A DNA stretch of 60,408 nt from IMG/VR virus record IMGVR_UViG_3300037245_001069, positions 1 through 60,408 of that record, one strand, 5' to 3'. The notes below the pieces were generated by a model, which saw nothing but the letters and a program-made list of their open reading frames with translations, was not told where the DNA came from and did not search any database. Within the stretch, counting starts at the first letter, position 1. Each line of letters starts with the position of its first letter. Below are positions 1-60,408 of this stretch, in pieces. A program made the translations under genes and the position numbers. Source of the stretch: a virus.

Positions 1-80
1 AATGAAGGAAAATCCGATCTACTTCGGGGCTGGACTTGCTATATTCGCAGGATTGACAAAAGAAGTAATCTGGGATAAGA
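1..80. repeat. 80-bp terminal direct repeat (circular genome join), left copy
   Basis: Positions 1-80 are identical to 60329-60408. A gene reads continuously across the join once the copies are merged. This fits the overlap left when an assembler opens a circular or circularly permuted molecule. A true short terminal repeat is possible but less likely, because the repeat lies inside a coding sequence. Confidence 0.9.
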
Positions 81-187
81 AGATGGGTAAAGGCACACCG
101 AGTCAGATGGACTTTCTATTTACCGCAATTGGGGCTATTTTAGGAGGTGGATTATTCCAATTTGTTGTATATACTTTTATAATATAA
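1..187 (+). CDS. small 3-TM membrane protein, 3' part (gene spans the join)
   Basis: This is the 3' part of a 91-residue protein that starts at 60240. The ATG at position 2 is internal (residue 31). The whole protein has about three hydrophobic segments: near residues 10-30, around the IYFGAGLAIFAG stretch, and at the C-terminus. Between the last two lies a polar linker, KKMGKGTPSQ. It sits at the start of the lysis group, so a holin-like or membrane accessory role is possible. The family was not identified. Confidence 0.75.
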   Translation, partial: MKENPIYFGAGLAIFAGLTKEVIWDKKMGKGTPSQMDFLFTAIGAILGGGLFQFVVYTFII

Positions 188-220
188 TTTTATTACCTTT
201 AACATAATTAAAATAACATC

Positions 221-367
221 ATGACAGAAAAGAAAGAAAAGTTTAAGAAATTGAAGGACTATGAGATGCTGAAAGTGAAGTCCACCGGAAAGAAGGGCGA
301 TCCGGTTGCTTCAAGTTATTACGATGATGATGATAACCCAGGGCCAGAAGGACCGGATATCAAGTAA
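221..367 (+). CDS. small acidic/lysine-rich protein, unknown
   Basis: 48 residues, starting MTEKKEKFKK and ending with an Asp run (DDDDNPGPEGPDIK). It is hydrophilic, with no membrane segment or recognised domain. The stop codon overlaps the ATG of the next gene (TAATG), which points to coupled translation in the late operon. The function is unknown. Confidence 0.65.
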   Translation: MTEKKEKFKKLKDYEMLKVKSTGKKGDPVASSYYDDDDNPGPEGPDIK

Positions 368-765
368 TGAAATTAGCAAAAGCAATATCATCAATTTTAG
401 CAGTGTCAACATTTGTGTACTATCAGCATGTCTTTGTCACTACCGGAGTTAAGCCAAATGAATTATTTTTAGTTGGATCTGGCTTATCAATAGCTGCTTT
501 TGCATTTCTTTCAATAAACTGGAAAGACCATATTTCCATAATTTCGCTTCAATTATTGTGTAGTTCTTTTTTTCTTGCAGTTACATTTATCTATATCAGG
601 AGATGGATTGTAGAGGGGAATGGATCTACCAATTATTACACAGCGCTTTCCTTTTGTGTAATATTTACTTTTATTTATCTGGTATATCCATTTGTATGGA
701 AATACGTAAAACAATTATATTATTATGCTTCTAGACGCAAACAATCCCCTGATGAACGTAAGTAA
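367..765 (+). CDS. four-TM membrane protein, unknown
   Basis: 132 residues with about four hydrophobic segments and a basic C-terminal tail (YYYASRRKQSPDERK). It lies between the small acidic gene and the coiled-coil membrane gene in the lysis group. A second holin or antiholin is possible, but nothing in the sequence proves it. Confidence 0.7.
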   Translation: MKLAKAISSILAVSTFVYYQHVFVTTGVKPNELFLVGSGLSIAAFAFLSINWKDHISIISLQLLCSSFFLAVTFIYIRRWIVEGNGSTNYYTALSFCVIFTFIYLVYPFVWKYVKQLYYYASRRKQSPDERK

Positions 766-1063
766 TATTGACTTACTTGACTTATTACTTGCATGTGCAA
801 TGATATTTAGCAGTGTTTATTTTAGCAATAAATTGTTAAAACGAGATATAAGGAAGGAGAACAAGATGGAGCTTGATAAAAAAGCAGATAAGGAGCGTGT
901 AGAGTTCTTGCATGAGGAGCATGAGAAAGATATATCTGAAATTCGTAACAGCATCGAAAAGAACAGCAATCAGCATGGAATCCTTTTTAAAGAAATAAAT
1001 GCAGCCAATAAAGGAATTGCTAGAATCGAGGGGTATTTGAAAGCTAAAGAAGAAAGTAAATAA
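752..1063 (+). CDS. N-anchored coiled-coil protein, possible spanin-like
   Basis: About 103 residues: one N-terminal membrane segment (LLDLLLACAMIFSSVYF) followed by a long charged helical region rich in K and E. An in-frame ATG at 725 would lengthen it by nine residues and overlap the previous gene more; the ATG at 752 is preferred. The layout and the position directly before the endolysin resemble i-spanins or coiled-coil lysis accessories. That role is inferred. Confidence 0.65.
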   Translation: MNVSNIDLLDLLLACAMIFSSVYFSNKLLKRDIRKENKMELDKKADKERVEFLHEEHEKDISEIRNSIEKNSNQHGILFKEINAANKGIARIEGYLKAKEESK

Positions 1064-1503
1064 TGGACGACTTACTTGTATTCGCGAAAACCCAACTCGG
1101 AGTTAAAGAGATTGCCGGAGAAAGCGATAATCAAACTATTCTTAATTATGCTAAAGAATCTGGTTTTAAATGGGTGAATGATGACGAAACTCCATGGTGT
1201 TCGATCTTTGTAAATTGGGCTTGCAGGAAAATGTCATACGAGCGCACTAAGAAAGCCAATGCTCGTTCGTGGATGGAAATAGGTTTACCAATACAAAAGC
1301 CTGTGTATGGCTGTATATGTGTGTTCAGAAGGGGTAATTCAGAATGGGAAGGACACGTTGGTTTGTTTGATGGTGAAGATGATACTCACATCTACCTTTT
1401 AGGAGGCAATCAGAGTAATTCAGTAAGCATAGCAAAACAATCCAAAACAAAACTACTCGGATACCGTATATTGAATAAAATTAAAACTGAAGGTCATGTA
1501 TGA
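1063..1503 (+). CDS. endolysin, NlpC/P60-CHAP-like (TIGR02594-type) peptidase
   Basis: 146 residues. It has the family signature TPWCSIFVNW with the likely catalytic Cys46, then EGHVGLF with His98, then GGNQSN with Asn116: a Cys-His-Asn triad of papain-like cell-wall peptidases. It should cut peptide bonds in peptidoglycan at the end of infection. There is no signal peptide, so release would depend on the holin encoded at 1627. The start overlaps the stop of the coiled-coil gene (TAATG). Confidence 0.85.
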   Translation: MDDLLVFAKTQLGVKEIAGESDNQTILNYAKESGFKWVNDDETPWCSIFVNWACRKMSYERTKKANARSWMEIGLPIQKPVYGCICVFRRGNSEWEGHVGLFDGEDDTHIYLLGGNQSNSVSIAKQSKTKLLGYRILNKIKTEGHV

Positions 1504-1627
1504 TTATAATGTTACAATGGATCAAGTTGTCTGTATATCTTGCGGAGTTATTATTTTAATAGCTATCGGATTCATAGCTTGCTGGCATCTTGAAAGAAAG
1601 GATTTAAAACTTAAAAAAGAGAAATAA
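1496..1627 (+). CDS. 43-aa single-TM protein in lysis operon
   Basis: A short gene with one membrane segment (CGVIILIAIGFIAC) and a basic tail ending LKLKKEK. It overlaps the endolysin stop by 8 bases, and its stop overlaps the holin ATG (TAATG). The tight packing supports a real gene. A lysis accessory role (spanin, pinholin or antiholin) is possible. Confidence 0.6.
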   Translation: MYDYNVTMDQVVCISCGVIILIAIGFIACWHLERKDLKLKKEK

Positions 1628-1938
1628 TGAGTTTATTAAGTGGTTTATTTAAAAAAGGTGGAGCAGTAGACAAGGCTATTAATATAGTGGACAAGGCTGT
1701 GCCGGACAAAGACAAAGCGAACGAGCTTAAAATGAAACTAATTGAACTAATGGCATCGCAGCAAAGCCCTATAACAAGGTATGTAAGGGCAATTATAGCT
1801 ATTATGTTTATGGTAGTTTGGTTATTCTTCCCTGACAATATGGAGGGGCGTGACGAAATGACAAAGTATATCATTTACGCAATCTTTGGTTTCTACTTCC
1901 TTGCCGATTTTACTATTGATAAATGGAAAGGTAAGTAA
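1627..1938 (+). CDS. holin, 3-TM holin family-like
   Basis: 103 residues. It has an amphipathic N-terminus (SLLSGLFKKGGAVDKAINIVDKAV), then an ELKMKLIELMASQQSPITRYVRA linker region, then two clear C-terminal membrane segments and a basic end. This matches the layout of the gene-transfer-agent-type 3TM holins (PF11351-like). It would permeabilise the inner membrane for the upstream endolysin. It is the last gene before the terminator. Confidence 0.75.
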   Translation: MSLLSGLFKKGGAVDKAINIVDKAVPDKDKANELKMKLIELMASQQSPITRYVRAIIAIMFMVVWLFFPDNMEGRDEMTKYIIYAIFGFYFLADFTIDKWKGK

Positions 1939-1955
1939 CATCCAAAAATAAAAGT

Positions 1956-1978
1956 AAGCCGGAGCAATGTTCCGGCTT
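1956..1978. terminator. bidirectional intrinsic terminator between convergent operons
   Basis: An 8-bp perfect stem, AAGCCGGA / TCCGGCTT, with a 7-base loop (GCAATGT). It is A-rich on the left and T-rich on the right. It sits between the rightward lysis genes and the leftward early genes, so it can stop both. Confidence 0.85.
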
Positions 1979-2006
1979 TATTCATACTAATAATAGAAAA
2001 TGCGAA

Positions 2007-2345
2007 CTAACAAGCATATTCGTGATTTACATTTCCAGAACCTTTTACACACATCCTTTTAACATGTTCTTCTTCTTTGAAATTAGTCCATAATGGATCT
2101 TGTTTCTCTCCAGTTAGTTTTTGAAGTTTTCTAATTTTCTTTCTGTTTTCAATTAACTTATAACAAGTGCTACATGTAGCCATGTTTCGAGTTCTATTGA
2201 TTTGAAAGAAGTAAAATGGTTTTCTATGCTCGTCATCCATAGCATCGCAGAACCAAAATGTATGGCCTTGGTCTATTAGAGAATCTTGATATTCACGTAA
2301 GGTTTCAATATGGTCTTTTGTAGCTTTTATAAATATTTTATCCAT
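2007..2345 (-). CDS. unknown early protein, cysteine-containing
   Basis: About 112 residues from the ATG at 2345 (MDKIFIKATKDH); an upstream in-frame ATG at 2375 adds ten. It contains a CSTC pair and a basic KLIENRKKIRKLQKL stretch, so a small metal-binding nucleic-acid protein is possible. It is the last gene of the leftward operon, downstream of the integrase. Confidence 0.6.
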   Translation of the reverse strand: MDKIFIKATKDHIETLREYQDSLIDQGHTFWFCDAMDDEHRKPFYFFQINRTRNMATCSTCYKLIENRKKIRKLQKLTGEKQDPLWTNFKEEEHVKRMCVKGSGNVNHEYAC

Positions 2346-2387
2346 GATTTTAAAGGTTTCAGATGTTTTTAACATGACTTATTCATT

Positions 2388-3218
2388 TTATAATCTTATC
2401 GCCTTCACAGGACTTTCAGTTTCTAATATATCGGAATCAATTATCTTTATGTAGTTGGCAGTTGTATTAATGTTCTTATGCCCTGCTATCTTCTGCACAC
2501 GCCTTAAATCAACACCATTCTTTATAAGCTGAGTCAAACATGAGTGTCTTAAACTGTGGCTTGATATACGCTTATTTATCCCTGCCTTTTTTGCACTCGA
2601 TTTTACGATATTTTGAATACTTGTTACCGAATAATGATTACCAGTCGCCCCCTCAAATAAATACGAACTAACCCTATATACTTTCCAATATTCACGGATC
2701 AAAGACAAAAGAGAATCATCCAACATAACAATCCTGTCAATCTTACCTTTCGAATTACGGATGTTTATTTTTGAATTTTTACTATCAATATCGTTAATCT
2801 TAACATTAATTGCCTCTGAAACTCTTAACGCACAAGCATACATTAACGCAATAACTGTTCGATGTTTTAGGTTTATCGTAACATCCATCATCGTTTGCAT
2901 TTCTTCAGTTGATAAAATGTCCGGCTGTTTTTGTTCTATCTTTGGCCTTGGAAGAATATCGTGATCGAACTTCCTTCCCTTAACTTCTCGGTAGTACGCC
3001 TTGAAAGAGTTGATTATTGACATTTGCGAGGAACTGCTTATGTTTCTTCTTTTACGACTGACAATATACTTTCTTAAATCTGTCTCATCAATATCATCAT
3101 AGTGCTTATTTAGTCGCAATGCAACGACCTTTATAACTCCTATGTAAGAACTGATAGTCTTATCACTTAGATTTTTAAGTAATAGTTTTTCTTCGAATAA
3201 TTCAATCTTTTCGCTCAT
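2388..3218 (-). CDS. int: tyrosine recombinase / phage integrase (XerC/D-like)
   Basis: 276 residues from the ATG at 3218; an ATG at 3251 would place the promoter inside the gene. The N-terminal SAM-like core-binding domain is about residues 1-90. The catalytic domain follows with Arg132 (ACALRVSEA), Lys157/159 (NSKGKIDR), His221-x-x-Arg224 (HSLRHSC), His247 (AGHKNINTT) and the nucleophile Tyr256 (ANYIKI). It lacks an N-terminal arm-binding domain and also the extra helix expected of integron integrases. It should integrate the phage by strand exchange. The adjacent array of inverted-repeat modules (3250-5850) is a possible additional substrate; that is inference. Confidence 0.92.
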   Translation of the reverse strand: MSEKIELFEEKLLLKNLSDKTISSYIGVIKVVALRLNKHYDDIDETDLRKYIVSRKRRNISSSSQMSIINSFKAYYREVKGRKFDHDILPRPKIEQKQPDILSTEEMQTMMDVTINLKHRTVIALMYACALRVSEAINVKINDIDSKNSKINIRNSKGKIDRIVMLDDSLLSLIREYWKVYRVSSYLFEGATGNHYSVTSIQNIVKSSAKKAGINKRISSHSLRHSCLTQLIKNGVDLRRVQKIAGHKNINTTANYIKIIDSDILETESPVKAIRL

Positions 3219-3253
3219 GAAACAAATGTACGAATATAAATTTATATACACAA
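3216..3253 (-). promoter_or_regulatory. Bacteroidota-type promoter of the integrase (leaderless)
   Basis: On the minus strand: TTG (3253-3251), a 20-base spacer, TACATTTG (3230-3223), four bases, then ATG (3218). It matches TTG-N19-21-TAnnTTTG exactly. The expected transcription start falls at or next to the ATG, so the mRNA would lack a leader. Confidence 0.75.
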
Positions 3254-3271
3254 CATTGGGCTATACATTAG

Positions 3272-3535
3272 TTACCGTGCATTTTGCGCCTTTAAGTATT
3301 GGCACTTTTCTGGATTCGGATTAACTGAGCAAAAACCACCTATGCAATCTTTTTCATACAAGTCGCAAAACGTACCCTTCGGCACGGTAACAAAGTGCAT
3401 AGAAAATAATTTTACTAACTCCCCTACTTTAGGTGAATCAATATCATCATAAACTTTTGTCTCATCCCAATCTTTACGTATTTGCTCAATTGTATTTTCT
3501 TTGAAATACTTTTTTAAATTATCTAATATTGTCAT
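3272..3535 (-). CDS. unknown small protein with Cys cluster
   Basis: 87 residues. The C-terminal half holds four cysteines (CDLYEKDC, GGFC, EKC), as in small metal-binding proteins, and ends KAQNAR. It is the first gene of the modular stretch. The sequence just past its stop (about 3252-3280, AACATTGGGCTATACATTAG) loosely resembles the inverted-repeat ends of the neighbouring modules. Confidence 0.6.
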   Translation of the reverse strand: MTILDNLKKYFKENTIEQIRKDWDETKVYDDIDSPKVGELVKLFSMHFVTVPKGTFCDLYEKDCIGGFCSVNPNPEKCQYLKAQNAR

Positions 3536-3578
3536 TATTTCTTAGTTTTTAATTCGTAAAATAAAATTCCATGCACAG

Positions 3579-4027
3579 AACGTTAGCGGTTATGTGCCAA
3601 AATCTTCATACCATTCTTTAAAGTCTTCAATATGCATTGTTTGGCAGTTGTCATAAACATCTTCTGCTTTTGGCAAACAACCGCTAACAACGTTTTTATG
3701 TAAGCTGTTTTCGCTCGTAGTCTCAGAACTTCCAACCGCACAAATCGGTGGTTTTACTTTCGTAATCATTATTTTTGCCATAGCACGTCCAATATCTTCA
3801 TAAGTCCATTTGTTTTTCAAATAAACTTCTCTATGTTTTTCGTACTCTTTTATACTTTCCTGTATAATTTCTTGTACGTATAATTTTTGTTTCGCTTTTT
3901 CAAGTTTATCCTTTGCAAACTTGATAATTTCTTTATTTTCTTTGTCCATCGCTAGTAAATTTAAAGTTATTATCTCGTATCTAATTTCTCGGTTACCGTA
4001 GGGCGGTCAACACATAGCAGCAACGTT
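3579..4027. repeat. inverted-repeat-bounded gene module U1
   Basis: The left end, AACGTTAGCGGTTATGTGCC (3579-3598), is matched in inverted orientation by the right end (4027-4008), AACGTTGCTGCTATGTGTTG. Inside is one leftward gene (3590-3949). The 5' leader between the right end and the ATG is nearly the same as in module U2, although the encoded proteins differ. Within the gene, an inverted copy of the core (ACCGCTAAC, 3680-3688) pairs with the left end and gives a 116-bp imperfect palindrome. It could be a gene cassette or a MITE-like element. Confidence 0.65.
3590..3949 (-). CDS. cassette-borne protein of module U1, unknown
   Basis: 119 residues, charged and helical at the N-terminus (DKENKEIIKFAKDKLEKAKQ). 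The last 40 residues (NVVSGCLPK onward) are partly encoded by the repeat element: the core AACGTT-GTT-AGCGGT reads N-V-V-S-G. The stop codon lies inside the left inverted repeat. The start is preceded by AAATTTACTAGCG, a leader shared with the gene at 4907-5257. Confidence 0.6.
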   Translation of the reverse strand: MDKENKEIIKFAKDKLEKAKQKLYVQEIIQESIKEYEKHREVYLKNKWTYEDIGRAMAKIMITKVKPPICAVGSSETTSENSLHKNVVSGCLPKAEDVYDNCQTMHIEDFKEWYEDFGT

Positions 4028-4298
4028 GTAAACAAACTAACTCGCTAAGAAGCTCGTTTATTTCTACATGTTGCTATTTAAATTTTCAAGATCTTGGATA
4101 AAGCCCGAAAGAATGAACAGCTGGCCGCGTATCGCCTCTCTGTTTATTGGGTTCGATACTTGTTTCTTCAGATCCTCTAAATGGATTCTTTCTTTCTCGT
4201 ATTTTTCAATCAACTTTTCAATTTTATTCATGTTCTATGCTTTAAGTTAAAAATTTAAACAGATTCCAACATTCCCGAAATACCGTTTGTTTACAACG
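4024..4298. repeat. inverted-repeat-bounded module with 14-bp perfect ends
   Basis: CGTTGTAAACAAAC (4024-4037) is repeated as a perfect inverted copy at 4285-4298. The left end runs directly out of the AACGTT right end of module U1, so neighbouring modules share a boundary. One small leftward gene (4064-4231) lies inside. Confidence 0.6.
4064..4231 (-). CDS. 55-aa coiled-coil protein, unknown
   Basis: It begins MNKIEKLIEKYEKERIHLED and is helical and charged throughout. It is the only gene inside the 14-bp inverted repeat at 4024-4298. Its type and spacing resemble the neighbouring 57-aa gene (4397-4570), another short K/E-rich helical protein. Confidence 0.55.
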   Translation of the reverse strand: MNKIEKLIEKYEKERIHLEDLKKQVSNPINREAIRGQLFILSGFIQDLENLNSNM

Positions 4299-4396
4299 GC
4301 CTCGATAACCTTAACCCTACTAACTACCTGACCGCGAGTTAGTCAGTTGACAACAAACGATAAACGGAACTTGATCGGCAGTGGTTAAGTGCCGGG
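4299..4396. other. noncoding palindrome-rich segment
   Basis: About 100 bases without a gene, dense in short dyads. Examples are CTGAC/GTCAG around CGCGAGTTA, CTTAACC paired with GGTTAAG about 80 bases later, and the palindrome GGTTAACC. It is GC-richer than its surroundings and lies near the replication genes. It could be a replication origin or a recombination site. Confidence 0.35.
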
Positions 4397-4570
4397 TTAA
4401 CCTTTAGAATTGTTCCCAGCCTTTTCTAAAATAGAAATAGTGTAAGTGACAGCATCGATACTCATAGCGATCGGTAGTGCTTTCATATACTCACTTTCTT
4501 TGTTTAAAGTATCCAAATCTTCTTCTAATTTAATTAACACTTTTCTTAATTCTTCAATTGCTTTTTTCAT
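4397..4570 (-). CDS. 57-aa helical protein, unknown
   Basis: It starts MKKAIEELRKVLIKLEEDLD and is amphipathic-helical, with a more hydrophobic second half (IAMSIDAVTYTISILEKAG). It may form a short coiled coil. It belongs to the modular early stretch; no family was recognised. Confidence 0.55.
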   Translation of the reverse strand: MKKAIEELRKVLIKLEEDLDTLNKESEYMKALPIAMSIDAVTYTISILEKAGNNSKG

Positions 4571-4634
4571 ACCTATTTCTTTTTTATAAAATTCTTTCTC
4601 AATCCAGAAACTCCGTTTACACGACCATTATAGT

Positions 4635-4868
4635 TCAGTTTGCTTTTATATTCTTGCCACATATCGGACAGTAATTGTCATCATTGCATTTCACCCTTTC
4701 ATCATGTATCCAGTCATCGCAAACCGAAACAATAACACAAGGTATATTTAATGCTTTAGGCTTTAGCACTTTAATTAATTCCGTTAATTCGTCCTGCTTT
4801 CTTTTAAGAGCATCTTCATACTTTTTAATCTCTTTCCAAATATCATCAACATCTTTTTGTGTTTTCAT
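4635..4868 (-). CDS. coiled-coil plus zinc-ribbon small protein
   Basis: 77 residues. The N-terminal half is a coiled coil (DDIWKEIKKYEDALKRKQDE). The C-terminal half carries CxxC-type cysteines ending YCPICGKNIKAN, typical of a small zinc ribbon. The gene at 5333-5569 has the same plan (helix, then CGICG zinc ribbon), so the two may be distant paralogues. Confidence 0.6.
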   Translation of the reverse strand: MKTQKDVDDIWKEIKKYEDALKRKQDELTELIKVLKPKALNIPCVIVSVCDDWIHDERVKCNDDNYCPICGKNIKAN

Positions 4869-4902
4869 TTTGTGGTTTAATAATCGAACTAAACTTAGAC
4901 AG

Positions 4903-5333
4903 AACGTTAGCGGTCATTGCCTAAATTATGGCTATGTTCGCTGCAACTATTATACTGTCTGATAAATTCTGCAAAATCTTTTTCTTTTACCTCTATTGAT
5001 AAGTGTCCCCAATTGTGCATCCAATGTAAGAAGTTCAGTGCATTTTCGGTAGTCAACGAACCGCTAACATTTTGTAAATGCAAACCGCTTTTCTCGTGGG
5101 TAGTTTCGCCATCGCTCAATTTTGCGTATAGATAATGATAAGCCAAACTGTGTTTACCGTATGGCATATACAGTACATCTTTACCATCATCATCACATAT
5201 ACATATTTGGTTATTTTCAACCTGCCTAATTTTAATTTTTATTTCCTTTATTTCCATCGCGCGTAAATTTATAATTTTGTAACTCGTTTGTAGTTCGGTT
5301 ATCGCAGGGCGGTCAACACATAGCCGCAACGTT
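4903..5333. repeat. inverted-repeat-bounded gene module U2
   Basis: The left end, AACGTTAGCGGTCATTGCC (4903-4921), and the inverted right end (5333-5314), AACGTTGCGGCTATGTGTTG, match those of U1. The leader up to the gene start follows the same order as U1 (GACCGCCCT, then CG-TAACCGA, then AAATTTAC-GCG-ATG). A second inverted core copy, ACCGCTAAC, lies inside the gene at 5060-5068. Confidence 0.65.
4907..5257 (-). CDS. cassette-borne protein of module U2, unknown
   Basis: 116 residues from the ATG at 5257 (MEIKEIKIKIRQVENN). An upstream in-frame ATG at 5329 lies inside the repeat and was rejected. It is partly acidic (CICDDDGKD) and includes QNVSGSLTTENAL, where NVSG is encoded by the repeat core. 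The C-terminus and stop fall in the left inverted repeat. It is not related in sequence to the U1 protein except in repeat-derived parts. Confidence 0.6.
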   Translation of the reverse strand: MEIKEIKIKIRQVENNQICICDDDGKDVLYMPYGKHSLAYHYLYAKLSDGETTHEKSGLHLQNVSGSLTTENALNFLHWMHNWGHLSIEVKEKDFAEFIRQYNSCSEHSHNLGNDR

Positions 5334-5569
5334 TAATGCAATTCGGCATCTATCTTGTGGTCACATGCAGTGCATATAATGTCAGTTATTAGGTATCCAC
5401 AAATTCCGCACTTGCAAGCCGAAACGCTAACAGAGTCTAAATTGAACTTTAAAACTTGTTCAGCTAATTCATCTACTTTCTGTTGAAGTGCATCAAAATC
5501 TTCAGAGGTACTACCAGTATCGAAATACTTGTTTCCTACTTTCCCATATAATTTTCCGTGATATTCCAT
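5333..5569 (-). CDS. small zinc-ribbon protein, unknown
   Basis: 78 residues. The N-terminus is YHGKLYGKVGNKYFDTG, then comes a helical segment, then a four-cysteine ribbon (CKCGICG and CTAC). The stop codon overlaps the AACGTT right end of module U2. A weak core copy (CGCTAAC, near 5425) encodes the VSVSA region, as in the neighbouring modules. Confidence 0.6.
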   Translation of the reverse strand: MEYHGKLYGKVGNKYFDTGSTSEDFDALQQKVDELAEQVLKFNLDSVSVSACKCGICGYLITDIICTACDHKIDAELH

Positions 5570-5610
5570 GTGTATATTTTTAATTACGTTTTAAAACTCA
5601 ACTTCGCCGG

Positions 5611-5849
5611 AACGTTATGGCTTACCCTCTCCGTGTCTAACTATCTGTGTTTCGTCAATTTCTATCCAGTAGCAATCATTAAGTTCGTCATCCCATTTGT
5701 TATCAAACCATTCAGCAATAGACCATGCAAAATCTTTCATTACCCAGTAATAACCATTTTCTCTTTCCTTCGCTTTTGTATCCATAATTTATCGGTATTT
5801 AAAAGTTTCCACTAAATTTCAAGGGCGGTCAACACATAGCATGAACGTT
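5611..5849. repeat. inverted-repeat-bounded gene module U3
   Basis: The left end AACGTTATGGCTTACC (5611) and the inverted right end (5849-5830) AACGTTCATGCTATGTGTTG flank one 56-aa gene. The right end is preceded by the same GGGCGGTCAACACATAGC found in U1 and U2. This is the shortest module. Confidence 0.6.
5615..5785 (-). CDS. 56-aa acidic/aromatic protein, unknown
   Basis: Read from the ATG at 5785 to a TAA inside the left repeat. It is rich in Trp and Asp: GYYWVMKDFAWSIAEWFDNKWDDE, with WIEIDE near the end. This resembles short phage proteins of the GYYWV-K-x-WxIAEW type, with no assigned function. It is the only gene in module U3. Confidence 0.6.
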   Translation of the reverse strand: MDTKAKERENGYYWVMKDFAWSIAEWFDNKWDDELNDCYWIEIDETQIVRHGEGKP

Positions 5850-5865
5850 CAGTTCAATTACCTCA

Positions 5866-6537
5866 CTACCTAAAGCTAGTTCCTTTTAATTCTATAAAGT
5901 TAAACATCTCAGCCATCCGATCTTTTATTATCGGCTCGATATTCAAATCTTCAGGAGAGAAGTTTGACGTAACGTGTGTTAATTTACCTCTCTGAAATAA
6001 TTCATACCGAATCATAAACAGGGAATGAATAATAGAATCTGCCTTGGTGCCATAAATTTTCTCATCCATTTCCTTTCCAAATTCGTCGATGCATAGTCCA
6101 TACGGATCTCCATTTATATTATATCCATACTTCATCACATTCCCATCTTGTTTGTAACTTTCAATTATTTGCTCCAGGGAAACACATAAATAGCCATTCG
6201 AATTAAACGGGAAATAAGTTACAAGGAATTTTCTTATTGAAGCCATTAGAGCCGTTTTACCGCATCCAAACGTTCCGTATAGATAAATACCCTTGTTTAA
6301 GTCCAACCCTTCATTGCCTGTAAAGTGACGTAGCATAGCAGTTAATTTAGGTGCATTCTCTTTCCTTACAATAAACTCTTTGCCGATATATTCAGAAGCA
6401 ACCTTTATAAATTGTTTTTTTATCACTACTTCATTTTCGTCAAAATCAATTAACTTACTAAATCGCGTCGAGTGTTTTAAATCTTGTGTTATCGAATCCC
6501 TCGTCTTTCCTTCTAGTATCTTGCTGATGTGATCCAT
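5866..6537 (-). CDS. DnaC-like AAA+ helicase loader
   Basis: 223 residues. Walker A is GTFGCGKTA (88-96), Walker B is LCIDEFG (148-154), a sensor-like THVTSNFSPEDL follows, and Arg residues occur near the C-terminus (IKDRMAEMF). This is the DnaC/IstB-type ATPase fold. It would load the host replicative helicase at the phage origin. It overlaps the upstream initiator-like gene by 80 bases in another frame, consistent with coordinated expression. Confidence 0.85.
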   Translation of the reverse strand: MDHISKILEGKTRDSITQDLKHSTRFSKLIDFDENEVVIKKQFIKVASEYIGKEFIVRKENAPKLTAMLRHFTGNEGLDLNKGIYLYGTFGCGKTALMASIRKFLVTYFPFNSNGYLCVSLEQIIESYKQDGNVMKYGYNINGDPYGLCIDEFGKEMDEKIYGTKADSIIHSLFMIRYELFQRGKLTHVTSNFSPEDLNIEPIIKDRMAEMFNFIELKGTSFR

Positions 6538-7210
6538 TTTCTCTTGGTTTATAAACTTTATTCATGTCAATCGCCTTTGTTAAGGTGGATTTCCAATCGA
6601 TTTCTTTTGATTTTGATTTTTTCTTATGTTTCCAGCCAGCTTCGGTTCCCCAAAAATTAGTAATTGCTTTTTCTACTGAAAGGAGTATATCGAGATTTGG
6701 GTTGAATTTTTCCTGAGTGGAGATCCATTCTTGATTTTTATTTAATTCTAAATGAACTTTAGATAATTCTTTCAAATATATTCCGAAACTACCCCTCCAT
6801 GTATTATCCTTATCTTTATCCTTATCTTTATCCTTATCTTTATAGCTAGAGCTTTGCTGTGGCATTGCTTTAGCATTGCTAGACTTTTGCTTGCCACCCT
6901 TAGAACCTGCTTTCTGTCTACGTTTGCGCTGTTCTGAAAGTACGTCAAATTGCTCATTTAGAAATTCTATTGATAAAAAGTCAGTGTTTTCATCGTGCTT
7001 AATTATTTCCAAATTAATCAGTGATTCAATCAAAGCTATGGCATCGTTAAAGCGTTTCTTTAGCAATGCTAGAGTAATGCTACAATCCTTAAACCAATAG
7101 TATGCACATATATCCGAAAATACTCCCTTTGTTTTATAGTCCTCTAAACTTATGTCTCCATTAAGCCATTCTGAGGCTGTAAATCTGAAATATGGTAATT
7201 CCTTTGCCAT
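6458..7210 (-). CDS. replication initiator / DnaD-like protein
   Basis: 250 residues. The N-terminus (PYFRFTASEWLNGDISLED, then a winged-helix-like segment to about residue 90) matches the phage replication-protein domain of the Lin1244/DUF4373 type. A basic linker with KDKDKDKDKDKD (from a DNA microsatellite at 6806-6843) joins a C-terminal WGTEAGWKHKKK region. It would bind the origin and recruit the loader encoded next. The exact origin is not identified. Confidence 0.7.
   Translation of the reverse strand: MAKELPYFRFTASEWLNGDISLEDYKTKGVFSDICAYYWFKDCSITLALLKKRFNDAIALIESLINLEIIKHDENTDFLSIEFLNEQFDVLSEQRKRRQKAGSKGGKQKSSNAKAMPQQSSSYKDKDKDKDKDKDNTWRGSFGIYLKELSKVHLELNKNQEWISTQEKFNPNLDILLSVEKAITNFWGTEAGWKHKKKSKSKEIDWKSTLTKAIDMNKVYKPRENGSHQQDTRRKDEGFDNTRFKTLDAI
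6806..6843. repeat. 12-bp microsatellite inside replication gene
   Basis: About three tandem copies of TCCTTATCTTTA. On the coding strand it gives alternating Lys-Asp in the linker of the replication protein. The 12-base period keeps the frame, so slippage would only change linker length. Confidence 0.85.
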
Positions 7211-7241
7211 TGTTAAATTTTAACATTATTAATCAAAAAAA

Positions 7242-7403
7242 TTACAGATGAATTAACTCTGCACCTTTCGCTACTACTACAGCCAATTCTCCACGATTAA
7301 TCATTCGTTGGACTTGAACGGGATTAGTTGCATTATCCTTAGCATACTGGCTCTTTGAAATCAGCTTCTTTGGGTCAATATCTTTAGTTTTTATCTTCTT
7401 CAT
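7242..7403 (-). CDS. 53-aa excisionase/MerR-like HTH protein
   Basis: It reads MKKIKTKDIDPKKLISKSQY, then AKDNATNPVQVQRMINRGEL. The pattern (ISKSQYAK...VQ-RMI-RGEL) resembles the short helix-turn-helix of phage excisionase-type proteins. It may act as a directionality factor or small regulator. No partner site is visible. Confidence 0.55.
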   Translation of the reverse strand: MKKIKTKDIDPKKLISKSQYAKDNATNPVQVQRMINRGELAVVVAKGAELIHL

Positions 7404-7479
7404 AGTTAATATTTAACGTTTTAAAAGTAAAGAAAACCGGACTTCTCCGGTAATTCTTTTGCAATGTATTGAATTTTAT

Positions 7480-7695
7480 TTAACCTACCAAATTAGAAAA
7501 TCCAGGATCTCTAAATTGTGACCTTTTATACTTATTATTCCAATCAATTATATTCATCTTAAAATCACAGAGACCGTGAAAGCAGATTACATCTGATTTT
7601 CCTTTGTAAATATTCTTGGAAAGGAATAAGTGCCCGTAAATTTTATCTTTACATTTTGGGCAAATCTTATTTATTTTATCGTGTAATTTTGCCAT
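7480..7695 (-). CDS. small zinc-finger-like protein, unknown
   Basis: 71 residues with CPKC near the N-terminus and CFHGLC in the middle: four cysteines that can bind one zinc. It is basic overall. It belongs to the early leftward operon; no family was recognised. Confidence 0.6.
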   Translation of the reverse strand: MAKLHDKINKICPKCKDKIYGHLFLSKNIYKGKSDVICFHGLCDFKMNIIDWNNKYKRSQFRDPGFSNLVG

Positions 7696-7734
7696 ATCGT
7701 TTAATTAAAGTGTTATTTTCTAGGCTCCATAAAT

Positions 7735-8010
7735 TCAATCATAGTAAAGATCGTGATTAATACATATCAGGTGTATATCAAGTATCGCCCTGAAAGTCCA
7801 AGAATTGCCACTATCGTCGCTATTGAATTGACGAATGTATTTAGTGCCTTTAAGTATCCTATACTTTGCCTGAGTCGCTTTCACTACTGCTCTATACTCT
7901 GTAAATGTTAATCCAATTTCGAGAACGGGTGCATTGAATAAGAACTCGCAAGCATCACAGTTATAATCCTTTCGTGCTTTCGGTTTTGATTCGTGTATTA
8001 CTGATATCAT
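7735..8010 (-). CDS. conserved phage protein with CDAC motif, unknown
   Basis: 91 residues. RKDYNCDACEFLF at the N-terminus, LTFTEYRAVVKA in the middle, and KGTKYIRQFN then DIHLICINHDLYYD at the end follow the pattern of small phage proteins often found in replication regions. The function is unknown. Confidence 0.65.
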   Translation of the reverse strand: MISVIHESKPKARKDYNCDACEFLFNAPVLEIGLTFTEYRAVVKATQAKYRILKGTKYIRQFNSDDSGNSWTFRAILDIHLICINHDLYYD

Positions 8011-8012
8011 AA

Positions 8013-8486
8013 TTAAAGAGTATTAATATCTACCCAACAACCTTCTGGAATGTCTATGGCGAAGTGCCATGAAATCAATTTTAATACAACTTTGTATGGG
8101 AGGTTTGAAAAATCTCCAGCCTCTAAACTGATCGTTGCATTTATCCATGCCTTTGCGCCTTCAACATTTCTAAAGCTTTCAGGTTCCTCGTCATAGAGCC
8201 ATTTGGATAGTTTATCTATCGGAATAAATTCTTTCCCATCGTTATGTCCGGGAACCTTTATTGGTTTGGTTAAGTCGGATAATGGGTGACATATAAATTT
8301 ACACTCATTACCGAGCCTCTTTCCAGCCGATCCTCCCTCGTAAGTCACATAGAGTTCACCTACGAGATAATAGAATCCATTTGATTTTGATCGCATAATG
8401 CCCACATAATCGACTTTGTGGTTCAGTATTTGAATTTCTAGACTGCCGGATAATTGGCAGATGATGTTTTGATTAATTGTTTTCAT
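8013..8486 (-). CDS. unknown early protein
   Basis: 157 residues. It contains CKFICHPLSDLTKPI, a phrase common in phage proteins of unknown function, and a C-terminal YKVVLKLISWHFAIDIPEGC. There is no membrane segment or catalytic motif. It sits between the CDAC protein and the winged-helix protein. Confidence 0.65.
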   Translation of the reverse strand: MKTINQNIICQLSGSLEIQILNHKVDYVGIMRSKSNGFYYLVGELYVTYEGGSAGKRLGNECKFICHPLSDLTKPIKVPGHNDGKEFIPIDKLSKWLYDEEPESFRNVEGAKAWINATISLEAGDFSNLPYKVVLKLISWHFAIDIPEGCWVDINTL

Positions 8487-8489
8487 CGA

Positions 8490-8843
8490 TCAGTTTATTT
8501 TATGATTATTTCTACCATTATACTCAACCAAAATATGAGGGTAATGCTCCTTTAGAAAGTCTTTCAAACTCTGTTTCTTTACAACTTCCTTTTTATTTCC
8601 GGTAACAATAAATACAGAATTATTATTCCCCTCTTCCATTTTCTCGTTTACGATCATTATCTCACCGTATTCAAGCAATTCACTTGTCCTTTTTTGAACT
8701 TGATTATAGGTAAGCCCCGATTCAACTGAAGCCTCCCTGATCGTTTTGGCAAAGAAATAAGAGTCCTTAACTATTTCTCGGTGGGTTTTCCTTCTCTCTT
8801 TGTTTTCAGGATCTAGATAAGCCTTAGTGCTAGCTGTAGTCAT
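8490..8843 (-). CDS. winged-helix DNA-binding protein, possible regulator
   Basis: About 117 residues from the ATG at 8843 (MTTASTKAYLDPENKERRK). The middle (FAKTIREASVESGLTYNQVQKRTSELLEYGEI) reads as a helix-turn-helix with a wing, ending in a charged tail. An ATG at 8879 would run through a likely -7 box and was rejected. It could be a regulator of the early operon, or of lysogeny since no repressor was found; that is inference. Confidence 0.6.
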   Translation of the reverse strand: MTTASTKAYLDPENKERRKTHREIVKDSYFFAKTIREASVESGLTYNQVQKRTSELLEYGEIMIVNEKMEEGNNNSVFIVTGNKKEVVKKQSLKDFLKEHYPHILVEYNGRNNHKIN

Positions 8844-8863
8844 AGTTTTAAAATTTGTTTGTT

Positions 8864-8871
8864 CAAATATA
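8864..8871 (-). promoter_or_regulatory. candidate -7 box upstream of winged-helix gene
   Basis: Minus-strand TATATTTG matches TAnnTTTG and ends 20 bases before the ATG at 8843. No TTG is found at the expected -33 distance, so it is only a partial match. Confidence 0.4.
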
Positions 8872-8900
8872 AAACACAAAGGGTTAAGAATGAATATAAA

Positions 8901-9056
8901 TTAAAAGAACAATTTCAACTGCCTACCATTTAATTCATTCTGAGAACGGAACTTTCCATCTCCACATTTACAACAAACCGGTTCCTGATAATTCAAGTCC
9001 CAGTTCGTCATTAGTTCTACGCTGGTTAATTTACTTTTGCATTTGTGGCATTTCAT
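8901..9056 (-). CDS. 51-aa zinc-ribbon protein
   Basis: Four cysteines as two CxxC-type pairs, MKCHKCKSK and CCKCGDGKF, in a 51-residue basic protein. Its start lies 26 bases inside the 3' end of the RusA-like gene in another frame, pointing to coupled translation. It is probably a small nucleic-acid-binding zinc ribbon. Confidence 0.6.
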   Translation of the reverse strand: MKCHKCKSKLTSVELMTNWDLNYQEPVCCKCGDGKFRSQNELNGRQLKLFF

Positions 9057-9387
9057 ATTCTTCAACATTTATAAAAACAACATCTTCATTTTTAGTTTTA
9101 CGAGATGATACTTTTATACTTTCCACTATATCCCACTTATCATCTTCAAATATAATATCCTCAATCATTTTAACCATTGCAATACAATTGGAAGCATCTA
9201 ACGGGCGTTTCTTAAAGTAAAAGGCATATTCTACTTGATATGTTTTATCCTTACTGAAAACGTGCTTAAACTTACTTTTGACGATCAACTTATAAGTGTC
9301 CTTTATTGCCTTTCTTTTAGTCCAATGTTTTCCGGCATACCATTCATTAAGACTTATTTTGGGTAAATTTTTTAATGTAATCTGCAT
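9031..9387 (-). CDS. rusA: RusA-like Holliday junction resolvase
   Basis: 118 residues. The family signature is clear: a basic N-terminal NEWYAGKHWTKRK, then FKKRPLDASNCIAMVKMIEDIIFEDD, containing the conserved Asp/Asn and the acidic metal-binding end. RusA enzymes cut four-way junctions as dimers. It would clear branches made by the RecT/exonuclease pair before packaging. It overlaps the upstream HNH gene by 41 bases. Confidence 0.85.
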   Translation of the reverse strand: MQITLKNLPKISLNEWYAGKHWTKRKAIKDTYKLIVKSKFKHVFSKDKTYQVEYAFYFKKRPLDASNCIAMVKMIEDIIFEDDKWDIVESIKVSSRKTKNEDVVFINVEEYEMPQMQK

Positions 9388-9631
9388 GAATTTCTTTTAA
9401 ATATTCTAAGTATTTTGTTTTGTCTCCGTAAAGTTCGTGTTCTTCCCTGGTCAATGCCATTAGATTCTCAATCCTATCTGCATTTTTAGAGCCACCCATT
9501 CCGCGAGCTTCAATATGATGAATATCTACGGCTGGGTCCCCTGATATCTCACTTACGCAATCGTGCCATCCACTTTGAGGATCGTAATCAACGCCAAAGG
9601 AATCGAAATATAATTTAGTGTGTTTCTGCAC
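9347..9631 (-). CDS. HNH nuclease-like protein
   Basis: 94 residues. The motif DIHHIEARGMGGSKNADRIE followed by NLMALTREEHELYGD is the HNH beta-beta-alpha metal core. The usual flanking CxxC zinc pairs are absent. Its place between the PD-(D/E)XK-like gene and rusA suggests a recombination nuclease (compare lambda NinG-type genes) rather than a homing enzyme. Inference. Confidence 0.7.
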   Translation of the reverse strand: MQKHTKLYFDSFGVDYDPQSGWHDCVSEISGDPAVDIHHIEARGMGGSKNADRIENLMALTREEHELYGDKTKYLEYLKEIHADYIKKFTQNKS

Positions 9632-9651
9632 AGGTTCTTCTTTTAGGTGGT

Positions 9652-10116
9652 TTACGTTCCATCGGTCTTGTACTTTTTGTAACTGAATACTTGTGGCTTA
9701 ATGTCGTTTCTTCTAAGTATGGATGAAATCAAATTAATCTCCCCTTGATGGTTACAGTTTTGTTTTTCAGGTTCTTTTATAACTGATATTTTGCCTTTCT
9801 CATTCACGTAAAGCAATCCCCACCTTAAAGGTAGTTCAGACTCTTTAATGATTCCTTCATTGCAAATATAGCTCCGAAAGCCACCAAGCCCATGATCTGA
9901 ATTCTTTCGCCAATACTTCTTTTTGTCGGAAAGAAAATCAGATCGCGTTGCCTTTGCTTCTATAAGCTGGGTTGATCCGCTGTTCCATCCAAAAGCATCA
10001 GGACATTCACCAACTCTTTCAAGTTCGCAAACAGCATACGTGCATTTATTGAAAGGAACAATACCATTGCTTCTTAAATACCTTGCTGCCTTTATGCATA
10101 ATTCACGATGATTCAT
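9652..10116 (-). CDS. PD-(D/E)XK nuclease-like protein (MmcB/VRR-NUC-like)
   Basis: 154 residues. PDAFGWNSGSTQLIEAKATR shows the PD-x(n)-(E)xK core of the restriction-like nuclease fold (Pro-Asp, then Glu-Ala-Lys). Basic DKKKYWRKNS follows. Homologues of this kind are annotated as MmcB-type DNA-repair or VRR-like proteins. A single-strand or branched DNA nuclease in phage recombination is likely. Confidence 0.6.
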   Translation of the reverse strand: MNHRELCIKAARYLRSNGIVPFNKCTYAVCELERVGECPDAFGWNSGSTQLIEAKATRSDFLSDKKKYWRKNSDHGLGGFRSYICNEGIIKESELPLRWGLLYVNEKGKISVIKEPEKQNCNHQGEINLISSILRRNDIKPQVFSYKKYKTDGT

Positions 10117-10277
10117 AATCTATCTGTTACTATTTTAATATCATCATAAACCGGTTCCAACTTCTCTGCTTTCGGCTTAATACAGTATCCAACCAGTAAG
10201 TTGTAACCTGCCGGAAATTTCCAGTTAAACTTGCTGTCTTTAAAAATACTGAAGCCTGATTCGTTTGGTTTACTCAT
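10113..10277 (-). CDS. 54-aa unknown protein
   Basis: It starts MSKPNESGFSIFKDSKFNWK and ends DDIKIVTDRL. It overlaps both neighbours by ATGA (10113-10116 and 10274-10277), so it is translationally coupled. No motif was recognised. Confidence 0.6.
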   Translation of the reverse strand: MSKPNESGFSIFKDSKFNWKFPAGYNLLVGYCIKPKAEKLEPVYDDIKIVTDRL

Positions 10278-10507
10278 GGTGTATAAGGTTTGAATTTCTC
10301 ATTAGCAGTAAAAGAACAGTTAGAATAGTGAACTGAATCCATGTAGTGAATGTGAGTGGCGATTGAATCCTGAGTCTGTTTAAGCCCTTGCATAATTTCC
10401 ACTTGCTGCTTGTGATTAAATTCATTGGATATAAAAGTAATCCCTAATCCTATGACGATAAATAAAAGTACAATCGTAATATCGTTTCTTGTAGCGTAAT
10501 CTTTCAT
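10274..10507 (-). CDS. single-TM small protein
   Basis: 77 residues. An N-terminal membrane segment (ITIVLLFIVIGLGITFI) is followed by a hydrophilic helical part (QQVEIMQGLKQTQDS). It overlaps the neighbouring genes by 4 bases at each end. A membrane-anchored small protein within the replication operon; function unknown. Confidence 0.65.
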   Translation of the reverse strand: MKDYATRNDITIVLLFIVIGLGITFISNEFNHKQQVEIMQGLKQTQDSIATHIHYMDSVHYSNCSFTANEKFKPYTP

Positions 10508-10977
10508 GATTCGTCTTTTAATTCTGGATAAATTTTATCAGCATCTAAAATCGTAAACAATACAGGATTTATTTTATTCGCGTATCTCAAGACAGGCTCA
10601 TAAGCATTTCTGTATTCTGAGTTAAATTCATGAAGTATGTTTTTAAGCTCATTCTTGCTACTTATTACCGATGGATGCCCTTTCATAAAGAAGTGTTCCG
10701 TTTCTTCTTGTGTGTACATTAAAGCGTAGTGCATGATAACCATACACACAAACCTTGGGTACGCATATATCCTTTTCCGGCTCTTTCTGTTTGCCATAAA
10801 TTCATCATAATCAACATTTCCGCATATACATGCTTCCTTAATTATGAAGTCTCTGTTCGATCTAATAGAATTTCTTTTAAATTCCATCTTTCTGATAGTG
10901 TCCACTGTTTTTTGCCTCTCTTTCATTTCTATATATGTCTGATGTAGTAATTTGAAAAATGTTATTAGTTTTTTCAT
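10504..10977 (-). CDS. DnaA domain IV-like DNA-binding protein
   Basis: 157 residues. RKRIYAYPRFVCMVIMHYAL, followed by YTQEETEHFFMKGHPSVISSK, mirrors the DnaA C-terminal helix-turn-helix (a stretch like R-x-x-A-x-Y-L, then GxxHxTVxxA with H-P-S-V-I here). It has no AAA+ domain. It may bind a DnaA-box-like origin or act as a regulator of initiation. Confidence 0.55.
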   Translation of the reverse strand: MKKLITFFKLLHQTYIEMKERQKTVDTIRKMEFKRNSIRSNRDFIIKEACICGNVDYDEFMANRKSRKRIYAYPRFVCMVIMHYALMYTQEETEHFFMKGHPSVISSKNELKNILHEFNSEYRNAYEPVLRYANKINPVLFTILDADKIYPELKDES

Positions 10978-10981
10978 AGTT

Positions 10982-11422
10982 TTAATCTAAATGTTTATTA
11001 ACAGACTGAAGCCCATTTAGCTCAGCCTTTATAGCTTCAATATTCGTTAAATTTGACTTGTATAAAGCCACTGCTGCCTCCATTTCGAACATCTCCTTAT
11101 AGCAATATCCTTCTGCCATTTTCCGAGCAGCAGAAGCAACCACATTACCAACTTCAATTCCGTCAATTTTATCAATCAATCCGTTCTTTAGTTTGATTTC
11201 AGTAATAGTTACTTTTTTAGCAAATTCTGAAATTGCTGTTGCTTTCTGAAGTGCAGATTGAAAAATAACAGAACGGGCAAGTCTCAACTCCTTTATTTTG
11301 TGGAGTATTTCTTCTTTGGTGTTGCCGTAATCGAAATTATCAACGGCAGCAGGAATTACAGGACGATCTTTTTCGCCTTGTAACTCCTTTGCTCTTACTT
11401 CTGCCCAAAATTCATCAGACAT
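10982..11422 (-). CDS. helical protein downstream of recT, unknown
   Basis: 146 residues, mostly helical, with KKVTITEIKLKNGLIDKIDG in the middle. Its start overlaps the recT stop (TAATG), so the two are made together. An accessory to the annealing system is possible. No family was recognised. Confidence 0.6.
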   Translation of the reverse strand: MSDEFWAEVRAKELQGEKDRPVIPAAVDNFDYGNTKEEILHKIKELRLARSVIFQSALQKATAISEFAKKVTITEIKLKNGLIDKIDGIEVGNVVASAARKMAEGYCYKEMFEMEAAVALYKSNLTNIEAIKAELNGLQSVNKHLD

Positions 11423-12552
11423 TATTTAACCTCCTCCGCTTCTTGAATATGATCATCTGCGGGACCATCATCAAGTAAATCTGATTTATGTTCTTGTTTT
11501 TTGGTCCAATCTTCAAATACTTCGTTGTCGTATTTTGCCTCGATTTCTAACGCCTTGATTTGATCGTCAGATAGTCCTGTTTTTGGCATGAATTTGAACG
11601 CCCAATTATAAACTGTTTTAAGAGCCATTTCGGTATAGTCTGAATCCCAAGGACAACCCTTGCCAGCCTTTACAGCTTCGGAACGGGCTTTGATTTCTTC
11701 AATTCTTTCTTTGGTCATCGTATCAAAAGATATGGCACCGTTGGATAATTTACAAACCCAATATCCACCCATTAATTCACCCCTGTCTCCCCATGATTGA
11801 GGGATATGTTTAATGCTTGGATTTGTGCCTTTATGAACCTCGAAAACATCCTTCTCGTACACCAATGTAGCATAAGAATCTTTAACATGCCCTGTACGGT
11901 TTACGATTTCCCTCTTACCCATATAAGAAGATGTAAAATAAATCTTCCCTTTTCTTGGAACTAAATACCCAAGTTTTAATTCAGGGTTCAAGGTAAGTCC
12001 AGTCAGTGCAATATTTTTAACTGCTTCCACAAGATATTCGGGATAATTTCTAGCACAGCTAATTAAATAATCCTTAGCCATCAAGTGCTGAACAGCAAAA
12101 TTAATCTCTTTGGCGAATTGCTGCTCTGTTCCTCCTGCGGCTAAGAATGCTTTTTTTGGAGAAACTAAAACTGTTCCAAGTCCGGCATCAATAAGTTTAC
12201 GAGGCAATGCAGGTGCAGCGATGGGCACAGGAACTTGTACTTTAGGCGCGGTAGTATCTTCCTTTTTAACAACAGGCTCTTTTTTAACCTGAACCTTAGC
12301 CTTCTCTTTTGGCGGCTCATTCTTTTTGACTGCCGGAGTTTTATCTTCCGAGCCAAATTTAATGTAAGCCTTTTCGAATCCTACAGGATGTGCCTTTTCG
12401 TGCGATCTCATGGTTGCTACGAATAAAGCATCATTCATTTTGTCAAGTTCAGGCATTGTGAATTTTACCCCTTTCGGACAGCCTACGCATTCGAATCCAT
12501 CACCATTGAATTTGAATCCAAGGTCTTCTAGTAATTGTTCTTTTTTAATCAT
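11422..12552 (-). CDS. recT: RecT-family single-strand annealing protein
   Basis: 376 residues. A Lys/Pro-rich N-terminal extension (about 1-115) precedes the RecT core: AVKNIALTGLTLNPELKLGYLVPR, then FTSSYMGKREIVNRTGHV, then a C-terminal WDSDYTEMALKTV segment. RecT binds ssDNA and anneals complementary strands. With the exonuclease encoded just upstream (12554-13558) it forms a RecE/RecT-type recombination pair. The extended N-terminus is longer than in typical RecT (about 270 aa). Confidence 0.9.
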   Translation of the reverse strand: MIKKEQLLEDLGFKFNGDGFECVGCPKGVKFTMPELDKMNDALFVATMRSHEKAHPVGFEKAYIKFGSEDKTPAVKKNEPPKEKAKVQVKKEPVVKKEDTTAPKVQVPVPIAAPALPRKLIDAGLGTVLVSPKKAFLAAGGTEQQFAKEINFAVQHLMAKDYLISCARNYPEYLVEAVKNIALTGLTLNPELKLGYLVPRKGKIYFTSSYMGKREIVNRTGHVKDSYATLVYEKDVFEVHKGTNPSIKHIPQSWGDRGELMGGYWVCKLSNGAISFDTMTKERIEEIKARSEAVKAGKGCPWDSDYTEMALKTVYNWAFKFMPKTGLSDDQIKALEIEAKYDNEVFEDWTKKQEHKSDLLDDGPADDHIQEAEEVK

Positions 12553-12553
12553 T

Positions 12554-13558
12554 TTATTTATCGTTATAAAAATTCATTTCTTCATTCTTTTTCCATCCCG
12601 GAACTTCAGGGAACATAACCCTGTGCCCTTTCCAGTCAGGCTCAATAAAAACAGAAGCGCCTGGATAAGAATCATTTTCCTTACACGAAATATGTTGAGC
12701 TAAAAGTTGTTGAAACTTCAAAGCCCCATGTTTGGGAAGAATGATCTGACCTCCTTTTTCATCTGTCTCGTCAGATACTTCATAAGCCCAATTGTTGGCA
12801 GATACTAAAACTGCATCATAGGGCTTGCTCTTTTGTTGAAACACCCAATAAAAAGGCTTCCAAACTCCGGTAATTTGATGTTCGAAAAACTGATAAAAAG
12901 CTGCTGAAATATCATACTTGAATTTTACTATCAATTTAGCAATATTCGATTCATGTAATTCAGTTTCAACAGTAGTTTTCCAATCAATAATCTTCTTTTT
13001 TGTGGCTAAATCTTTCCTGTATTTGAATCGGTGTCCTTTGTATTCACAAAAACAAGATTGTTCAGCTTCGCCCCATTTCATAAATTGTCGAATAGTCTTA
13101 GAATAATGTTGATTATGGTACAAAAGCTCATTGATCATTTCCTTAGCCATTGCAATCTCATTGTGAGAAGTTGTTTCTTTACCTGGATTATTCGCCTTGG
13201 CTTCTTCGTAGGCTTCCATGTACTTATTAGAAGCAATTCCATAAGCATTGCCTGTTTTTGGGTTCAAAGGAGCATCAAAAACAAACCAATCTCTATTGAA
13301 CCCATCTAGATTTCCATTATTAACCATAGATGCCAACATATCATGGTAAACAGAACCCTCCATCGCTGCTTTTAAGCTGATTTTAGACTCACTTGGATTA
13401 TCCTGAAGGTATTTGTACCACTTAGGAGAAGTAAGGTAATATTTTAGCTTCGTAGAGCTAATGAACTCAGAATATTTCTCTCCATTATGATATTCATCGT
13501 TAGGAATTTCATCTGGTTTGGAAATATAGGGTAAGGTATGTGGATATAAATTACTCAT
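12554..13558 (-). CDS. RecE-like PD-(D/E)XK exonuclease
   Basis: 334 residues. It starts with IPNDEYHNGEKYSEFISSTK and LKAAMEGSVYHDMLASM, a pattern of the phage exodeoxyribonuclease VIII-like family (DUF3799 type). The active site is probably FKYRKDLATKKKIIDWKTT, giving the Asp...Asp-Trp-Lys metal core. It would resect dsDNA ends 5' to 3' and hand single strands to RecT. The gene lies 1 base from recT. Confidence 0.8.
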   Translation of the reverse strand: MSNLYPHTLPYISKPDEIPNDEYHNGEKYSEFISSTKLKYYLTSPKWYKYLQDNPSESKISLKAAMEGSVYHDMLASMVNNGNLDGFNRDWFVFDAPLNPKTGNAYGIASNKYMEAYEEAKANNPGKETTSHNEIAMAKEMINELLYHNQHYSKTIRQFMKWGEAEQSCFCEYKGHRFKYRKDLATKKKIIDWKTTVETELHESNIAKLIVKFKYDISAAFYQFFEHQITGVWKPFYWVFQQKSKPYDAVLVSANNWAYEVSDETDEKGGQIILPKHGALKFQQLLAQHISCKENDSYPGASVFIEPDWKGHRVMFPEVPGWKKNEEMNFYNDK

Positions 13559-13854
13559 GATCTTATAGATTCTTCAATAATTTTAACATCTACGAATGAT
13601 ATATATTTTGGATCACCATCTTCATGCTGAATTTCAGCTTTATGTATGTCCATATTCTGAGATTCAAGATCGCGTCCAGTATCAAAGGATTTATAAACAT
13701 TTCCTTCAATATGGACAAAGCAATCTTCAAACTCAAAATCAAAACTAGAATAGCCATACCAATGAGTATCGTAGGTTGTATCAAACCCTTTCATCTCCAT
13801 TTTTTCGATGGCTGATTCTAATTCTGCTATTAAGTTATTTAGGCTGTAATTCAT
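13555..13854 (-). CDS. unknown protein of recombination operon
   Basis: 99 residues, acidic and aromatic (YDTHWYGYSSFDFEFEDCF). It overlaps the exonuclease gene by 4 bases and the upstream DUF1351-like gene by one. Its position between recombination genes suggests a coupled accessory role. Confidence 0.6.
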   Translation of the reverse strand: MNYSLNNLIAELESAIEKMEMKGFDTTYDTHWYGYSSFDFEFEDCFVHIEGNVYKSFDTGRDLESQNMDIHKAEIQHEDGDPKYISFVDVKIIEESIRS

Positions 13855-15416
13855 TACACAGTCAGTGTTGAGACCAATTCGTTTAATTCATGAACATCTT
13901 TGTTGTTCTTTAATTTATGAATACCTGAATCAATGTACTCATTCATTTCGATCTGGGAAAGTAGTTTTTTAACCTTAGCCAATAAGCCCGGTGCCGCTGC
14001 AATTAGTCTTGCATGTTTCACATTACCTATGCTTTCACAAATTAAGTAACCGCCATAGTATTCTATTTCTTCATCCTTGCTTTCCTCGGCATTAGGTGGT
14101 GATGGGAAATTTGTGTTTTTGATTTTAGTATCAGAAACAACAGTTGATTTGTGCTTCCCTATTTTCCATTGCATTGTATTTTCTACAAATTCACCATCAA
14201 TTACCTCTTCTTTCTCAATAACTGGAATAGGCTCAACTACGGTAGGTTTAAATTCACCAATAATAGGCTCTTTTTTAGCAGCAGTAATTCCTTCGGCATA
14301 TTCAACTTTCGGAGTAGGAACAGCCGGACTCTCAACAGGAACTTCTTCGAAATCAACCGTAATTAATGTCTCTAAAATAGCAATCAAGTTATTTTTAAAT
14401 GTATCAAATTCAACATCAGTCAAATCTTCAATCATTTTTTCCGGATAGTCATTTGCTTGAATTTTAGCCGCCCATTCCAGATCATCAATACCAGCTGCCA
14501 ATAAAATATCAAGTCTTTTTGAAGCAAGCTCTTCTTTGACTTTTTTAGCTGCCTTTTCCTCTTCTCGTTTCTGCTTGGCAAAGTCGGCAAGTTCTTTTTG
14601 CTTTGCCTCAATCAATTTTTCTAACTCCTGCGCATCTGAGCCTTCCACGTAATTTCCACCAAGAAGGATGTATTTGTTTTTAAGCAAAACTAGATACTTG
14701 TCGTAGGCGATTTGCTTTGTTTCCTTCAAGATTAATTCAATATCATCTTCGCCTGTCCATTCTCTTTTTGCTTCAATAAGATATTCGTCTTTTGCATTAT
14801 TAATTACAAACCGCTTTTCAGCCTCAATAGCATCCTCAATACGAGTACGGGCAATATTAATATCAAGATGAATGCCGGAAATAGTAGTTTCACAGGCTAT
14901 TTTTAAGTCGCCAAATTCTTCTTCTGTAACTTCAAAAGCATTAAGTTTTGATTCAATCTCAGAAATTTGCTCAGGTGTAGATGCCTGAATTAAAAGAGAG
15001 CTAAATTCCCTTTGAATCTTATTGATATTCTCAGTTCTTTCAGCAAGTAATCGAGCTTTCTCAGCTTCCTTCTCAGCTTTGATACGTGCTTTTTCAGCAT
15101 TTACGCGATCAACTCCTTTTTGGATATAAGTTTCAGTATCAGAGAGTAATTCGATAAGGCTATTCCCATTAGCCTCCATTACTTTTTTACCGGCATTAAG
15201 GATTTCTTTATTCCCTTTGATAATTCTCTGGATTTCGTAACGCTTTTGCTTTACTTCAGACAGTGCCTTTTCGGACTCCTTGACTGTCTCCTTGGTGATA
15301 ACAAGATTTTTATACTTATCCACCATTTTAACTAAATCAGACTTTTTGATCTCATTGCAATTGTCTAATTCAACTACCTGCTTTTTAGGTAGATTTTTTG
15401 CAGTTTGTTTTGCCAT
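13854..15416 (-). CDS. DUF1351-like coiled-coil recombination accessory with C-terminal module
   Basis: 520 residues. The N-terminal 300 or so are coiled coil (VDKYKNLVITKETVKESEKA, then KARIKAEKEAEKARLLAERT), matching the DUF1351-type partners found next to phage annealing proteins. A Pro/Glu-rich linker (PVESPAVPTPKVEYAEG) leads to a C-terminal module with GNVKHARLIAAAPGLLAKV, usually seen as a small separate phage protein. So this looks like a fusion. It probably supports RecT; its biochemical role is unknown. Confidence 0.7.
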   Translation of the reverse strand: MAKQTAKNLPKKQVVELDNCNEIKKSDLVKMVDKYKNLVITKETVKESEKALSEVKQKRYEIQRIIKGNKEILNAGKKVMEANGNSLIELLSDTETYIQKGVDRVNAEKARIKAEKEAEKARLLAERTENINKIQREFSSLLIQASTPEQISEIESKLNAFEVTEEEFGDLKIACETTISGIHLDINIARTRIEDAIEAEKRFVINNAKDEYLIEAKREWTGEDDIELILKETKQIAYDKYLVLLKNKYILLGGNYVEGSDAQELEKLIEAKQKELADFAKQKREEEKAAKKVKEELASKRLDILLAAGIDDLEWAAKIQANDYPEKMIEDLTDVEFDTFKNNLIAILETLITVDFEEVPVESPAVPTPKVEYAEGITAAKKEPIIGEFKPTVVEPIPVIEKEEVIDGEFVENTMQWKIGKHKSTVVSDTKIKNTNFPSPPNAEESKDEEIEYYGGYLICESIGNVKHARLIAAAPGLLAKVKKLLSQIEMNEYIDSGIHKLKNNKDVHELNELVSTLTV

Positions 15417-15426
15417 TGTAATTTAT

Positions 15427-15957
15427 TTATTTGGTTTTTAATCCTTTTTCAATTTCTTCGATGATGACAGTTCCGGTTATGTCTGCCCTAAATTGCAATG
15501 AGTTGTCACGGATATTAAATTTCTCCAACCATGCGGATCTTACCGCATTATTATATCTCTCTTTTATCGACAAAACTAATTTATCTTTTAGTTTAGCTAT
15601 TTCAGAATTTAATTTACCCTGCTCGTCATCAAGATCTCTCCATTCATTTCTTAATTCTTCAGGGAATTGATCGAGAGTTAATGAGCTCTCTATTCTAGAT
15701 ATTTTAACAGTGGAGAGTTTCTTTACTTCTGAAACTTTAACAACCTTAAATTCAGGCTTATTAATGTCCGTTGAGATAATAACATTCTGGACAACAGTTG
15801 CGCTTACTGCAAACCCTTTGTATTGATTCCTAAAGTAGTTTTCAACTTCGTATTGCTGGAAGATTTTATCGCACCCTATTACAAAATGATGTTGTACTTG
15901 AAGATTTCCGGCTCTAGTATGATTGCCGATTTCAATGTTGTAAAATGATTTTTCCAT
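15427..15957 (-). CDS. unknown early protein with coiled-coil centre
   Basis: 176 residues. It starts MEKSFYNIEIGNHTRAGNLQ; the centre has LDQFPEELRNEWRDLDDEQG and a helical K-rich stretch. It precedes the recombination block. Function unknown. Confidence 0.65.
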   Translation of the reverse strand: MEKSFYNIEIGNHTRAGNLQVQHHFVIGCDKIFQQYEVENYFRNQYKGFAVSATVVQNVIISTDINKPEFKVVKVSEVKKLSTVKISRIESSLTLDQFPEELRNEWRDLDDEQGKLNSEIAKLKDKLVLSIKERYNNAVRSAWLEKFNIRDNSLQFRADITGTVIIEEIEKGLKTK

Positions 15958-15989
15958 GATATTTATTTGGTTTAAAATGTATTCAGTTT

Positions 15990-16175
15990 TTAGTATATAA
16001 TTATAAGTCCGTCTATAATATCAAATCTATTGCCAAATGGTAGTTTAATAACAGTTCTGTCATTGGCTGCCAATATGTGTATTTCTGTTTTCGGTTTCGT
16101 ATTTATCAATATCTCGTTTGGCGTTTCTTCGTTTGCCAAATCTTTTAGTTGGTGTAAGTTTATTTGTCTTGCCAT
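15990..16175 (-). CDS. 61-aa unknown protein
   Basis: Start taken at the ATG at 16175 (MARQINLHQLKDLANEETPN). An upstream ATG adds 20 hydrophobic residues that look like translated noncoding DNA. It ends DIIDGLIIIY. No domain was recognised. Confidence 0.6.
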   Translation of the reverse strand: MARQINLHQLKDLANEETPNEILINTKPKTEIHILAANDRTVIKLPFGNRFDIIDGLIIIY

Positions 16176-16202
16176 TTTATTTAATTTTGTGGTTTTAAAG
16201 AA

Positions 16203-16267
16203 GAACAGGGAGGAAAACCAAACCAATAAACACACATGAAAACAAACCCCAAAAAACCTCCCTGTTC
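16203..16267 (-). terminator. long-loop inverted repeat between early genes
   Basis: A perfect 11-bp stem, GAACAGGGAGG (16203-16213) and CCTCCCTGTTC (16257-16267), separated by 43 bases. On the minus strand the second arm is followed by TTCTTTAAAA. It could be a weak terminator or attenuator between the genes at 16309 and 15990, or an RNA processing hairpin. Confidence 0.45.
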
Positions 16268-16308
16268 AATATTTTATAAAGTTATCAACAATCAAATATA
16301 GTATTTAC

Positions 16309-16773
16309 CTAAGACTTTGCAAACGATTTATCATTGATTTTTTTGATACGAATTGCCTCTCTCTTAGATTTTTCCAATAACTCCTTCCGTTTTTTATTTC
16401 TGGAAACTTTTGCGTACCTGTTTTTGTAGATATTCACGTAAGCCCGCCTCAAAGCATTAAAAGCCATGTTTACCTCAACTGCGTATTTTTCAGGGATATT
16501 ATTTCTGCAAATATTACCAGGCTTCCCAGTCAGTACAGTTGACAATTCTCTAAAATTAAGCGTTGCCCATGCTTTTTTATCGAAATGATCCATCGGTTTA
16601 CCTTCGCCATTTTCGTCAATATGAATGCCTACTTTAGTAGCTTCAAGGCATACTAAAGCCAGTTGTTTTGTTGCAGCATCTATTGTAGCTTGGTGCCTTT
16701 GTCCCTCGAACATGAATTTGCGTTGGAGCATTAGCCGTTCATACGTCGTGTATCTTACTCGTTTGTCTTTCAT
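16309..16773 (-). CDS. unknown basic early protein
   Basis: 154 residues with a strongly basic C-terminus (NIYKNRYAKVSRNKKRKEL), suggesting nucleic-acid or ribosome contact. The centre has FRELSTVLTGKPGNICRNNI. Its ATG overlaps the stop of the upstream 53-aa gene (TAATG). Confidence 0.65.
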   Translation of the reverse strand: MKDKRVRYTTYERLMLQRKFMFEGQRHQATIDAATKQLALVCLEATKVGIHIDENGEGKPMDHFDKKAWATLNFRELSTVLTGKPGNICRNNIPEKYAVEVNMAFNALRRAYVNIYKNRYAKVSRNKKRKELLEKSKREAIRIKKINDKSFAKS

Positions 16774-16934
16774 TAGTTTAATTTAAAGCCCCAAAATTCA
16801 TTCACCCAGCTATCTCGTATTTCCTGAGCGTGAGCATCACTCAAAGCGTAGGTTTCCTTCAGTATTTTATCACCTCGTTTTTTAGTAACAAGGATGCCTT
16901 TTTTATCGGTCGTTATTTCGAATAGTGTTAGCAT
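16773..16934 (-). CDS. 53-aa unknown protein
   Basis: It reads MLTLFEITTDKKGILVTKKR, then a short helical part, then EIRDSWVNEFWGFKLN. It is coupled to the next gene by TAATG overlap. No family was recognised. Confidence 0.6.
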   Translation of the reverse strand: MLTLFEITTDKKGILVTKKRGDKILKETYALSDAHAQEIRDSWVNEFWGFKLN

Positions 16935-16939
16935 CGTTT

Positions 16940-17134
16940 TTAAAATAAGTCGTTAATAAGTGCATCGTGTACAAAATCAGAATGATTCTCATTAATAAAA
17001 TCAATCTCATCTTCAGTTAATTCTCTGTCTCTGTAATCTCCAGAAGAAATTATAGCATCCGAAAAATCAGGCCAATCATTTCCGTTAACCTGATCAAATA
17101 CTAGGTTACTTACTTGCTTTAAATCTATTATCAT
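16940..17134 (-). CDS. 64-aa acidic protein
   Basis: Strongly acidic (VNGNDWPDFSDAIISSGDYR, then ELTEDEIDFINENHSDF), a composition seen in DNA-mimic anti-host proteins. Charge alone does not prove that role. Confidence 0.6.
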   Translation of the reverse strand: MIIDLKQVSNLVFDQVNGNDWPDFSDAIISSGDYRDRELTEDEIDFINENHSDFVHDALINDLF

Positions 17135-17155
17135 TGTTTTTTATGATTTAGTTTT

Positions 17156-17332
17156 TTAGAATCCAAATATCAATTTACTAATCAATCCCAGAACCGGAAG
17201 CCCAACCACCAAAAACAAAATAAATACTATTGCTTTTTTACGGTCGGCATCAGTGATTTTTTTACAAGGTATCTTGGCCGTAGCTTCGTAGCGATCACGG
17301 CTGTTTAATTCTGATTTTTTACGTTTTTTCAT
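17156..17332 (-). CDS. 58-aa single-TM protein
   Basis: A basic N-terminus (MKKRKKSELNSRDRYEATAK) and a C-terminal membrane segment (IVFILFLVVGLPVLGLISKL). Probably anchored by its tail. Function unknown. Confidence 0.6.
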   Translation of the reverse strand: MKKRKKSELNSRDRYEATAKIPCKKITDADRKKAIVFILFLVVGLPVLGLISKLIFGF

Positions 17333-17361
17333 GACTTGTTTTTATGATTAAAATTAAATAG

Positions 17362-17430
17362 TGGTAAGCTCCAGAATCGAACTGAAATTCATTGAGTTTT
17401 TTAGACTCAAATTAGCCGCCAAGCCGAACC
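17362..17430 (-). tRNA. degenerate tRNA-like sequence (pseudo-tRNA candidate)
   Basis: On the minus strand, 69 bases. The T arm is good: TTCAG-TTCGATT-CTGGA. So is the anticodon-type arm: TGAGT-CTAAAAA-ACTCA, putting AAA at 34-36. The 3' strand GCTTACC pairs only partly (4 of 7) with the 5' GGTTCGG, and the D arm is nearly absent. It is more likely a decayed tRNA or an attachment-site relic than a working tRNA. Confidence 0.35.
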
Positions 17431-17443
17431 TATTTTTTAGAGG

Positions 17444-17716
17444 TTAGTTTATGTTTTTTGTAGATAAAGGAATCCAAAGATTTTTATATTTAAAACATTT
17501 CCCCTTGCAATACCTATCAGCTTCGTTTTTTGTGGCAATTATTGAATCAAAATCAACATCAAATAAAACACCCCAAAGAACAGGACTAATAAACTTAGCA
17601 TTTTTTGTAGCAAGAATTGAGCAGATTAATTTATGTGCTTCGTCTTTTTGCTTTGGAGTTAATTGAGAGAAATAGCGAAGATTGCACTTTTCCATGGCAT
17701 TTTTTACTTTATTCAT
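17444..17716 (-). CDS. unknown early protein, cysteine-rich end
   Basis: About 90 residues from the ATG at 17716 (MNKVKNAMEKCNLRYFSQLT). An ATG at 17743 would overlap the upstream gene. The C-terminus has CKGKCFKYKNLWIPL. No family was recognised. Confidence 0.6.
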   Translation of the reverse strand: MNKVKNAMEKCNLRYFSQLTPKQKDEAHKLICSILATKNAKFISPVLWGVLFDVDFDSIIATKNEADRYCKGKCFKYKNLWIPLSTKNIN

Positions 17717-17726
17717 AATCGGTTTT

Positions 17727-17891
17727 TTACATCGTTTTAGCACTTTTTACAACAACTCCAATACAATTACCCCAAGAACAAAGAAAAGCCAGCACAGTCA
17801 ATTGCGTACACCACTGAGGGGGGTTTTTTAGTAAGAAGATAGCCACGCATAGGGCGGCCATTATTAAGAATGAGATTATTAGTTTTTTCAT
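17727..17891 (-). CDS. 54-aa two-TM protein
   Basis: Two hydrophobic stretches (LIISFLIMAALCVAIFLL and LTVLAFLCSWGNCIGVVV) around NPPQWCTQ. A small membrane protein of the early operon. Superinfection or host-membrane effects are possible but unproven. Confidence 0.6.
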   Translation of the reverse strand: MKKLIISFLIMAALCVAIFLLKNPPQWCTQLTVLAFLCSWGNCIGVVVKSAKTM

Positions 17892-17900
17892 GGTAGTTTT

Positions 17901-18065
17901 TTAAGATCTTACTTTGTTTTTTATAGAAAATACAGCCACCTGGTAAGCCAAACTCAAAGGCAAAGGAGCCGCTTTCCTTTCCGGAGAATCAAATTCTTTA
18001 CCAAACACTTTTTTATATGTGGCTCTCATTTCGGCGCTGGTTGGTTTTTTTATGGTTATTTGCAT
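17901..18065 (-). CDS. 54-aa unknown protein
   Basis: It starts MQITIKKPTSAEMRATYKKV, with FGKEFDSPERKA in the middle. Basic, no membrane segment. Ten bases separate its stop from the next start. Confidence 0.55.
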   Translation of the reverse strand: MQITIKKPTSAEMRATYKKVFGKEFDSPERKAAPLPLSLAYQVAVFSIKNKVRS

Positions 18066-18068
18066 GGC

Positions 18069-18218
18069 TTAAATTTTGAATTCTTTCTTCGTTGCATTCT
18101 CTGAAAATCTGATTATTTTATTAGCATTCATTTTGCGCGCGTACTCCCTTGAACCCTCAAGGTTGGTTCCATCAGCTATTTTATAGCCGTTTTTGTAGAT
18201 GTTGTAAGAATAATTCAT
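18069..18218 (-). CDS. 49-aa basic protein
   Basis: It reads MNYSYNIYKNGYKIADGTNL, then a basic helical end (ENATKKEFKI). Its start is preceded by the hairpin leader at 18236-18273. Function unknown. Confidence 0.55.
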   Translation of the reverse strand: MNYSYNIYKNGYKIADGTNLEGSREYARKMNANKIIRFSENATKKEFKI

Positions 18219-18235
18219 AGCTCAATATTTAAAGT

Positions 18236-18273
18236 TTTTACCTACCAAACCCCGCAACTAGGAAGTTACGGGG
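18236..18273 (-). promoter_or_regulatory. hairpin leader (family member 1)
   Basis: A hairpin with arms CCCCG-c-AACT and AGTT-a-CGGGG (18250-18273). On the minus strand it is followed by TTGGTAGGTAAAAAC and then the gene at 18218. The hairpin-then-GGTAAAA layout recurs at four other early genes. Probably an RNA element affecting translation or processing. Confidence 0.5.
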
Positions 18274-18344
18274 CAAATAGAATGTAATGTTTAATAAATT
18301 AGATACGTCTCATTTTTTACCTCCTTTCTTTTGGTTAGTTTTTA

Positions 18345-18686
18345 TTATTTTAATATCTCCAAAAAGTACTCAATTGCAGAATGAACGTAAATGTAATGAG
18401 TATTTGTTTTTTGTGATTGAGATTCATAAGGGTTATTAAAATCTAATGCCAGAGCGTTGTACAAATCAGGAATTTTATTTTTTATAAGCTTCCTTATTTT
18501 TGAACCATTGGCTTTTTTAGATCCGTTCATTAACTCATCCCATTTCAGTTCTGAGATATCGCAACAAGCGCACTCCAGTTGAATATTTTCATTATAATTC
18601 ATATCAATTAATTTAGTAACGTTTTGCACCCACGAAGCCGGGGCCATTGACGGCACCGGCGGAGGGCTGGAGATGTTTTTATTCAA
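18345..18686 (-). CDS. unknown protein paired with ParB-like gene
   Basis: 113 residues with a Pro-rich start (NKNISSPPPVPSMAPASWVQ) and a CACC cluster. It overlaps the ParB-like gene by 8 bases, so the two are coupled. Function unknown. Confidence 0.6.
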   Translation of the reverse strand: MNKNISSPPPVPSMAPASWVQNVTKLIDMNYNENIQLECACCDISELKWDELMNGSKKANGSKIRKLIKNKIPDLYNALALDFNNPYESQSQKTNTHYIYVHSAIEYFLEILK

Positions 18687-18975
18687 TATGTAAATATTTG
18701 CAATAAATAAACTTTTGGCCGTTAATTAACTTTGATATTACTGTATGGTGCCCGTCAATGAGTATGTAACGACCTAGATAAAACAAAACGTAAGGAATAG
18801 TTAACTGCTTATTTTTTAGCTTATATTCCAATACTTCAGAATCAATATATTTCTGGTTTGGGTGTAAATCGCTTATTTTTACCCGCTTATTTTCTTTGAA
18901 ATCATTTTGACCAACACCGTTTTTTATGTGGTGTTCGTTCAAATCTTTTAAATATTTTGATGTTTCGATTTGCAT
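18679..18975 (-). CDS. ParB/Srx-like N-terminal domain protein
   Basis: 98 residues. ISDLHPNQKYIDSEVLEYKL and GRYILIDGHHTVISKLINGQ match the ParB/sulfiredoxin-like domain (positions 32-95), with DGHH in place of the usual DGxHR. It has only this domain: no helix-turn-helix or dimer domain. Such solo domains occur in phages as nucleotide-using or DNA-modifying accessories. Confidence 0.65.
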   Translation of the reverse strand: MQIETSKYLKDLNEHHIKNGVGQNDFKENKRVKISDLHPNQKYIDSEVLEYKLKNKQLTIPYVLFYLGRYILIDGHHTVISKLINGQKFIYCKYLHIE

Positions 18976-18983
18976 AATTTAGT

Positions 18984-19145
18984 TTATAAAATATTAAGCA
19001 TATTATCATTATGCACCCGGTGCGCGTCTTCCATAATTAAATGATTCAATCTGATTAATTCGCTTTTATCATTGTCTGACAAATGGTAAGCGTTTTTATA
19101 CTGGTTTAACAATATAAAATACTCTTTTCTTTCTTCTTCATTCAT
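18984..19145 (-). CDS. 53-aa helical protein
   Basis: It starts MNEEERKEYFILLNQYKNAY and continues helical (DKSELIRLNHLIMEDAHRVH). No motif. It lies between the ParB-like gene and the 209-aa gene. Confidence 0.55.
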   Translation of the reverse strand: MNEEERKEYFILLNQYKNAYHLSDNDKSELIRLNHLIMEDAHRVHNDNMLNIL

Positions 19146-19147
19146 GG

Positions 19148-19777
19148 CTAAATTGTATTTAATTCAATAAAATATTCCTTATTCACTTGCGATAGTTTGT
19201 AATAAACTTTTTCGCCTTCAGTGGTATGTTTTACGGGCTCTGAACAATAAAAACAACCTTTCCCATAAATGGGCGGCAAGCATTCCAAAAAATGCCAGTA
19301 AATAGACTCACCTACTTTAAAGGATTCACCTAGTTTTTTATTGTTTAAATCGAGTTTTTTAAATAGTTTCCATTCAATTTCACTTTGCATATCTGCCTCA
19401 AAGTTTTCACGAATTCTAGTTTTCTGGTCGGTGCCTTCCATCGGTAGGATTAAATTTAAGCCCTCATCATAATAGTCAGCTCCTTCGCAGCATCCAGGTG
19501 AAGAGCAGCAATTGTACCCGGTTAAGTATCTATGTGGCTCATTTCTGAATTCATGGTAAAAATCAAAGCTAATACATAGGACTCGCACACCGTCAAAGGC
19601 TCGAATATTTCTATTTTCTTGAATAGGTTCAAATTTATGAAAGTCTAAATCTTTTTTATTGAATTGACTACACAAGGCCAATTGGTCATAATTAAAAACA
19701 AAATTGCAATTAAATTTTGCCTTCATTTCTTCAATTGTTTGCGCGTATTCTTTTTGATAGTCTTTTGTTGTTTTCAT
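19148..19777 (-). CDS. cysteine-rich unknown protein
   Basis: 209 residues with two Cys clusters, NCCSSPGCCEGADYYDEG near the centre and GKGCFYCSEPVKH near the end. They look like metal-binding sites. The N-terminus is DYQKEYAQTIEEMKAKFNC. The gene is preceded by a hairpin leader (19791-19833). Confidence 0.6.
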   Translation of the reverse strand: MKTTKDYQKEYAQTIEEMKAKFNCNFVFNYDQLALCSQFNKKDLDFHKFEPIQENRNIRAFDGVRVLCISFDFYHEFRNEPHRYLTGYNCCSSPGCCEGADYYDEGLNLILPMEGTDQKTRIRENFEADMQSEIEWKLFKKLDLNNKKLGESFKVGESIYWHFLECLPPIYGKGCFYCSEPVKHTTEGEKVYYKLSQVNKEYFIELNTI

Positions 19778-19790
19778 GTTTTTTACTTTT

Positions 19791-19833
19791 GTTTTTTACC
19801 ACCGAAACCGGCCCCGTTTTAATGGTGGCCGGT
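19791..19833 (-). promoter_or_regulatory. hairpin leader (family member 2)
   Basis: A perfect 7-bp stem, ACCGGCC (19807-19813) and GGCCGGT (19827-19833). On the minus strand it is followed by TTTCGGTGGTAAAAAAC and then the gene at 19777. The same layout as the other leaders. Confidence 0.5.
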
Positions 19834-19838
19834 TAAGG

Positions 19839-20114
19839 TCAATTATCAATAAATTCTTTTGGAACGTTTGCCCCGTGGTAGGTTAAGTCGTGGATTAATC
19901 CGTATTGCTTGACCCCATCAATTAAGGGAAGAAAAGAAAAATCATTTATAAAATGATATTTTTTATCAATTCCCATAGCCGTCTGATTTGTTACGGATAC
20001 GCCCGCCGGAATAGTTACCAATGTATCGTATTTAGTTAACTTTTGGCCCGTGTAAAAATCGAATTGGCCAGTATAGGAGCGATGGATAAATTTTGTTTCT
20101 TTATTTGTTTTCAT
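19839..20114 (-). CDS. 91-aa unknown protein
   Basis: It includes FIHRSYTGQFDFYTGQKLTK and the loop VTIPAGVSVTNQTAMG, a beta-rich pattern. No membrane segment. The start is 2 bases from the stop of the upstream gene. Confidence 0.6.
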   Translation of the reverse strand: MKTNKETKFIHRSYTGQFDFYTGQKLTKYDTLVTIPAGVSVTNQTAMGIDKKYHFINDFSFLPLIDGVKQYGLIHDLTYHGANVPKEFIDN

Positions 20115-20116
20115 AA

Positions 20117-20296
20117 TTATTCACATTTTCGACTTTTTAAAAGCCAGCTTTCATAATTCTTTTGAGTATCACAAATATTCAATTTACTGCAAACATTACA
20201 GGAAACTAATTTTTTACTGTTCCGACACCTTTGTGCAGTTTTGGCCAGTCCGTCAAGTTTTAATTTACAGGCGGCGTAAGTTGTTTTTTTAGGCAT
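20117..20296 (-). CDS. 59-aa basic four-Cys protein
   Basis: It reads MPKKTTYAACKLKLDGLAKT, with CNVCSKLNIC in the centre and a basic end SRKCE. Probably a small zinc-binding protein. No family was recognised. Confidence 0.6.
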   Translation of the reverse strand: MPKKTTYAACKLKLDGLAKTAQRCRNSKKLVSCNVCSKLNICDTQKNYESWLLKSRKCE

Positions 20297-20306
20297 GGTT
20301 ACGAGT

Positions 20307-20654
20307 TTAATACCTATTTACTAAGTCTTTTCTAATTTCCCTCAATTCGGCTGGATAATCCTGGCCAGCACAATAAGTAAAACACTTACGACTGAATGAA
20401 TAGAAGATCCTTTCAAGATACCACTTAGAGAAGCCGCCCCGGTTGATAACATTGAACATTCTTTCCTTTGTTTTCGCATGGCCGCCCAATAATTCACAAA
20501 CGTTATCAATTAAATCATTAGTTAACAAATCGTTTATTTTAATCCAGTCGACACCCTCTAAATAAATTGATTGACTCATTAAGTTATATAAACTTAATTG
20601 CTTAACCTTATTTTTCAGGCTGTCAATACTTTTGTAATTTCTTTTTGTATTCAT
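20307..20654 (-). CDS. unknown early protein
   Basis: 115 residues, basic and helical. LLGGHAKTKERMFNVINRGG and FYSFSRKCFTYCAGQDYPAE are visible; the last resembles a ribbon or helix end. It is preceded by a hairpin leader at 20683-20721. Confidence 0.6.
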   Translation of the reverse strand: MNTKRNYKSIDSLKNKVKQLSLYNLMSQSIYLEGVDWIKINDLLTNDLIDNVCELLGGHAKTKERMFNVINRGGFSKWYLERIFYSFSRKCFTYCAGQDYPAELREIRKDLVNRY

Positions 20655-20682
20655 CTTATTAATTTTAGTTTAAATTCTATTT

Positions 20683-20721
20683 TTTACCTGGAAAACTCCA
20701 GCCGGGTAGACTGGAGGTAAA
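20683..20721 (-). promoter_or_regulatory. hairpin leader (family member 3)
   Basis: Inner perfect stem CTCCAG (20696-20701) / CTGGAG (20711-20716) with the loop CCGGGTAGA. Outer stem TTTAC / GTAAA. On the minus strand GGTAAAAAATAG follows. The loop is identical to that of member 5. Confidence 0.55.
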
Positions 20722-20723
20722 TA

Positions 20724-20912
20724 TTAATAAATAACTCTTTTTATTTCGCGCTCATTAATTAGCATTTTATCACTTTTTACATCCGGGTTTACGTCGTAAG
20801 TGAATTCAATTACTTTGTAACCTACTTTTTTTAACTTACTATATTTTTTACCTGCGATAATTGGAAACCTTTGTTTCTCTTTTTTTGTTATAAGTCCGTA
20901 TATTTTACTCAT
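20724..20912 (-). CDS. 62-aa basic protein
   Basis: It starts MSKIYGLITKKEKQRFPIIA and has KVIEFTYDVNPDVKSDKM. Beta-rich and basic. Function unknown. Confidence 0.6.
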   Translation of the reverse strand: MSKIYGLITKKEKQRFPIIAGKKYSKLKKVGYKVIEFTYDVNPDVKSDKMLINEREIKRVIY

Positions 20913-20923
20913 TTTATTAATCT

Positions 20924-21091
20924 TTATGGTGTAAATAATTCTTGTAATAATTTGCCAATGGAGTTATCAGACCAGTTCAAAATGTCACGTTTTTTATATG
21001 GCGTCGCGTCCGTTATTTCTTTAATTGCTTCGTCACGGGTAAAATTATCCGTGAATTTTTGCCCGAAATTGTAATAATAAACTTGAAACAT
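20924..21091 (-). CDS. 55-aa unknown protein
   Basis: It reads MFQVYYYNFGQKFTDNFTRD, with EAIKEITDATPYKKRDI. It is preceded by the weaker hairpin leader at 21121-21175. No family was recognised. Confidence 0.55.
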   Translation of the reverse strand: MFQVYYYNFGQKFTDNFTRDEAIKEITDATPYKKRDILNWSDNSIGKLLQELFTP

Positions 21092-21120
21092 AATTGATCT
21101 TTTTTATGTGAATAGTTCTA

Positions 21121-21175
21121 TTTTTTACCACCAAGACCCCGCGACAAATTAAGGAGGCGAGGCGATGGATAAACT
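21121..21175 (-). promoter_or_regulatory. hairpin leader (family member 4, weaker)
   Basis: The minus strand ends in CGGGGTCTTGGTGGTAAAAA, as in the other leaders. The upstream arm (CGCCTCGCC) pairs only in part. It lies between the genes at 21174 and 21091. Confidence 0.4.
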
Positions 21176-21596
21176 ATTTTCTTATTATTTCCGTAACATC
21201 TTTACAGCACTTTACAAAATGTTCTCTATTCCCGAACCCAGTACTTTTACAATCCGAACACTGACTAATCGCCTGGTAATATATTTCTGTTTCTTCTTTG
21301 TGCCGGGTCTCGATATAGAACCAATTTGAAGTTGTTTTATGAATGGCTAATATTTCCCAGTTGTTAAGTATCCAATAAATTAAATACTCTTTACCGTAGA
21401 TATTTGCAGCCAAATATGCAGCCCTAAACAGGGACCCGCCCAACATAGATAATTTTTCATCGATTAAGTGTAATTCTGTTTTGTAATCTTCTTTATTTAA
21501 AAGACCCAAATTAATTTCACTCCTTAACTCTCTTCGCTGGCTTGTTAGTTGGTCCATGTCAGCGGATAAAATAAAATCTCTAATTTCTGTATTCAT
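21174..21596 (-). CDS. unknown early protein with Cys ends
   Basis: 140 residues. The N-terminal half is helical (SADMDQLTSQRRELRSEINL). The centre is hydrophobic and aromatic (FRAAYLAANIYGKEYLIYWI). The C-terminus carries CSDCKSTGFG and CCKD, a likely zinc site. It is preceded by leader member 5. Confidence 0.6.
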   Translation of the reverse strand: MNTEIRDFILSADMDQLTSQRRELRSEINLGLLNKEDYKTELHLIDEKLSMLGGSLFRAAYLAANIYGKEYLIYWILNNWEILAIHKTTSNWFYIETRHKEETEIYYQAISQCSDCKSTGFGNREHFVKCCKDVTEIIRK

Positions 21597-21606
21597 AACT
21601 TTTGTC

Positions 21607-21647
21607 TTTTACCACCAATTCCCCACACCGGGTAGATGTGAGGTAAA
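21607..21647 (-). promoter_or_regulatory. hairpin leader (family member 5)
   Basis: Inner stem CCCCACA (21621-21627) / TGTGAGG (21637-21643), 6 of 7 pairs, loop CCGGGTAGA (identical to member 3). Outer stem TTTACC / GGTAAA. On the minus strand GGTGGTAAAAGAC leads to the ATG at 21596. Confidence 0.55.
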
Positions 21648-21652
21648 GGATT

Positions 21653-21949
21653 TTAAATTCCGTAAAACCAGTCATTAAAAGAAGTATAAAGATTGTGATT
21701 TTCTGAATTAGCAACCCGGTGCAAGTCCTCGACATATTGCAATTCTGTTAATTTGTCACATGCTTTAAACATTGCATCTATAGAACGAATATAGCTCTTA
21801 AATTTAACGCTTAAAACTCTTTCATCTTTGCGGCTGTAGTCCTTTTCTAGTTTATTGGCGTCCGATGTTAATTCGTTCAATAATGCACACAATACATCAA
21901 TAGTTGTGTTCAAATTTAAATTTGCTTTGATATAGTTTAATTTATTCAT
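21653..21949 (-). CDS. 98-aa helical protein
   Basis: Start taken at the ATG at 21949 (MNKLNYIKANLNLNTTIDVL); an upstream ATG overlaps the next gene. It is helical, with KLEKDYSRKDERVLSVKFKS. No family was recognised. Confidence 0.6.
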   Translation of the reverse strand: MNKLNYIKANLNLNTTIDVLCALLNELTSDANKLEKDYSRKDERVLSVKFKSYIRSIDAMFKACDKLTELQYVEDLHRVANSENHNLYTSFNDWFYGI

Positions 21950-21953
21950 GATA

Positions 21954-22142
21954 TTAAGATTTAAAAAGTTTAGAACCAATCAATACAACCCCATAATAAC
22001 CAACCTTCAAGGAAGCTGCAGTTAATATACCCAAGCCAGCCAAAGAAGTTAAAGAACCATTCTCAGTTGTGGCACCAATGATTAATACTATGAAAGAGAT
22101 AAGACCAATAATAATTGCTGCGTTGTTAATTGAATTTTTCAT
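21954..22142 (-). CDS. 62-aa two-TM protein
   Basis: Two membrane segments (AAIIIGLISFIVLIIGATT and LAGLGILTAASLKVGYYGVV) with a short basic end. A small early membrane protein; function unknown. Confidence 0.65.
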   Translation of the reverse strand: MKNSINNAAIIIGLISFIVLIIGATTENGSLTSLAGLGILTAASLKVGYYGVVLIGSKLFKS

Positions 22143-22181
22143 GCTATTGTAATTTAGTTTTGTTTTATACTTGGAAAATGT

Positions 22182-22373
22182 TTAAAATATATTTTCAAAA
22201 TATTGTTTTCTGAATTTAATAAGTTCTTTTAAACAGTCGTCGCACATTCTTGCATACATAGAATTGCCTGAGTTTCTTATAACTCCATAAACTGGAGTAG
22301 AAATTGCAATCTTATTATCGCAAAAATTACATCCGTTGCTAAAAACATTGTCTTTTACTATTTTTATTCTCAT
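22182..22373 (-). CDS. 63-aa zinc-finger-like protein
   Basis: Two CxxC pairs, NGCNFCDNK and MCDDCLKEL, 29 residues apart, in a small basic protein (MRIKIVKDNVF start). It fits a single zinc ribbon. Confidence 0.65.
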   Translation of the reverse strand: MRIKIVKDNVFSNGCNFCDNKIAISTPVYGVIRNSGNSMYARMCDDCLKELIKFRKQYFENIF

Positions 22374-22408
22374 TGTGTTGTTATTTTAGTAAGTTTTAAA
22401 TGAATTAG

Positions 22409-22567
22409 TGCCTACATTCAGAATCGAACCGAATAAAAACCATTTAGGCAAGAATAAAAGTGTTTCGTCGGTGCGTTTCTTTGTTCAATTGAGAACCGAT
22501 AACTTGTTTAAACTCTTAACTCTGCATTTATACGGGCTTGTTACCGTCTTTGGCTGCATTAAAGAGT
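22409..22567 (-). ncRNA. structured noncoding element with tRNA-like minihelix
   Basis: The gap between genes at 22373 and 22590 has no protein gene. On the minus strand its 3' part (22449-22409) folds as an acceptor-plus-T-arm minihelix: GCCTAAA, 9 bases, TTCGG-TTCGATT-CTGAA, TGTAGGC, A. Six of seven acceptor pairs form, and there is no D or anticodon arm. Its 5' part (22567-22512) forms a nested hairpin (ACTCTT/AAGAGT, TGCA/TGCA, ACGG/CCGT). It could be an RNA with a tRNA-like end, or an attachment-site relic. Confidence 0.4.
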
Positions 22568-22589
22568 GGGACTTGCGCCCCGATTATAA

Positions 22590-22925
22590 TTAAATTGTTT
22601 TATATAATCCTACTTCAACTGAACTTGTAATTTTGTATTTATTGCCGTTATCGAATTGCATATATTTCGAGCCTAAAGACAAAGTGCTACATTCGCTCAC
22701 TTGATGGTTATAAGCATATCCTTCATACACACCTAGCACTGAATCATTCTGAACGTGCACAAAGCAATCGTTATCTATATAAACATAAAGCTCAGGAGTA
22801 GAGCCGAACAACTCAGTGAATGCAATTACTTTTGCTTTTAATTCAGATACTGAAGATATATTAATATTAACTATCGTTCTGTTTCCGATGTAGCCTCTAT
22901 TTGTAATTAGTTGTAAGTCTTTCAT
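22590..22925 (-). CDS. first gene of leftward early operon, unknown
   Basis: 111 residues. It starts MKDLQLITNRGYIGNRTIVN and has ELKAKVIAFTELFGSTPELY and a beta-rich end. It is the first gene transcribed leftward from the divergent region, a place often used by immediate-early anti-host genes. No family was recognised. Confidence 0.6.
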   Translation of the reverse strand: MKDLQLITNRGYIGNRTIVNINISSVSELKAKVIAFTELFGSTPELYVYIDNDCFVHVQNDSVLGVYEGYAYNHQVSECSTLSLGSKYMQFDNGNKYKITSSVEVGLYKTI

Positions 22926-23349
22926 TTTGTTTTAATTTAATACTTATTTGTCTTTTTATCGTCTTTTTTGGTATTTCTTTTTCCCAATACTTAAATATAC
23001 AACTATCGAACAAATAAATACACATATATACAGAAAAAGATTAAAATAAATCATAAAGCGTTGAATCACAGCTATATGCAATGGCATAGAGCAACACATA
23101 TTATTAAGAATCATTCTATACCAACACATAATAAAATGTAAGTAATAACAATCTGAATATCAATAGATTATCTCTATCTATGAATTAACTTATTAAGTGA
23201 TTATAAAACAAGTAGAACGGGACAAAAGAAAAAAAAGAAATAATTGTTTTAATAAATTAGTTTAATCGCTTACCTTTGCCACTATAGAGAGAGATAAGCA
23301 AAGAGAGGGCGAAGCCCCAATAGAACAGAAACAAAAAAAAGCTTTAATT
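22926..23349. other. divergent promoter/operator region
   Basis: 424 bases without a gene between the leftward and rightward operons, very AT-rich. Visible are a palindrome ACTTATTAAGT (23188-23198), a TAGAT/ATCTA dyad near 23165-23180, and two copies of CAACACATA about 30 bases apart. No exact leftward TTG-N20-TAnnTTTG was found. It probably holds operators of an unidentified regulator. Confidence 0.55.
23244..23278 (+). promoter_or_regulatory. candidate promoter for terminase small subunit operon
   Basis: TACCTTTG (23271-23278) matches the TAnnTTTG box. A TTG at 23244-23246 lies 24 bases upstream, slightly longer than usual. The ATG of the next gene is 71 bases downstream, so this transcript has a leader. 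Confidence 0.5.
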
Positions 23350-23847
23350 ATGGGAGCACCAAAAGGAAATAAGTTTTGGGAAAGAAGAACCAAACACGGG
23401 AGAGATAAAATTTTTGAAACTCCAGATATACTATGGGATGCAGCCGTAGAGTATTTCAATGACACGTTAAGTAATCCACTTAATGAAGTAGATTTTGTTG
23501 GAAAGGATGCAAAAGAAGTAAGTAAACCGCATACACCACCGTTAACAATTCAAGGACTTTGTATTTATCTAGGTGTTAACACTGTGTATTTCAATCACTT
23601 CGAAACTAATGTTAAGAGTAAAAAGGATTCACTTTCAAAAGATTTTACTAAAATCTGTACACATATAAGGGACGTAATTTATAAGCAAAAGTTTGACGGT
23701 GCGAGCACTGGATTCTACAACGCAAACATCATAGCGCGCGACCTGGGGCTTACTGACAAGAAGGATCTAACCACAGCAGGAGACCCAATGAGTATATCAG
23801 TAAACGTACAGGATAAGAGTTTAGCAGAGAAGCTAAAGAAAGAATAG
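23350..23847 (+). CDS. terS: terminase small subunit (gp3-type DNA-packaging protein)
   Basis: 165 residues. GAPKGNKFWERRTKHGRDKI at the N-terminus, PLTIQGLCIYLGVNTVYFNH in the middle and GFYNANIIARDLGLTDKKDL near the end match the gp3-like small terminase family. It recognises the packaging site and activates the large subunit. The large subunit lies 10.7 kb away, an unusual split. A strong terminator follows directly. Confidence 0.85.
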   Translation: MGAPKGNKFWERRTKHGRDKIFETPDILWDAAVEYFNDTLSNPLNEVDFVGKDAKEVSKPHTPPLTIQGLCIYLGVNTVYFNHFETNVKSKKDSLSKDFTKICTHIRDVIYKQKFDGASTGFYNANIIARDLGLTDKKDLTTAGDPMSISVNVQDKSLAEKLKKE

Positions 23848-23869
23848 TTTTAATTTCATTCATAGTTCG

Positions 23870-23900
23870 ACCGGATCCTTTATTGGGTCCGGTTTTGTTT
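23870..23900 (+). terminator. intrinsic terminator after terS
   Basis: Stem ACCGGATCC (23870-23878) / GGGTCCGGT (23885-23893) with one G-T pair and a 6-base loop, followed by TTTGTTTTGTC. It isolates terS from the accessory genes. Confidence 0.8.
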
Positions 23901-24660
23901 TGTCTTAATGTGTACGTAAGTAGCTGATAACTAAGGGAGTGTTAAACTGTAAGTAAAACGAAGATCTTACATAAACACTGACACGATGGCAAAAGCCACA
24001 CAACACACAAACCAGGCGATCTAATGAAGTTTAGTAGTTTAATGAATAACGGTAGTTTAAATAGCAGCCGTTCACATGGATATGTAAGAGCGCGCACAGC
24101 AGCCATTATACCACCTAACTAACTGACTCGCAATATATTATAGTGAACATAATATAAATTATAAGACTGGCTTACAGATCGTAAGTTAACGACAAAAACC
24201 ACAGCACCAGGAGCCACAACCACCGGAACCCCTGAACAATCCTATTCAATCGATTGACAATTAAGAAAGAACCAGGGAAACAACGCCGTTTTAGTCTTGC
24301 TTCCTTCGTTAATCCACTGTTAACCACTATGAACACCGGCACCGCGTACCCCACCCACCCCAAAATGAAAACACTCTTACTCCTATTCGCTGCCTTTTTT
24401 ATTATATTACTAGCCTATTCCACCGACCCATACATTTCAACAACACTTCTTAATACAATTCTTTCACAAATACATTACATTTAAACCCATAAGTCTACTT
24501 TCTTCCGCGGTGAGATAAAAGTTCTGGTTAATATTTAATGTATTCGGGCTATTTTGGTCACATTTCGATACAATTCCACCTTCAGATTCGTTTCCAAATG
24601 AGTTTTTATCTGGTTATTCTGAAAAATTTCTTTTTACTTGATGTGAAAAATATTTCAACG
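23901..24660. other. 760-bp noncoding region after terS, candidate packaging site
   Basis: No convincing gene; a 76-aa frame at 24254-24484 is mostly low-complexity. The stretch 24180-24480 is unusually C-rich and G-poor on the plus strand. It holds a perfect dyad TATATTAT/ATAATATA (24134-24156) and repeats of GTAGTTTAA near 24029-24060. The position beside terS suggests a pac or cos site; not shown. Confidence 0.4.
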
Positions 24661-24685
24661 CGTGGGTGTCTATATGCGATTTTAC

Positions 24686-24697
24686 TATCTTTGTTAA
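24686..24697 (+). promoter_or_regulatory. leaderless promoter -7 box of nucleotidyltransferase-like gene
   Basis: TATCTTTG (24686-24693), four bases, then ATG (24698). A 16-bp element TCTATATGCGATTTTA directly precedes it and recurs at 25171-25186. No TTG at the usual distance. Confidence 0.55.
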
Positions 24698-25072
24698 ATG
24701 AAGAAACCAATTCACGTAAAGCCCAACTTTTATTCTTATTGTTTGGAGCCGATGAAAATCATAGCAAAAGAGTTTGGATATAATTTATTAGTACATGGCT
24801 CGCTTAATAGGGATATGGACTTAATAGCTGTTCCCTGGTCGGATACCCCGAAGAATGAATTGAACTTAATCAAGGCATTGGATATGTACCTCAGTGACTC
24901 TTATATGGAGAATAAAGAAGATTACCTACATTCTGTGTTGCCTGGAGGCAGAAATGCCTATGTTATTAACATGAACAGGACAAGTATATGGAATAACTAC
25001 AATGATGCTGAATATTATTTTGATATTTCTGTTACTCCTTTGGTTGTCCTCTCGAAAAAATCTTCTTATTAG
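24698..25072 (+). CDS. nucleotidyltransferase-like phage protein
   Basis: 124 residues. LLVHGSLNRDMDLIAVPWSD has the G-S...D-x-D pattern of nucleotidyltransferase-fold metal sites (residues about 32-46). It is small and lacks a recognised substrate domain. Many phages carry such a protein without a known role; possibly tRNA or nucleotide modification or a toxin-antitoxin-like partner. It is transcribed from its own promoter. Confidence 0.65.
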   Translation: MKKPIHVKPNFYSYCLEPMKIIAKEFGYNLLVHGSLNRDMDLIAVPWSDTPKNELNLIKALDMYLSDSYMENKEDYLHSVLPGGRNAYVINMNRTSIWNNYNDAEYYFDISVTPLVVLSKKSSY

Positions 25073-25150
25073 TTCGATAAGTACCGCCCCTTTCTCAAAA
25101 AAATCTTTTCTCTCAGCAGAACAGGGATTAGTTGCGATGTTGACTTTGAA

Positions 25151-25167
25151 AAAAAATCGAAGTTAGA
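25151..25167 (+). repeat. 17-bp direct repeat, copy 1 (upstream of methyltransferase)
   Basis: AAAAAATCGAAGTTAGA is identical to 27243-27259. The two copies flank the methyltransferase gene, and each lies upstream of a methyltransferase start. It may be a shared regulatory site or the scar of gene insertion by homologous recombination. Confidence 0.7.
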
Positions 25168-25216
25168 TTCTCTATATGCGATTTTAAACTGTTATAGATA
25201 AAAGTGATTGGGATTA

Positions 25217-25248
25217 TTGTTTGAATTGGGATTATGGTTGTATTTTTG
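25217..25248 (+). promoter_or_regulatory. leaderless promoter of the DNA methyltransferase
   Basis: TTG (25217-25219), 21 bases, TATTTTTG (25241-25248), four bases, ATG (25253). It matches the Bacteroidota consensus and gives an mRNA starting at the ATG. Confidence 0.65.
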
Positions 25249-25252
25249 TGAC

Positions 25253-27244
25253 ATGGAAGTAAATGTTGTTCACAATGAGAATTGCTTAGATACGATGCGC
25301 GGAATGCCTGACAATAGTATTGATTCGATAGTTACGGATCCACCTTACGGATTATCGTTCATGGGTAAAAAATGGGATTATGAAGTTCCGAGTGTTGAAA
25401 TCTGGAAAGAATGCTTGAGGGTATTGAAGCCCGGAGGTTACTTACTTGCTTTTGCGGGTACTCGGACTCAGCATAGGATGTGTTGCAATATTGAGGATGC
25501 AGGATTTGAGATTAGGGATATGATTGCTTGGATTTATGGACAAGGATTTCCAAAATCTCATAATATTCACAAATCAGTAGAAAAACTTGTATCGCAACCA
25601 AATACCCATTATATTTGTATTGATGAAAATAGAAATGAATGGCATATATCCAACAAACAGGAAGCCGAACACGGTATGCGACCTATGCCAACTTCCAATA
25701 TATCGCAGACCAAACCTATTGATAAAGAACAAGGGAAAGTTTTGCAGTCGGTCTTGTCGAAACAAAGTACATACAGCACAATGCAGGGGGAAGAATCCAA
25801 AGAAAGCATTAAGGATGGAGAAGAATCCATCATGGAAGGGCGGAGTAACGATGTTCAAGAAGAAGGGGAATTATGTCGGTGTGAGATATGTGAGATGTCC
25901 GAAAGAATATTTGGGGATGGCTCGGAAGGATGGGTATATAATGGAACACAGACTGTTTATGGCGCAGAAGATGGGTCGGTTATTGACAAGAACGGAAGTA
26001 GTTCATCACATAGACCACAATCCAGCAAACAACGATATATTAAATTTGATGCTATTTGCGAACAATGCAAAACACAAATCATACGAAGGTATGAAGGGTT
26101 AGGCAGTGCGATTAAACCTGCATTAGAGCCCATAACAGTAGCACGGAAACCACTTTCCGAAAAAACTATCGCCTTAAATGTTTTAAAGTGGGGTACTGGT
26201 GGGATTAATATTGATGGGTGTAGGGTGGAAATAAATCCAGACATTGATGATAAACGATTAGGAGGCAACGGAGATTGGTCGTCTAGCAAAATGGCTAAAA
26301 ATGTTTATGAAGGTGGATATGCAGGTAATCGAGTTGGTTCTTCTGAGCAGGGTCGTTTCCCTGCCAACTTAATTCACGATGGTAGCCAGATGGTTTTGGA
26401 TTTGTTTCCTGCAAAAGCTGGTGCGGCTGCTCCTGTGATGTCGGGGCAGAAAGGGAAAAGTAATGGCATTTATGGAGATTTTGAGCAGAAAGGCGATGAT
26501 GGTGCCAGTTTTAGAAATGATTCCGGTTCTGCAGCGAGGTTCTTTTATTGTGCTAAAGCGAGCAAAAAGGATAGAAATAGTGGGCTTGACGGTTATAGGT
26601 TAATTTCGTATATTTGTACATGGAAAGAAAACAATACAACAAAAGAGGAAGCCAAAGCACAGCTATTGGTGGATATGGAACAATCACACCAAAAGGGTAT
26701 AGAAGAATTTGGGACATTGCAGAAAAGAGGAACAGAATGGAGCATAGAATTGTTTGGGAAATTCATAATGGCCCAATTCCTGAAGGATTGCGAATTCACC
26801 ACAAAGACGAGGATAAGCTCAATAACAGCATCGGAAATCTTGAATTACTTACAGCATTACATCATAAACGAAAACATTCAGGGTGTGAGTTGCGAGATGG
26901 TGAATGGTTCAAGCCTTGCCCTACTTGTGGAGAAACCAAGTCAGTTGGTGAATACTATAATCGAAAGGATGGGCTTTGCTATCAATGTAAATCCTGCTTT
27001 ATTAAACGGGCAACTAGAGATAAGCGTAAACGTAGAGCTAGGACGGTCTAATCATCCAACCGTGAAGCCTACCAAACTAATGCGATACTTAGTCAGACTA
27101 GTCACTCCCGTAGGCGGAACAGTCTATGACCCATTCGCAGGATCAGGAAGTACAGGGAAAGGCTGCAAGCCGGAGGGATTTAATTTTATTGGGTCAGAAT
27201 TAGATGAGGGTTATTGTGAAATTTCAAATGCTAGGATTAAATAA
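25253..27244 (+). CDS. DNA methyltransferase (N4/N6, permuted) with two large in-frame insertions
   Basis: 663 residues from the ATG at 25253 (MEVNVVHNENCLDTM). Catalytic DPPYGLSF near the N-terminus and SAM-binding DPFAGSGSTG near the C-terminus give the beta-class order; HPTVKP marks the family. The family-like parts are 25253-25587, about 26098-26593 and 27047-27244. Between them are two stretches (about 510 and 450 bases) unlike methyltransferase. Each coincides with an HNH gene in another frame, yet the methyltransferase frame has no stop. It would methylate A or C in phage DNA if the inserts are tolerated or removed. Confidence 0.85.
   Translation: MEVNVVHNENCLDTMRGMPDNSIDSIVTDPPYGLSFMGKKWDYEVPSVEIWKECLRVLKPGGYLLAFAGTRTQHRMCCNIEDAGFEIRDMIAWIYGQGFPKSHNIHKSVEKLVSQPNTHYICIDENRNEWHISNKQEAEHGMRPMPTSNISQTKPIDKEQGKVLQSVLSKQSTYSTMQGEESKESIKDGEESIMEGRSNDVQEEGELCRCEICEMSERIFGDGSEGWVYNGTQTVYGAEDGSVIDKNGSSSSHRPQSSKQRYIKFDAICEQCKTQIIRRYEGLGSAIKPALEPITVARKPLSEKTIALNVLKWGTGGINIDGCRVEINPDIDDKRLGGNGDWSSSKMAKNVYEGGYAGNRVGSSEQGRFPANLIHDGSQMVLDLFPAKAGAAAPVMSGQKGKSNGIYGDFEQKGDDGASFRNDSGSAARFFYCAKASKKDRNSGLDGYRLISYICTWKENNTTKEEAKAQLLVDMEQSHQKGIEEFGTLQKRGTEWSIELFGKFIMAQFLKDCEFTTKTRISSITASEILNYLQHYIINENIQGVSCEMVNGSSLALLVEKPSQLVNTIIERMGFAINVNPALLNGQLEISVNVELGRSNHPTVKPTKLMRYLVRLVTPVGGTVYDPFAGSGSTGKGCKPEGFNFIGSELDEGYCEISNARIK
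25587..25617 (+). promoter_or_regulatory. promoter of nested HNH gene 1
   Basis: TTG (25587-25589), 20 bases, TATATTTG (25610-25617), five bases, ATG (25623). An exact consensus match lying inside the methyltransferase gene at the left edge of insertion 1. Confidence 0.7.
25623..26102 (+). CDS. HNH homing-type endonuclease nested in methyltransferase, insertion 1
   Basis: 159 residues from the ATG at 25623; a TTG at 25587 would place the promoter inside the gene. An N-terminal zinc site (CDLCQLP, CSRSC) is followed by the HNH core EHRLFMAQKMGRLLTRTEVV, HHIDHNPANND, NLMLFANNAKH. It reads +1 relative to the methyltransferase frame. It spans just the part of that gene not shared with the family, so it looks like a mobile insertion. 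It probably cuts uninserted methyltransferase genes and spreads by repair. Confidence 0.85.
   Translation: MKIEMNGIYPTNRKPNTVCDLCQLPIYRRPNLLIKNKGKFCSRSCRNKVHTAQCRGKNPKKALRMEKNPSWKGGVTMFKKKGNYVGVRYVRCPKEYLGMARKDGYIMEHRLFMAQKMGRLLTRTEVVHHIDHNPANNDILNLMLFANNAKHKSYEGMKG
26586..26616 (+). promoter_or_regulatory. promoter of nested HNH gene 2
   Basis: TTG (26586-26588), 20 bases, TATATTTG (26609-26616), three bases, ATG (26620). The -33 element lies in methyltransferase codons (GLDG), the -7 box in the insert. Identical -7 box and spacer length to nested gene 1. Confidence 0.7.
26620..27051 (+). CDS. HNH homing-type endonuclease nested in methyltransferase, insertion 2
   Basis: 143 residues from the ATG at 26620. 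The HNH core is MEHRIVWEIHNGPIPEGLRI, HHKDEDKLNNSIGNLELLT. A C-terminal zinc ribbon follows (CPTCGETK and CYQCKSC). It reads +2 relative to the methyltransferase. It is unlike nested gene 1 in order (zinc site at the opposite end), so these are two independent insertions. ACGGT occurs at both edges (26589 and 27043). Confidence 0.85.
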   Translation: MERKQYNKRGSQSTAIGGYGTITPKGYRRIWDIAEKRNRMEHRIVWEIHNGPIPEGLRIHHKDEDKLNNSIGNLELLTALHHKRKHSGCELRDGEWFKPCPTCGETKSVGEYYNRKDGLCYQCKSCFIKRATRDKRKRRARTV

Positions 27245-27259
27245 AAAATCGAAGTTAGA
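27243..27259 (+). repeat. 17-bp direct repeat, copy 2
   Basis: AAAAAATCGAAGTTAGA, the same as 25151-25167. It begins in the methyltransferase stop codon and lies upstream of the second methyltransferase. Confidence 0.7.
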
Positions 27260-27319
27260 ATTCGCCTTATAGGTTTTCTCTATTGCGCGGGGGTTATTGA
27301 TATTGATTATTTATAATTG

Positions 27320-27350
27320 TTGTAGGGGATGTGAGTTGTTGTTATATTGC
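27320..27350 (+). promoter_or_regulatory. candidate leaderless promoter of Dam-like gene
   Basis: TTG (27320-27322), 20 bases, TATATTGC (27343-27350), four bases, ATG (27355). The -7 box departs from TAnnTTTG at two positions; the spacing is the same as in the other accessory genes. Confidence 0.5.
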
Positions 27351-27354
27351 GGTC

Positions 27355-27780
27355 ATGAAAAATAGAAACTTAGATCACAAAGACGACTGGGCTACTCCGA
27401 AGTATTTTTATGACAGATTAAATGATGAGTTCAATTTTGACTTTGATCCATGTCCATTTATGCATGATATCCATGAATGGGATGGTCTTAATTCTAAGTG
27501 GGGTAAAAGAAACTATATAAACCCTCCGTACAGCAGAAAGCTAAAGGATTCATTTGTTATCAAGGCGATAGAGGAAAGTAAAAAAGGAAATCTTTGTGTT
27601 ATGCTTTTACCCGTCAGTACGAGTACCCAATTATTTCATAGGCATATTTTACCGAATAAAACTGAGATAAGATTCGTGGAAAGGCGCATTAAATTTTCTG
27701 GGTACAATTCCAGCGGCGAGTTTGTTGACAATAAGTGTGGGATGCATGATAGTATGGTTGTAATATTCGATGGGAGATGA
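27355..27780 (+). CDS. phage Dam-type DNA N6-adenine methyltransferase
   Basis: 141 residues from the ATG at 27355 (MKNRNLDHKDDWATPKYFYD). The family (PF05869-like) signature is visible: WATP, FDFDPCPFMHD, NYINPPYSRKL with the NPPY active site, and LLPVSTSTQLFH. It methylates adenine in a short site, probably against host restriction. It overlaps the next gene by 4 bases. Confidence 0.85.
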   Translation: MKNRNLDHKDDWATPKYFYDRLNDEFNFDFDPCPFMHDIHEWDGLNSKWGKRNYINPPYSRKLKDSFVIKAIEESKKGNLCVMLLPVSTSTQLFHRHILPNKTEIRFVERRIKFSGYNSSGEFVDNKCGMHDSMVVIFDGR

Positions 27781-28085
27781 AGCTAACAATACTAGAAAGC
27801 CCATACGCCGGATTTATCCAAAGGAATGTAGATTATGCAAGGAAATGCGTGAAAGATTGTCTGAATAAGGGAGAGTCACCTATTGCGAGTCATTTATTGC
27901 TTACTCAGGATGGTATCTTAGATGATAATATTCCGAAAGAAAGGCAATTGGGTATCGATGCAGGGTTGGCATGGAAGAAAGTTGCTGATAAACAAGTGTT
28001 TTATATTGATTTCGGGATGAGTTCAGGGATGAAATATGCTGAATCGATTTCTGATCTACCGAAAGAGTATCGTAAAATACTATGA
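27777..28085 (+). CDS. DUF7768-type Rossmann-like protein
   Basis: 102 residues. LESPYAGFIQRNVDYARKCV, PIASHLLLTQDGILDD, ERQLGIDAGLAW and DFGMSSGMKYA match a common phage family of nucleoside deoxyribosyltransferase-like fold. The substrate is unknown; nucleotide handling is likely. Confidence 0.75.
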   Translation: MKLTILESPYAGFIQRNVDYARKCVKDCLNKGESPIASHLLLTQDGILDDNIPKERQLGIDAGLAWKKVADKQVFYIDFGMSSGMKYAESISDLPKEYRKIL

Positions 28086-28159
28086 TAGAAAGATTTTCCA
28101 TAGAAATTATCTATTTGATTCCTACTTTGTTAATGGTTATTTTTGTGGAAAGAAATTAG
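28082..28159 (+). CDS. 25-aa membrane peptide (tentative)
   Basis: MIERFSIEIIYLIPTLLMVI, then FVERN: one short hydrophobic segment. Its start overlaps the previous stop by 4 bases and its stop lies 3 bases before the next ATG. The packing suggests a real gene, but the length makes this uncertain. Confidence 0.35.
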   Translation: MIERFSIEIIYLIPTLLMVIFVERN

Positions 28160-28162
28160 ACT

Positions 28163-28441
28163 ATGAAAACTTTATTATTAATTGTATTTAAGATTGTTGA
28201 AATTGCACTTGCTGTTTTTGTCTATGGCGCGATATGCAAGTTGGGTTATTTAATTTACCCACTACTCGATGCTTCATTGGGAGGAGTAAGAAGCGTTGAT
28301 TATCATTGGCTTAATCCATATTGGACTTTGCCTGCTATACTCGTCGTGCTGTGCATTGGGGTGTCATATTTGTTTGTAACGGAACTATTGCCTTTCTGGA
28401 TAAGAAAAAACAAGGAGTGGGTTAATCGAATAATAAAATAA
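28163..28441 (+). CDS. two- to three-TM membrane protein
   Basis: 92 residues with hydrophobic stretches at 3-30 (LLLIVFKIVEIALAVFVYGA) and 52-76 (WTLPAILVVLCIGVSYLFV). Ends basic. It overlaps the next start (TAATG). Function unknown. Confidence 0.65.
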   Translation: MKTLLLIVFKIVEIALAVFVYGAICKLGYLIYPLLDASLGGVRSVDYHWLNPYWTLPAILVVLCIGVSYLFVTELLPFWIRKNKEWVNRIIK

Positions 28442-28767
28442 TGAACGAAACCTTAATTAACTGCGATCTTGACGTGCAAAATGCCATCAAAACTATTCCG
28501 AAACATAAAACTTTATGTGCCTTTTATGTTCGTGGGGAAGTTGAATTTGACAAAGAAGGTGATGGGTATGATTGTAAGAACCACGTAATATTAAGTGGTG
28601 GCAGCGAGACTTTAACGGCGTCTATTTTGAATCAGATTACTACTGATGAACTATTCAGGGATTTAGTTTTAGATGCTGTTTTAAATTACCTCTCCAACGA
28701 TGAGGATGCTCTTGATAAGTTTAATGATTACCTGGATGATATAACTGAAATTGACGATAGAACATGA
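28441..28767 (+). CDS. acidic unknown protein
   Basis: 108 residues, acidic C-terminus (LSNDEDALDKFNDYLDDITE). HVILSGGSETLTASILNQIT in the centre. Overlaps the next gene by 4 bases. No family was recognised. Confidence 0.6.
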   Translation: MNETLINCDLDVQNAIKTIPKHKTLCAFYVRGEVEFDKEGDGYDCKNHVILSGGSETLTASILNQITTDELFRDLVLDAVLNYLSNDEDALDKFNDYLDDITEIDDRT

Positions 28768-28919
28768 TTAAACGAATAATCGAAGAGATCAAAAAGATAG
28801 ACGGAATTGAATCAGTATTCCATGTTGAAGGCTGTGTATTGGCCGTGTATTTAAAGGATGATGAAGTTAACGATCAGGGATTATCTTCTCATGAAACGAA
28901 TGAGAATTTAGAACAGTAA
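28764..28919 (+). CDS. 51-aa acidic protein
   Basis: It reads MIKRIIEEIKKIDGIESVFH, then VEGCVLAVYLKDDEVNDQG. It overlaps the upstream stop by ATGA. No domain was recognised. Confidence 0.5.
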   Translation: MIKRIIEEIKKIDGIESVFHVEGCVLAVYLKDDEVNDQGLSSHETNENLEQ

Positions 28920-28929
28920 AATAAATATT

Positions 28930-29226
28930 ATGAGTTGTAATTCAATTACAGTTAGCACAAGTGAATGTTCAGAGAACAGCATTCCTAAGATTGCCGGAGT
29001 GTACATCACGAAAGATGGAACTCGGATTTACAAGAAATCAAATGGTGAGTTATTTACCTATCAGAATGATGAAGCTGGATTAAAGGCATTAGTATTGGTC
29101 CAGGAGTACGAATTGTGGAAAGTCTTATTCAAGCCCCAATCACAAAGAATAATAAACATCGTACTTATAACAGGATTAGTTTTAGCTTTGGCTGAGATTA
29201 TTTGGTTTGTGGTTACTAAATATTAA
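28930..29226 (+). CDS. tail-anchored small membrane protein
   Basis: 98 residues. A hydrophilic N-terminal part (GVYITKDGTRIYKKSNGELF) is followed by one C-terminal membrane segment (IVLITGLVLALAEIIWFVV). It is the last rightward gene before a terminator and the reverse-oriented pair. Confidence 0.65.
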   Translation: MSCNSITVSTSECSENSIPKIAGVYITKDGTRIYKKSNGELFTYQNDEAGLKALVLVQEYELWKVLFKPQSQRIINIVLITGLVLALAEIIWFVVTKY

Positions 29227-29308
29227 AATTTGCCAATTCAGATTTTATCCTTACATTGCATTTGAATTTTTCATAGTTTAGGTTTATTTGGTTTAGTTGA
29301 ATTAGTTG

Positions 29309-29340
29309 AAAACCGGTTTCAGAGGGAGCCGGTTTTTTTA
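29309..29340 (+). terminator. intrinsic terminator before the reverse-oriented module
   Basis: Stem AAAACCGG (29309-29316) / CCGGTTTT (29329-29336) with a 12-base loop, followed by a T run. It ends the rightward transcript ahead of the inverted gene pair. Confidence 0.8.
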
Positions 29341-29343
29341 TTA

Positions 29344-29415
29344 AATAATATCTATCGTTTCTGAGATTTCATAGATATTATTAATTTTAATCTTCACTTT
29401 AATTTCTTATCTTTG
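29344..29415 (+). promoter_or_regulatory. 12-bp perfect dyad and -7 box
   Basis: AATAATATCTAT (29344-29355) and its exact inverted copy ATAGATATTATT (29371-29382) form an operator-like dyad. TATCTTTG (29408-29415) follows. No clear rightward gene lies just downstream, so this may be a remnant promoter or the start of a noncoding RNA. Confidence 0.4.
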
Positions 29416-29625
29416 TTTCAGAATAACGGTCGTTGTATGTATTTTTGAACAACAGATAGGTTTAATTATTAACCCATCGTTCCGATAACAGACTATATTC
29501 TAAGTAACTAAGGTTCAATTATATATACAACTTGTTAGCGGTTCGGTTTATTTCAGCGTAATGGTTTCTTTTTCATTGTGTTGGAATGAATAATTATCTA
29601 ATGTCACCAAGAGAGACTTCCTTTA

Positions 29626-30063
29626 TTAAAAATGGTAGCCTGAAAATACAGCGAATACTATCAGAGAAAGAATTGATAAAGCTAGAAGAACAAAAAAAGC
29701 GTTTAATAGCTTGCCGTAAATCGGTTTTCGGGCGGTTTTTCTTAAAGTGGTGCCGGTGGAATTATCCTTATTCTGTATATATCTTTCATAATCACACCAC
29801 TGATGATACAGAGTGTCTGTTTCGCTATATAAGAAGGCTAACCCACAAAGGATACAAGATCCGCAGAATAATACAGACGATATGAAAGCGATGTACTCAC
29901 ATATATCATTAGCACTGTCAGACTTTAGGCTGATTATCAATCCTAAGATTATTGCGATAACTGATACGCAATTCTTGACCCATCGCAATTCTGCTTCTGT
30001 GCTTTTATCTATTGCATCTGCTAATCTCATTAAGTCAGCGTTGCTTGGTTTATTTTCTTCCAT
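29626..30063 (-). CDS. three-TM membrane protein (moron candidate)
   Basis: 145 residues. Membrane segments near 29-46 (WVKNCVSVIAIILGLIISL), 55-78 (IAFISSVLFCGSCILCGLAF) and the C-terminus (AFFVLLALSILSLIVFAVF). A plus-strand frame over the same bases lacks such order and is taken as a shadow. Oriented against the surrounding genes, as expected for a lysogeny-expressed moron, for example superinfection exclusion. Inference. Confidence 0.6.
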   Translation of the reverse strand: MEENKPSNADLMRLADAIDKSTEAELRWVKNCVSVIAIILGLIISLKSDSANDICEYIAFISSVLFCGSCILCGLAFLYSETDTLYHQWCDYERYIQNKDNSTGTTLRKTARKPIYGKLLNAFFVLLALSILSLIVFAVFSGYHF

Positions 30064-30137
30064 AATTTAAAATATTAGTATGAAACGGTTTTGGCTATAC
30101 TTAAAAACAGATTTCCTGCTCGATGCAAGAGCATTTA

Positions 30138-30587
30138 TTATTGGAATGATGACTTATCTACTACTTGAAGCATTATTAAAATATCTTTCCAGTTAGCAAG
30201 GATGAATCCTACTAAAATCCCTAAAATCCCAACTATAAAATCCCTCTTTAGTTTTCTATTTTGAAGATTTAAATTCACCCTTGTTAATTTCGCGTTTTCA
30301 ACATTTAATTCGTCAAATTTCTTCTTTAGATCATCTTGTTCTGATAGATATTCCTGATGCTTTGAATAAGAGCCATGTTTGGACAAAGTAGACAATACAC
30401 TACTACTTAATTTCCACCATAACCCGTCAGGTTCAATCCATCCTTCATCTTCCAAAATAGCCAACAACTTCTCCCATCCAACAACTTCTTTCTTATCTAA
30501 CCATCCTTTTAATGTATTAGACTTTGGATATGATTCATGTAATCTCTTGATGCAGTAATCTGCATATTTTAATTCGTATTCATTCAT
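30138..30587 (-). CDS. coiled-coil, C-terminally anchored membrane protein (moron candidate)
   Basis: 149 residues. The N-terminal half is globular (WLDKKEVVGWEKLLAILEDE). A coiled coil follows (QDDLKKKFDELNVENAKLTR), then one C-terminal membrane segment (FIVGILGILVGFILANW). First gene of the reverse-oriented pair; probably works with the 3-TM protein encoded next. Confidence 0.65.
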   Translation of the reverse strand: MNEYELKYADYCIKRLHESYPKSNTLKGWLDKKEVVGWEKLLAILEDEGWIEPDGLWWKLSSSVLSTLSKHGSYSKHQEYLSEQDDLKKKFDELNVENAKLTRVNLNLQNRKLKRDFIVGILGILVGFILANWKDILIMLQVVDKSSFQ

Positions 30588-30723
30588 AATATCTAATTAC
30601 TCTCATTCCCTCCCTCTTAAACTGACCGCTAACGAGTGATATGGTTAGTGATTTCTTGTCATTAACTATTATCACTTATTATTCTGAAATCTTTTCTTGG
30701 GTGTCGATGAGGCGCAGAAAGAT

Positions 30724-30754
30724 TTGAGATTGTCATTTATAAGCAATATATTTG
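30724..30754 (+). promoter_or_regulatory. promoter of GIY-YIG gene
   Basis: TTG (30724-30726), 20 bases, TATATTTG (30747-30754): an exact consensus match. The ATG is 18 bases downstream, so a short leader is made. Confidence 0.75.
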
Positions 30755-30772
30755 TGGATAAGATATAAGTAG

Positions 30773-31255
30773 ATGATAGATTTTAATAACACATTTAGCA
30801 GTACTGGGACGATGAATACTGAGGATGTGTTGAAAATAGAAAGATATTCAAAAACGCAAATATGTGGTGTTTACTTTCTCGTAAAAAACGAAGAAGTGAT
30901 ATACGTTGGCAAATCTATTGATTTGCTTACAAGAGTTGTGTCGCACGTAAAAACTAAAGATTTTGACTCCTTCGCGTTAATCCAATGTGATGAGCACATG
31001 CTTGACTTTGAGGAAACGAAATACATATTACATTACAGACCGATCCAAAACAAAAGCGTTGGAGACTATGAGTACATTGGGTTATTTGGGTGGTATTCAA
31101 GATGCAAGCTGATATACGAATTGAAGTTGAATGATAATCAAATACCAGAATTGGATAGGCACTTACGAATAATCAGTGAAACTATTAATTGTTTCCGATA
31201 TAAACTATACAAAGTAGATGATGTTCAAGCATTAAAGATGAAATTATTTAAATAA
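30773..31255 (+). CDS. GIY-YIG endonuclease
   Basis: 160 residues. CGVYFLVKNEEVIYVGKSID gives the GVYF...YVG catalytic pair, followed by LLTRVVSHVK with the Arg and a helix containing FEETKYILHYRP with the catalytic Glu. It has no obvious extra DNA-binding domain. A free-standing homing or junction nuclease in the accessory island. Confidence 0.8.
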   Translation: MIDFNNTFSSTGTMNTEDVLKIERYSKTQICGVYFLVKNEEVIYVGKSIDLLTRVVSHVKTKDFDSFALIQCDEHMLDFEETKYILHYRPIQNKSVGDYEYIGLFGWYSRCKLIYELKLNDNQIPELDRHLRIISETINCFRYKLYKVDDVQALKMKLFK

Positions 31256-31428
31256 TGTCAAAAGCATTCAAAAATATCACTTTCGATCAAATCAAAGTCA
31301 CTGGCAAAGTGGCTGAAAGGCTATTCTTTTACCCAAGATCGAACGTTGTTTTTGATGAAAAAGGCAATGATATTGGCAGATATACCGTTAAAATGGGTGA
31401 ATTGGAAGCAATTATTGATTATGATTAA
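31255..31428 (+). CDS. 57-aa unknown protein
   Basis: It reads MSKAFKNITFDQIKVTGKVA, then a beta-rich end (NVVFDEKGNDIGRYTVKMGE). Start overlaps the GIY-YIG stop by one base. Function unknown. Confidence 0.55.
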   Translation: MSKAFKNITFDQIKVTGKVAERLFFYPRSNVVFDEKGNDIGRYTVKMGELEAIIDYD

Positions 31429-31600
31429 GTCCAAAAAAGCAAATATTAATTGGAGAAGGTATTTTAGGAGCCTAGAAGTTACTGTTTTGAGCAAAAGAGC
31501 AGGAATGATTGAATCAAATACTAAAACTATAGGTTATTGCATGGGGAATGTAATTGCTGTCCAGAAAGCTGCTGATTATATTGATGTTTATTCGAATTAA
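31421..31600 (+). CDS. 59-aa basic protein
   Basis: From the ATG at 31421 (MIKSKKANINWRRYFRSLEV), overlapping the previous gene by 8 bases. Basic N-terminus; possible nucleic-acid contact. No family was recognised. Confidence 0.5.
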   Translation: MIKSKKANINWRRYFRSLEVTVLSKRAGMIESNTKTIGYCMGNVIAVQKAADYIDVYSN

Positions 31601-31616
31601 ATAATAATTTAAAACT

Positions 31617-31913
31617 ATGAAAGCTAAAGAGATTTATTACAAGAAATTATTCAGTCTTGGAAATTTCCAGAACGAAGAAATTGGAATTAAAATTGAAATA
31701 GAAGAAGGCGAAAAGGCATCTGACGTTTTAATTAAGGCAAAAGAGTTCGTGAATGGGCTAAATCCTATCGCTAAAAGAAAAGCAGAATATCAGGACGCTC
31801 TTGGTATTCTAGAAGATAAAAATGGCTACAATTACGAGAGAGTCATGTGTGCTGAAAAAATTGTAAAGGATTACGAAGCAGACAAAGGCGGTCCTGAAGA
31901 TTTACCATTCTAA
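31617..31913 (+). CDS. conserved phage protein with SSB-like C-terminal tip
   Basis: 98 residues. KLFSLGNFQNEEIGIKIEIE and KASDVLIKAKEFVNGL resemble a small phage family of unknown role. It ends GGPEDLPF, an acidic tail with Pro-Phe like the protein-docking tip of single-strand binding proteins. Interaction with host replication or repair proteins is a fair inference. Confidence 0.6.
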   Translation: MKAKEIYYKKLFSLGNFQNEEIGIKIEIEEGEKASDVLIKAKEFVNGLNPIAKRKAEYQDALGILEDKNGYNYERVMCAEKIVKDYEADKGGPEDLPF

Positions 31914-31927
31914 ACTAAAATAAAACT

Positions 31928-32188
31928 ATGCTATTCAAAAAACTCAGAGGGTATAACTACCTCCTCGACAAAAGCAAAAACTTAGTTCACGACTTATTAG
32001 CAATAGATTCAGACAATGCCTTTAAAACGAAGGTGGTTCCTGAATGTGATGCTTTAATTCCGAAAATAAAGCGGAGGCACAAGAAGTATTTGACTTTTAA
32101 TCAGTTCATGATTCTATACTCAAATGGAAAAGTAAATGGGTGTCCTGACTGCTTGGTTGGGTTTAATAAGGAACTAAAAACTAAATAA
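31928..32188 (+). CDS. 86-aa basic protein
   Basis: Basic and helical (MLFKKLRGYNYLLDKSKNLV, then PKIKRRHKKYLTFNQF). Two cysteines near the end (CPDC). No family was recognised. Confidence 0.55.
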   Translation: MLFKKLRGYNYLLDKSKNLVHDLLAIDSDNAFKTKVVPECDALIPKIKRRHKKYLTFNQFMILYSNGKVNGCPDCLVGFNKELKTK

Positions 32189-32190
32189 AT

Positions 32191-32364
32191 ATGTCGCCAG
32201 AATACATAGAATTATGGAAAGAAAAAGCTGATCTACAGGCCGAGAATATAGCTCTTAGATTTAAGTTGGCAATGCCAAAGGTTAAAAAAATGAATGATTT
32301 GTTAAAGGAGGTGTGCGATGCTGTTCAGGAATTAAAGATTAATAAGGAACGTAAAACTAAATAA
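32191..32364 (+). CDS. 57-aa coiled-coil protein
   Basis: MSPEYIELWKEKADLQAENI, then a leucine-rich helix (MNDLLKEVCDAVQELK). Likely a short coiled coil. Two bases separate it from the next gene. Confidence 0.5.
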   Translation: MSPEYIELWKEKADLQAENIALRFKLAMPKVKKMNDLLKEVCDAVQELKINKERKTK

Positions 32365-32366
32365 AC

Positions 32367-32585
32367 ATGGAGCAGAGCACTGAAACAAGAAGAATTACAA
32401 AGGTGAGGTTGGTTAATGATGAATTTCAAGAAGCCATAAAAAACTACCTAAAAAGCAAAGGTGTTATTGACACAGAGCATCATGTTGTTATTGATATTGT
32501 AGAGACTAGGGACGAAAGAGGTGTTGAGTTAGATGTGGCGTTACACAACTATAATAAAGACAACAATATCTATAAAACTAAATAA
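32367..32585 (+). CDS. 72-aa unknown protein
   Basis: It includes KVRLVNDEFQEAIKNYLKSK and a beta-strand-like VVIDIVETRDERGVELDVAL. No known motif. Confidence 0.55.
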   Translation: MEQSTETRRITKVRLVNDEFQEAIKNYLKSKGVIDTEHHVVIDIVETRDERGVELDVALHNYNKDNNIYKTK

Positions 32586-32587
32586 AA

Positions 32588-32803
32588 TTGCCGAAAAATA
32601 ATCCATGTGCTACAAATGACTGTGGCAAGCTAACATTCTTCTCAAATACCGCCTTGCTTGCGGATTATCTCAAAGTCGATGCAGAAACAACTAGGAGGTG
32701 GAGAATTAGCTTGGTCAAGAGTGGAAAGCCTTTAATTTGGAGCTACGAGGGCGTGTTAATAGATTTTAAACCGGAAGTTATTACTAATAAAAATAAATTA
32801 TGA
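32588..32803 (+). CDS. small HTH-like protein
   Basis: 71 residues from a TTG at 32588. NTALLADYLKVDAETTRRWR reads like a helix-turn-helix, followed by a short beta region. The start codon is unusual, but no closer ATG keeps the helix. Confidence 0.45.
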   Translation: MPKNNPCATNDCGKLTFFSNTALLADYLKVDAETTRRWRISLVKSGKPLIWSYEGVLIDFKPEVITNKNKL

Positions 32804-33096
32804 AACCAGTAAAATTCAAACATCAAAATGTTGTATTCGCAGAAGATCAACCCGAATACGGATCGTTGCCTTCATTAAAACTAGATACTCCACAAGGAGA
32901 AGTTATAAGCTGCTGGAAACTGAGCTTTAAGGAACGAATTAAAGTATTGTTTCTTGGAAGGGTTTGGATGTCCTTGATGAGCTTTAATAAGCCGCTTACT
33001 CCAAGCTATTTGGCTATTAATAGGAAAGAAGTTTATAGTCATTCTGATGATAGTATTGTGTGGTATAAAAAAGCGATTAATCTATTTAAGAAATGA
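32800..33096 (+). CDS. conserved phage protein, unknown
   Basis: 98 residues. AEDQPEYGSLPSLKLDTPQG, then CWKLSFKERIKVLFLGRVW and LMSFNKPLTPSYL follow the layout of a small protein family seen in Bacteroidota phages. The function is unknown. Confidence 0.65.
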   Translation: MKPVKFKHQNVVFAEDQPEYGSLPSLKLDTPQGEVISCWKLSFKERIKVLFLGRVWMSLMSFNKPLTPSYLAINRKEVYSHSDDSIVWYKKAINLFKK

Positions 33097-33656
33097 AAAA
33101 AATACTCGTCTTAGACATTGAAACATCAGGCTTTAAAAATCAAGGAGGCTCAATAGTAGAAATCGGAATCGTAGAACTAAATCTCGAAACAGGAGAAGTA
33201 AAAGAATTGTACGATTCGCTTTGTAAAGAAGATCGATTCGACGAAACTCATACTGAAGGTAAATTCGGTTGGATATTCGAACACTCAGATTTAACTTTCG
33301 AGGAAGTAATGAAAGCTCCGGAATTTGGAGTTGTGAAAAATCAAGTCCAATCAATTCTTGATAAATATCCTTTAGGGTGTACCGCTTTTAATAATTCATT
33401 TGATTTCGGGTTCCTGAGAGATAGAGGCATCAAAATTAAAGGGTTGCCTTGTCCGATGATACTTTCTACTTCAATCTGTAAATTACCGAACAGAAACGGA
33501 TATGGTGGCTATAAGTGGCCTAAAGTAGAAGAGGCTTACGATCATTTCTTTCCGGATAATGACTATACAGAGAAGCACCGCGGAATGGACGATGCAAAAC
33601 ATGAAGCAAAGATTGTATTTGAACTTTGGGAGATGGGAATATTTAAAATTGACTAG
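33093..33656 (+). CDS. DnaQ-like 3'-5' exonuclease
   Basis: 187 residues. Exo I LVLDIETSGF (Asp, Glu), Exo II CTAFNNSFDFGFL (Asp) and Exo III HRGMDDAKHEA (His...Asp) give the DEDDh set. It could proofread, degrade host DNA or RNA, or trim ends in recombination. Overlaps the upstream gene by 4 bases. Confidence 0.85.
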   Translation: MKKILVLDIETSGFKNQGGSIVEIGIVELNLETGEVKELYDSLCKEDRFDETHTEGKFGWIFEHSDLTFEEVMKAPEFGVVKNQVQSILDKYPLGCTAFNNSFDFGFLRDRGIKIKGLPCPMILSTSICKLPNRNGYGGYKWPKVEEAYDHFFPDNDYTEKHRGMDDAKHEAKIVFELWEMGIFKID

Positions 33657-33658
33657 GC

Positions 33659-34069
33659 ATGGAAGCATCTGAATTGAGAATCGGTAATTTTATTTATATT
33701 GACATTCATAACGATCCGATGACAGTTTCTGTAACTGCCATAATGCAAGATAAATTATATTATTCTAGGCATCTCGACAGTATAGAGTACGTTTCATTTT
33801 TCTGTGCATTAAAATATTACTGGAAATCTATTCCATTAACAGAATATTGGCTAGTTCGTCTTGGACTAAAAAAAGACAACAATGGCGATTATGCTATAAC
33901 CAACGGCAGAAAATCAATAAGAGTAGATGTGGTTCAGGATGACGATTTATTATTACTTTACCAAGAAGATATTGGAATGAACTGGGTATCAATTAAGTTT
34001 GCTGATGAAGTCCATGCTTTCCAAAATATCTGCTTTTACTTAATAGATTTAGAACTTGAAACAAAATAG
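33659..34069 (+). CDS. conserved phage protein, unknown
   Basis: 136 residues. The start MEASELRIGNFIYID is typical of a phage family with LRIGN near the N-terminus. The rest is beta-rich and aromatic. Function unknown. Confidence 0.6.
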   Translation: MEASELRIGNFIYIDIHNDPMTVSVTAIMQDKLYYSRHLDSIEYVSFFCALKYYWKSIPLTEYWLVRLGLKKDNNGDYAITNGRKSIRVDVVQDDDLLLLYQEDIGMNWVSIKFADEVHAFQNICFYLIDLELETK

Positions 34070-34070
34070 A

Positions 34071-34247
34071 ATGGAAAGACAAGCAAGATGGAGAAGAAAC
34101 ATAGATTATACTGAAAAAGACGAATACGGACTCTTTGTTAATGCTGAAAATTACATAGAGATGAGGACGAACGCTCAAGTGAATAAACTTCAGCAAGCAT
34201 ATTTGGATCGCAATCGGAATATAAAATTGACTAGCTATGGAATTTAA
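34071..34247 (+). CDS. 58-aa charged protein
   Basis: From the ATG at 34071 (MERQARWRRNIDYTEKDEYG). An ATG at 34056 lies in the previous gene. Charged, no domain. Overlaps the next gene by 11 bases. Confidence 0.5.
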   Translation: MERQARWRRNIDYTEKDEYGLFVNAENYIEMRTNAQVNKLQQAYLDRNRNIKLTSYGI

Positions 34248-34434
34248 AAAACTAAAATGTATTCTCAGGCTAAAACATAAGCCCTCTCCGATTGGTGATT
34301 TTGTAGATAAAGAAGGGGATTATGCTTATAAATGGAAATGTGAAAGATGTGGAGCATTTCTGGGATTGCCGACAATGACGGACAAGTTTATAAAAGATAA
34401 TTTCCCAATTCCATCAAGACCTAAAATAAAATAA
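34237..34434 (+). CDS. 65-aa protein with single CxxC
   Basis: Basic, with KWKCERCGAFLGLP and one further Cys near the N-terminus (KKLKCILRLKHK). A zinc site of three cysteines plus a His is possible. Confidence 0.5.
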   Translation: MEFKKLKCILRLKHKPSPIGDFVDKEGDYAYKWKCERCGAFLGLPTMTDKFIKDNFPIPSRPKIK

Positions 34435-34436
34435 AA

Positions 34437-34580
34437 ATGGCAAAAATAAAAATAACAATAGAAGAATCAGGAGAGCCCGTAACCGGATTAACAGCAGAGG
34501 ACTTTGAAAGTTTACCTTTTGACTGGACGGATATTGTGGAAGTTGAGCCTGGAGTTTATGCATCTTTAGAGGAAGGATAA
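34437..34580 (+). CDS. 47-aa acidic protein before terL
   Basis: It reads MAKIKITIEESGEPVTGLTA, then an acidic end. Its stop overlaps the large terminase ATG (TAATG), so the two are coupled. Function unknown. Confidence 0.55.
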   Translation: MAKIKITIEESGEPVTGLTAEDFESLPFDWTDIVEVEPGVYASLEEG

Positions 34581-36376
34581 TGGGAGAAGTTAATTTCACA
34601 AATAACAGGAGACAGGAGTTAGCATTGCATTCAATGTTTGATTATAAATATTCATTAATGTACGGAGGTGGAAGGTCTGGGAAAACTTTCGTTATTCTGT
34701 ACATGATAGTACATAGGGCAATTGAAGAAAAATCAAGACATGCTGCATTAAGATTTCATTTCTCAGATATTAAAAAGTCTGTAATAATGGAAACATGGGT
34801 CGAGTTGGCGGCTATACTAGAATTAGTGGAGGGCAGAGACTTTATATTAAACAAGCAAGATTGGTTCATACGATTCACTAATGGCAGTGAAATATGGTTT
34901 GGTGGGCTAGATGAAGGTAGGGGATTAGACCGAATACTAGGAAAGGAATATTCAACTATATGGCTGAATGAAGCAAGTCAGATCAGTTATAAAGCATTCT
35001 CCATTATTAAATCTAGGCTCGCTCAGAAGACAGGGTTAAAAACCAAAATGTTTATTGACCTAAATCCGACAAGCAAGGCGCACTGGACATATACTGTATT
35101 CTTTTTAAAAATGCAGCCTGATGGTAATGAATTATTGAACCACCCAGAACAATACGGTAATGTGCAGATGAACCCTGCCGATAATCTATCGAATATTGCG
35201 GATGATTATCTGGAAACAATGGAGGGTTCCACTAAGGCTGACAGAGAAAGATTTTTGCATGGAAATTATGCGGATATAATCAAGGGGTCTTTGTTTACTC
35301 AGAAGATGTTCAATCAACATCGTGTTATATCGCATCCTGAGCTAAAAGAGGTCGTTATTGTTATTGATCCGGCAATATCTACTGGCGAAGGGGCTGATGA
35401 AACAGGATTGGGTGCAACCGGCAAAGGAAGGGATGACAGAGGTTATTTATTAGAGGATGCTACAGATGTGTACACCCCAAAAGAATGGGCTAAAAAAGCA
35501 ATTGATCTTTATCATAAATGGGATGCATCTTGGATTATATATGAAGAAAATCAAGGTGGGGACATGATCAAGGCCACCATTCAATTCATTGATGAAAACA
35601 TACCCACTAAAAGCGTAAGGGCTACTAAAGGTAAGCTACTTCGCGCAGAGCCTGTCTCTGCATTATATGATGATGGCAGAATAAGTCATGTTGGAAGTTT
35701 TGTAGATGCGGAAACTGAAATGGTTTTATATACAGGGAAGCCCGGTCAGAAATCACCAAACAGGCTCGATTTTATTGTTTATGGATTTTTACACTTATTC
35801 CCAATCGGAGTATTTTCAGACTCCGAACTTTTCAACAGAGATGCACTCAAGTACTGGAAAGATTACGACTTCGAAAACTCCACCAACCTATTATACATTA
35901 AAATATCAAGCAGTACCGGCAGAACACCTCACTATAATTTCACCGCTTTATTCGTCAAGATAAAAGATCAGAAGTTATTTATCACTGATTGTATTTTCAA
36001 TGAAATGTTACCTTCAGATAATTTAGAACAGCTTAAAAATAAATTAACCGGATTTGATGCCAAGAGAATATTTTTAGAATGCAACCCTTCATTCGGGGCT
36101 TTCTTCCAAGAGTTAAAACAGACTAAAATGGATGTCCGTGGAATTAAAGAGTTTAATCAGGAGGATAACCGGATTATGAGTGAGTCTGCTTTTATAAAGG
36201 AGTCGTTTGTGTTTGAGAAGAATTCAGAATCTACTTATTATAAGAGCTATCTCATCCAACTCCAATCTTATACCGTGTCGGCTGAAATAACGGAATCATT
36301 CGCAGCTAATATTTTGCCCAGCGTAGCATACGTTACTAAAAAATTATATAAATCACTACTAACAAAAAAAGCATGA
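34580..36376 (+). CDS. terL: terminase large subunit with extra degenerate nuclease-like domain
   Basis: 598 residues; such proteins are usually about 430-480. The ATPase has Walker A GGGRSGKT (29-36) and Walker B TIWLNEAS (126-133). The nuclease has Asp263 (VIVIDPAIS), Glu322/323 (YEENQGGD) and Asp397 (NRLDFIV). Then residues about 410-590 repeat the nuclease pattern: LLYIKISSS (438-445), a beta hairpin (KLFITDCIF), FLECNPSFGAFFQELKQ (498-514) and VRGIKEF. In it the first catalytic Asp is replaced. It pumps DNA into proheads and cuts concatemers; the second domain may be structural or a regulator. Confidence 0.88.
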   Translation: MGEVNFTNNRRQELALHSMFDYKYSLMYGGGRSGKTFVILYMIVHRAIEEKSRHAALRFHFSDIKKSVIMETWVELAAILELVEGRDFILNKQDWFIRFTNGSEIWFGGLDEGRGLDRILGKEYSTIWLNEASQISYKAFSIIKSRLAQKTGLKTKMFIDLNPTSKAHWTYTVFFLKMQPDGNELLNHPEQYGNVQMNPADNLSNIADDYLETMEGSTKADRERFLHGNYADIIKGSLFTQKMFNQHRVISHPELKEVVIVIDPAISTGEGADETGLGATGKGRDDRGYLLEDATDVYTPKEWAKKAIDLYHKWDASWIIYEENQGGDMIKATIQFIDENIPTKSVRATKGKLLRAEPVSALYDDGRISHVGSFVDAETEMVLYTGKPGQKSPNRLDFIVYGFLHLFPIGVFSDSELFNRDALKYWKDYDFENSTNLLYIKISSSTGRTPHYNFTALFVKIKDQKLFITDCIFNEMLPSDNLEQLKNKLTGFDAKRIFLECNPSFGAFFQELKQTKMDVRGIKEFNQEDNRIMSESAFIKESFVFEKNSESTYYKSYLIQLQSYTVSAEITESFAANILPSVAYVTKKLYKSLLTKKA

Positions 36377-36576
36377 AAAAACCATTTACAAAAGAAGAAC
36401 AAGAAGTCATGGATTTAATTGTTGAGGCTCATAAAAAGTTTTCAGCACTCAAGCAAAGCCATCCTGACGAGGGAAACGAATGGAGATTTCACTTACACGG
36501 ATTACAGCACGCATTAGTTCATAGGGTTGTTTCGCGTGATTATCCAAAAGATTTTTATTCACTTTTAAATAAATAA
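36373..36576 (+). CDS. 67-aa conserved phage protein
   Basis: It begins MKKPFTKEEQEVMDLIVEAH, with FHLHGLQHALVHRVVSRDYP near the end: helical and His-rich. It overlaps terL by 4 bases. Similar short genes next to terminase occur in related phages; function unknown. Confidence 0.65.
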   Translation: MKKPFTKEEQEVMDLIVEAHKKFSALKQSHPDEGNEWRFHLHGLQHALVHRVVSRDYPKDFYSLLNK

Positions 36577-36579
36577 ATT

Positions 36580-36882
36580 ATGGGATCAAACTATGTAAAA
36601 ATCAGTACAGAAGAGTATAACCGACTTCGTGATTTTAAAATTGCAATTGATAATGGATTAACTGTCGAGGTTGACCGTTATGATGATCTTGGGAGTGGAT
36701 ATGTGTATTCAAAGGATGAATTCTCCAAGTCCATGCTAAAAGATTTAGATTTGTGCAAAAAAGAATTGGCTAAAGCTCGGCTAGAATTAAACCTTGCCTT
36801 CAATCCTCCAGCAAAAGGAATCACAATTAAAGATATTCAAAAAATGTCTTTGTGGGGATTCTGGAAGTGGAAATGGTTGTAA
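36580..36882 (+). CDS. 100-aa unknown protein
   Basis: It has a helical middle (SKSMLKDLDLCKKELAKARL) and a Trp-rich basic end (WGFWKWKWL). The end resembles that of the gene at 39414-39674 (FWRWKLSLKINK) and the two have similar N-termini (VKISTEEYNRL and VTISLQRYNEL), so they may be paralogues. Confidence 0.6.
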   Translation: MGSNYVKISTEEYNRLRDFKIAIDNGLTVEVDRYDDLGSGYVYSKDEFSKSMLKDLDLCKKELAKARLELNLAFNPPAKGITIKDIQKMSLWGFWKWKWL

Positions 36883-36907
36883 TAAAACACATTAAAAAGT
36901 AGAACGA

Positions 36908-36942
36908 AAAGAGGTAGTCATAAAGATTATCTCTTTTTTTTT
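36908..36942 (+). terminator. intrinsic terminator
   Basis: Imperfect stem AAGAGGTAGTC / GATTATCTCTT around ATAAA, then a run of ten T. It ends the terminase transcript just before the structural promoter. Confidence 0.7.
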
Positions 36943-36972
36943 TGCTTTTAATAGTTTTAGACTATAACTTTG
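36942..36972 (+). promoter_or_regulatory. promoter of structural operon
   Basis: TTG (36942-36944), 20 bases, TAACTTTG (36965-36972): exact consensus. The next ATG is 24 bases downstream. Confidence 0.75.
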
Positions 36973-36996
36973 TAACTTATTATAAAATAAATAGTT

Positions 36997-37368
36997 ATGA
37001 AATATGTAAGCGATCTTATCCTTGATAATGGGATAGCCTACTTAAAGGCTAATGGCACAGAAGAGTATTTATGTACATCACAGCCGGCAGACAGAGCAGC
37101 AGCAATAGCGGCATCGGTAGCGAGTAAGACAGGGCTGACTTCTGGTGACTATACTGGCCCGTCAGATGGCGCAGTGAGCGGTAGAAAAATGACCGTAAAT
37201 GCTCAGGCTGGGATAGTAGCAAGTGCAGACGGAACGGCAACTCATATTGCGATATGCTCAGGCACGACATTGTTATTAGTAACTACCGTTACTTCACAAG
37301 TTGTGACAAATGGCAATACGGTAAATCTTCCTGCATTCAGTGACGAAATGCGAGACGTAACGCCTTAA
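36997..37368 (+). CDS. putative small structural protein
   Basis: 123 residues, Ala/Thr-rich (ADRAAAIAASVASKTGLTSG), with beta-rich ATHIAICSGTTLLLVTTVTS. Composition and place at the head of the structural operon suggest a capsid-associated or decoration protein. No catalytic motif. Confidence 0.6.
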   Translation: MKYVSDLILDNGIAYLKANGTEEYLCTSQPADRAAAIAASVASKTGLTSGDYTGPSDGAVSGRKMTVNAQAGIVASADGTATHIAICSGTTLLLVTTVTSQVVTNGNTVNLPAFSDEMRDVTP

Positions 37369-37372
37369 TCAT

Positions 37373-39031
37373 GTGGCGACTTTATTAAAGACATATAATT
37401 TTGATTCTGCACAGGGATGGGGCTATATTATCAATGGAGACGGCTCAGGCACTTGGCAATCTTCAGGTGGGAATACCGGAGGCTGCTGGGCTGTTAATTG
37501 CTATGGACGAACTAATTTAGAACAAGGCTATTTAGAACTTTCTACAACATGGGAGGCGTTAGGTGTTCCGTCAAATTCCACAATAAACGAAATAGATTCA
37601 AGTTCCCTAAATTGGCTTTGTGATGTTTTTAATGTTTCAGATGGTTATACAATAGGAGCTTTAGAAATCAGAGATTCAGGAGGATCTTTACAAGCAACAT
37701 TAAAGACTAGTCAAGCAGGAAGTGGAACAACAAGTTATGCAAGTTATTCAAATACATCTCCCGTATCTATTCCGGCATCAATTCAATCAAGCGATTCAAG
37801 TATAAGAATAAGGATTAATTTTGTCCTCAATACTGCTAAGAATAATAGCGCGGAGGTCAATTTACTGATTGACAATATTTCATTATCTATTGATTATTCG
37901 GCAGGGTCGATAGATATTTTGGCGAACGATTTATCTCACGACAATATACTTTCTATTGGGGAAATATCTCAAACTCATTTAATTCAATCTATTGATTTAT
38001 CTCATGATAATGAATTGAGCACCGGAAATATAACGCAGATTCATTCAGTAGAGGCAGATAGCTTATCCCATGACAATGATCTGGATGCAGGTGAAATTTC
38101 AGTAACAATAGATATTGTAGCAGAAAATACATACCACTCAGGCATTCTTGAATCTTCTGTCATATCTCAAACTCATGAATTAAACGTAAATAATTTATCC
38201 ATTAATAATGAGTTAGACGAGGCTATTATCTCTCAGGCACATGCAATTATTGCAAATAATCTGTTTCATTCAAATGAATTAGAATCTGGAATTATTACTT
38301 CTGAAATTTATATTACAGCAGACGATATTTATCACAATAATACACTTCTAGAGACTTTTATTTCTCAGGTGCATGATATCGAAGCAGATGATTTATTTAA
38401 TGAAAACTATGCTGAATCTGGACTTATTTCTCAGTCCCACTTATTTGAGGCAGAAGATTTATCCCATTCAAGTGAATTAGATAATCCTATTATTTCACAA
38501 TCCCACAATATAAATTCGAGCGATAATTATCATTTGAATTATTTATATGATTCAGGAATATCTCAGTCGCATAACATATTGATAGATGACTGCTACCATT
38601 CGAATGAATTAGATCATGCTTCAATAAGTAGCGATATCGACATAGTGGCAAATAACTTATATCAAGGCAATGTATTGGATGCAGGGGAAATTACGCAGTA
38701 TCATTTAATTCAGGCAACCGATAATTATCATGAAAATATCCTTAGCGATTCAGTCATTACTCAAATACATGAAATAAATGTAGATGGATTATCTCACAAT
38801 AATTACGTTGAGAATGTAACTATATCGCAAGAATCTACCATATTTGTGGATGATTCATACAGTATAAGCGTATTGGATTCTGCGGTCATGCAAGCGACCA
38901 TAAATGTCAACTCTAAATCGCAGTACAGAAAATGTAAAGCATATTCAACAACAGGAACGAGAAGAAATGTAGCTTCAGTAACAGGAAGAAGAATTAATGT
39001 AAACTCAACATATAAAAACCCATTAAATTAG
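37373..39031 (+). CDS. repetitive virion-associated protein (22-aa repeats)
   Basis: 552 residues from a GTG at 37373; the ATG at 37371 is out of frame and stops at once. Residues 1-180 look like a beta-sandwich (Trp/Gly/Ser-rich start). From about 180 to 525 it has about 15 copies of a 22-residue repeat, pattern I-x-A-x-D-L-S-H-x-N-E-L-x-x-x-x-I-S-Q-x-H. It ends in a basic tail. Repeats of this type suggest an elongated fibre or decoration on the head. Confidence 0.7.
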   Translation: MATLLKTYNFDSAQGWGYIINGDGSGTWQSSGGNTGGCWAVNCYGRTNLEQGYLELSTTWEALGVPSNSTINEIDSSSLNWLCDVFNVSDGYTIGALEIRDSGGSLQATLKTSQAGSGTTSYASYSNTSPVSIPASIQSSDSSIRIRINFVLNTAKNNSAEVNLLIDNISLSIDYSAGSIDILANDLSHDNILSIGEISQTHLIQSIDLSHDNELSTGNITQIHSVEADSLSHDNDLDAGEISVTIDIVAENTYHSGILESSVISQTHELNVNNLSINNELDEAIISQAHAIIANNLFHSNELESGIITSEIYITADDIYHNNTLLETFISQVHDIEADDLFNENYAESGLISQSHLFEAEDLSHSSELDNPIISQSHNINSSDNYHLNYLYDSGISQSHNILIDDCYHSNELDHASISSDIDIVANNLYQGNVLDAGEITQYHLIQATDNYHENILSDSVITQIHEINVDGLSHNNYVENVTISQESTIFVDDSYSISVLDSAVMQATINVNSKSQYRKCKAYSTTGTRRNVASVTGRRINVNSTYKNPLN

Positions 39032-39035
39032 AATC

Positions 39036-39329
39036 ATGGCAAATATAAATCCAGTGGCAGGACAAGATTACGATGTTGTATTAGTAGAAGAAGGCTCTTT
39101 GGTTGATGCCACTGTCACTATTGAATATAAAGACCCAAGCGGAAAAAAAACAAGAGATGTCACACCTACTAATGTAGATACTGATACCGGAGAAATAACA
39201 TACTCAATTCCAAATACTGACTCAACTTATGGCATGTGGTTATTTGTTGCAAAAATAGTAGCCTCAGATGCTAAAATAAGATACACGAATCCGGCAGAAC
39301 AGGTATTCTTCGATAATAAGAAAACCTAA
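39036..39329 (+). CDS. Ig-like small structural protein
   Basis: 97 residues. DVVLVEEGSLVDATVTIEYK and GEITYSIPNTDSTYGMWLFV show alternating beta strands typical of an immunoglobulin-like domain. It lies beside the repeat protein; likely a virion decoration or linker. Confidence 0.55.
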   Translation: MANINPVAGQDYDVVLVEEGSLVDATVTIEYKDPSGKKTRDVTPTNVDTDTGEITYSIPNTDSTYGMWLFVAKIVASDAKIRYTNPAEQVFFDNKKT

Positions 39330-39354
39330 TTCATAGATAAAATTTATAACTAAT

Positions 39355-39385
39355 TTGGTTGATATAAATTTTATTGATAGCTTTG
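39355..39385 (+). promoter_or_regulatory. promoter before portal cluster
   Basis: TTG (39355-39357), 20 bases, TAGCTTTG (39378-39385): exact consensus. The next ATG (39414) is 28 bases downstream. Confidence 0.7.
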
Positions 39386-39413
39386 TGCAAACAATACATA
39401 CTGCAATATTGGC

Positions 39414-39674
39414 ATGATATACGAAAAAGTCACTATAAGCCTACAGAGATATAATGAGTTGATGCTTAAATCAGATTTCTTTGATAGTAATTACGTAGCC
39501 GCTAATTTTGATTTTATAAATGATACTAAAACACAATTGTGGATTAAGGATGATATTATCAAGGAAGTAGAAGATTATCATCGTAGCGCAGTAGTGAGTT
39601 ATAAAAACAAGATAAGATCAAGATGCACGTTGAGATTTTGGAGGTGGAAATTATCCTTAAAAATAAATAAATGA
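39414..39674 (+). CDS. 86-aa unknown protein before portal
   Basis: It starts MIYEKVTISLQRYNELMLKS and ends FWRWKLSLKINK. It overlaps portal by 4 bases. Similar layout to the gene at 36580. Confidence 0.55.
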   Translation: MIYEKVTISLQRYNELMLKSDFFDSNYVAANFDFINDTKTQLWIKDDIIKEVEDYHRSAVVSYKNKIRSRCTLRFWRWKLSLKINK

Positions 39675-41077
39675 TTACAAAGGATAAGAAAAGCTACAGA
39701 GAGATTATGTCCGCATTGGATATCGTTAAATCAGTTCCGAATATAACAGTGCCTCAACATATCAATTCATTAATAACAGGTGATCCGTTTTATACTTCAT
39801 TGGATAATCAGTCACAATTAGAAAAAGAGTACGAGGTAAATCCTGTGCTTTCATCAGTTATTAATTTAAAAGCTGACTATATATCGAATGCCGCTGTTAG
39901 TGTCAGGAATGTTAAAAATGGCGAAATAATAACCGACAAGCAGTTCAAGCAAAGCAAAACATTAGACCCTATTATCAAGTCAATGTTCCGGTTAAAGAAC
40001 AACCCAAACCCACTCCAATCCACAAAGGAATTTTTCGGATTAACTTCTATTTTCAAGGATGTATTCGGGAATAGTTTTATTTATGGCAATAGTGTTTCTG
40101 GCAGCGTAAACATTAAAGACGTAGCGTTTTTATGGGCTGTTTGGCCTCAGTATATGAAACCAGAATTAAACGGTAATATATTTGATGCGGCAAGTCTTAG
40201 TGGAATTATAAAGGGATGGGATTGGAAGAAAGACACTTATAGTAAAAGGTTTTCTATCGAAGAAATATTACATAGGAAAGACCCTAATATAGGATTTAAT
40301 AATGTCAATGATTTAGTACTCGGAACTTCCAGGCAAAAATCTTTGTCGTGGCCTTTGTCAAATATCCGTATTGCTTACGAAAGTCGCAATGTTATAGCTA
40401 GAGAACGAGGAATGAGAGCTATTATATCTAGTTCTGATTCTGACGGGAATATGGGTTCTATCCCAATGGGTGATACTGAAAAGCAAGAAGTCCAAAGAGA
40501 TTTAAGAAACTATGGGTTCCGTAATGGGCAAGATCAATTTATGGTCACGCGGCATAATATTGCCGTCCACCATGTAGACCAAGACGTAAGAAAGCTTGGC
40601 CTTTTGAATGAAATAGCGTCCGATGCCATGGCTGTTTCGGAAAGATACGGAGTGCCGGAAATCCTTGTTAAATTGTACATAAAAGGTGCGACATTTGAGA
40701 ATCAGGAAAGTTCAGAAAGACGAATGTATCAGAATACAACGATCCCTGAGATGAATGATTTTATTGAGGATTTAAACGTTTGGCTAAAGACAAGGGATTT
40801 CGGATATGAATACATTGTCGATTTTAATCACATCCCTGTATTGCAGAAAAATGAAAAAGATCGTTCAGAGATAAATAAGAATATAAACACCATCAACAAG
40901 GAATTATTTTTCTCTGGAGCTATAATTTATAATCAATGGCTGCAAGCTATTGGGTACGCTTCCGTAGATCAGTCATGGGCTAAAAAACGGATTACTGAAA
41001 TGACAGATGAGGAAATTTTCAGGATTAAAGGAAATTATACGTTGAATTCTACAATTGAAGAAGATGGAAACCAATGA
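39671..41077 (+). CDS. portal protein
   Basis: 468 residues. PVLSSVINLKADYISNAAVS, TKEFFGLTSIFKDVFGNSFI, SRNVIARERGMRAIISSSDS and SDAMAVSERYGVPEILVKLY match the HK97-like portal fold of Bacteroidota phages. The 12-mer forms the DNA entry pore at one capsid vertex and docks terminase and the neck. It is followed by the protease and major capsid genes, in the usual order. Confidence 0.85.
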   Translation: MITKDKKSYREIMSALDIVKSVPNITVPQHINSLITGDPFYTSLDNQSQLEKEYEVNPVLSSVINLKADYISNAAVSVRNVKNGEIITDKQFKQSKTLDPIIKSMFRLKNNPNPLQSTKEFFGLTSIFKDVFGNSFIYGNSVSGSVNIKDVAFLWAVWPQYMKPELNGNIFDAASLSGIIKGWDWKKDTYSKRFSIEEILHRKDPNIGFNNVNDLVLGTSRQKSLSWPLSNIRIAYESRNVIARERGMRAIISSSDSDGNMGSIPMGDTEKQEVQRDLRNYGFRNGQDQFMVTRHNIAVHHVDQDVRKLGLLNEIASDAMAVSERYGVPEILVKLYIKGATFENQESSERRMYQNTTIPEMNDFIEDLNVWLKTRDFGYEYIVDFNHIPVLQKNEKDRSEINKNINTINKELFFSGAIIYNQWLQAIGYASVDQSWAKKRITEMTDEEIFRIKGNYTLNSTIEEDGNQ

Positions 41078-41165
41078 GAATAAAAAGGGGAAGATCGACA
41101 AGAAAAAGTTAATCAAGGATAAGAAGAAATTTATCAAGGAGAATCGAAACGTAATTTTGAAGTGA
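41064..41165 (+). CDS. 33-aa lysine-rich protein (tentative)
   Basis: METNENKKGKIDKKKLIKDK and a basic end. It overlaps the portal 3' end by 14 bases. A short scaffold-like or leftover peptide; evidence is only the frame and the packing. Confidence 0.35.
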   Translation: METNENKKGKIDKKKLIKDKKKFIKENRNVILK

Positions 41166-41191
41166 GATTAAAATTTAAAATATTATTTATC

Positions 41192-41866
41192 ATGGCAATC
41201 GTAGGCTTAGCGGCTTACGGTAATGGAGGTTTACTGACCGTTCCTCCTGCCATGACTGTATTTAATTCGGTCGCTAATTTAAAAATGGTCAAGATGGAAA
41301 ATGAAATTTGGAAAGGTGTATTCGGATTTGAGGGGTTTTATCAAGTCAGTGATATGGGTAGGGTTAAAAGATTGAAAAGAAATCATTCTAATAATCAGTA
41401 CAAAACAGACAGAATAATGTCTCCAAGAACATCCAATAATGGATATAAAAATATAAGTTTTACTATTAATCGCCATGTCAAGTCATTTTCCGTACATAGG
41501 TTGGTGGCATTGCATTTTATTTCCAACCCAGACAATAAACCACAAATCAACCACAAAAATGCAATTAAAACGGATAATAGAGTTGGTAATTTAGAGTGGT
41601 GTACCGCGAAAGAGAATATGACTCACGCTCATGCCAATGGATTAGTGAAACCAAATAAGTCTGGGGCTAGCGACTATCGGAGTCACCAAGTAATAATGAT
41701 AGACCTAGGTGGCAATGAAATTAATGAGTTCGGGAGTCTCATGGAGGCACAAAGAAAAACAGGAATAAGGAATGGCAATATATCTAAAGTGCTAACTGGA
41801 CGAACAAATACAGCAGGAGGATATAAGTGGAAAATAAAAAATAAAGAGCATGAGCATACATTGTAG
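41192..41866 (+). CDS. NUMOD4-HNH endonuclease, possibly fused to an interrupted gene start
   Basis: The endonuclease begins near 41285-41294 (MENEIWKGVFGFEGFYQVSD, the NUMOD4 motif) and has the HNH core SFSVHRLVALHFISNPDNKP, INHKNAIKTDNRVGNLEWC. A C-terminal DNA-binding NUMOD1-like part (FGSLMEAQRKTGIRNGNISK) follows. In frame upstream, 41192-41284 encodes MAIVGLAAYGNGGLLTVPPA, which does not belong to the nuclease family and looks like the start of another gene broken by insertion. Its end overlaps the protease start by 17 bases. Confidence 0.8.
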   Translation: MAIVGLAAYGNGGLLTVPPAMTVFNSVANLKMVKMENEIWKGVFGFEGFYQVSDMGRVKRLKRNHSNNQYKTDRIMSPRTSNNGYKNISFTINRHVKSFSVHRLVALHFISNPDNKPQINHKNAIKTDNRVGNLEWCTAKENMTHAHANGLVKPNKSGASDYRSHQVIMIDLGGNEINEFGSLMEAQRKTGIRNGNISKVLTGRTNTAGGYKWKIKNKEHEHTL

Positions 41867-42725
41867 TGAACTGAATAAAAGTTTTGACTCGAAGGAAGAA
41901 TTATTTGTAGAATTAAAGGCGAATAAGTCCGAAATAGTAGCAATTAAAAAGGCTCAAATATTGAAGTCGCACGAAAAAGGAACAGGCATAAAGGCTCGCC
42001 CACTTGATTATTCCAAATTAAGTACTGAGACAAAAGGTATCAAATTCGATGAGGACTACTACTATATAGCCGTTAGCACAAGTAAGGTGTTGGATTCTCA
42101 CGATGATCTTCACTTAGATGGGATGTGGAACAGAACAGTAACGGCAAGGCAAGGTAAAAATTATCTTGTTGCAGATCACGAGCTGAAGATTGATAATACA
42201 ATAGCAAGAAAAGAATATGTTGAAATGCTCACCGCTATCATACCATTTTCCGCATTAGGGAAAGACTACGAAGGTGATACCGAAGCATTGATATACAAAG
42301 TAAGGAAAGATAAAGTTATCCATGCTAAAGCAAAGGAATGGCTAGATAGTGGCGATGACATAGAAGCTAGTGTTAGGATGCAATATGTTGATATTGTCCT
42401 AGCCATGAAAAGTGATGATAAGGATGATATTAAAGAGCGTAAAAACTTTGACGAGTTATACGACTCAATAGCAAATAAAGCTGACTTCGAGGAAGAAATA
42501 ATGTATTTCTGGGGAATAAAAGAAGCAAAAAACGTGCTAGAAAGCAGTTTGGTATTGTTTGGAAGCAATAGCACTACTGGACAAATATCACACGCAAGCA
42601 ACGATAAAAAACAGAAACCGTTAATAAAAGACACTTCTGTAAAAAATAGTCAGCCGCCTGTAAGCACTGATGTAGATTACGAATTTTTAACAAAAAACAT
42701 TTTTAAAAACAAAGAAAATGACTGA
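41850..42725 (+). CDS. prohead (capsid maturation) protease
   Basis: 291 residues. EDYYYIAVSTSKVLDSHDDL, then ADHELKI with the likely catalytic His110, and IEASVRMQYV with Ser174, followed by a charged, disordered C-terminal part (scaffold-like). This fits HK97-type prohead proteases. It trims the capsid N-terminal delta domain. Overlaps the major capsid gene by 8 bases. The first codons overlap the HNH gene, so its native start may have been altered. Confidence 0.75.
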   Translation: MSIHCSELNKSFDSKEELFVELKANKSEIVAIKKAQILKSHEKGTGIKARPLDYSKLSTETKGIKFDEDYYYIAVSTSKVLDSHDDLHLDGMWNRTVTARQGKNYLVADHELKIDNTIARKEYVEMLTAIIPFSALGKDYEGDTEALIYKVRKDKVIHAKAKEWLDSGDDIEASVRMQYVDIVLAMKSDDKDDIKERKNFDELYDSIANKADFEEEIMYFWGIKEAKNVLESSLVLFGSNSTTGQISHASNDKKQKPLIKDTSVKNSQPPVSTDVDYEFLTKNIFKNKEND

Positions 42726-44055
42726 AGAAGAAAAAAAAGCAGCCTTACTTTTAGAAATTGAAGCAAAGGTTAAAGGGCTTATCGTTGATTCTCAAAAGGA
42801 GTCAGTGACAAAAGCAGAGCTTGATACAAAGGTCAATGAAATAAATGATGCAATTGCCGCATCTCTGGATAATGACCAGATTTCTGCCTTGAAAGCAAGT
42901 GTTGATGGCCTTATTGAGGCTACAGGGAAAAATACCTTGGAGTTAAAAGAATTCAAAGAAGGCAAAGTGACCAACGATTCCACCCCGAAAACTTTCAGGG
43001 GAGCGATAAAAGAGGCCATCATGAGTAAGAAAGACATCTGTCTTACTAAAAAGGATGACGATAACGGCGAGCGATATTCATTGCTTGACTATTTCCAAGA
43101 AAAAGGCAGAAGCGAATCTCCTGTATTTACAATGAAGGCTGCTGTTGATATGCTTCAATCAAATATCGCCCAGAGCGAAATAAATCTGGTAAGATTGACT
43201 GAGCTTGATCCTAATCGAGTTGGTATTCCTTTAACTATTTATCCACACGTTTTCAATTGGATGCCAACGAAGCCAATGAAAAAAGCTTACATGTCTGTTT
43301 TGGTGGTTTATACTTACGTTGATGGATCGGGAACTAAAACCGAAGGGTCTGCTTCAAGTAAATCAAGCTTCTTACTGAAAACTGTTCAGTTTAAAGCATT
43401 TTACAATGCAACTTATTTCACTATTTCTGATGAGACACTTGATGATTTAGATGAAGTAATGGACGAAATTGCAATGGTAGCACCTGATAAAATCTTGGAT
43501 AGCATCGATGGCAAAATTCTTGGAACTACCGGTGATGGATCGACTGACATTAAAGGATTATTCGCAACTGGGAATCATACTGATTTTGCAACAGCAACTT
43601 ATACTGACACAGTAGAGGGTGCGAATATTATTGACCTGATTTCAAAATCAAAATTACAATGTGAAGGCAATAAATATCGCCCAAATGTTGTATTAATGAG
43701 TCCAACAGATATTGAGGCAATGGGTGCATTGAAAGACCTTGATGAAAATTCCGTATCTGATCGTAGGGTTAGATGGGATAGTACCGGACTTCCAGCATTC
43801 GTAATGGGACTAAGAATAATTGCTTCTACTGCTATAACAGCAGATACTTTAGCTGTTATCGATCAAAAGCAATTGATAATCGGACTCCGTAAGGATATGA
43901 GTTTGCAAATTGGTTTGAATGGAACCGATTTAACCGAAGGACAAAGAACAGTTGTTATTAAAGTTCGTAATGCTTTTGGTATTAGGGATATTGCAGGTAT
44001 CATTTATTCTGATGGTATTGCTGCTGATGTTGCCGCAATTGATTCTGGAGTATAA
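42718..44055 (+). CDS. major capsid protein (HK97 fold)
   Basis: 445 residues. An N-terminal coiled-coil delta-like domain (about 1-95, LLLEIEAKVKGLIVDSQKES) precedes the mature part with ISDETLDDLDEVMDEIAMVA, DKILDSIDGKILGTTGDGST and an RVRWDSTGLPAF segment of the A domain. This matches HK97-fold capsid proteins. The delta domain should be removed by the protease encoded next to it. Confidence 0.85.
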   Translation: MTEEEKKAALLLEIEAKVKGLIVDSQKESVTKAELDTKVNEINDAIAASLDNDQISALKASVDGLIEATGKNTLELKEFKEGKVTNDSTPKTFRGAIKEAIMSKKDICLTKKDDDNGERYSLLDYFQEKGRSESPVFTMKAAVDMLQSNIAQSEINLVRLTELDPNRVGIPLTIYPHVFNWMPTKPMKKAYMSVLVVYTYVDGSGTKTEGSASSKSSFLLKTVQFKAFYNATYFTISDETLDDLDEVMDEIAMVAPDKILDSIDGKILGTTGDGSTDIKGLFATGNHTDFATATYTDTVEGANIIDLISKSKLQCEGNKYRPNVVLMSPTDIEAMGALKDLDENSVSDRRVRWDSTGLPAFVMGLRIIASTAITADTLAVIDQKQLIIGLRKDMSLQIGLNGTDLTEGQRTVVIKVRNAFGIRDIAGIIYSDGIAADVAAIDSGV

Positions 44056-44073
44056 ATCTTAAAATTAAGTATA

Positions 44074-44526
44074 ATGAAAAAGTTATTATTTATTTTGGCA
44101 TTGATAGTTAGTGTGTTTGTAGCAAATGCACAGACTTTGACAACTCCTACTGCAGGCGATTTTGACTCATATATCAGTCAGGCATCTTATTATTATGTGA
44201 CAGACAGCCTTAATGATACAGACACTACTCTGTACACGTTTCGAGTAAAAGGACCTACAGTGCAGAATTTTACTGTTAAATTATATCTTGATTGGGTTTC
44301 AGGGACAGCAGGAGGTGTTCTTACTGTATTAAGATCAATTGATGGTGTCAATTATCAGGCATATTCGGATACTACAATAACAGCAAGTGCAGTAACGGCA
44401 GATATAATGGATACAGAAACTATAGACTTAGACGATTATGGATATCCATATCTAAGGCTACAGTATATTCAGTCTGGAACTGCTATTACGAGACCCAATA
44501 TTTACATTTACAATAAAGGCAATTAA
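44074..44526 (+). CDS. Sec-signal-bearing protein in head operon
   Basis: 150 residues. The N-terminal MKKLLFILALIVSVFVANAQ is a clear signal peptide with cleavage before or at Gln20. The rest is beta-rich (TLYTFRVKGPTVQNFTVKLY). A signal peptide is unexpected for a virion protein made in the cytoplasm. It may be secreted, surface-placed, or borrowed from the host. Confidence 0.7.
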   Translation: MKKLLFILALIVSVFVANAQTLTTPTAGDFDSYISQASYYYVTDSLNDTDTTLYTFRVKGPTVQNFTVKLYLDWVSGTAGGVLTVLRSIDGVNYQAYSDTTITASAVTADIMDTETIDLDDYGYPYLRLQYIQSGTAITRPNIYIYNKGN

Positions 44527-44528
44527 TC

Positions 44529-44666
44529 ATGGTAAACGTAAAAGGAACGCGTAAAATTAGAGCTGTAGTTTCATTGATTTGCGCCAAATTGCAGATCGAT
44601 GACAAAGAGCTTGATGCCTTTATTGGAAAAGGTACTGTAAAGCCTATTAAGGCAGGTAAAAAATAA
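44529..44666 (+). CDS. 45-aa basic protein
   Basis: It reads MVNVKGTRKIRAVVSLICAK, then LQIDDKELDAFIGKGTVKPI and a basic end. Spacing to both neighbours is only a few bases. Possibly a small head-completion protein; not recognised. Confidence 0.5.
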   Translation: MVNVKGTRKIRAVVSLICAKLQIDDKELDAFIGKGTVKPIKAGKK

Positions 44667-44669
44667 GAA

Positions 44670-45290
44670 ATGGCAAACCTGATTGATGATACATATTTCG
44701 TTCGTGACATTAATGTGCCAGTAGGCTCTACTGAAGAGTTGAAAGCACCGTTAAATGCCGCAATAGTAAGGTATGAACCTGAATATCTTAAAAAACTACT
44801 TGGATACACTTTATGGAAAGGTGTTCAAGTAGAAATAGATGCAGCAGAGTACACGCTTTATAGTGATTTAGTAAACGGTGCAGAATTCTCATTCGATTTT
44901 TATGGTAAGACCATAACTACTAAATGGGAAGGATTAGTGAACGCTGAAAAGATTTCACCGATAGCACATTATACTTACTATAAGAACAGAGAAAATGTTG
45001 AGAGTTTCAATACAGGTTTAGGACAAAGAAGAGGAAAGGGTGAAAATTCAGTTGCGGCTTCGGCAATAGTTCCGATGGTTAAAGTATGGAGTGATTTGGT
45101 AAGAGAAATGCACGGAGAACAGGATAGGTGTTTTAAGCCTAAGGAGTATCGTGATTTCTTTCTGAACAATACTAATTATTATCATTTTGACGCCGAGCCA
45201 AGTGTATTTAATTTTCTATTGGCGAACTTGACTGAATATCCGGATTGGGTTTTCACCCCTTTATGGTTTAATAACGCATTTGGAATATGA
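44670..45290 (+). CDS. head-tail connector (DUF6712-like)
   Basis: 206 residues. APLNAAIVRYEPEYLKKLLG and GLVNAEKISPIAHYTYYKNR are typical of connector or adaptor proteins of Bacteroidota phages. It would attach to the portal. Overlaps the next gene by 4 bases. Confidence 0.65.
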   Translation: MANLIDDTYFVRDINVPVGSTEELKAPLNAAIVRYEPEYLKKLLGYTLWKGVQVEIDAAEYTLYSDLVNGAEFSFDFYGKTITTKWEGLVNAEKISPIAHYTYYKNRENVESFNTGLGQRRGKGENSVAASAIVPMVKVWSDLVREMHGEQDRCFKPKEYRDFFLNNTNYYHFDAEPSVFNFLLANLTEYPDWVFTPLWFNNAFGI

Positions 45291-45832
45291 CAATTGATAG
45301 CAGATATTTCGTAGATGTTTTTGGGAGCGTTGTAGATGACGTTCAGGCTCTTTATGATCCTACTAATGAGGAAAAGCCTTATTATATGTATGGTCATATT
45401 CTGGACGTTCTAAAACGACTTACAATTAAAGATACTGATGATACTGAAAAGTTGAAAAAATATCCTTTGATTGTTTTAATCCAGGACTTCGAGGAAGTTA
45501 AATCTGAGTGGGGAAAATACGAGTATATTCTCCCCGAAATTAAAGTTGTTATTGTTACTGATACTTCACAGAATTATACAAGTGATAAGCGTTACACAAA
45601 ATCATTCAAGCCTATTCTTTATCCGATATGGAATAATTTGCTGACGAGCATGGCAAAAAGTAATTACATAGATGTTGTTTCTCCTGACCATATAGAATAC
45701 TCTAAATTTGACAGAGTATTTTGGGGAAAGGAAGCAGTATTTGGAGTAGATGGTTCGCCGTTTAACGATTACTTAGATGCCATAGAAATACGATTTAAGA
45801 ATTTACAAATTATAAAACACAAAAATTGTTAA
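45287..45832 (+). CDS. neck/tail-terminator-like protein
   Basis: 181 residues. EKLKKYPLIVLIQDFEEVKS and VKVVIVTDTSQN-type beta strands, with FKPILYPIWNNLLTSMAKSN, fit a tail-terminator or neck protein by place (before the tail tube). No decisive motif. Confidence 0.55.
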   Translation: MTIDSRYFVDVFGSVVDDVQALYDPTNEEKPYYMYGHILDVLKRLTIKDTDDTEKLKKYPLIVLIQDFEEVKSEWGKYEYILPEIKVVIVTDTSQNYTSDKRYTKSFKPILYPIWNNLLTSMAKSNYIDVVSPDHIEYSKFDRVFWGKEAVFGVDGSPFNDYLDAIEIRFKNLQIIKHKNC

Positions 45833-45835
45833 GAG

Positions 45836-46699
45836 ATGACATGTGTAAATAATACAGGAAACGTAGGAAGTTTGTATTGCGCCAATGGGTCAATTTTCGG
45901 TAAACCATCCGGAATAATTTTAGCCCAAAGTTCGTTCTCACAAGTTGCTGCTAATTTCCTTTTGCAAGAACAATGGGTTGATGCGGTTCAGGCTGAAAAT
46001 GTTTTCCCAATTATCGAAATGAAGAATTTCGAAGAGGACAGTACTGACGTAACATACCATGAGTATGCCAATGAGGACAGAAAGTTGACCTCGCAAGGCA
46101 AATACCGCGTAACAGCGTGGTTCGACCTGACAGAGTGCCAAAAGAAGCAACTGAATCAATTTAGAGGGTTCTCAGGATTGATTTACTTCATTTACGGCAA
46201 TGTGGTACGTGGGCGTTCTATTGATGCAGGGGTTACTATCGTAGGAATGCGAGTGAATGACCTCAATGTAAGAAAGTCAACTTTCCCATTAATGGACGGA
46301 ACACCTGAAATGGTTGCAGTTGATATTTCGTTGAAAGATGAAGCTGATGCAAACATTTATGACTATTCAAGGCTACTGGATTGGGATGTTGGATCATTAG
46401 ATTCGCTTACTGACGTTAATTTAGCACAAGTAGGTGCTGCATCTGCTACTGAGGTAGTAGTTAGCGTTACAGGAGACTGTTACGGTGCTACTTATCCAAT
46501 ATCGGGATTAGTTATTGCTGACTTTGCGATTACAGGAACAGGAACATTAAGTTCACTTACTGAGGTAACTCCAGGTAATTATACAATAGTTACATCTGGA
46601 TTGATTACTTCGGACTCAATTGACCTCGTTGCGCCAAGTGCGTTAGACGGTGACTTATTGATTAAGTCTGCGGGACCGGTCATAGTTACGGTGACATAA
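45836..46699 (+). CDS. major tail tube-like protein
   Basis: 287 residues. The N-terminal 190 carry tail-tube-type strands (DAGVTIVGMRVNDLNVRKST). The last 90 or so (VVVSVTGDCYGATYPISGL onward) look like a separate beta-sandwich domain, as often decorates tail tubes. A strong terminator follows, which suits an abundant product. Confidence 0.65.
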   Translation: MTCVNNTGNVGSLYCANGSIFGKPSGIILAQSSFSQVAANFLLQEQWVDAVQAENVFPIIEMKNFEEDSTDVTYHEYANEDRKLTSQGKYRVTAWFDLTECQKKQLNQFRGFSGLIYFIYGNVVRGRSIDAGVTIVGMRVNDLNVRKSTFPLMDGTPEMVAVDISLKDEADANIYDYSRLLDWDVGSLDSLTDVNLAQVGAASATEVVVSVTGDCYGATYPISGLVIADFAITGTGTLSSLTEVTPGNYTIVTSGLITSDSIDLVAPSALDGDLLIKSAGPVIVTVT

Positions 46700-46714
46700 A
46701 CCTTAAAAATTAAC

Positions 46715-46740
46715 GAGGGTGCTAGGCACCCTCTTTTTTT
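46715..46740 (+). terminator. strong intrinsic terminator after tail tube gene
   Basis: A perfect 8-bp stem, GAGGGTGC / GCACCCTC, loop TAG, followed by seven T. No promoter follows, so downstream tail genes probably rely on read-through, lowering their level relative to tail tube. Confidence 0.9.
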
Positions 46741-46748
46741 AAACTATC

Positions 46749-47204
46749 ATGGCGACACTTGTTGAAGTTCAAAATAATTTACTCACTGTAGATATCTGGG
46801 GAATAATCAAAGGTATCCTTATTGAATTGTCGGGTAATATTATTGAGATGAACAAGCGTCAATTAATAGAAGGTAAAATGGCTGATGGCAGTGGAACACC
46901 TCAGCATACTGGTAGTCCACGCTCAGAGGCTTATGTACTTGGGAAGATTGCAGATGGAATATATGATTCATCAATTTTCCCACACTATAATTATTTTAAC
47001 GAAGGTGATTTCTTCTTAGGTTTTGTTGCTAAGATGCAAACTGACTTCATGGAGATAACATCTACTGACGACAAAGGGGGCGAACTTGTTACTGAATTTG
47101 GTGGAGCAAGTGTTTTTGGGCTTACCGATGAAAATTTAGATTTCCTGATAAAAATGATAATACCAACATTGAATCAGAGAATAAGAGAGAAACTAAAAAT
47201 TTAA
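46749..47204 (+). CDS. unknown tail-region protein
   Basis: 151 residues. GIIKGILIELSGNIIEMNKR and FGLTDENLDFLIKMIIPTLN; lies between tail tube and chaperones. Possibly a neck or tail completion factor; no motif seen. Confidence 0.6.
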   Translation: MATLVEVQNNLLTVDIWGIIKGILIELSGNIIEMNKRQLIEGKMADGSGTPQHTGSPRSEAYVLGKIADGIYDSSIFPHYNYFNEGDFFLGFVAKMQTDFMEITSTDDKGGELVTEFGGASVFGLTDENLDFLIKMIIPTLNQRIREKLKI

Positions 47205-47207
47205 GTT

Positions 47208-47522
47208 ATGGCTTGTAATTGTAATGCCGCACAGAAAAAAGACCTGAATTACATTAGAATTATGGCAGGTCATTTCTCAAAAATAGTAGAAAAGAATGTT
47301 CAAATTTATCACTACACACTTCGAGGTATTGGAAAAGTTTACGACTTTGAGGAAGAACAGGAAGGACGACCTCAGATTGTCGAAATTATTAAGTTTCGAG
47401 CAAATAAAAGCAAAAACGTTCTACGAAATACTAGGGTCGGGGAATCTGGTGCCACTTCAAAAGAAGTTGTCAAAACTGAGCCTGTTGTTAAAAAGAAACG
47501 CAGGAGAAAGTCTACTGAATAA
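47208..47522 (+). CDS. tail assembly chaperone G-like
   Basis: 104 residues, ending in a basic tail (VVKKKRRRKSTE). It lies directly upstream of an overlapping longer frame and the tape measure, as gpG does in lambda-like phages. A shift near AAAAAGAAAC (47490) or CGCAGGAGA could produce a G-T fusion. The chaperone would coat the tape measure before tail assembly. Confidence 0.6.
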   Translation: MACNCNAAQKKDLNYIRIMAGHFSKIVEKNVQIYHYTLRGIGKVYDFEEEQEGRPQIVEIIKFRANKSKNVLRNTRVGESGATSKEVVKTEPVVKKKRRRKSTE

Positions 47523-47949
47523 AAGGTGGTACGACATTCTTGAAATGTATTATCAAAAGACAGATCCATCGAGGTTACCTATTATAATACAAGACATGGT
47601 TCGCTCTGCTGAAATGCAGAATGAGATGACAGGGATTGAAGCTGCCGAGACTATGGTTGATTATTTAGGGATGAAGAAGGAGGGATTGGAGACATTAAAG
47701 GTGTTTGGCATAACCGGAAATATCAAGCAGAGAATAAGTCAGCGAAGAACAAAGTTTATGATGTACGCAGCAAAGCAAGCTGCAAAGGCTCAGAAAACAA
47801 CTAATTCAGACTATTACGATTTACTAGGAGAAGCATCAAGTCAAACTGGAAGAAACTTAAACGATGAAATGTTATTGGTTGAATGGATTGGAATACTCAA
47901 TCAGCTAAAAAGGAAGAACGCAGCTCAACAGAAAATAAATAAAAAGTAA
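47485..47949 (+). CDS. tail assembly chaperone T-like (second frame)
   Basis: The reading frame is open from at least 47296, but the unique part follows 47485. The sequence NKRWYDILEMYYQKTDPSRL, then GIEAAETMVDYLGMKKEGLE and a basic helical end. The frame is +1 (or -2) from the G-like gene, not the lambda -1. It could be reached by frameshift, or by a start at TTG 47485 or ATG 47542. Its stop touches the tape measure start (TAATG). Confidence 0.55.
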   Translation: MLKRNAGESLLNKRWYDILEMYYQKTDPSRLPIIIQDMVRSAEMQNEMTGIEAAETMVDYLGMKKEGLETLKVFGITGNIKQRISQRRTKFMMYAAKQAAKAQKTTNSDYYDLLGEASSQTGRNLNDEMLLVEWIGILNQLKRKNAAQQKINKK

Positions 47950-50900
47950 TGGCATCAGGAAGAATAGAAAAGAATGATATTATCACCCAAGCGGCAATAA
48001 ATACTGTTGCTGAATTGGCGGCTGAAATTGCTAAAGTTGCCAAAGAGACTGAGGAATTAAAAACTATTCTAAAGGATGCTAAATCATTAGGTGCGGTTGC
48101 CGATGCTACTAAGAAAACTACTAAGAACACAGAAAAACTAACTACTGCTACTAAGGAATTCCAATCAATAATAGGATTAGGCAAGCAAAAACTAAAGGCA
48201 GAAACAGACCAAAGAGTGACGGCGGCAAAAAAAGTTGCTGATGCCGACAAAAAGGCTACTGATGCTAAAAAGAAAAATACAAAAGAATGGATTGCCGCCG
48301 CGAAACGTGTATCAGTATTTGAAAAGAAAGCAGCAAGAGAAAAATTAGCATCAGACAAAAAGATAGCAACAGGCATTAAACTTAAAATAGCAATACAAAA
48401 AATAGACAAGGGATCGATAGATAGGCTAAGGGCAGCTAATAAAATATTAGCAAACAGGATGAAGGAGTTAAATGTATTGATTCCTATACAAAGGAAGCAA
48501 TATGACCGTCTTGCTGATTCGATGCAAAGAAACAGCAACAAGATAAGGGAGATGAATATTGCCACCAAAAAGCAATCATCTAGGTTTGGTGCAATGATGA
48601 AATCAGTGGCTAGGGCTGCGTTAATGTATATCGGGATAACTAAGGTTATAAGTTTTTTCACAACAACACTTTTTAACTTAACAAAGAAATTAAGTGCATT
48701 GGAGTTTGCGATGAAAACAGTGATAAGGGATTCCAATGAATTATTAGTTACTCAGCGTTTTCTATCACAAACAGCAGCAAACTATGGGCAAGACATTGTT
48801 GCTCTTACTGAAAGATATATAAAGTTTCGAGCAGCAGCACAGCAATCTAATCTTACATCAGTAGAGACAATGGATATTTTTGATTCAATGGCTAAAGCTG
48901 CGGGTGTATTAGGATTAAAAACAGACGAGGTAAATGGTGTTTTCCTTGCGCTTGAACAAATGATCTCAAAGGGAAAAGTCACAACTGAAGAATTACGTAG
49001 ACAATTAGGTGAAAGACTTCCAGGAGCAATGGGTATTATGGCCGACTCGATTGGTGTCACTATATCTGAATTAGACAAGATGCTAAAGGCAGGAACGGTA
49101 TTGTCAGCAGAAGTATTACCAAACTTTGCAAAAGCAGTTGAAATAGCCTATGGAATTGAGACGATAACAAAAATAGAAAATCTTATTGCCGTGCAGGGTA
49201 GATTAACTACATCATGGAAAGAGTTTGTTGACGAATTAAGTGCTGACAGTACGTATATATCAGCAATAAAAAATTGGTCAAATATGTTTAACCGATTTAG
49301 AATTGTATGGGACGATAATTCAAGGTTGCTTGAAAAATATCAACTAATGACAACAAAGACAGGGAAGGCGGTTAATTCTTTTGTTGAAGAGGCTGATAAA
49401 ATGAAATTTTCTCAGTTGGATAATGCCGATACCGCCGATGCGTTTATAAAAAAATTAGATGAAGAGGGGTTAACATTAGAACACGCAACAAAGGTATGGA
49501 ATGAATACTTTGAAGTAAGGGAGGCTACGTCAAAATTAGACATAAATAAATTTGAGCTTCCAAAGGCTTTTGATTTTGGAGATGCAAAGTCAGTCTTAGA
49601 TACAGCAGAAGAGGATCTTGATTCTTTTGGCAAATTAGCGAAGGGTTCATTACGAGATGCTTTTGTTTTAGACTCAAATGTTCTTACAATGGGGTTTGAG
49701 TCCTATAAAAAATATCTACAAAGTCTAGTAGGTGCGGCAAGGGATGAAACGTCAAAAGCAAAAGAATCACTTGATTTATTTGGTGCGGCAAAAATGACAT
49801 TATCGGAGCTAGATGATAAACTTGCTAATACAACGGACGAGAATGAAAAAAAGAGATTAAGGGATTTATTTAAAAACGAAAACAATAAAAATAGAATATT
49901 ATTCCAAAATGCAGAAAATAGGTTGGCGTTTGAAATTGAAATAAACAATAGGCTTGCAGACTTAAATAAAGGTAAAAAATCAAAAGGTGGCAAAGATGAA
50001 ACGCTTACCTTATTGAAGTCAAGGCAAGCTCTCGAATTAGAACAGCTTAAATTATTTCTAAAAGAAAAGCTACTTGCATTTGAAGGCTCGGATGATGAAT
50101 TAAAGCAACAGCAGTTTGATGCAGGAAGGGAAATTATCGTTCAAAGATTAGAAGATTTAGAAGAGCAGAGAACCGCTGTCGGGGCAATGACTAAAAAAGA
50201 ATTAGCCGATGCATCACTTTCTGACGTAGAAAGAGCTAATATTAAAACAAAAACGAGCAATACCCTATTGGATATTGAAAAGGAATATACTATACTAGAA
50301 AGGGAAATAATCGAAAATGCTATTGCATGGAAAAAGAATGCGTGGAAGGATGAGAGTAAGGATGCCGAAGCTATTCGGAATGAAAGATTAGACGCAATAT
50401 TCACCAATGCAAATAAACTAAAGGCGAAGGCAGCAGAGGATGCTAATAACGATTTCTTAGACACTAAGAGGAGAGGAAAGGATAAGATTAGGACTATGTG
50501 GGGATTAGCTGTCGCTCAGTTATCAATAGAGCATGCAACTGCTATTGAAATACAAAAATTATACGAGGAGAATACTGCGGCTTGGCTAGAGCAGGAAGAT
50601 ATAAAAGATAATTTAAGGAGGGTATTAGCAGAAAAAGCAATTTCATTCGAGAAGAAATTAAGTGATGAAAAAATAAATGAACTTAAAAGGGTTCTTGATT
50701 TTGCAAATGAATCAGTAAATGCCGCATTTAATATCCAGCAGCAATTCTCAGACAACCAATTAGAACGTGCCAGAAACAGATTCGAAAGAGAAACACAATT
50801 AGCCGGAGATTCAGAAGCAGCTAAATTGGTAGCCAAACGTAAATTTGAAAAAGAAGAAAGAGTAATTGCAAAACGTCAAGCCAAAGCAGCAAAAGCACAG

Positions 50901-51419
50901 GCAGCTTTCAATATTGGATTAAGTACAGCACAGGCGATAATAGGTATTTGGGCTCAGGTGCCTAAATTTGACTTTGGTATTTCAGCAGGAATATTAACCG
51001 GAGTAGTTGGGGCTATTGGAGCAGCACAATTAGCAGCAGTATTAGCGAAGCCACTTCCATTCTTCGCTGAAGGTGTTAAGAACTTTGAGGGTGGCCCTGC
51101 AATAGTAGGAGATAAAAAAGGAAACCCAACAAAAGCAGGTGGTTCAGAATTAGGAATATTACCAGGAGGTCAAATGTTTATGACTCCAAGTACTCCTACT
51201 GTAATGAATTTACCTGCCAGAACAGATATTATTCCGAATGACATGGTTGCAAGTACATTGGCAAATGAAGCCATGACAAGCACTTACAACATGATTGATA
51301 TGTCATCTACGAACAGCCATTTAAAGAGGATAGACAAGAATACGAGCGAATCAACAACATACGAAGGAAATTATAAAATAGTGCGGAGAAAAGGCTTCGT
51401 TGGACGTTACAGGATATGA
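47949..51419 (+). CDS. tail tape measure protein
   Basis: 1156 residues. Coiled coil at the N-terminus (about 1-215, Lys/Ala-rich), then the conserved tape measure domain FAMKTVIRDSNELLVTQRFL, YGQDIVALTERYIKFRAAAQ, VTTEELRRQLGERLPGAMGI. More coiled coil (about 680-1000) follows, and a hydrophobic segment near 1000-1060 (GILTGVVGAIGAAQLAAVLA). It sets tail length; at about 0.15 nm per residue this predicts a tail near 170 nm. Long for a 60-kb siphovirus but plausible. Confidence 0.92.
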   Translation: MASGRIEKNDIITQAAINTVAELAAEIAKVAKETEELKTILKDAKSLGAVADATKKTTKNTEKLTTATKEFQSIIGLGKQKLKAETDQRVTAAKKVADADKKATDAKKKNTKEWIAAAKRVSVFEKKAAREKLASDKKIATGIKLKIAIQKIDKGSIDRLRAANKILANRMKELNVLIPIQRKQYDRLADSMQRNSNKIREMNIATKKQSSRFGAMMKSVARAALMYIGITKVISFFTTTLFNLTKKLSALEFAMKTVIRDSNELLVTQRFLSQTAANYGQDIVALTERYIKFRAAAQQSNLTSVETMDIFDSMAKAAGVLGLKTDEVNGVFLALEQMISKGKVTTEELRRQLGERLPGAMGIMADSIGVTISELDKMLKAGTVLSAEVLPNFAKAVEIAYGIETITKIENLIAVQGRLTTSWKEFVDELSADSTYISAIKNWSNMFNRFRIVWDDNSRLLEKYQLMTTKTGKAVNSFVEEADKMKFSQLDNADTADAFIKKLDEEGLTLEHATKVWNEYFEVREATSKLDINKFELPKAFDFGDAKSVLDTAEEDLDSFGKLAKGSLRDAFVLDSNVLTMGFESYKKYLQSLVGAARDETSKAKESLDLFGAAKMTLSELDDKLANTTDENEKKRLRDLFKNENNKNRILFQNAENRLAFEIEINNRLADLNKGKKSKGGKDETLTLLKSRQALELEQLKLFLKEKLLAFEGSDDELKQQQFDAGREIIVQRLEDLEEQRTAVGAMTKKELADASLSDVERANIKTKTSNTLLDIEKEYTILEREIIENAIAWKKNAWKDESKDAEAIRNERLDAIFTNANKLKAKAAEDANNDFLDTKRRGKDKIRTMWGLAVAQLSIEHATAIEIQKLYEENTAAWLEQEDIKDNLRRVLAEKAISFEKKLSDEKINELKRVLDFANESVNAAFNIQQQFSDNQLERARNRFERETQLAGDSEAAKLVAKRKFEKEERVIAKRQAKAAKAQAAFNIGLSTAQAIIGIWAQVPKFDFGISAGILTGVVGAIGAAQLAAVLAKPLPFFAEGVKNFEGGPAIVGDKKGNPTKAGGSELGILPGGQMFMTPSTPTVMNLPARTDIIPNDMVASTLANEAMTSTYNMIDMSSTNSHLKRIDKNTSESTTYEGNYKIVRRKGFVGRYRI

Positions 51420-52933
51420 TATATAGCTATAACACATTAGGATTTTACGAAACTAAAGGAAATCGTCAATATGACAATACCGGAAATATTCGAGTATTGC
51501 ATCATTTTGAAACGAATAAGATTCCGGCATTTCAAGTAATTGTATTGGGAACTATCATTTCTGCCAGTTATAAGTTATTTGATATTGATGACGTACAAAT
51601 AGCAACCGGTTCCGTGGCTGTTGAGAATGCAGTCAGAGAAGATTCAACTGTTTATAGCAGATTGATATTTCTTGGCACCACTTTAGCGAGTAAGGATGAT
51701 GGTTTCTATTATATGGAGATTACCTATACTAATAGTGGTTCTTATTCTGGATATTCAGCTTTAGGTCAAACTTCAAGAGATTGGATAGGCATGACTTCTG
51801 CTCCAAATGGAAATGTATATGCTACTGTAGATGGTGGCGACATTTACATGCAGACTGGCGGTACAGGTAATTTTATAGCATTATCCCAGACTTCAAGAGA
51901 TTGGAGGCAAATAGCAGCAGCCCCGAATGGTAATATTTATGCCGTTGTGTCGAGTGGAGATATTTACATGCAGACCGGAGGTACTGGAAACTTCATAGCA
52001 CTATCTCAGTCTACAAGAAACTGGTACGGAATAACCGTAGCCGCCAATGGGAATGCTTATGCTAGTGTCAATACCGGAGATATTTATATGCAAACTGGCG
52101 GTACAGGGGCTTTCGTTGCACTATCTCAAACTACAAGGTTATGGAGAGGGATGACAGTCGCTAATGGTAATGTATATGCGTGTACGACTCTTGGTGATAT
52201 TTATATGCAGACTGGTGGTGCCGATGATTTTGAGGCACTACTTCAAACTACAAGATTGTGGCATGGCATGGCAGCAGCGTCAAACGGAGATGTTTATGCT
52301 ATTGTTCTTGGCGGTGAAACATACGTTCAGAGGAATGGTACAGGGCAATTTGTTTCAATCGATGATCAAACAGAATTATGGAGAGATATAACTGTAGATG
52401 CAGATGATAGTATTTATTCATGTGTTTATGGAGAAGATATTTACGAACAAACATTATCCGCAGGAGGTGATAATTTAGCATACACCGATGTATTTTGTTG
52501 GCAAACTGATGTTTCAGAATACCTTAAAATTGAAGCCACCACTTCAAATATGGTTATCGGTGGATTCGAGATGAACATGACAGGCTTCACTTATTTGGTT
52601 TATTTGGAGGTTAAGGAAAATGGGTTTACTGAGGAATATCCCATAGAAGAAGAAGGCAAGTCTAAAACTTTCGGTGATGTAGGTTATTTCACTTCACGAA
52701 ATCATGAGCAACAGTTTGAAATTACCGGATATCGGAAAACGTTAGGATTCTTAGCTGGACTCAGAACAGTACACACAAACGGTACAGTGACCTTAACTTA
52801 CAAGAATGATATCAGCGAAATATACGACATTGAATCGCCGGATGCGGCACAGAGTTACACTTATAGCGACATCCTTATTATAAATTGGAAGTTTAAATTG
52901 GTTGATTATTTACAAACTACCAATAAAGTATAG
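51416..52933 (+). CDS. distal tail-like protein with inserted six-repeat beta-propeller
   Basis: 505 residues. N-terminal 110 and C-terminal 150 residues look like a phage tail protein. In between (about 114-353) are six repeats of about 40 residues, pattern ALxQTxRxWxGMxxAxNGxVYAxVxxGDIYMQTGGTGxF. Kelch/tachylectin-like repeats of this kind form a beta-propeller that can bind glycans. It overlaps the tape measure gene by 4 bases. Likely a tail-tip part with a receptor-binding insertion. Confidence 0.7.
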   Translation: MIYSYNTLGFYETKGNRQYDNTGNIRVLHHFETNKIPAFQVIVLGTIISASYKLFDIDDVQIATGSVAVENAVREDSTVYSRLIFLGTTLASKDDGFYYMEITYTNSGSYSGYSALGQTSRDWIGMTSAPNGNVYATVDGGDIYMQTGGTGNFIALSQTSRDWRQIAAAPNGNIYAVVSSGDIYMQTGGTGNFIALSQSTRNWYGITVAANGNAYASVNTGDIYMQTGGTGAFVALSQTTRLWRGMTVANGNVYACTTLGDIYMQTGGADDFEALLQTTRLWHGMAAASNGDVYAIVLGGETYVQRNGTGQFVSIDDQTELWRDITVDADDSIYSCVYGEDIYEQTLSAGGDNLAYTDVFCWQTDVSEYLKIEATTSNMVIGGFEMNMTGFTYLVYLEVKENGFTEEYPIEEEGKSKTFGDVGYFTSRNHEQQFEITGYRKTLGFLAGLRTVHTNGTVTLTYKNDISEIYDIESPDAAQSYTYSDILIINWKFKLVDYLQTTNKV

Positions 52934-52943
52934 ATTTTATCTA

Positions 52944-52951
52944 TAACTTTG
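52944..52951 (+). promoter_or_regulatory. candidate -7 box before tail tip gene
   Basis: TAACTTTG, identical to the structural promoter at 36965, 13 bases before the ATG at 52965. No TTG at the usual -33 distance. Confidence 0.4.
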
Positions 52952-52964
52952 TGAAAATTGATAA

Positions 52965-55601
52965 ATGAGGTTTAATACCAGATATAAAGTTTTCTTAGAT
53001 TGGTCTATTCCGAAAGATACGGCATGGAATGATGATACTAATGCCAATTGGGTAGAAGTGTTTCCTGATATTGAACCATTTAAAAAAGCTCCATTTAATA
53101 AAGAGATGTTTTCTCGATATAAGTGGGGCCAAGTTACTTTTAAAAACAATCCAAATCTTTATGGGTATGCAGCCGAAACTTACAATATTATTGCAAATGC
53201 CGCTATCGACCAAGAAATAAGAATCAAAGTTACACTTCCAGAAAGTCTTGTTGATCCTGATTCCTCAAATGTAATCAGAGGTTATTTCGGAACAAATGAT
53301 TGTGAATTTGATGAGGACAAAGGAATAATTGTAGCTACCCCGACCATATTAGACCAATATACTGACCTTGTTGAGAATTGGGAGACTGAAGTGGTAATAT
53401 TTGGGGAAACAAATACAACTAAATCATCATGGGTACTAAACAATGATTTTCCTACAGAAGATATAGGCTATCCTCACAGTTGGCCTTTGATGTTGACACA
53501 ATCAACTATTCCAGAGGCAATGTCTGTATTCAATATGATTGCATTAAACGTGGATGGAGCGATACTGAGATATGCAATAAAAAAGTATAGTATATCTATG
53601 AATCTATTTATAGATGCAGATATTGGAGGCGATGGATTGTTGCCAAATATAGTTGATTTAAGGGTAGATATTTATGATGAATACGACCAATTATATCAGT
53701 CAGTACCCATAGAAAATTTAGTAGTGTCACCGGAAGGAGGCACTGTATCCAAGTCTTACGATATAGATTTTGATGTATTACAAGGGCATTATGTTAGAGT
53801 AATTGCAGCCCCTATATCTATATCGAACATAACGTATAATGACATAAAAGTAAACGCTATCGTTGTAACGTTTGTGCAAGAAACCACTGATGTAACCGTA
53901 GATATTCAAGAATCAAGCCTAAAGACATATAAAATATGGACAGAGATTGCGATGGGAGGAACAGATCGTATTGACAGAGATGATTACGACTCTACGATAC
54001 CTACATTAGCGGCTTATTTTAATGCAAACGGATCACCAAAAGATACATTGCTGAACGCAAATTTATTTGCCCCATCAAGTACGCTTGCCAATATCGATTC
54101 AAGCATAGTAGTAGAACTTGGGATAGAAGTACTTCCGATAAGCGGGCTTTACATGGGGGAAGAAAACGACATAGGTAAGGTTTTGGAGCCTTATGGCTTT
54201 GAGCTTTCATCAGTCGAAGTATATTCTCATTTTTATACTTCAGGATGGTTTAATACATTGGAGAGAGCGAGAACTTACGCCCTTTGTAGTTATTCCAGAT
54301 TCGAACAATATCTACCACAAGGAGATATACCGTCAGGGTGGACAGACACAGGTTATGATAATGATAATGGCGAAAGGCTTTGGATTAAAAAACCTTTTGA
54401 TGGAACGATAGATGAGTGGAGTCTTGGCGATATAGATAACGAAGGCGGTACGAACGCGAGCATAGAGTGGAATTCAAGATTAAGGTCAACAAAGACATAC
54501 CCATCTTCAGGAGATTCGGTAATATTAAGAACAAGGGATTTTAAAGAAATAGCGAAAACGGTATTTAACGGTACATTTTTATCATTGGTAAACGATGAAA
54601 TAAATTCAGTATTCTTTTGGAATGATGATGATTCTGCCATTCCTCCGGTTGCATCAAATGTAAATTACGCATATCCTGAAGGAACAGAAAATTGGTTAAA
54701 TAAAATTGCAGTCGCTCATACTTATCAATTGATGGATATAAATCCTGAGTCTGAAGATTCAATTCTAAAAATTAGCTTCAAGGATTTCATGGCTGATTTA
54801 AAAGCCTTATTTAACGATCAGATATTTTGGTGGATAAGCACGGATGGAGTTTTACATATTGAGCACTTGAAATACATCGATGCAGCGAAATTGATTTTAG
54901 ATTTAACGAAAGAAGCAATCCCGAATACCATATACCTAAATAATAAAGAATTACTAAGCGAGAGTTCGGCATGGAAGTATGACAAGTCAGAAATGTTCTC
55001 CCTAGTTAATTTCCAGATAGCTAATTCAGGCAATAAAGATTTTAACGACAATAATATCACTTACGACAAGATAGTATCTAATAAACGAAATGAGGATATC
55101 AGAGACACATTGGCAACCAAGAAAATAACAACGGATGTAAGATACTGCATTGAAAACCCTTCTGATTTAGAAAATGGAATGATTCTTTTAAATCACGATT
55201 CAAATTTCAATACAGTAGTTGCGAATGTGCCTATTTCAAATACCGCATTTGAGAATGGAAATATCGCTTTAAGTAATATTTTAAACAGGTATAAATACGA
55301 AGGAATTTTTCTTAACGGTAAGATAAATGATATCCCGGTTGCGTTTGATGTAACCACAAGAACAAGAGTTGGCAAAGAAATTACCATAAAAGGAATTTAC
55401 GATTACGAATATTTTAAAAGCAAACTAGGAGTTGGCAGAATTGAATCACTAACACACGACTTGGACAAGGAAGAAACATCCATGCCTTTGCGTTATAGAT
55501 TTGGTTCAGGCACAGTATCAGACACATTTACCTTAATGGTAAGCGAGGTTGGAGATTTTGTTGGAGCAGAAGATGTAGAATTTGATTTCGGAACAATATG
55601 A
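52965..55601 (+). CDS. tail tip / tail-associated protein
   Basis: 878 residues. WNDDTNANWVEVFPDIEPFK and FSRYKWGQVTFKNNPNLYGY near the start, and long beta-rich parts, fit a large baseplate or tip protein following the distal tail gene. Residues about 640-760 (ISTDGVLHIEHLKYIDAAKL) resemble the hub-like Tal fold. No enzyme motif. Confidence 0.65.
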   Translation: MRFNTRYKVFLDWSIPKDTAWNDDTNANWVEVFPDIEPFKKAPFNKEMFSRYKWGQVTFKNNPNLYGYAAETYNIIANAAIDQEIRIKVTLPESLVDPDSSNVIRGYFGTNDCEFDEDKGIIVATPTILDQYTDLVENWETEVVIFGETNTTKSSWVLNNDFPTEDIGYPHSWPLMLTQSTIPEAMSVFNMIALNVDGAILRYAIKKYSISMNLFIDADIGGDGLLPNIVDLRVDIYDEYDQLYQSVPIENLVVSPEGGTVSKSYDIDFDVLQGHYVRVIAAPISISNITYNDIKVNAIVVTFVQETTDVTVDIQESSLKTYKIWTEIAMGGTDRIDRDDYDSTIPTLAAYFNANGSPKDTLLNANLFAPSSTLANIDSSIVVELGIEVLPISGLYMGEENDIGKVLEPYGFELSSVEVYSHFYTSGWFNTLERARTYALCSYSRFEQYLPQGDIPSGWTDTGYDNDNGERLWIKKPFDGTIDEWSLGDIDNEGGTNASIEWNSRLRSTKTYPSSGDSVILRTRDFKEIAKTVFNGTFLSLVNDEINSVFFWNDDDSAIPPVASNVNYAYPEGTENWLNKIAVAHTYQLMDINPESEDSILKISFKDFMADLKALFNDQIFWWISTDGVLHIEHLKYIDAAKLILDLTKEAIPNTIYLNNKELLSESSAWKYDKSEMFSLVNFQIANSGNKDFNDNNITYDKIVSNKRNEDIRDTLATKKITTDVRYCIENPSDLENGMILLNHDSNFNTVVANVPISNTAFENGNIALSNILNRYKYEGIFLNGKINDIPVAFDVTTRTRVGKEITIKGIYDYEYFKSKLGVGRIESLTHDLDKEETSMPLRYRFGSGTVSDTFTLMVSEVGDFVGAEDVEFDFGTI

Positions 55602-55611
55602 CACTAATAAT

Positions 55612-56010
55612 ATGGCACAGAAAAGAATAAGAGCATTAACCACTTACGTATCGGGAGCAGTAGCACTTAGTTCGCTGTATATTCCGGTAGATAGTGTTAA
55701 TTTCGGTAGTGAGCCGTTTAAGGTTGCTCTAGAAGATTTGATCGAAGATGATCATCCCGAAAAAGGAAGGCTATCAGGACTAGGTTCACGTAGTGTTTCC
55801 GTTACATTTGACGCTGCATACGCATCTGTACCGATAGGACAAGAACCTCAAGTATACAGGGTGGCTCAAATGCCAAGCGGAACATGGAGAAGAGAAGAAG
55901 TATCGTGGGGGTTTGACGATGCAAGTCAGCCTACGATAAGTGGATTCGCCTTGACCATAAATGCGAGCGAGTCATTAACAGGAGTTATTGTTGAATGGGA
56001 CTATAAATAA
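55612..56010 (+). CDS. small tail protein
   Basis: 132 residues from the ATG at 55612 (MAQKRIRALTTYVSGAVALS). An ATG at 55582 lies in the previous gene. Beta-rich (GLGSRSVSVTFDAAYASVPI). It lies between tip and fibre genes; probably a fibre-attachment or tail-tip part. Confidence 0.6.
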   Translation: MAQKRIRALTTYVSGAVALSSLYIPVDSVNFGSEPFKVALEDLIEDDHPEKGRLSGLGSRSVSVTFDAAYASVPIGQEPQVYRVAQMPSGTWRREEVSWGFDDASQPTISGFALTINASESLTGVIVEWDYK

Positions 56011-56018
56011 TTAAAGAT

Positions 56019-56720
56019 ATGAAAAAGATATTATTGATATTTGGATTAGTGATTATTTCCTTAATTGGAAATTCTCAGTTAGTAAAAGAAACAGTAAAAG
56101 TTACAGAATATATAATCATACAAGGAGATACTATTCGACTTGATTCTCCTATTGACGGAGAAGTACTGAAAAGGATTGGTGGTGTTTGGACAAATGGAAC
56201 AGGTGGTGCCGGATCAGCAGCAGTAGATTCTTTATTATGGAATTCTACAACCGGAGATTTAGGATGGTACATTAGTGGGAGTATAGCAGGAACGGAATCT
56301 TTAGACGGTAGATATATTGAAATTGTAGGCGGTGATTATTATACACAATCAGAGGTGGATGATATAGTTGCTAACGCAGAGAAAAATGTTTACCATATTA
56401 CCCTCCCTGTTGCTCCAGGGCTTTCTCAAAGTGTATCAGCAGCAGTTGAAAGCTCAGAAGGTACAGATGATGGTAATTATCCGTTTGGATGGACACTGAA
56501 TGCATCTGGAAATGATCTTCAGATATTTCATGGATTGGGCAGATATAGCTATACTGTAAATGTTTTTAGTGACGAATCAGCAGGAATGTGGAGGCAGTAC
56601 AGAAACTTTCAGGAGGGGTATAGCGGAATTCTTCTTGTAGATGAGGACAATATGAACGTTGAGCAGGTGATTACGGATTATCATGACGTTGAAATAAAAA
56701 TAGTAATAGCATTCGAATGA
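56019..56720 (+). CDS. Sec-signal-bearing tail-region protein
   Basis: 233 residues. MKKILLIFGLVIISLIGNSQ is a signal peptide ending SQ. The body is beta-rich with a short YYTQSEVDDIVANAEKNVYH helix. Next to fibre genes. Overlaps the next gene by 4 bases. Confidence 0.7.
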   Translation: MKKILLIFGLVIISLIGNSQLVKETVKVTEYIIIQGDTIRLDSPIDGEVLKRIGGVWTNGTGGAGSAAVDSLLWNSTTGDLGWYISGSIAGTESLDGRYIEIVGGDYYTQSEVDDIVANAEKNVYHITLPVAPGLSQSVSAAVESSEGTDDGNYPFGWTLNASGNDLQIFHGLGRYSYTVNVFSDESAGMWRQYRNFQEGYSGILLVDEDNMNVEQVITDYHDVEIKIVIAFE

Positions 56721-59700
56721 AAAAGTTAATAGTAATATTATTCTTATTGCCTTTGTTTTGTTCTTCTCAGGATGTTGATTATAGTCAATACCTAACTGAT
56801 ATTGCGTGGAGTTCAGAACTTAAAAATGTTATATTAGTAGGCACAGACACATTCTCCGTAGAAGTAAAACCATTGGATACCAGAGAGCCGGGGGCAAGAC
56901 CTTTACTCTATGGTAATTACCTAATGGACAACAGAGGTTTCCGGTATGAAATAATCGATACAACAAGCGAACCTACATTAATTGTGATTGATATTTTACC
57001 AGAAATACAAGGATACGCACCAGCGAATAATAAAATAGGATTTGTTTACCAATCAGCAGGACATGGAGAGAGTAATTCTATTGCCACTCTTGCATATAAA
57101 AAGTTACAAGAATCAGCTTTTGAGTATGGGTATTCTTTGGATATGAATATTATTCATGCTCATGGTATAGAATATGATTCACCATTTAAACGACTCGTAT
57201 TAGGTACAACTTACATTCCTGATGGGTCAGAAGTAAAAGGTACTGTTTATTGGGATGAGGCAAATAGGACATACTCTATCGACTTAGGCAACGGCGTAGC
57301 CTTACAAGTCGGTCAAGAAACCCAAATTCCAGTACATAACAACACAGGATCAGATATAATAAACGGTCGTGTATTGTTCGGTCAAGCTGTTTTTAATGAT
57401 AGGATTACTGTAGGATTAGCTACCAATACAGAAAGATACACAGCTTTATTAATAGCAACTGAGGATATTTTAAACGACACAGACGGTTTAGCGGTCGAGT
57501 TAATCGGTAGGGTGAATGATGTGAATACAGGGAGTTTATCACTCGGTCCTATTTACGTAGATACGTTGGGATTAATAACCAACACACAGCCAGTATTCCC
57601 AGCCTACACTTATTCAATAGGTGCGGTTGTTAAAGTGGGTGTAACTGATGGGATTATCCAATTCAGATCAGACGGAGTTAATTTTTTCAATTCTATTCGA
57701 GATTCGTATGACGGTTCAATTCGCGAGACATTTGACTTTAGAACATTTGTTGAAAATGATACTATCAGGGGAGTTATATCCAATTCAAGAGGTGATTCAA
57801 CAGTAACTCTTGTTTTTTCGTCTGGTTGGTATGATTTTGCAGTACCAGACACAATTAATTTAGTAGCTGGAACTGCTGGACTAACTGGGGTATTACAGGA
57901 TAATTTCGTTTATATTGATGAAGATACAAGAACTTTAATAAACAGCACAAGCGCATTTCCTGAAAATGAATTTGCAAGAGTAGCTGAAATTAATTTATCT
58001 GATACAACGAATACTCGCATAGTAGGGGCTTATGGGAATCAAAATATTAATAATCATTTCAAAACAGATGATGATAACGGTCATTTGATTCATGCTTTTG
58101 ATTGGATAAGGGCGCAAAATGCTGGATGGGCTAGAACAGGATTAGCAGCAACATTGACTGTTGGGGCATCATCATTGCAATGGGCTACCACAGGAGGTAA
58201 AATGAGGCAATTCCATAAGCAAACGATTCCAGCACTTGATATGTCGCTTGGTGATTATATGCTTGTTAAAAACGATCCAGACTATCCATTTATACCTGTT
58301 CTAGATGTAGGTTATTTAACCAAATATTCAGACGGCTCTACATGGAATAATCAATGGGCTCCTTTTGTACTTTGGTTAATTGGGAATAAAACAGGTGAAA
58401 CTTCATTCTTAGTGTTAAATATACCAAGAGATGGGTATCAGACAGAGCAGGGAGCGATAGACGATGACAATGGATATGCTGATTTTAGTATCCCCGACAA
58501 TTTCACGAGTAAAGGAATACTATTAGGAATTTTCAGAATAAGACGTAGTGGTACAAATTACACATTTAATCTAAGTACAGGATATCAAGATTTAAGGGGA
58601 ACAGTACCTAATAATGTAGCTGGCATAGGTGGTGGTTCAAGTGGATTTACCGACTACACTCAATTGAATCAAACACCAGCGGCATTAGAAGCATTAGCAT
58701 TTCAGAGAGTAGACGCAACAGGCGTAACTTTGGAAAATGTATTAGCTGAAAATATTTTATTAACTGAATTCGATTCAACGAACTTCACTTTAAAGATACC
58801 CCAAGTAGTAGGGCTTGTAGATAGCCTAAATATAATAAGAGACACTACGGACGCTTTAAGAGTTGACATAGATCAGAATGCAAGTGATATATCATCTCAG
58901 ACTTGGCAAGATGTAATTGATAATGGAACAGCAACGGTAGATAGTTCTATTACAGTAGAGAATGCATTCCCGTCTTTAAAATTTAAAACAACCAGTCTAT
59001 CTAATTCAGGAGAATTATCATTCGTTAATCCATCGGGTACAACGAGGGCATTTATTAAGTATGATTTTGCAACTGATTTATTAAGTATGCGAGTTGGTGG
59101 ATTAAATGATGCAATGATATTAAATTCGTCAGGAGATATCACTGCATTAGGAGCAGCTACAACAGGAGATGATATCACTATTCAATCAAGTGGCACAGGT
59201 AAGTTATTAAGATTTACAGGGTTTGGATCAGGGCAAAAGATAGGGGTGGAGTTTGGGGCTGTAGGCACTGGCGTATTCTCAGCTTTTGGTTCACCGATGG
59301 AGTTTAACGCTTTTCACGGACATGAATTATACAACAATGCAGGATTAATAGCTAGGATTGGCGATGCCTTTAATAGTTTAAATTCTACATTTGGAGGTGC
59401 AGTTACCGCAGCAAGTCTAAACGCCACCAACGGCGCAACAGTTGGAGATGCACCAGTGCTAGATGATGATGTTGTAAGGCTAATTGAGCTAACTGGAGCA
59501 ACTGAAGATGTTGATTTTAATTCTATTTCAGTAGGCGGAGTTGATATTTCAGACAATAATATCAAAAACGCAAGGGTAACCAACTCAAGCCCAACATTAT
59601 CAGCAACGGACTACACAGTTATTTTAAGCACGACAGGGCCGACAAAGATATTATTCCCAGCAAGTTTTGTTCAGGGTTCTATTTACGTATTCTCGAACAG

Positions 59701-59848
59701 GACAGGGTCTGCGGTTACATTTAGAAATAATGCTGATTCAGCTAATATATCAATAAATACAGCTTCGGCAGCAACCACTTCAATCGCAGCAGGAACTTAC
59801 ATGATGATTCAGTATATAAATGGACTTTGGTATCAAATAGGATCTTAA
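56717..59848 (+). CDS. large tail fibre-like protein with Sec signal peptide
   Basis: 1043 residues. MKKLIVILFLLPLFCSSQ is a signal peptide. The body has fibre-type beta segments, KGTVYWDEANRTYSIDLGNG and QVGQETQIPVHNNTGSDIIN, as in phage fibre shafts, and a coiled region near DSLNIIRDTTDALRVDIDQN. The C-terminal part repeats short Gly/Thr/Ser-rich strands. It probably binds the host receptor. The signal peptide is unusual for a fibre. Confidence 0.7.
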   Translation: MKKLIVILFLLPLFCSSQDVDYSQYLTDIAWSSELKNVILVGTDTFSVEVKPLDTREPGARPLLYGNYLMDNRGFRYEIIDTTSEPTLIVIDILPEIQGYAPANNKIGFVYQSAGHGESNSIATLAYKKLQESAFEYGYSLDMNIIHAHGIEYDSPFKRLVLGTTYIPDGSEVKGTVYWDEANRTYSIDLGNGVALQVGQETQIPVHNNTGSDIINGRVLFGQAVFNDRITVGLATNTERYTALLIATEDILNDTDGLAVELIGRVNDVNTGSLSLGPIYVDTLGLITNTQPVFPAYTYSIGAVVKVGVTDGIIQFRSDGVNFFNSIRDSYDGSIRETFDFRTFVENDTIRGVISNSRGDSTVTLVFSSGWYDFAVPDTINLVAGTAGLTGVLQDNFVYIDEDTRTLINSTSAFPENEFARVAEINLSDTTNTRIVGAYGNQNINNHFKTDDDNGHLIHAFDWIRAQNAGWARTGLAATLTVGASSLQWATTGGKMRQFHKQTIPALDMSLGDYMLVKNDPDYPFIPVLDVGYLTKYSDGSTWNNQWAPFVLWLIGNKTGETSFLVLNIPRDGYQTEQGAIDDDNGYADFSIPDNFTSKGILLGIFRIRRSGTNYTFNLSTGYQDLRGTVPNNVAGIGGGSSGFTDYTQLNQTPAALEALAFQRVDATGVTLENVLAENILLTEFDSTNFTLKIPQVVGLVDSLNIIRDTTDALRVDIDQNASDISSQTWQDVIDNGTATVDSSITVENAFPSLKFKTTSLSNSGELSFVNPSGTTRAFIKYDFATDLLSMRVGGLNDAMILNSSGDITALGAATTGDDITIQSSGTGKLLRFTGFGSGQKIGVEFGAVGTGVFSAFGSPMEFNAFHGHELYNNAGLIARIGDAFNSLNSTFGGAVTAASLNATNGATVGDAPVLDDDVVRLIELTGATEDVDFNSISVGGVDISDNNIKNARVTNSSPTLSATDYTVILSTTGPTKILFPASFVQGSIYVFSNRTGSAVTFRNNADSANISINTASAATTSIAAGTYMMIQYINGLWYQIGS

Positions 59849-59859
59849 ATTAATTAAAT

Positions 59860-60213
59860 ATGAAAGCAATATTAACAAGTTTATTAGTGATTATTTCACT
59901 AGCAAGTTTCGGACAAATCGAAACAAAGTATAGATTAGATATAAGCGATGGAGATTCAACCCTTCAAAAATACACGTATGAAAACCATGTTAAAAGAACT
60001 GGGGATGTAGTTGTATTTTACCAAAAAGAGGTATTCGACTTAGATACTGTACTTCTAAAAAGTAAGAAAATTAGAGTAGGATTATCACTGAATGATTCAA
60101 TTCAAAGTCAACCTATTGAAGACATTCTAAATTTACTCTATAATGTGCAGGATTCTGCTAGGCTCAAAAGAATAATGATTCAAGCGATCAGAAAAGAAAG
60201 AAGAGGAAAATAA
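59860..60213 (+). CDS. Sec-signal-bearing small protein
   Basis: 117 residues. MKAILTSLLVIISLASFGQ is a signal peptide ending GQ. The rest is charged (DISDGDSTLQKYTYENHVKR, QAIRKERRGK). It lies between the fibre and the lysis group. A periplasmic or surface role is likely. Confidence 0.65.
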   Translation: MKAILTSLLVIISLASFGQIETKYRLDISDGDSTLQKYTYENHVKRTGDVVVFYQKEVFDLDTVLLKSKKIRVGLSLNDSIQSQPIEDILNLLYNVQDSARLKRIMIQAIRKERRGK

Positions 60214-60239
60214 TATAAATAATATTAAATTACAAAATC

Positions 60240-60408
60240 ATGAAAATTACAAAAGACAAAAAATTACATTTCGTATTAGGTTTTTTAATCGCATTAGTTG
60301 GCTGTTTTATAGCTTACTTTTTATTGGGAATGAAGGAAAATCCGATCTACTTCGGGGCTGGACTTGCTATATTCGCAGGATTGACAAAAGAAGTAATCTG
60401 GGATAAGA
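60240..60408 (+). CDS. small 3-TM membrane protein, 5' part (gene spans the join)
   Basis: ATG at 60240 (MKITKDKKLHFVLGFLIALV). The frame runs to the window end and continues at 81-187, since 60329-60408 equals 1-80. It lies between the last signal-peptide gene and the lysis genes. See the entry at 1-187. Confidence 0.8.
   Translation, partial: MKITKDKKLHFVLGFLIALVGCFIAYFLLGMKENPIYFGAGLAIFAGLTKEVIWDK
60329..60408. repeat. 80-bp terminal direct repeat, right copy
   Basis: Identical to 1-80; see that entry. The unique sequence length is therefore 60,328 bp. Confidence 0.9.

Follow-up and report, generated by a model that had tools for sequence, protein, structure and literature searches.

A probable integron-like cassette platform in a Bacteroidota phage, and arrays of the same kind in Flavobacterium chromosomes

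The window (the whole 60,408-nt stretch analysed, IMG/VR record IMGVR_UViG_3300037245_001069) belongs to a virus that infects a Bacteroidota bacterium, and it very probably carries an integron-like platform consisting of a tyrosine recombinase, an attI-like site and a series of cassettes. The architecture itself, the linkage of such arrays to a homologous recombinase in chromosomes, and the exact gain and loss of cassettes at junctions in related cultured phages were all observed. The exchange system behaves like an integron, but is non-canonical, with different sites and a simpler enzyme. More broadly, Bacteroidota are likely to own an IntI-independent integron system, with a patch-less Xer-like recombinase and fixed-length AAC/GTT hairpin sites (the slash marks the boundary between cassettes), forming arrays tens of cassettes long in chromosomes and also carried by temperate phages, between which, within populations, cassette content differs by gain and loss. 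The record terminates in a short direct repeat of its own start, and the phage genome is therefore probably complete and circular.

Cassettes and repeats in the window

The array at positions 3271-5869 comprises seven cassettes plus a remnant and lies next to a tyrosine recombinase gene and an attI-like junction. An IMG/VR scan with AACGTTAGCGGTNATNTGC yielded one true relative, IMGVR_UViG_3300043219_000064 (hereafter referred to as G1), with about 15 small minus-strand genes at 14.5-20.6 kb and boundaries like those in the window. The features of the window are as follows.

2388-3251, minus strand: tyrosine recombinase, 287 aa from GTG; alternative MSEKIEL start at 3218
3236-3273, plus strand: attI-like junction TATACATTA/GTTACC, from the recombinase 5' end to the first cassette
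3271-3581, plus strand: cassette 1; ORF 3272-3535 (minus); own ends GTTACCGTGC and GCACGGTAAC
3395-3418 and 3553-3576: arms of the cassette 1 hairpin; loop of 134 nt
3582-4024, plus strand: cassette 2 (U1 of the sequence-only reading); ORF 3590-3949 (minus); own ends 3582-3602 and 3668-3688
4025-4626, plus strand: cassette 3; ORFs 4064-4231 and 4397-4570 (both minus); own ends 4025-4037 and 4285-4297
4422-4440 and 4573-4591: arms of the inner hairpin of cassette 3; loop of 132 nt
4627-4905, plus strand: cassette 4; ORF 4635-4868 (minus); start identical to those of two G1 cassettes
4906-5330, plus strand: cassette 5 (U2 of that reading); ORF 4907-5257 (minus); own ends 4906-4914 and 5060-5068
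5331-5613, plus strand: cassette 6; ORF 5333-5569 (minus); arms 5437-5455 and 5588-5606, loop of 132 nt; weak own-end pairing
5614-5846, plus strand: cassette 7 (U3 of that reading); ORF 5615-5785 (minus); own ends GTTATGG and CCATAAT
5847-5869, plus strand: remnant of an eighth cassette (start only); full form in G1 at 16747
4001-4018, 5307-5324 and 5823-5840, plus strand: 18-bp motif GGGCGGTCAACACATAGC at the L' end of cassettes 2, 5 and 7

The own ends in this list and in the corresponding G1 table were picked by eye and are descriptive only. Each cassette begins with GTT-N and closes with the complement of its own start (..AAC), followed by a hairpin and the next AAC/GTT boundary, with cores including AAC/GTTAGCGG, GTTGTAAA, GTTCAGTT and GTTATGGC. 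All the ORFs of the window are antisense to the sites; most begin within the hairpin and finish close to the GTTA at the head of the cassette. The complement of this GTTA supplies the stop codon in several of them, as had been proposed from the sequence alone. A few of the cassettes in the window and G1 contain two ORFs.

The repeat-ended modules described in the sequence-only reading are real. The 18-mer GGGCGGTCAACACATAGC has exact copies only at 4001, 5307 and 5823 (0.01 expected, by shuffling), the inverted counterparts of AACGTTAGCGG (3579 and 4903) lie at 3668-3688 and 5060-5075, and the 14-bp perfect ends of the fourth module pair 4024-4037 with 4285-4298. The number of inverted repeats per kb was 1.9 in the region 3200-5900, versus 0.26 in the remaining genome, and 3.3 in the G1 array, versus 0.2 elsewhere, giving densities 7 to 17 times those of the remaining genomes. 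Nine loops of 130-141 nt were found in the two arrays, and none among the 22 inverted repeats elsewhere in these phages. The initial census of modules covered only cassettes 2, 5 and 7 and part of cassette 3. Absent from it were cassettes 1, 4 and 6, together with the attI-like junction (3271), the second ORF of cassette 3 and the eighth-cassette remnant (5847-5869).

The inverted ends of the modules carry AACGTT, as would tandem MITE-like transposons with terminal inverted repeats. However, boundaries are shared head-to-tail, the ends are specific to the cassette rather than to a family, and the orientation is fixed, leading away from the recombinase, making transposons of this type extremely unlikely.

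The G1 modules homologous to those of the window stand in a different order. Shared shells enclose different genes, and some G1 modules have near-identical flanks with unrelated ORFs between them. The remnant at 5844-5869 is a 96% match to G1 16744-16769. No recombinase was detectable in G1, despite its array. For the window phage itself, this altered module order relative to G1 was the only difference seen, with no gain or loss; it nevertheless probably still exchanges cassettes.

Searches of IMG/VR with exact or near-exact leader patterns returned the window alone. A scan for AACTNAACTTAG..AACGTT gave 26 stretches that, as far as inspected, were due to chance, with the exception of G1, and a genome scan gave ten matches, of which two, in Flavobacterium, look real and eight look like chance. 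The protein-family search gave nothing convincing for the window cassette ORFs, and U2 (cassette 5) had no match in phages. Chimeric proteins generated by intragenic recombination were considered and rejected: R''-L'' site DNA underlies the conserved joint motifs (KLNLDxV and similar), and constraint on the site therefore explains them. Peptide motifs conserved mid-way in unrelated proteins are thus best read as the translated R''-L'' site.

Chromosomal arrays and the structure of the sites

In Flavobacterium genome G122, a recombinase is followed by attI and 49 cassettes. The enzyme, a 347-aa tyrosine recombinase, is encoded directly upstream of the array, and 49 sites in the same orientation were found over 33 kb, versus none in the reversed control. 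The order within the site is NNNN-TAACA, arm, loop, arm, RRA, ACGTTA-NNNN, with a span from TAACA to ACGTT of 117-124 nt (s.d. 1.4). The cassette start was complementary to the bases preceding its own R'' (0.908, versus 0.397 in shuffled sets, with a maximum of 0.49 in 2,000 shuffles), with a value of 0.353 for complementarity across the junction. Pairing statistics for the chromosomal sites are inflated, because the sites were found by requiring complementary arms. In the phages, an unbiased permutation test on the 12 cassettes bounded by exact AACGTT gave an own-end complementarity of 99, versus at most 98 in 20,000 shuffles (P≤5e-5). The start of the cassette is, therefore, complementary to its own R'' in both G122 and the phages.

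Downstream of 20 homologous recombinases from other Flavobacterium genomes, 23 sites lay on the same strand and one on the opposite strand. Arrays of palindromic sites in a single orientation, with single-gene cassettes between them in all but a few cases, are also apparent in the cassette tables for the window and G1, and the order on the plus strand of the window, with the recombinase, TATACATTA/GTTACC (3271) and cassettes with hairpins ending in AACGTT, matches that of the chromosomal arrays. At 12 Flavobacterium loci, a conserved attI-like junction lies just past the recombinase stop codon, as an inverted repeat followed by CATATA..A/GTTA. The junction in the window resembles these junctions in position and form; it adjoins the recombinase gene, and the first cassette is joined there.

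In 30 non-redundant chromosomal sites, all 17 consensus pairs displayed compensatory changes on both sides, 92.9% of cells paired and the covariation score was 0.80 (0.15 shuffled); the arm-based selection inflates the pairing percentage, but not the variety of pairs or the fixed register. Two mismatches are fixed, A.C at position 19/110 (29 of the 30 sites) and T.G at position 10/120 (25/30). On the opposite strand they become a wobble and a mismatch, and they therefore distinguish the two strands in a manner comparable to the extrahelical bases of attC. For three sites folded as DNA, the z-scores were slightly better for the bottom strand. The phage hairpins are long and fold weakly as single strands, including that of the cassette 1 site. 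The constant 132-nt loops were considered as a measuring device; hairpin length is near-constant in chromosomes too.

Comparison with the chromosomal sites also corrected the initial assignment of the palindromes at gene 3' ends as attC-like: these palindromes actually reflect pairing between the start of a cassette and the end of that same cassette. It is the other palindrome (L''..L') that corresponds to the attC-like hairpin, and, in the phage, this hairpin contains the 5' part of the antisense gene.

We propose a mechanism in which a cassette would be the DNA between two AAC/GTT crossover points. Its far end, on one strand, would fold into a hairpin composed of R'' (..TAAC), arm L'', a loop, arm L' and R' (AAC/GTT), and, in the circular form of the cassette, the start would additionally pair with the stretch preceding R''. 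The recombinase would recognise the folded single strand and exchange it with attI or another site, one cassette being inserted or excised per event. Folded single-stranded DNA is, thus, the presumed substrate.

At E≤0.001, a covariance model built on the chromosomal sites (R1; E-values are rough) matched 48 of 60 genomes from the family of these bacteria, Flavobacteriaceae. It matched 21 of 41 Bacteroidota genomes at E≤1e-5, and none of eight other genomes, including a Vibrio and a Shewanella, at E≤0.01. A second correction to the sequence-only reading, which had suggested a search of Bacteroidota, is thus that the array extends beyond this phage, this type of site being widespread in Bacteroidota. 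When R1 was run on 260 kb of phage and control sequence, the two best matches, with weak scores, were in the G1 and Freya_10 arrays; the model had no match in the window.

Cassette gain and loss in cultured phages

The cultured Polaribacter phage Leef_1 has a layout like that of the window beside its integrase. The phages Freya_1 to Freya_10 come from one host, with record lengths of 44.0-48.9 kb. All 43,978 bp of Freya_1 match Freya_10 with 100.000% identity, and the whole 4,942-bp difference in length therefore corresponds to the array. The differences between Freya_10 and isolates Freya_1, 2, 5, 6, 8 and 9 lie at AAC junctions beside int. For Freya_9, 5, 2 and 1, the array corresponds exactly to the beginning of that of Freya_10, breaking off at ..AAC and continuing into a common 49-nt suffix, starting AACACCCC, beside the integrase. 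In Freya_8, an internal block is missing, with a CAAC overlap, and Freya_6 has its own 469-bp cassette at attI. As AAC accounts for only 2.7% of the trinucleotides of the array, six AAC junctions are not due to chance. Likewise, a 777-bp unit encoding an adenine methylase distinguishes Danklef_1 and Danklef_5, which carry it, from Danklef_2, 3 and 4, which do not; the overlap here is TAAC. Cassettes of this kind move, and these natural variants display excision and integration at the AAC core. The paper describing the isolation of the Freya and Danklef phages reports the size range and the integrase, with no mention of integrons (PMC8776804).

The comparison of related phages envisaged in the sequence-only reading thus revealed both gain and loss, precisely at AAC/GTT-type ends, upholding its suggestion of integron-like gene exchange in a phage. 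Shuffling of phage-operon leaders and terminators solely by homologous recombination between repeated shells would account for the G1 modules with almost identical flanks and unrelated ORFs. However, the Freya junctions share 3-4 nt (AAC/CAAC), which is too short for homologous exchange, and always lie at a cassette boundary, and each cassette pairs with its own end rather than that of its neighbour; we therefore consider this explanation very improbable. Cassette exchange, including that of the methylase cassette, is directly testable in the cultured Freya and Danklef phages.

The identity of the enzyme is a separate issue. The cassettes could be moved by a host enzyme (Xer or a chromosomal array recombinase), with the integrase of the window serving only to integrate the phage. 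The G1 array has no detectable recombinase, the recombinase tree does not place the window enzyme, and sites of this kind are common in Flavobacteriaceae hosts. However, the array abuts the phage integrase on the attI side in the window phage, Leef_1 and Freya, and the Freya_9/Freya_10 and Freya_6 differences include the int-adjacent position, rendering a host enzyme rather unlikely. The adjacent Xer-like recombinase had been suspected from the outset, and homologous arrays do follow homologous recombinases in Flavobacterium chromosomes; this linkage suggests that the recombinase of the window takes part in cassette exchange.

The recombinase and its relationship to known systems

The recombinase of the window matches PF00589 (1.5e-39), is XerA/XerD-like and has the catalytic residues R-K-HxxR-H-Y; it scored below the cut-off for NF040815, XerD and integron models. 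The G122 enzyme, to which it is 35% identical, narrowly passes NF040815 (“XerA / integron integrase”). With the integron model TIGR02249, the two recombinases, those of the window and G122, both fell below the cut-off of 265 (scores of 152 and 209 bits), and no protein from 61 Flavobacterium genomes exceeded the cut-off. Matches to this model were rejected as a marker, because it scores everywhere, including in 14 controls, and never above the cut-off. The alignment of IntI4 with the window and G122 recombinases splits into two pieces, leaving IntI4 residues ~180-241 unmatched; about 62 IntI4 residues face about 20 query residues in this gap, and an IntI-specific insertion of ~42 residues is therefore missing. 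Both enzymes thus lack the additional (patch) domain of IntI. This patch is held to be essential for cassette recombination; the present system suggests that it may be dispensable.

The arrays resemble sedentary chromosomal integrons (IntI, attI and attC, as in Vibrio) in the succession of recombinase, attI and a one-orientation array, in their palindromic sites of low conservation, in the complementarity of the cassette start to its own R'', in the joining of cassettes at attI beside the recombinase and in the strand-asymmetric mismatches of the hairpin. They differ in having a recombinase without the IntI additional domain, a core of AAC/GTT plus variable bases rather than GTTRRRY, a near-fixed site span (117-124 nt, in one Flavobacterium array) and a long extra stem, X/X'. 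The R' sequence is AACGTT + N, and the GTTRRRY (R') and RYYYAAC (R'') consensus was not found. As both the IntI domain and the GTTRRRY box are lacking, we do not classify the system as an integron sensu stricto.

Phage CALINs and integrons, such as that of Polaribacter phage P12002L, similarly consist of cassettes bearing recombination sites, and occur in phages of flavobacteria and of other hosts. The published phage CALIN sites were identified by means of canonical attC models, and IntI1 recombines five of six (PMC9892861). By contrast, the arrays described here have other sites and a simple recombinase of their own, their ORFs run antisense to the sites, and our site finder gave one isolated match in P12002L. 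The carriage by the phage of canonical integron pieces (attC with IntI, or a CALIN dependent on an IntI encoded by the host) would be consistent with these published cases, with the order int-attI-cassettes and with the shared logic of a cassette start complementary to its own R''. However, the absence of the IntI insertion, the TIGR02249 scores, including those for the 61 Flavobacterium genomes, the R' sequence and the lack of R1 matches in a Vibrio and a Shewanella make it quite unlikely.

We found no earlier description of the system in the literature searched; most subscription papers and preprints were outside the scope of this search, and a prior description is possible. For Bacteroidetes proper, the only complete integron named in the IntegronFinder 2.0 study was that of Salinibacter ruber (PMC9024848); Bacteroidota go unmentioned in the text of the paper on attC models for particular taxa (PMC8352920). 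Confirmation of our reading would mean that an abundant bacterial phylum has a major gene-capture system that has so far escaped notice, probably because standard tools seek the IntI domain and the GTTRRRY box.

The integrase of the window resembles the simple tyrosine recombinases XerA, XerC and XerD (PDB 5hxy, 4a8e and 1a0p) in sequence, length and catalytic residues. Chromosome-dimer resolution of the XerC/XerD type involves one double-stranded dif site, whereas the presumed substrate here is an array of palindromic cassette sites. The window recombinase is 33-39% identical to the array recombinases, and the XerC/D-type controls are more distant.

Recombination sites and the reading frames between them

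The R''-R' span (L067-L068 and L070-L089), which is the length of the hairpin site at the cassette end, was almost fixed despite the variable sequences of the arms, ranging from 117 to 124 nt in the Flavobacterium genome G122 and from 112 to 123 nt in other genomes. The phage spans grouped into classes of about 118, 184, 262–284 and 328 nt. Many cassette ORFs in the window and in the related metagenomic phage G1 (IMGVR_UViG_3300043219_000064) were 55–57 aa long, with seemingly unrelated sequences:

4064-4231, window, cassette ORF
4397-4570, window, cassette ORF
5615-5785, window, cassette ORF
14767, 16953, 18743 and 19059, G1, cassette ORFs

Methyltransferase genes

An adenine-specific DNA methylase gene was carried on a cassette-like unit in two of the five otherwise near-identical Danklef isolates (Danklef_5, L112:1334-2110; Danklef_1, L108), and this cassette could plausibly be anti-restriction cargo. 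In G1, a DNA cytosine methyltransferase gene (13568-14440) adjoins the array, in the position held by the integrase in the window. Polaribacter phage P12002L (L095), already known to contain canonical CALIN sites, has a single isolated site of the present type close to a methyltransferase gene, at about 39240.

Assemblies and chromosomal recombinases

A direct terminal repeat, in which the start of the record recurs at its end (window, within 1-100 and 60309-60408), indicates that the record is probably a complete genome, circular or circularly permuted. The contig ends soon after the recombinase gene in L072, L075, L076, L081-L083, L086 and L088, as would be expected if arrays break assemblies, and arrays have probably been under-counted. 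On contig C1 of G048, a 328-aa recombinase is encoded five times, in almost the same form (195691, 199653, 511309, 2171013 and 2175623); it matched the integron integrase model TIGR02249 in two pieces and is perhaps the enzyme of a mobile element.
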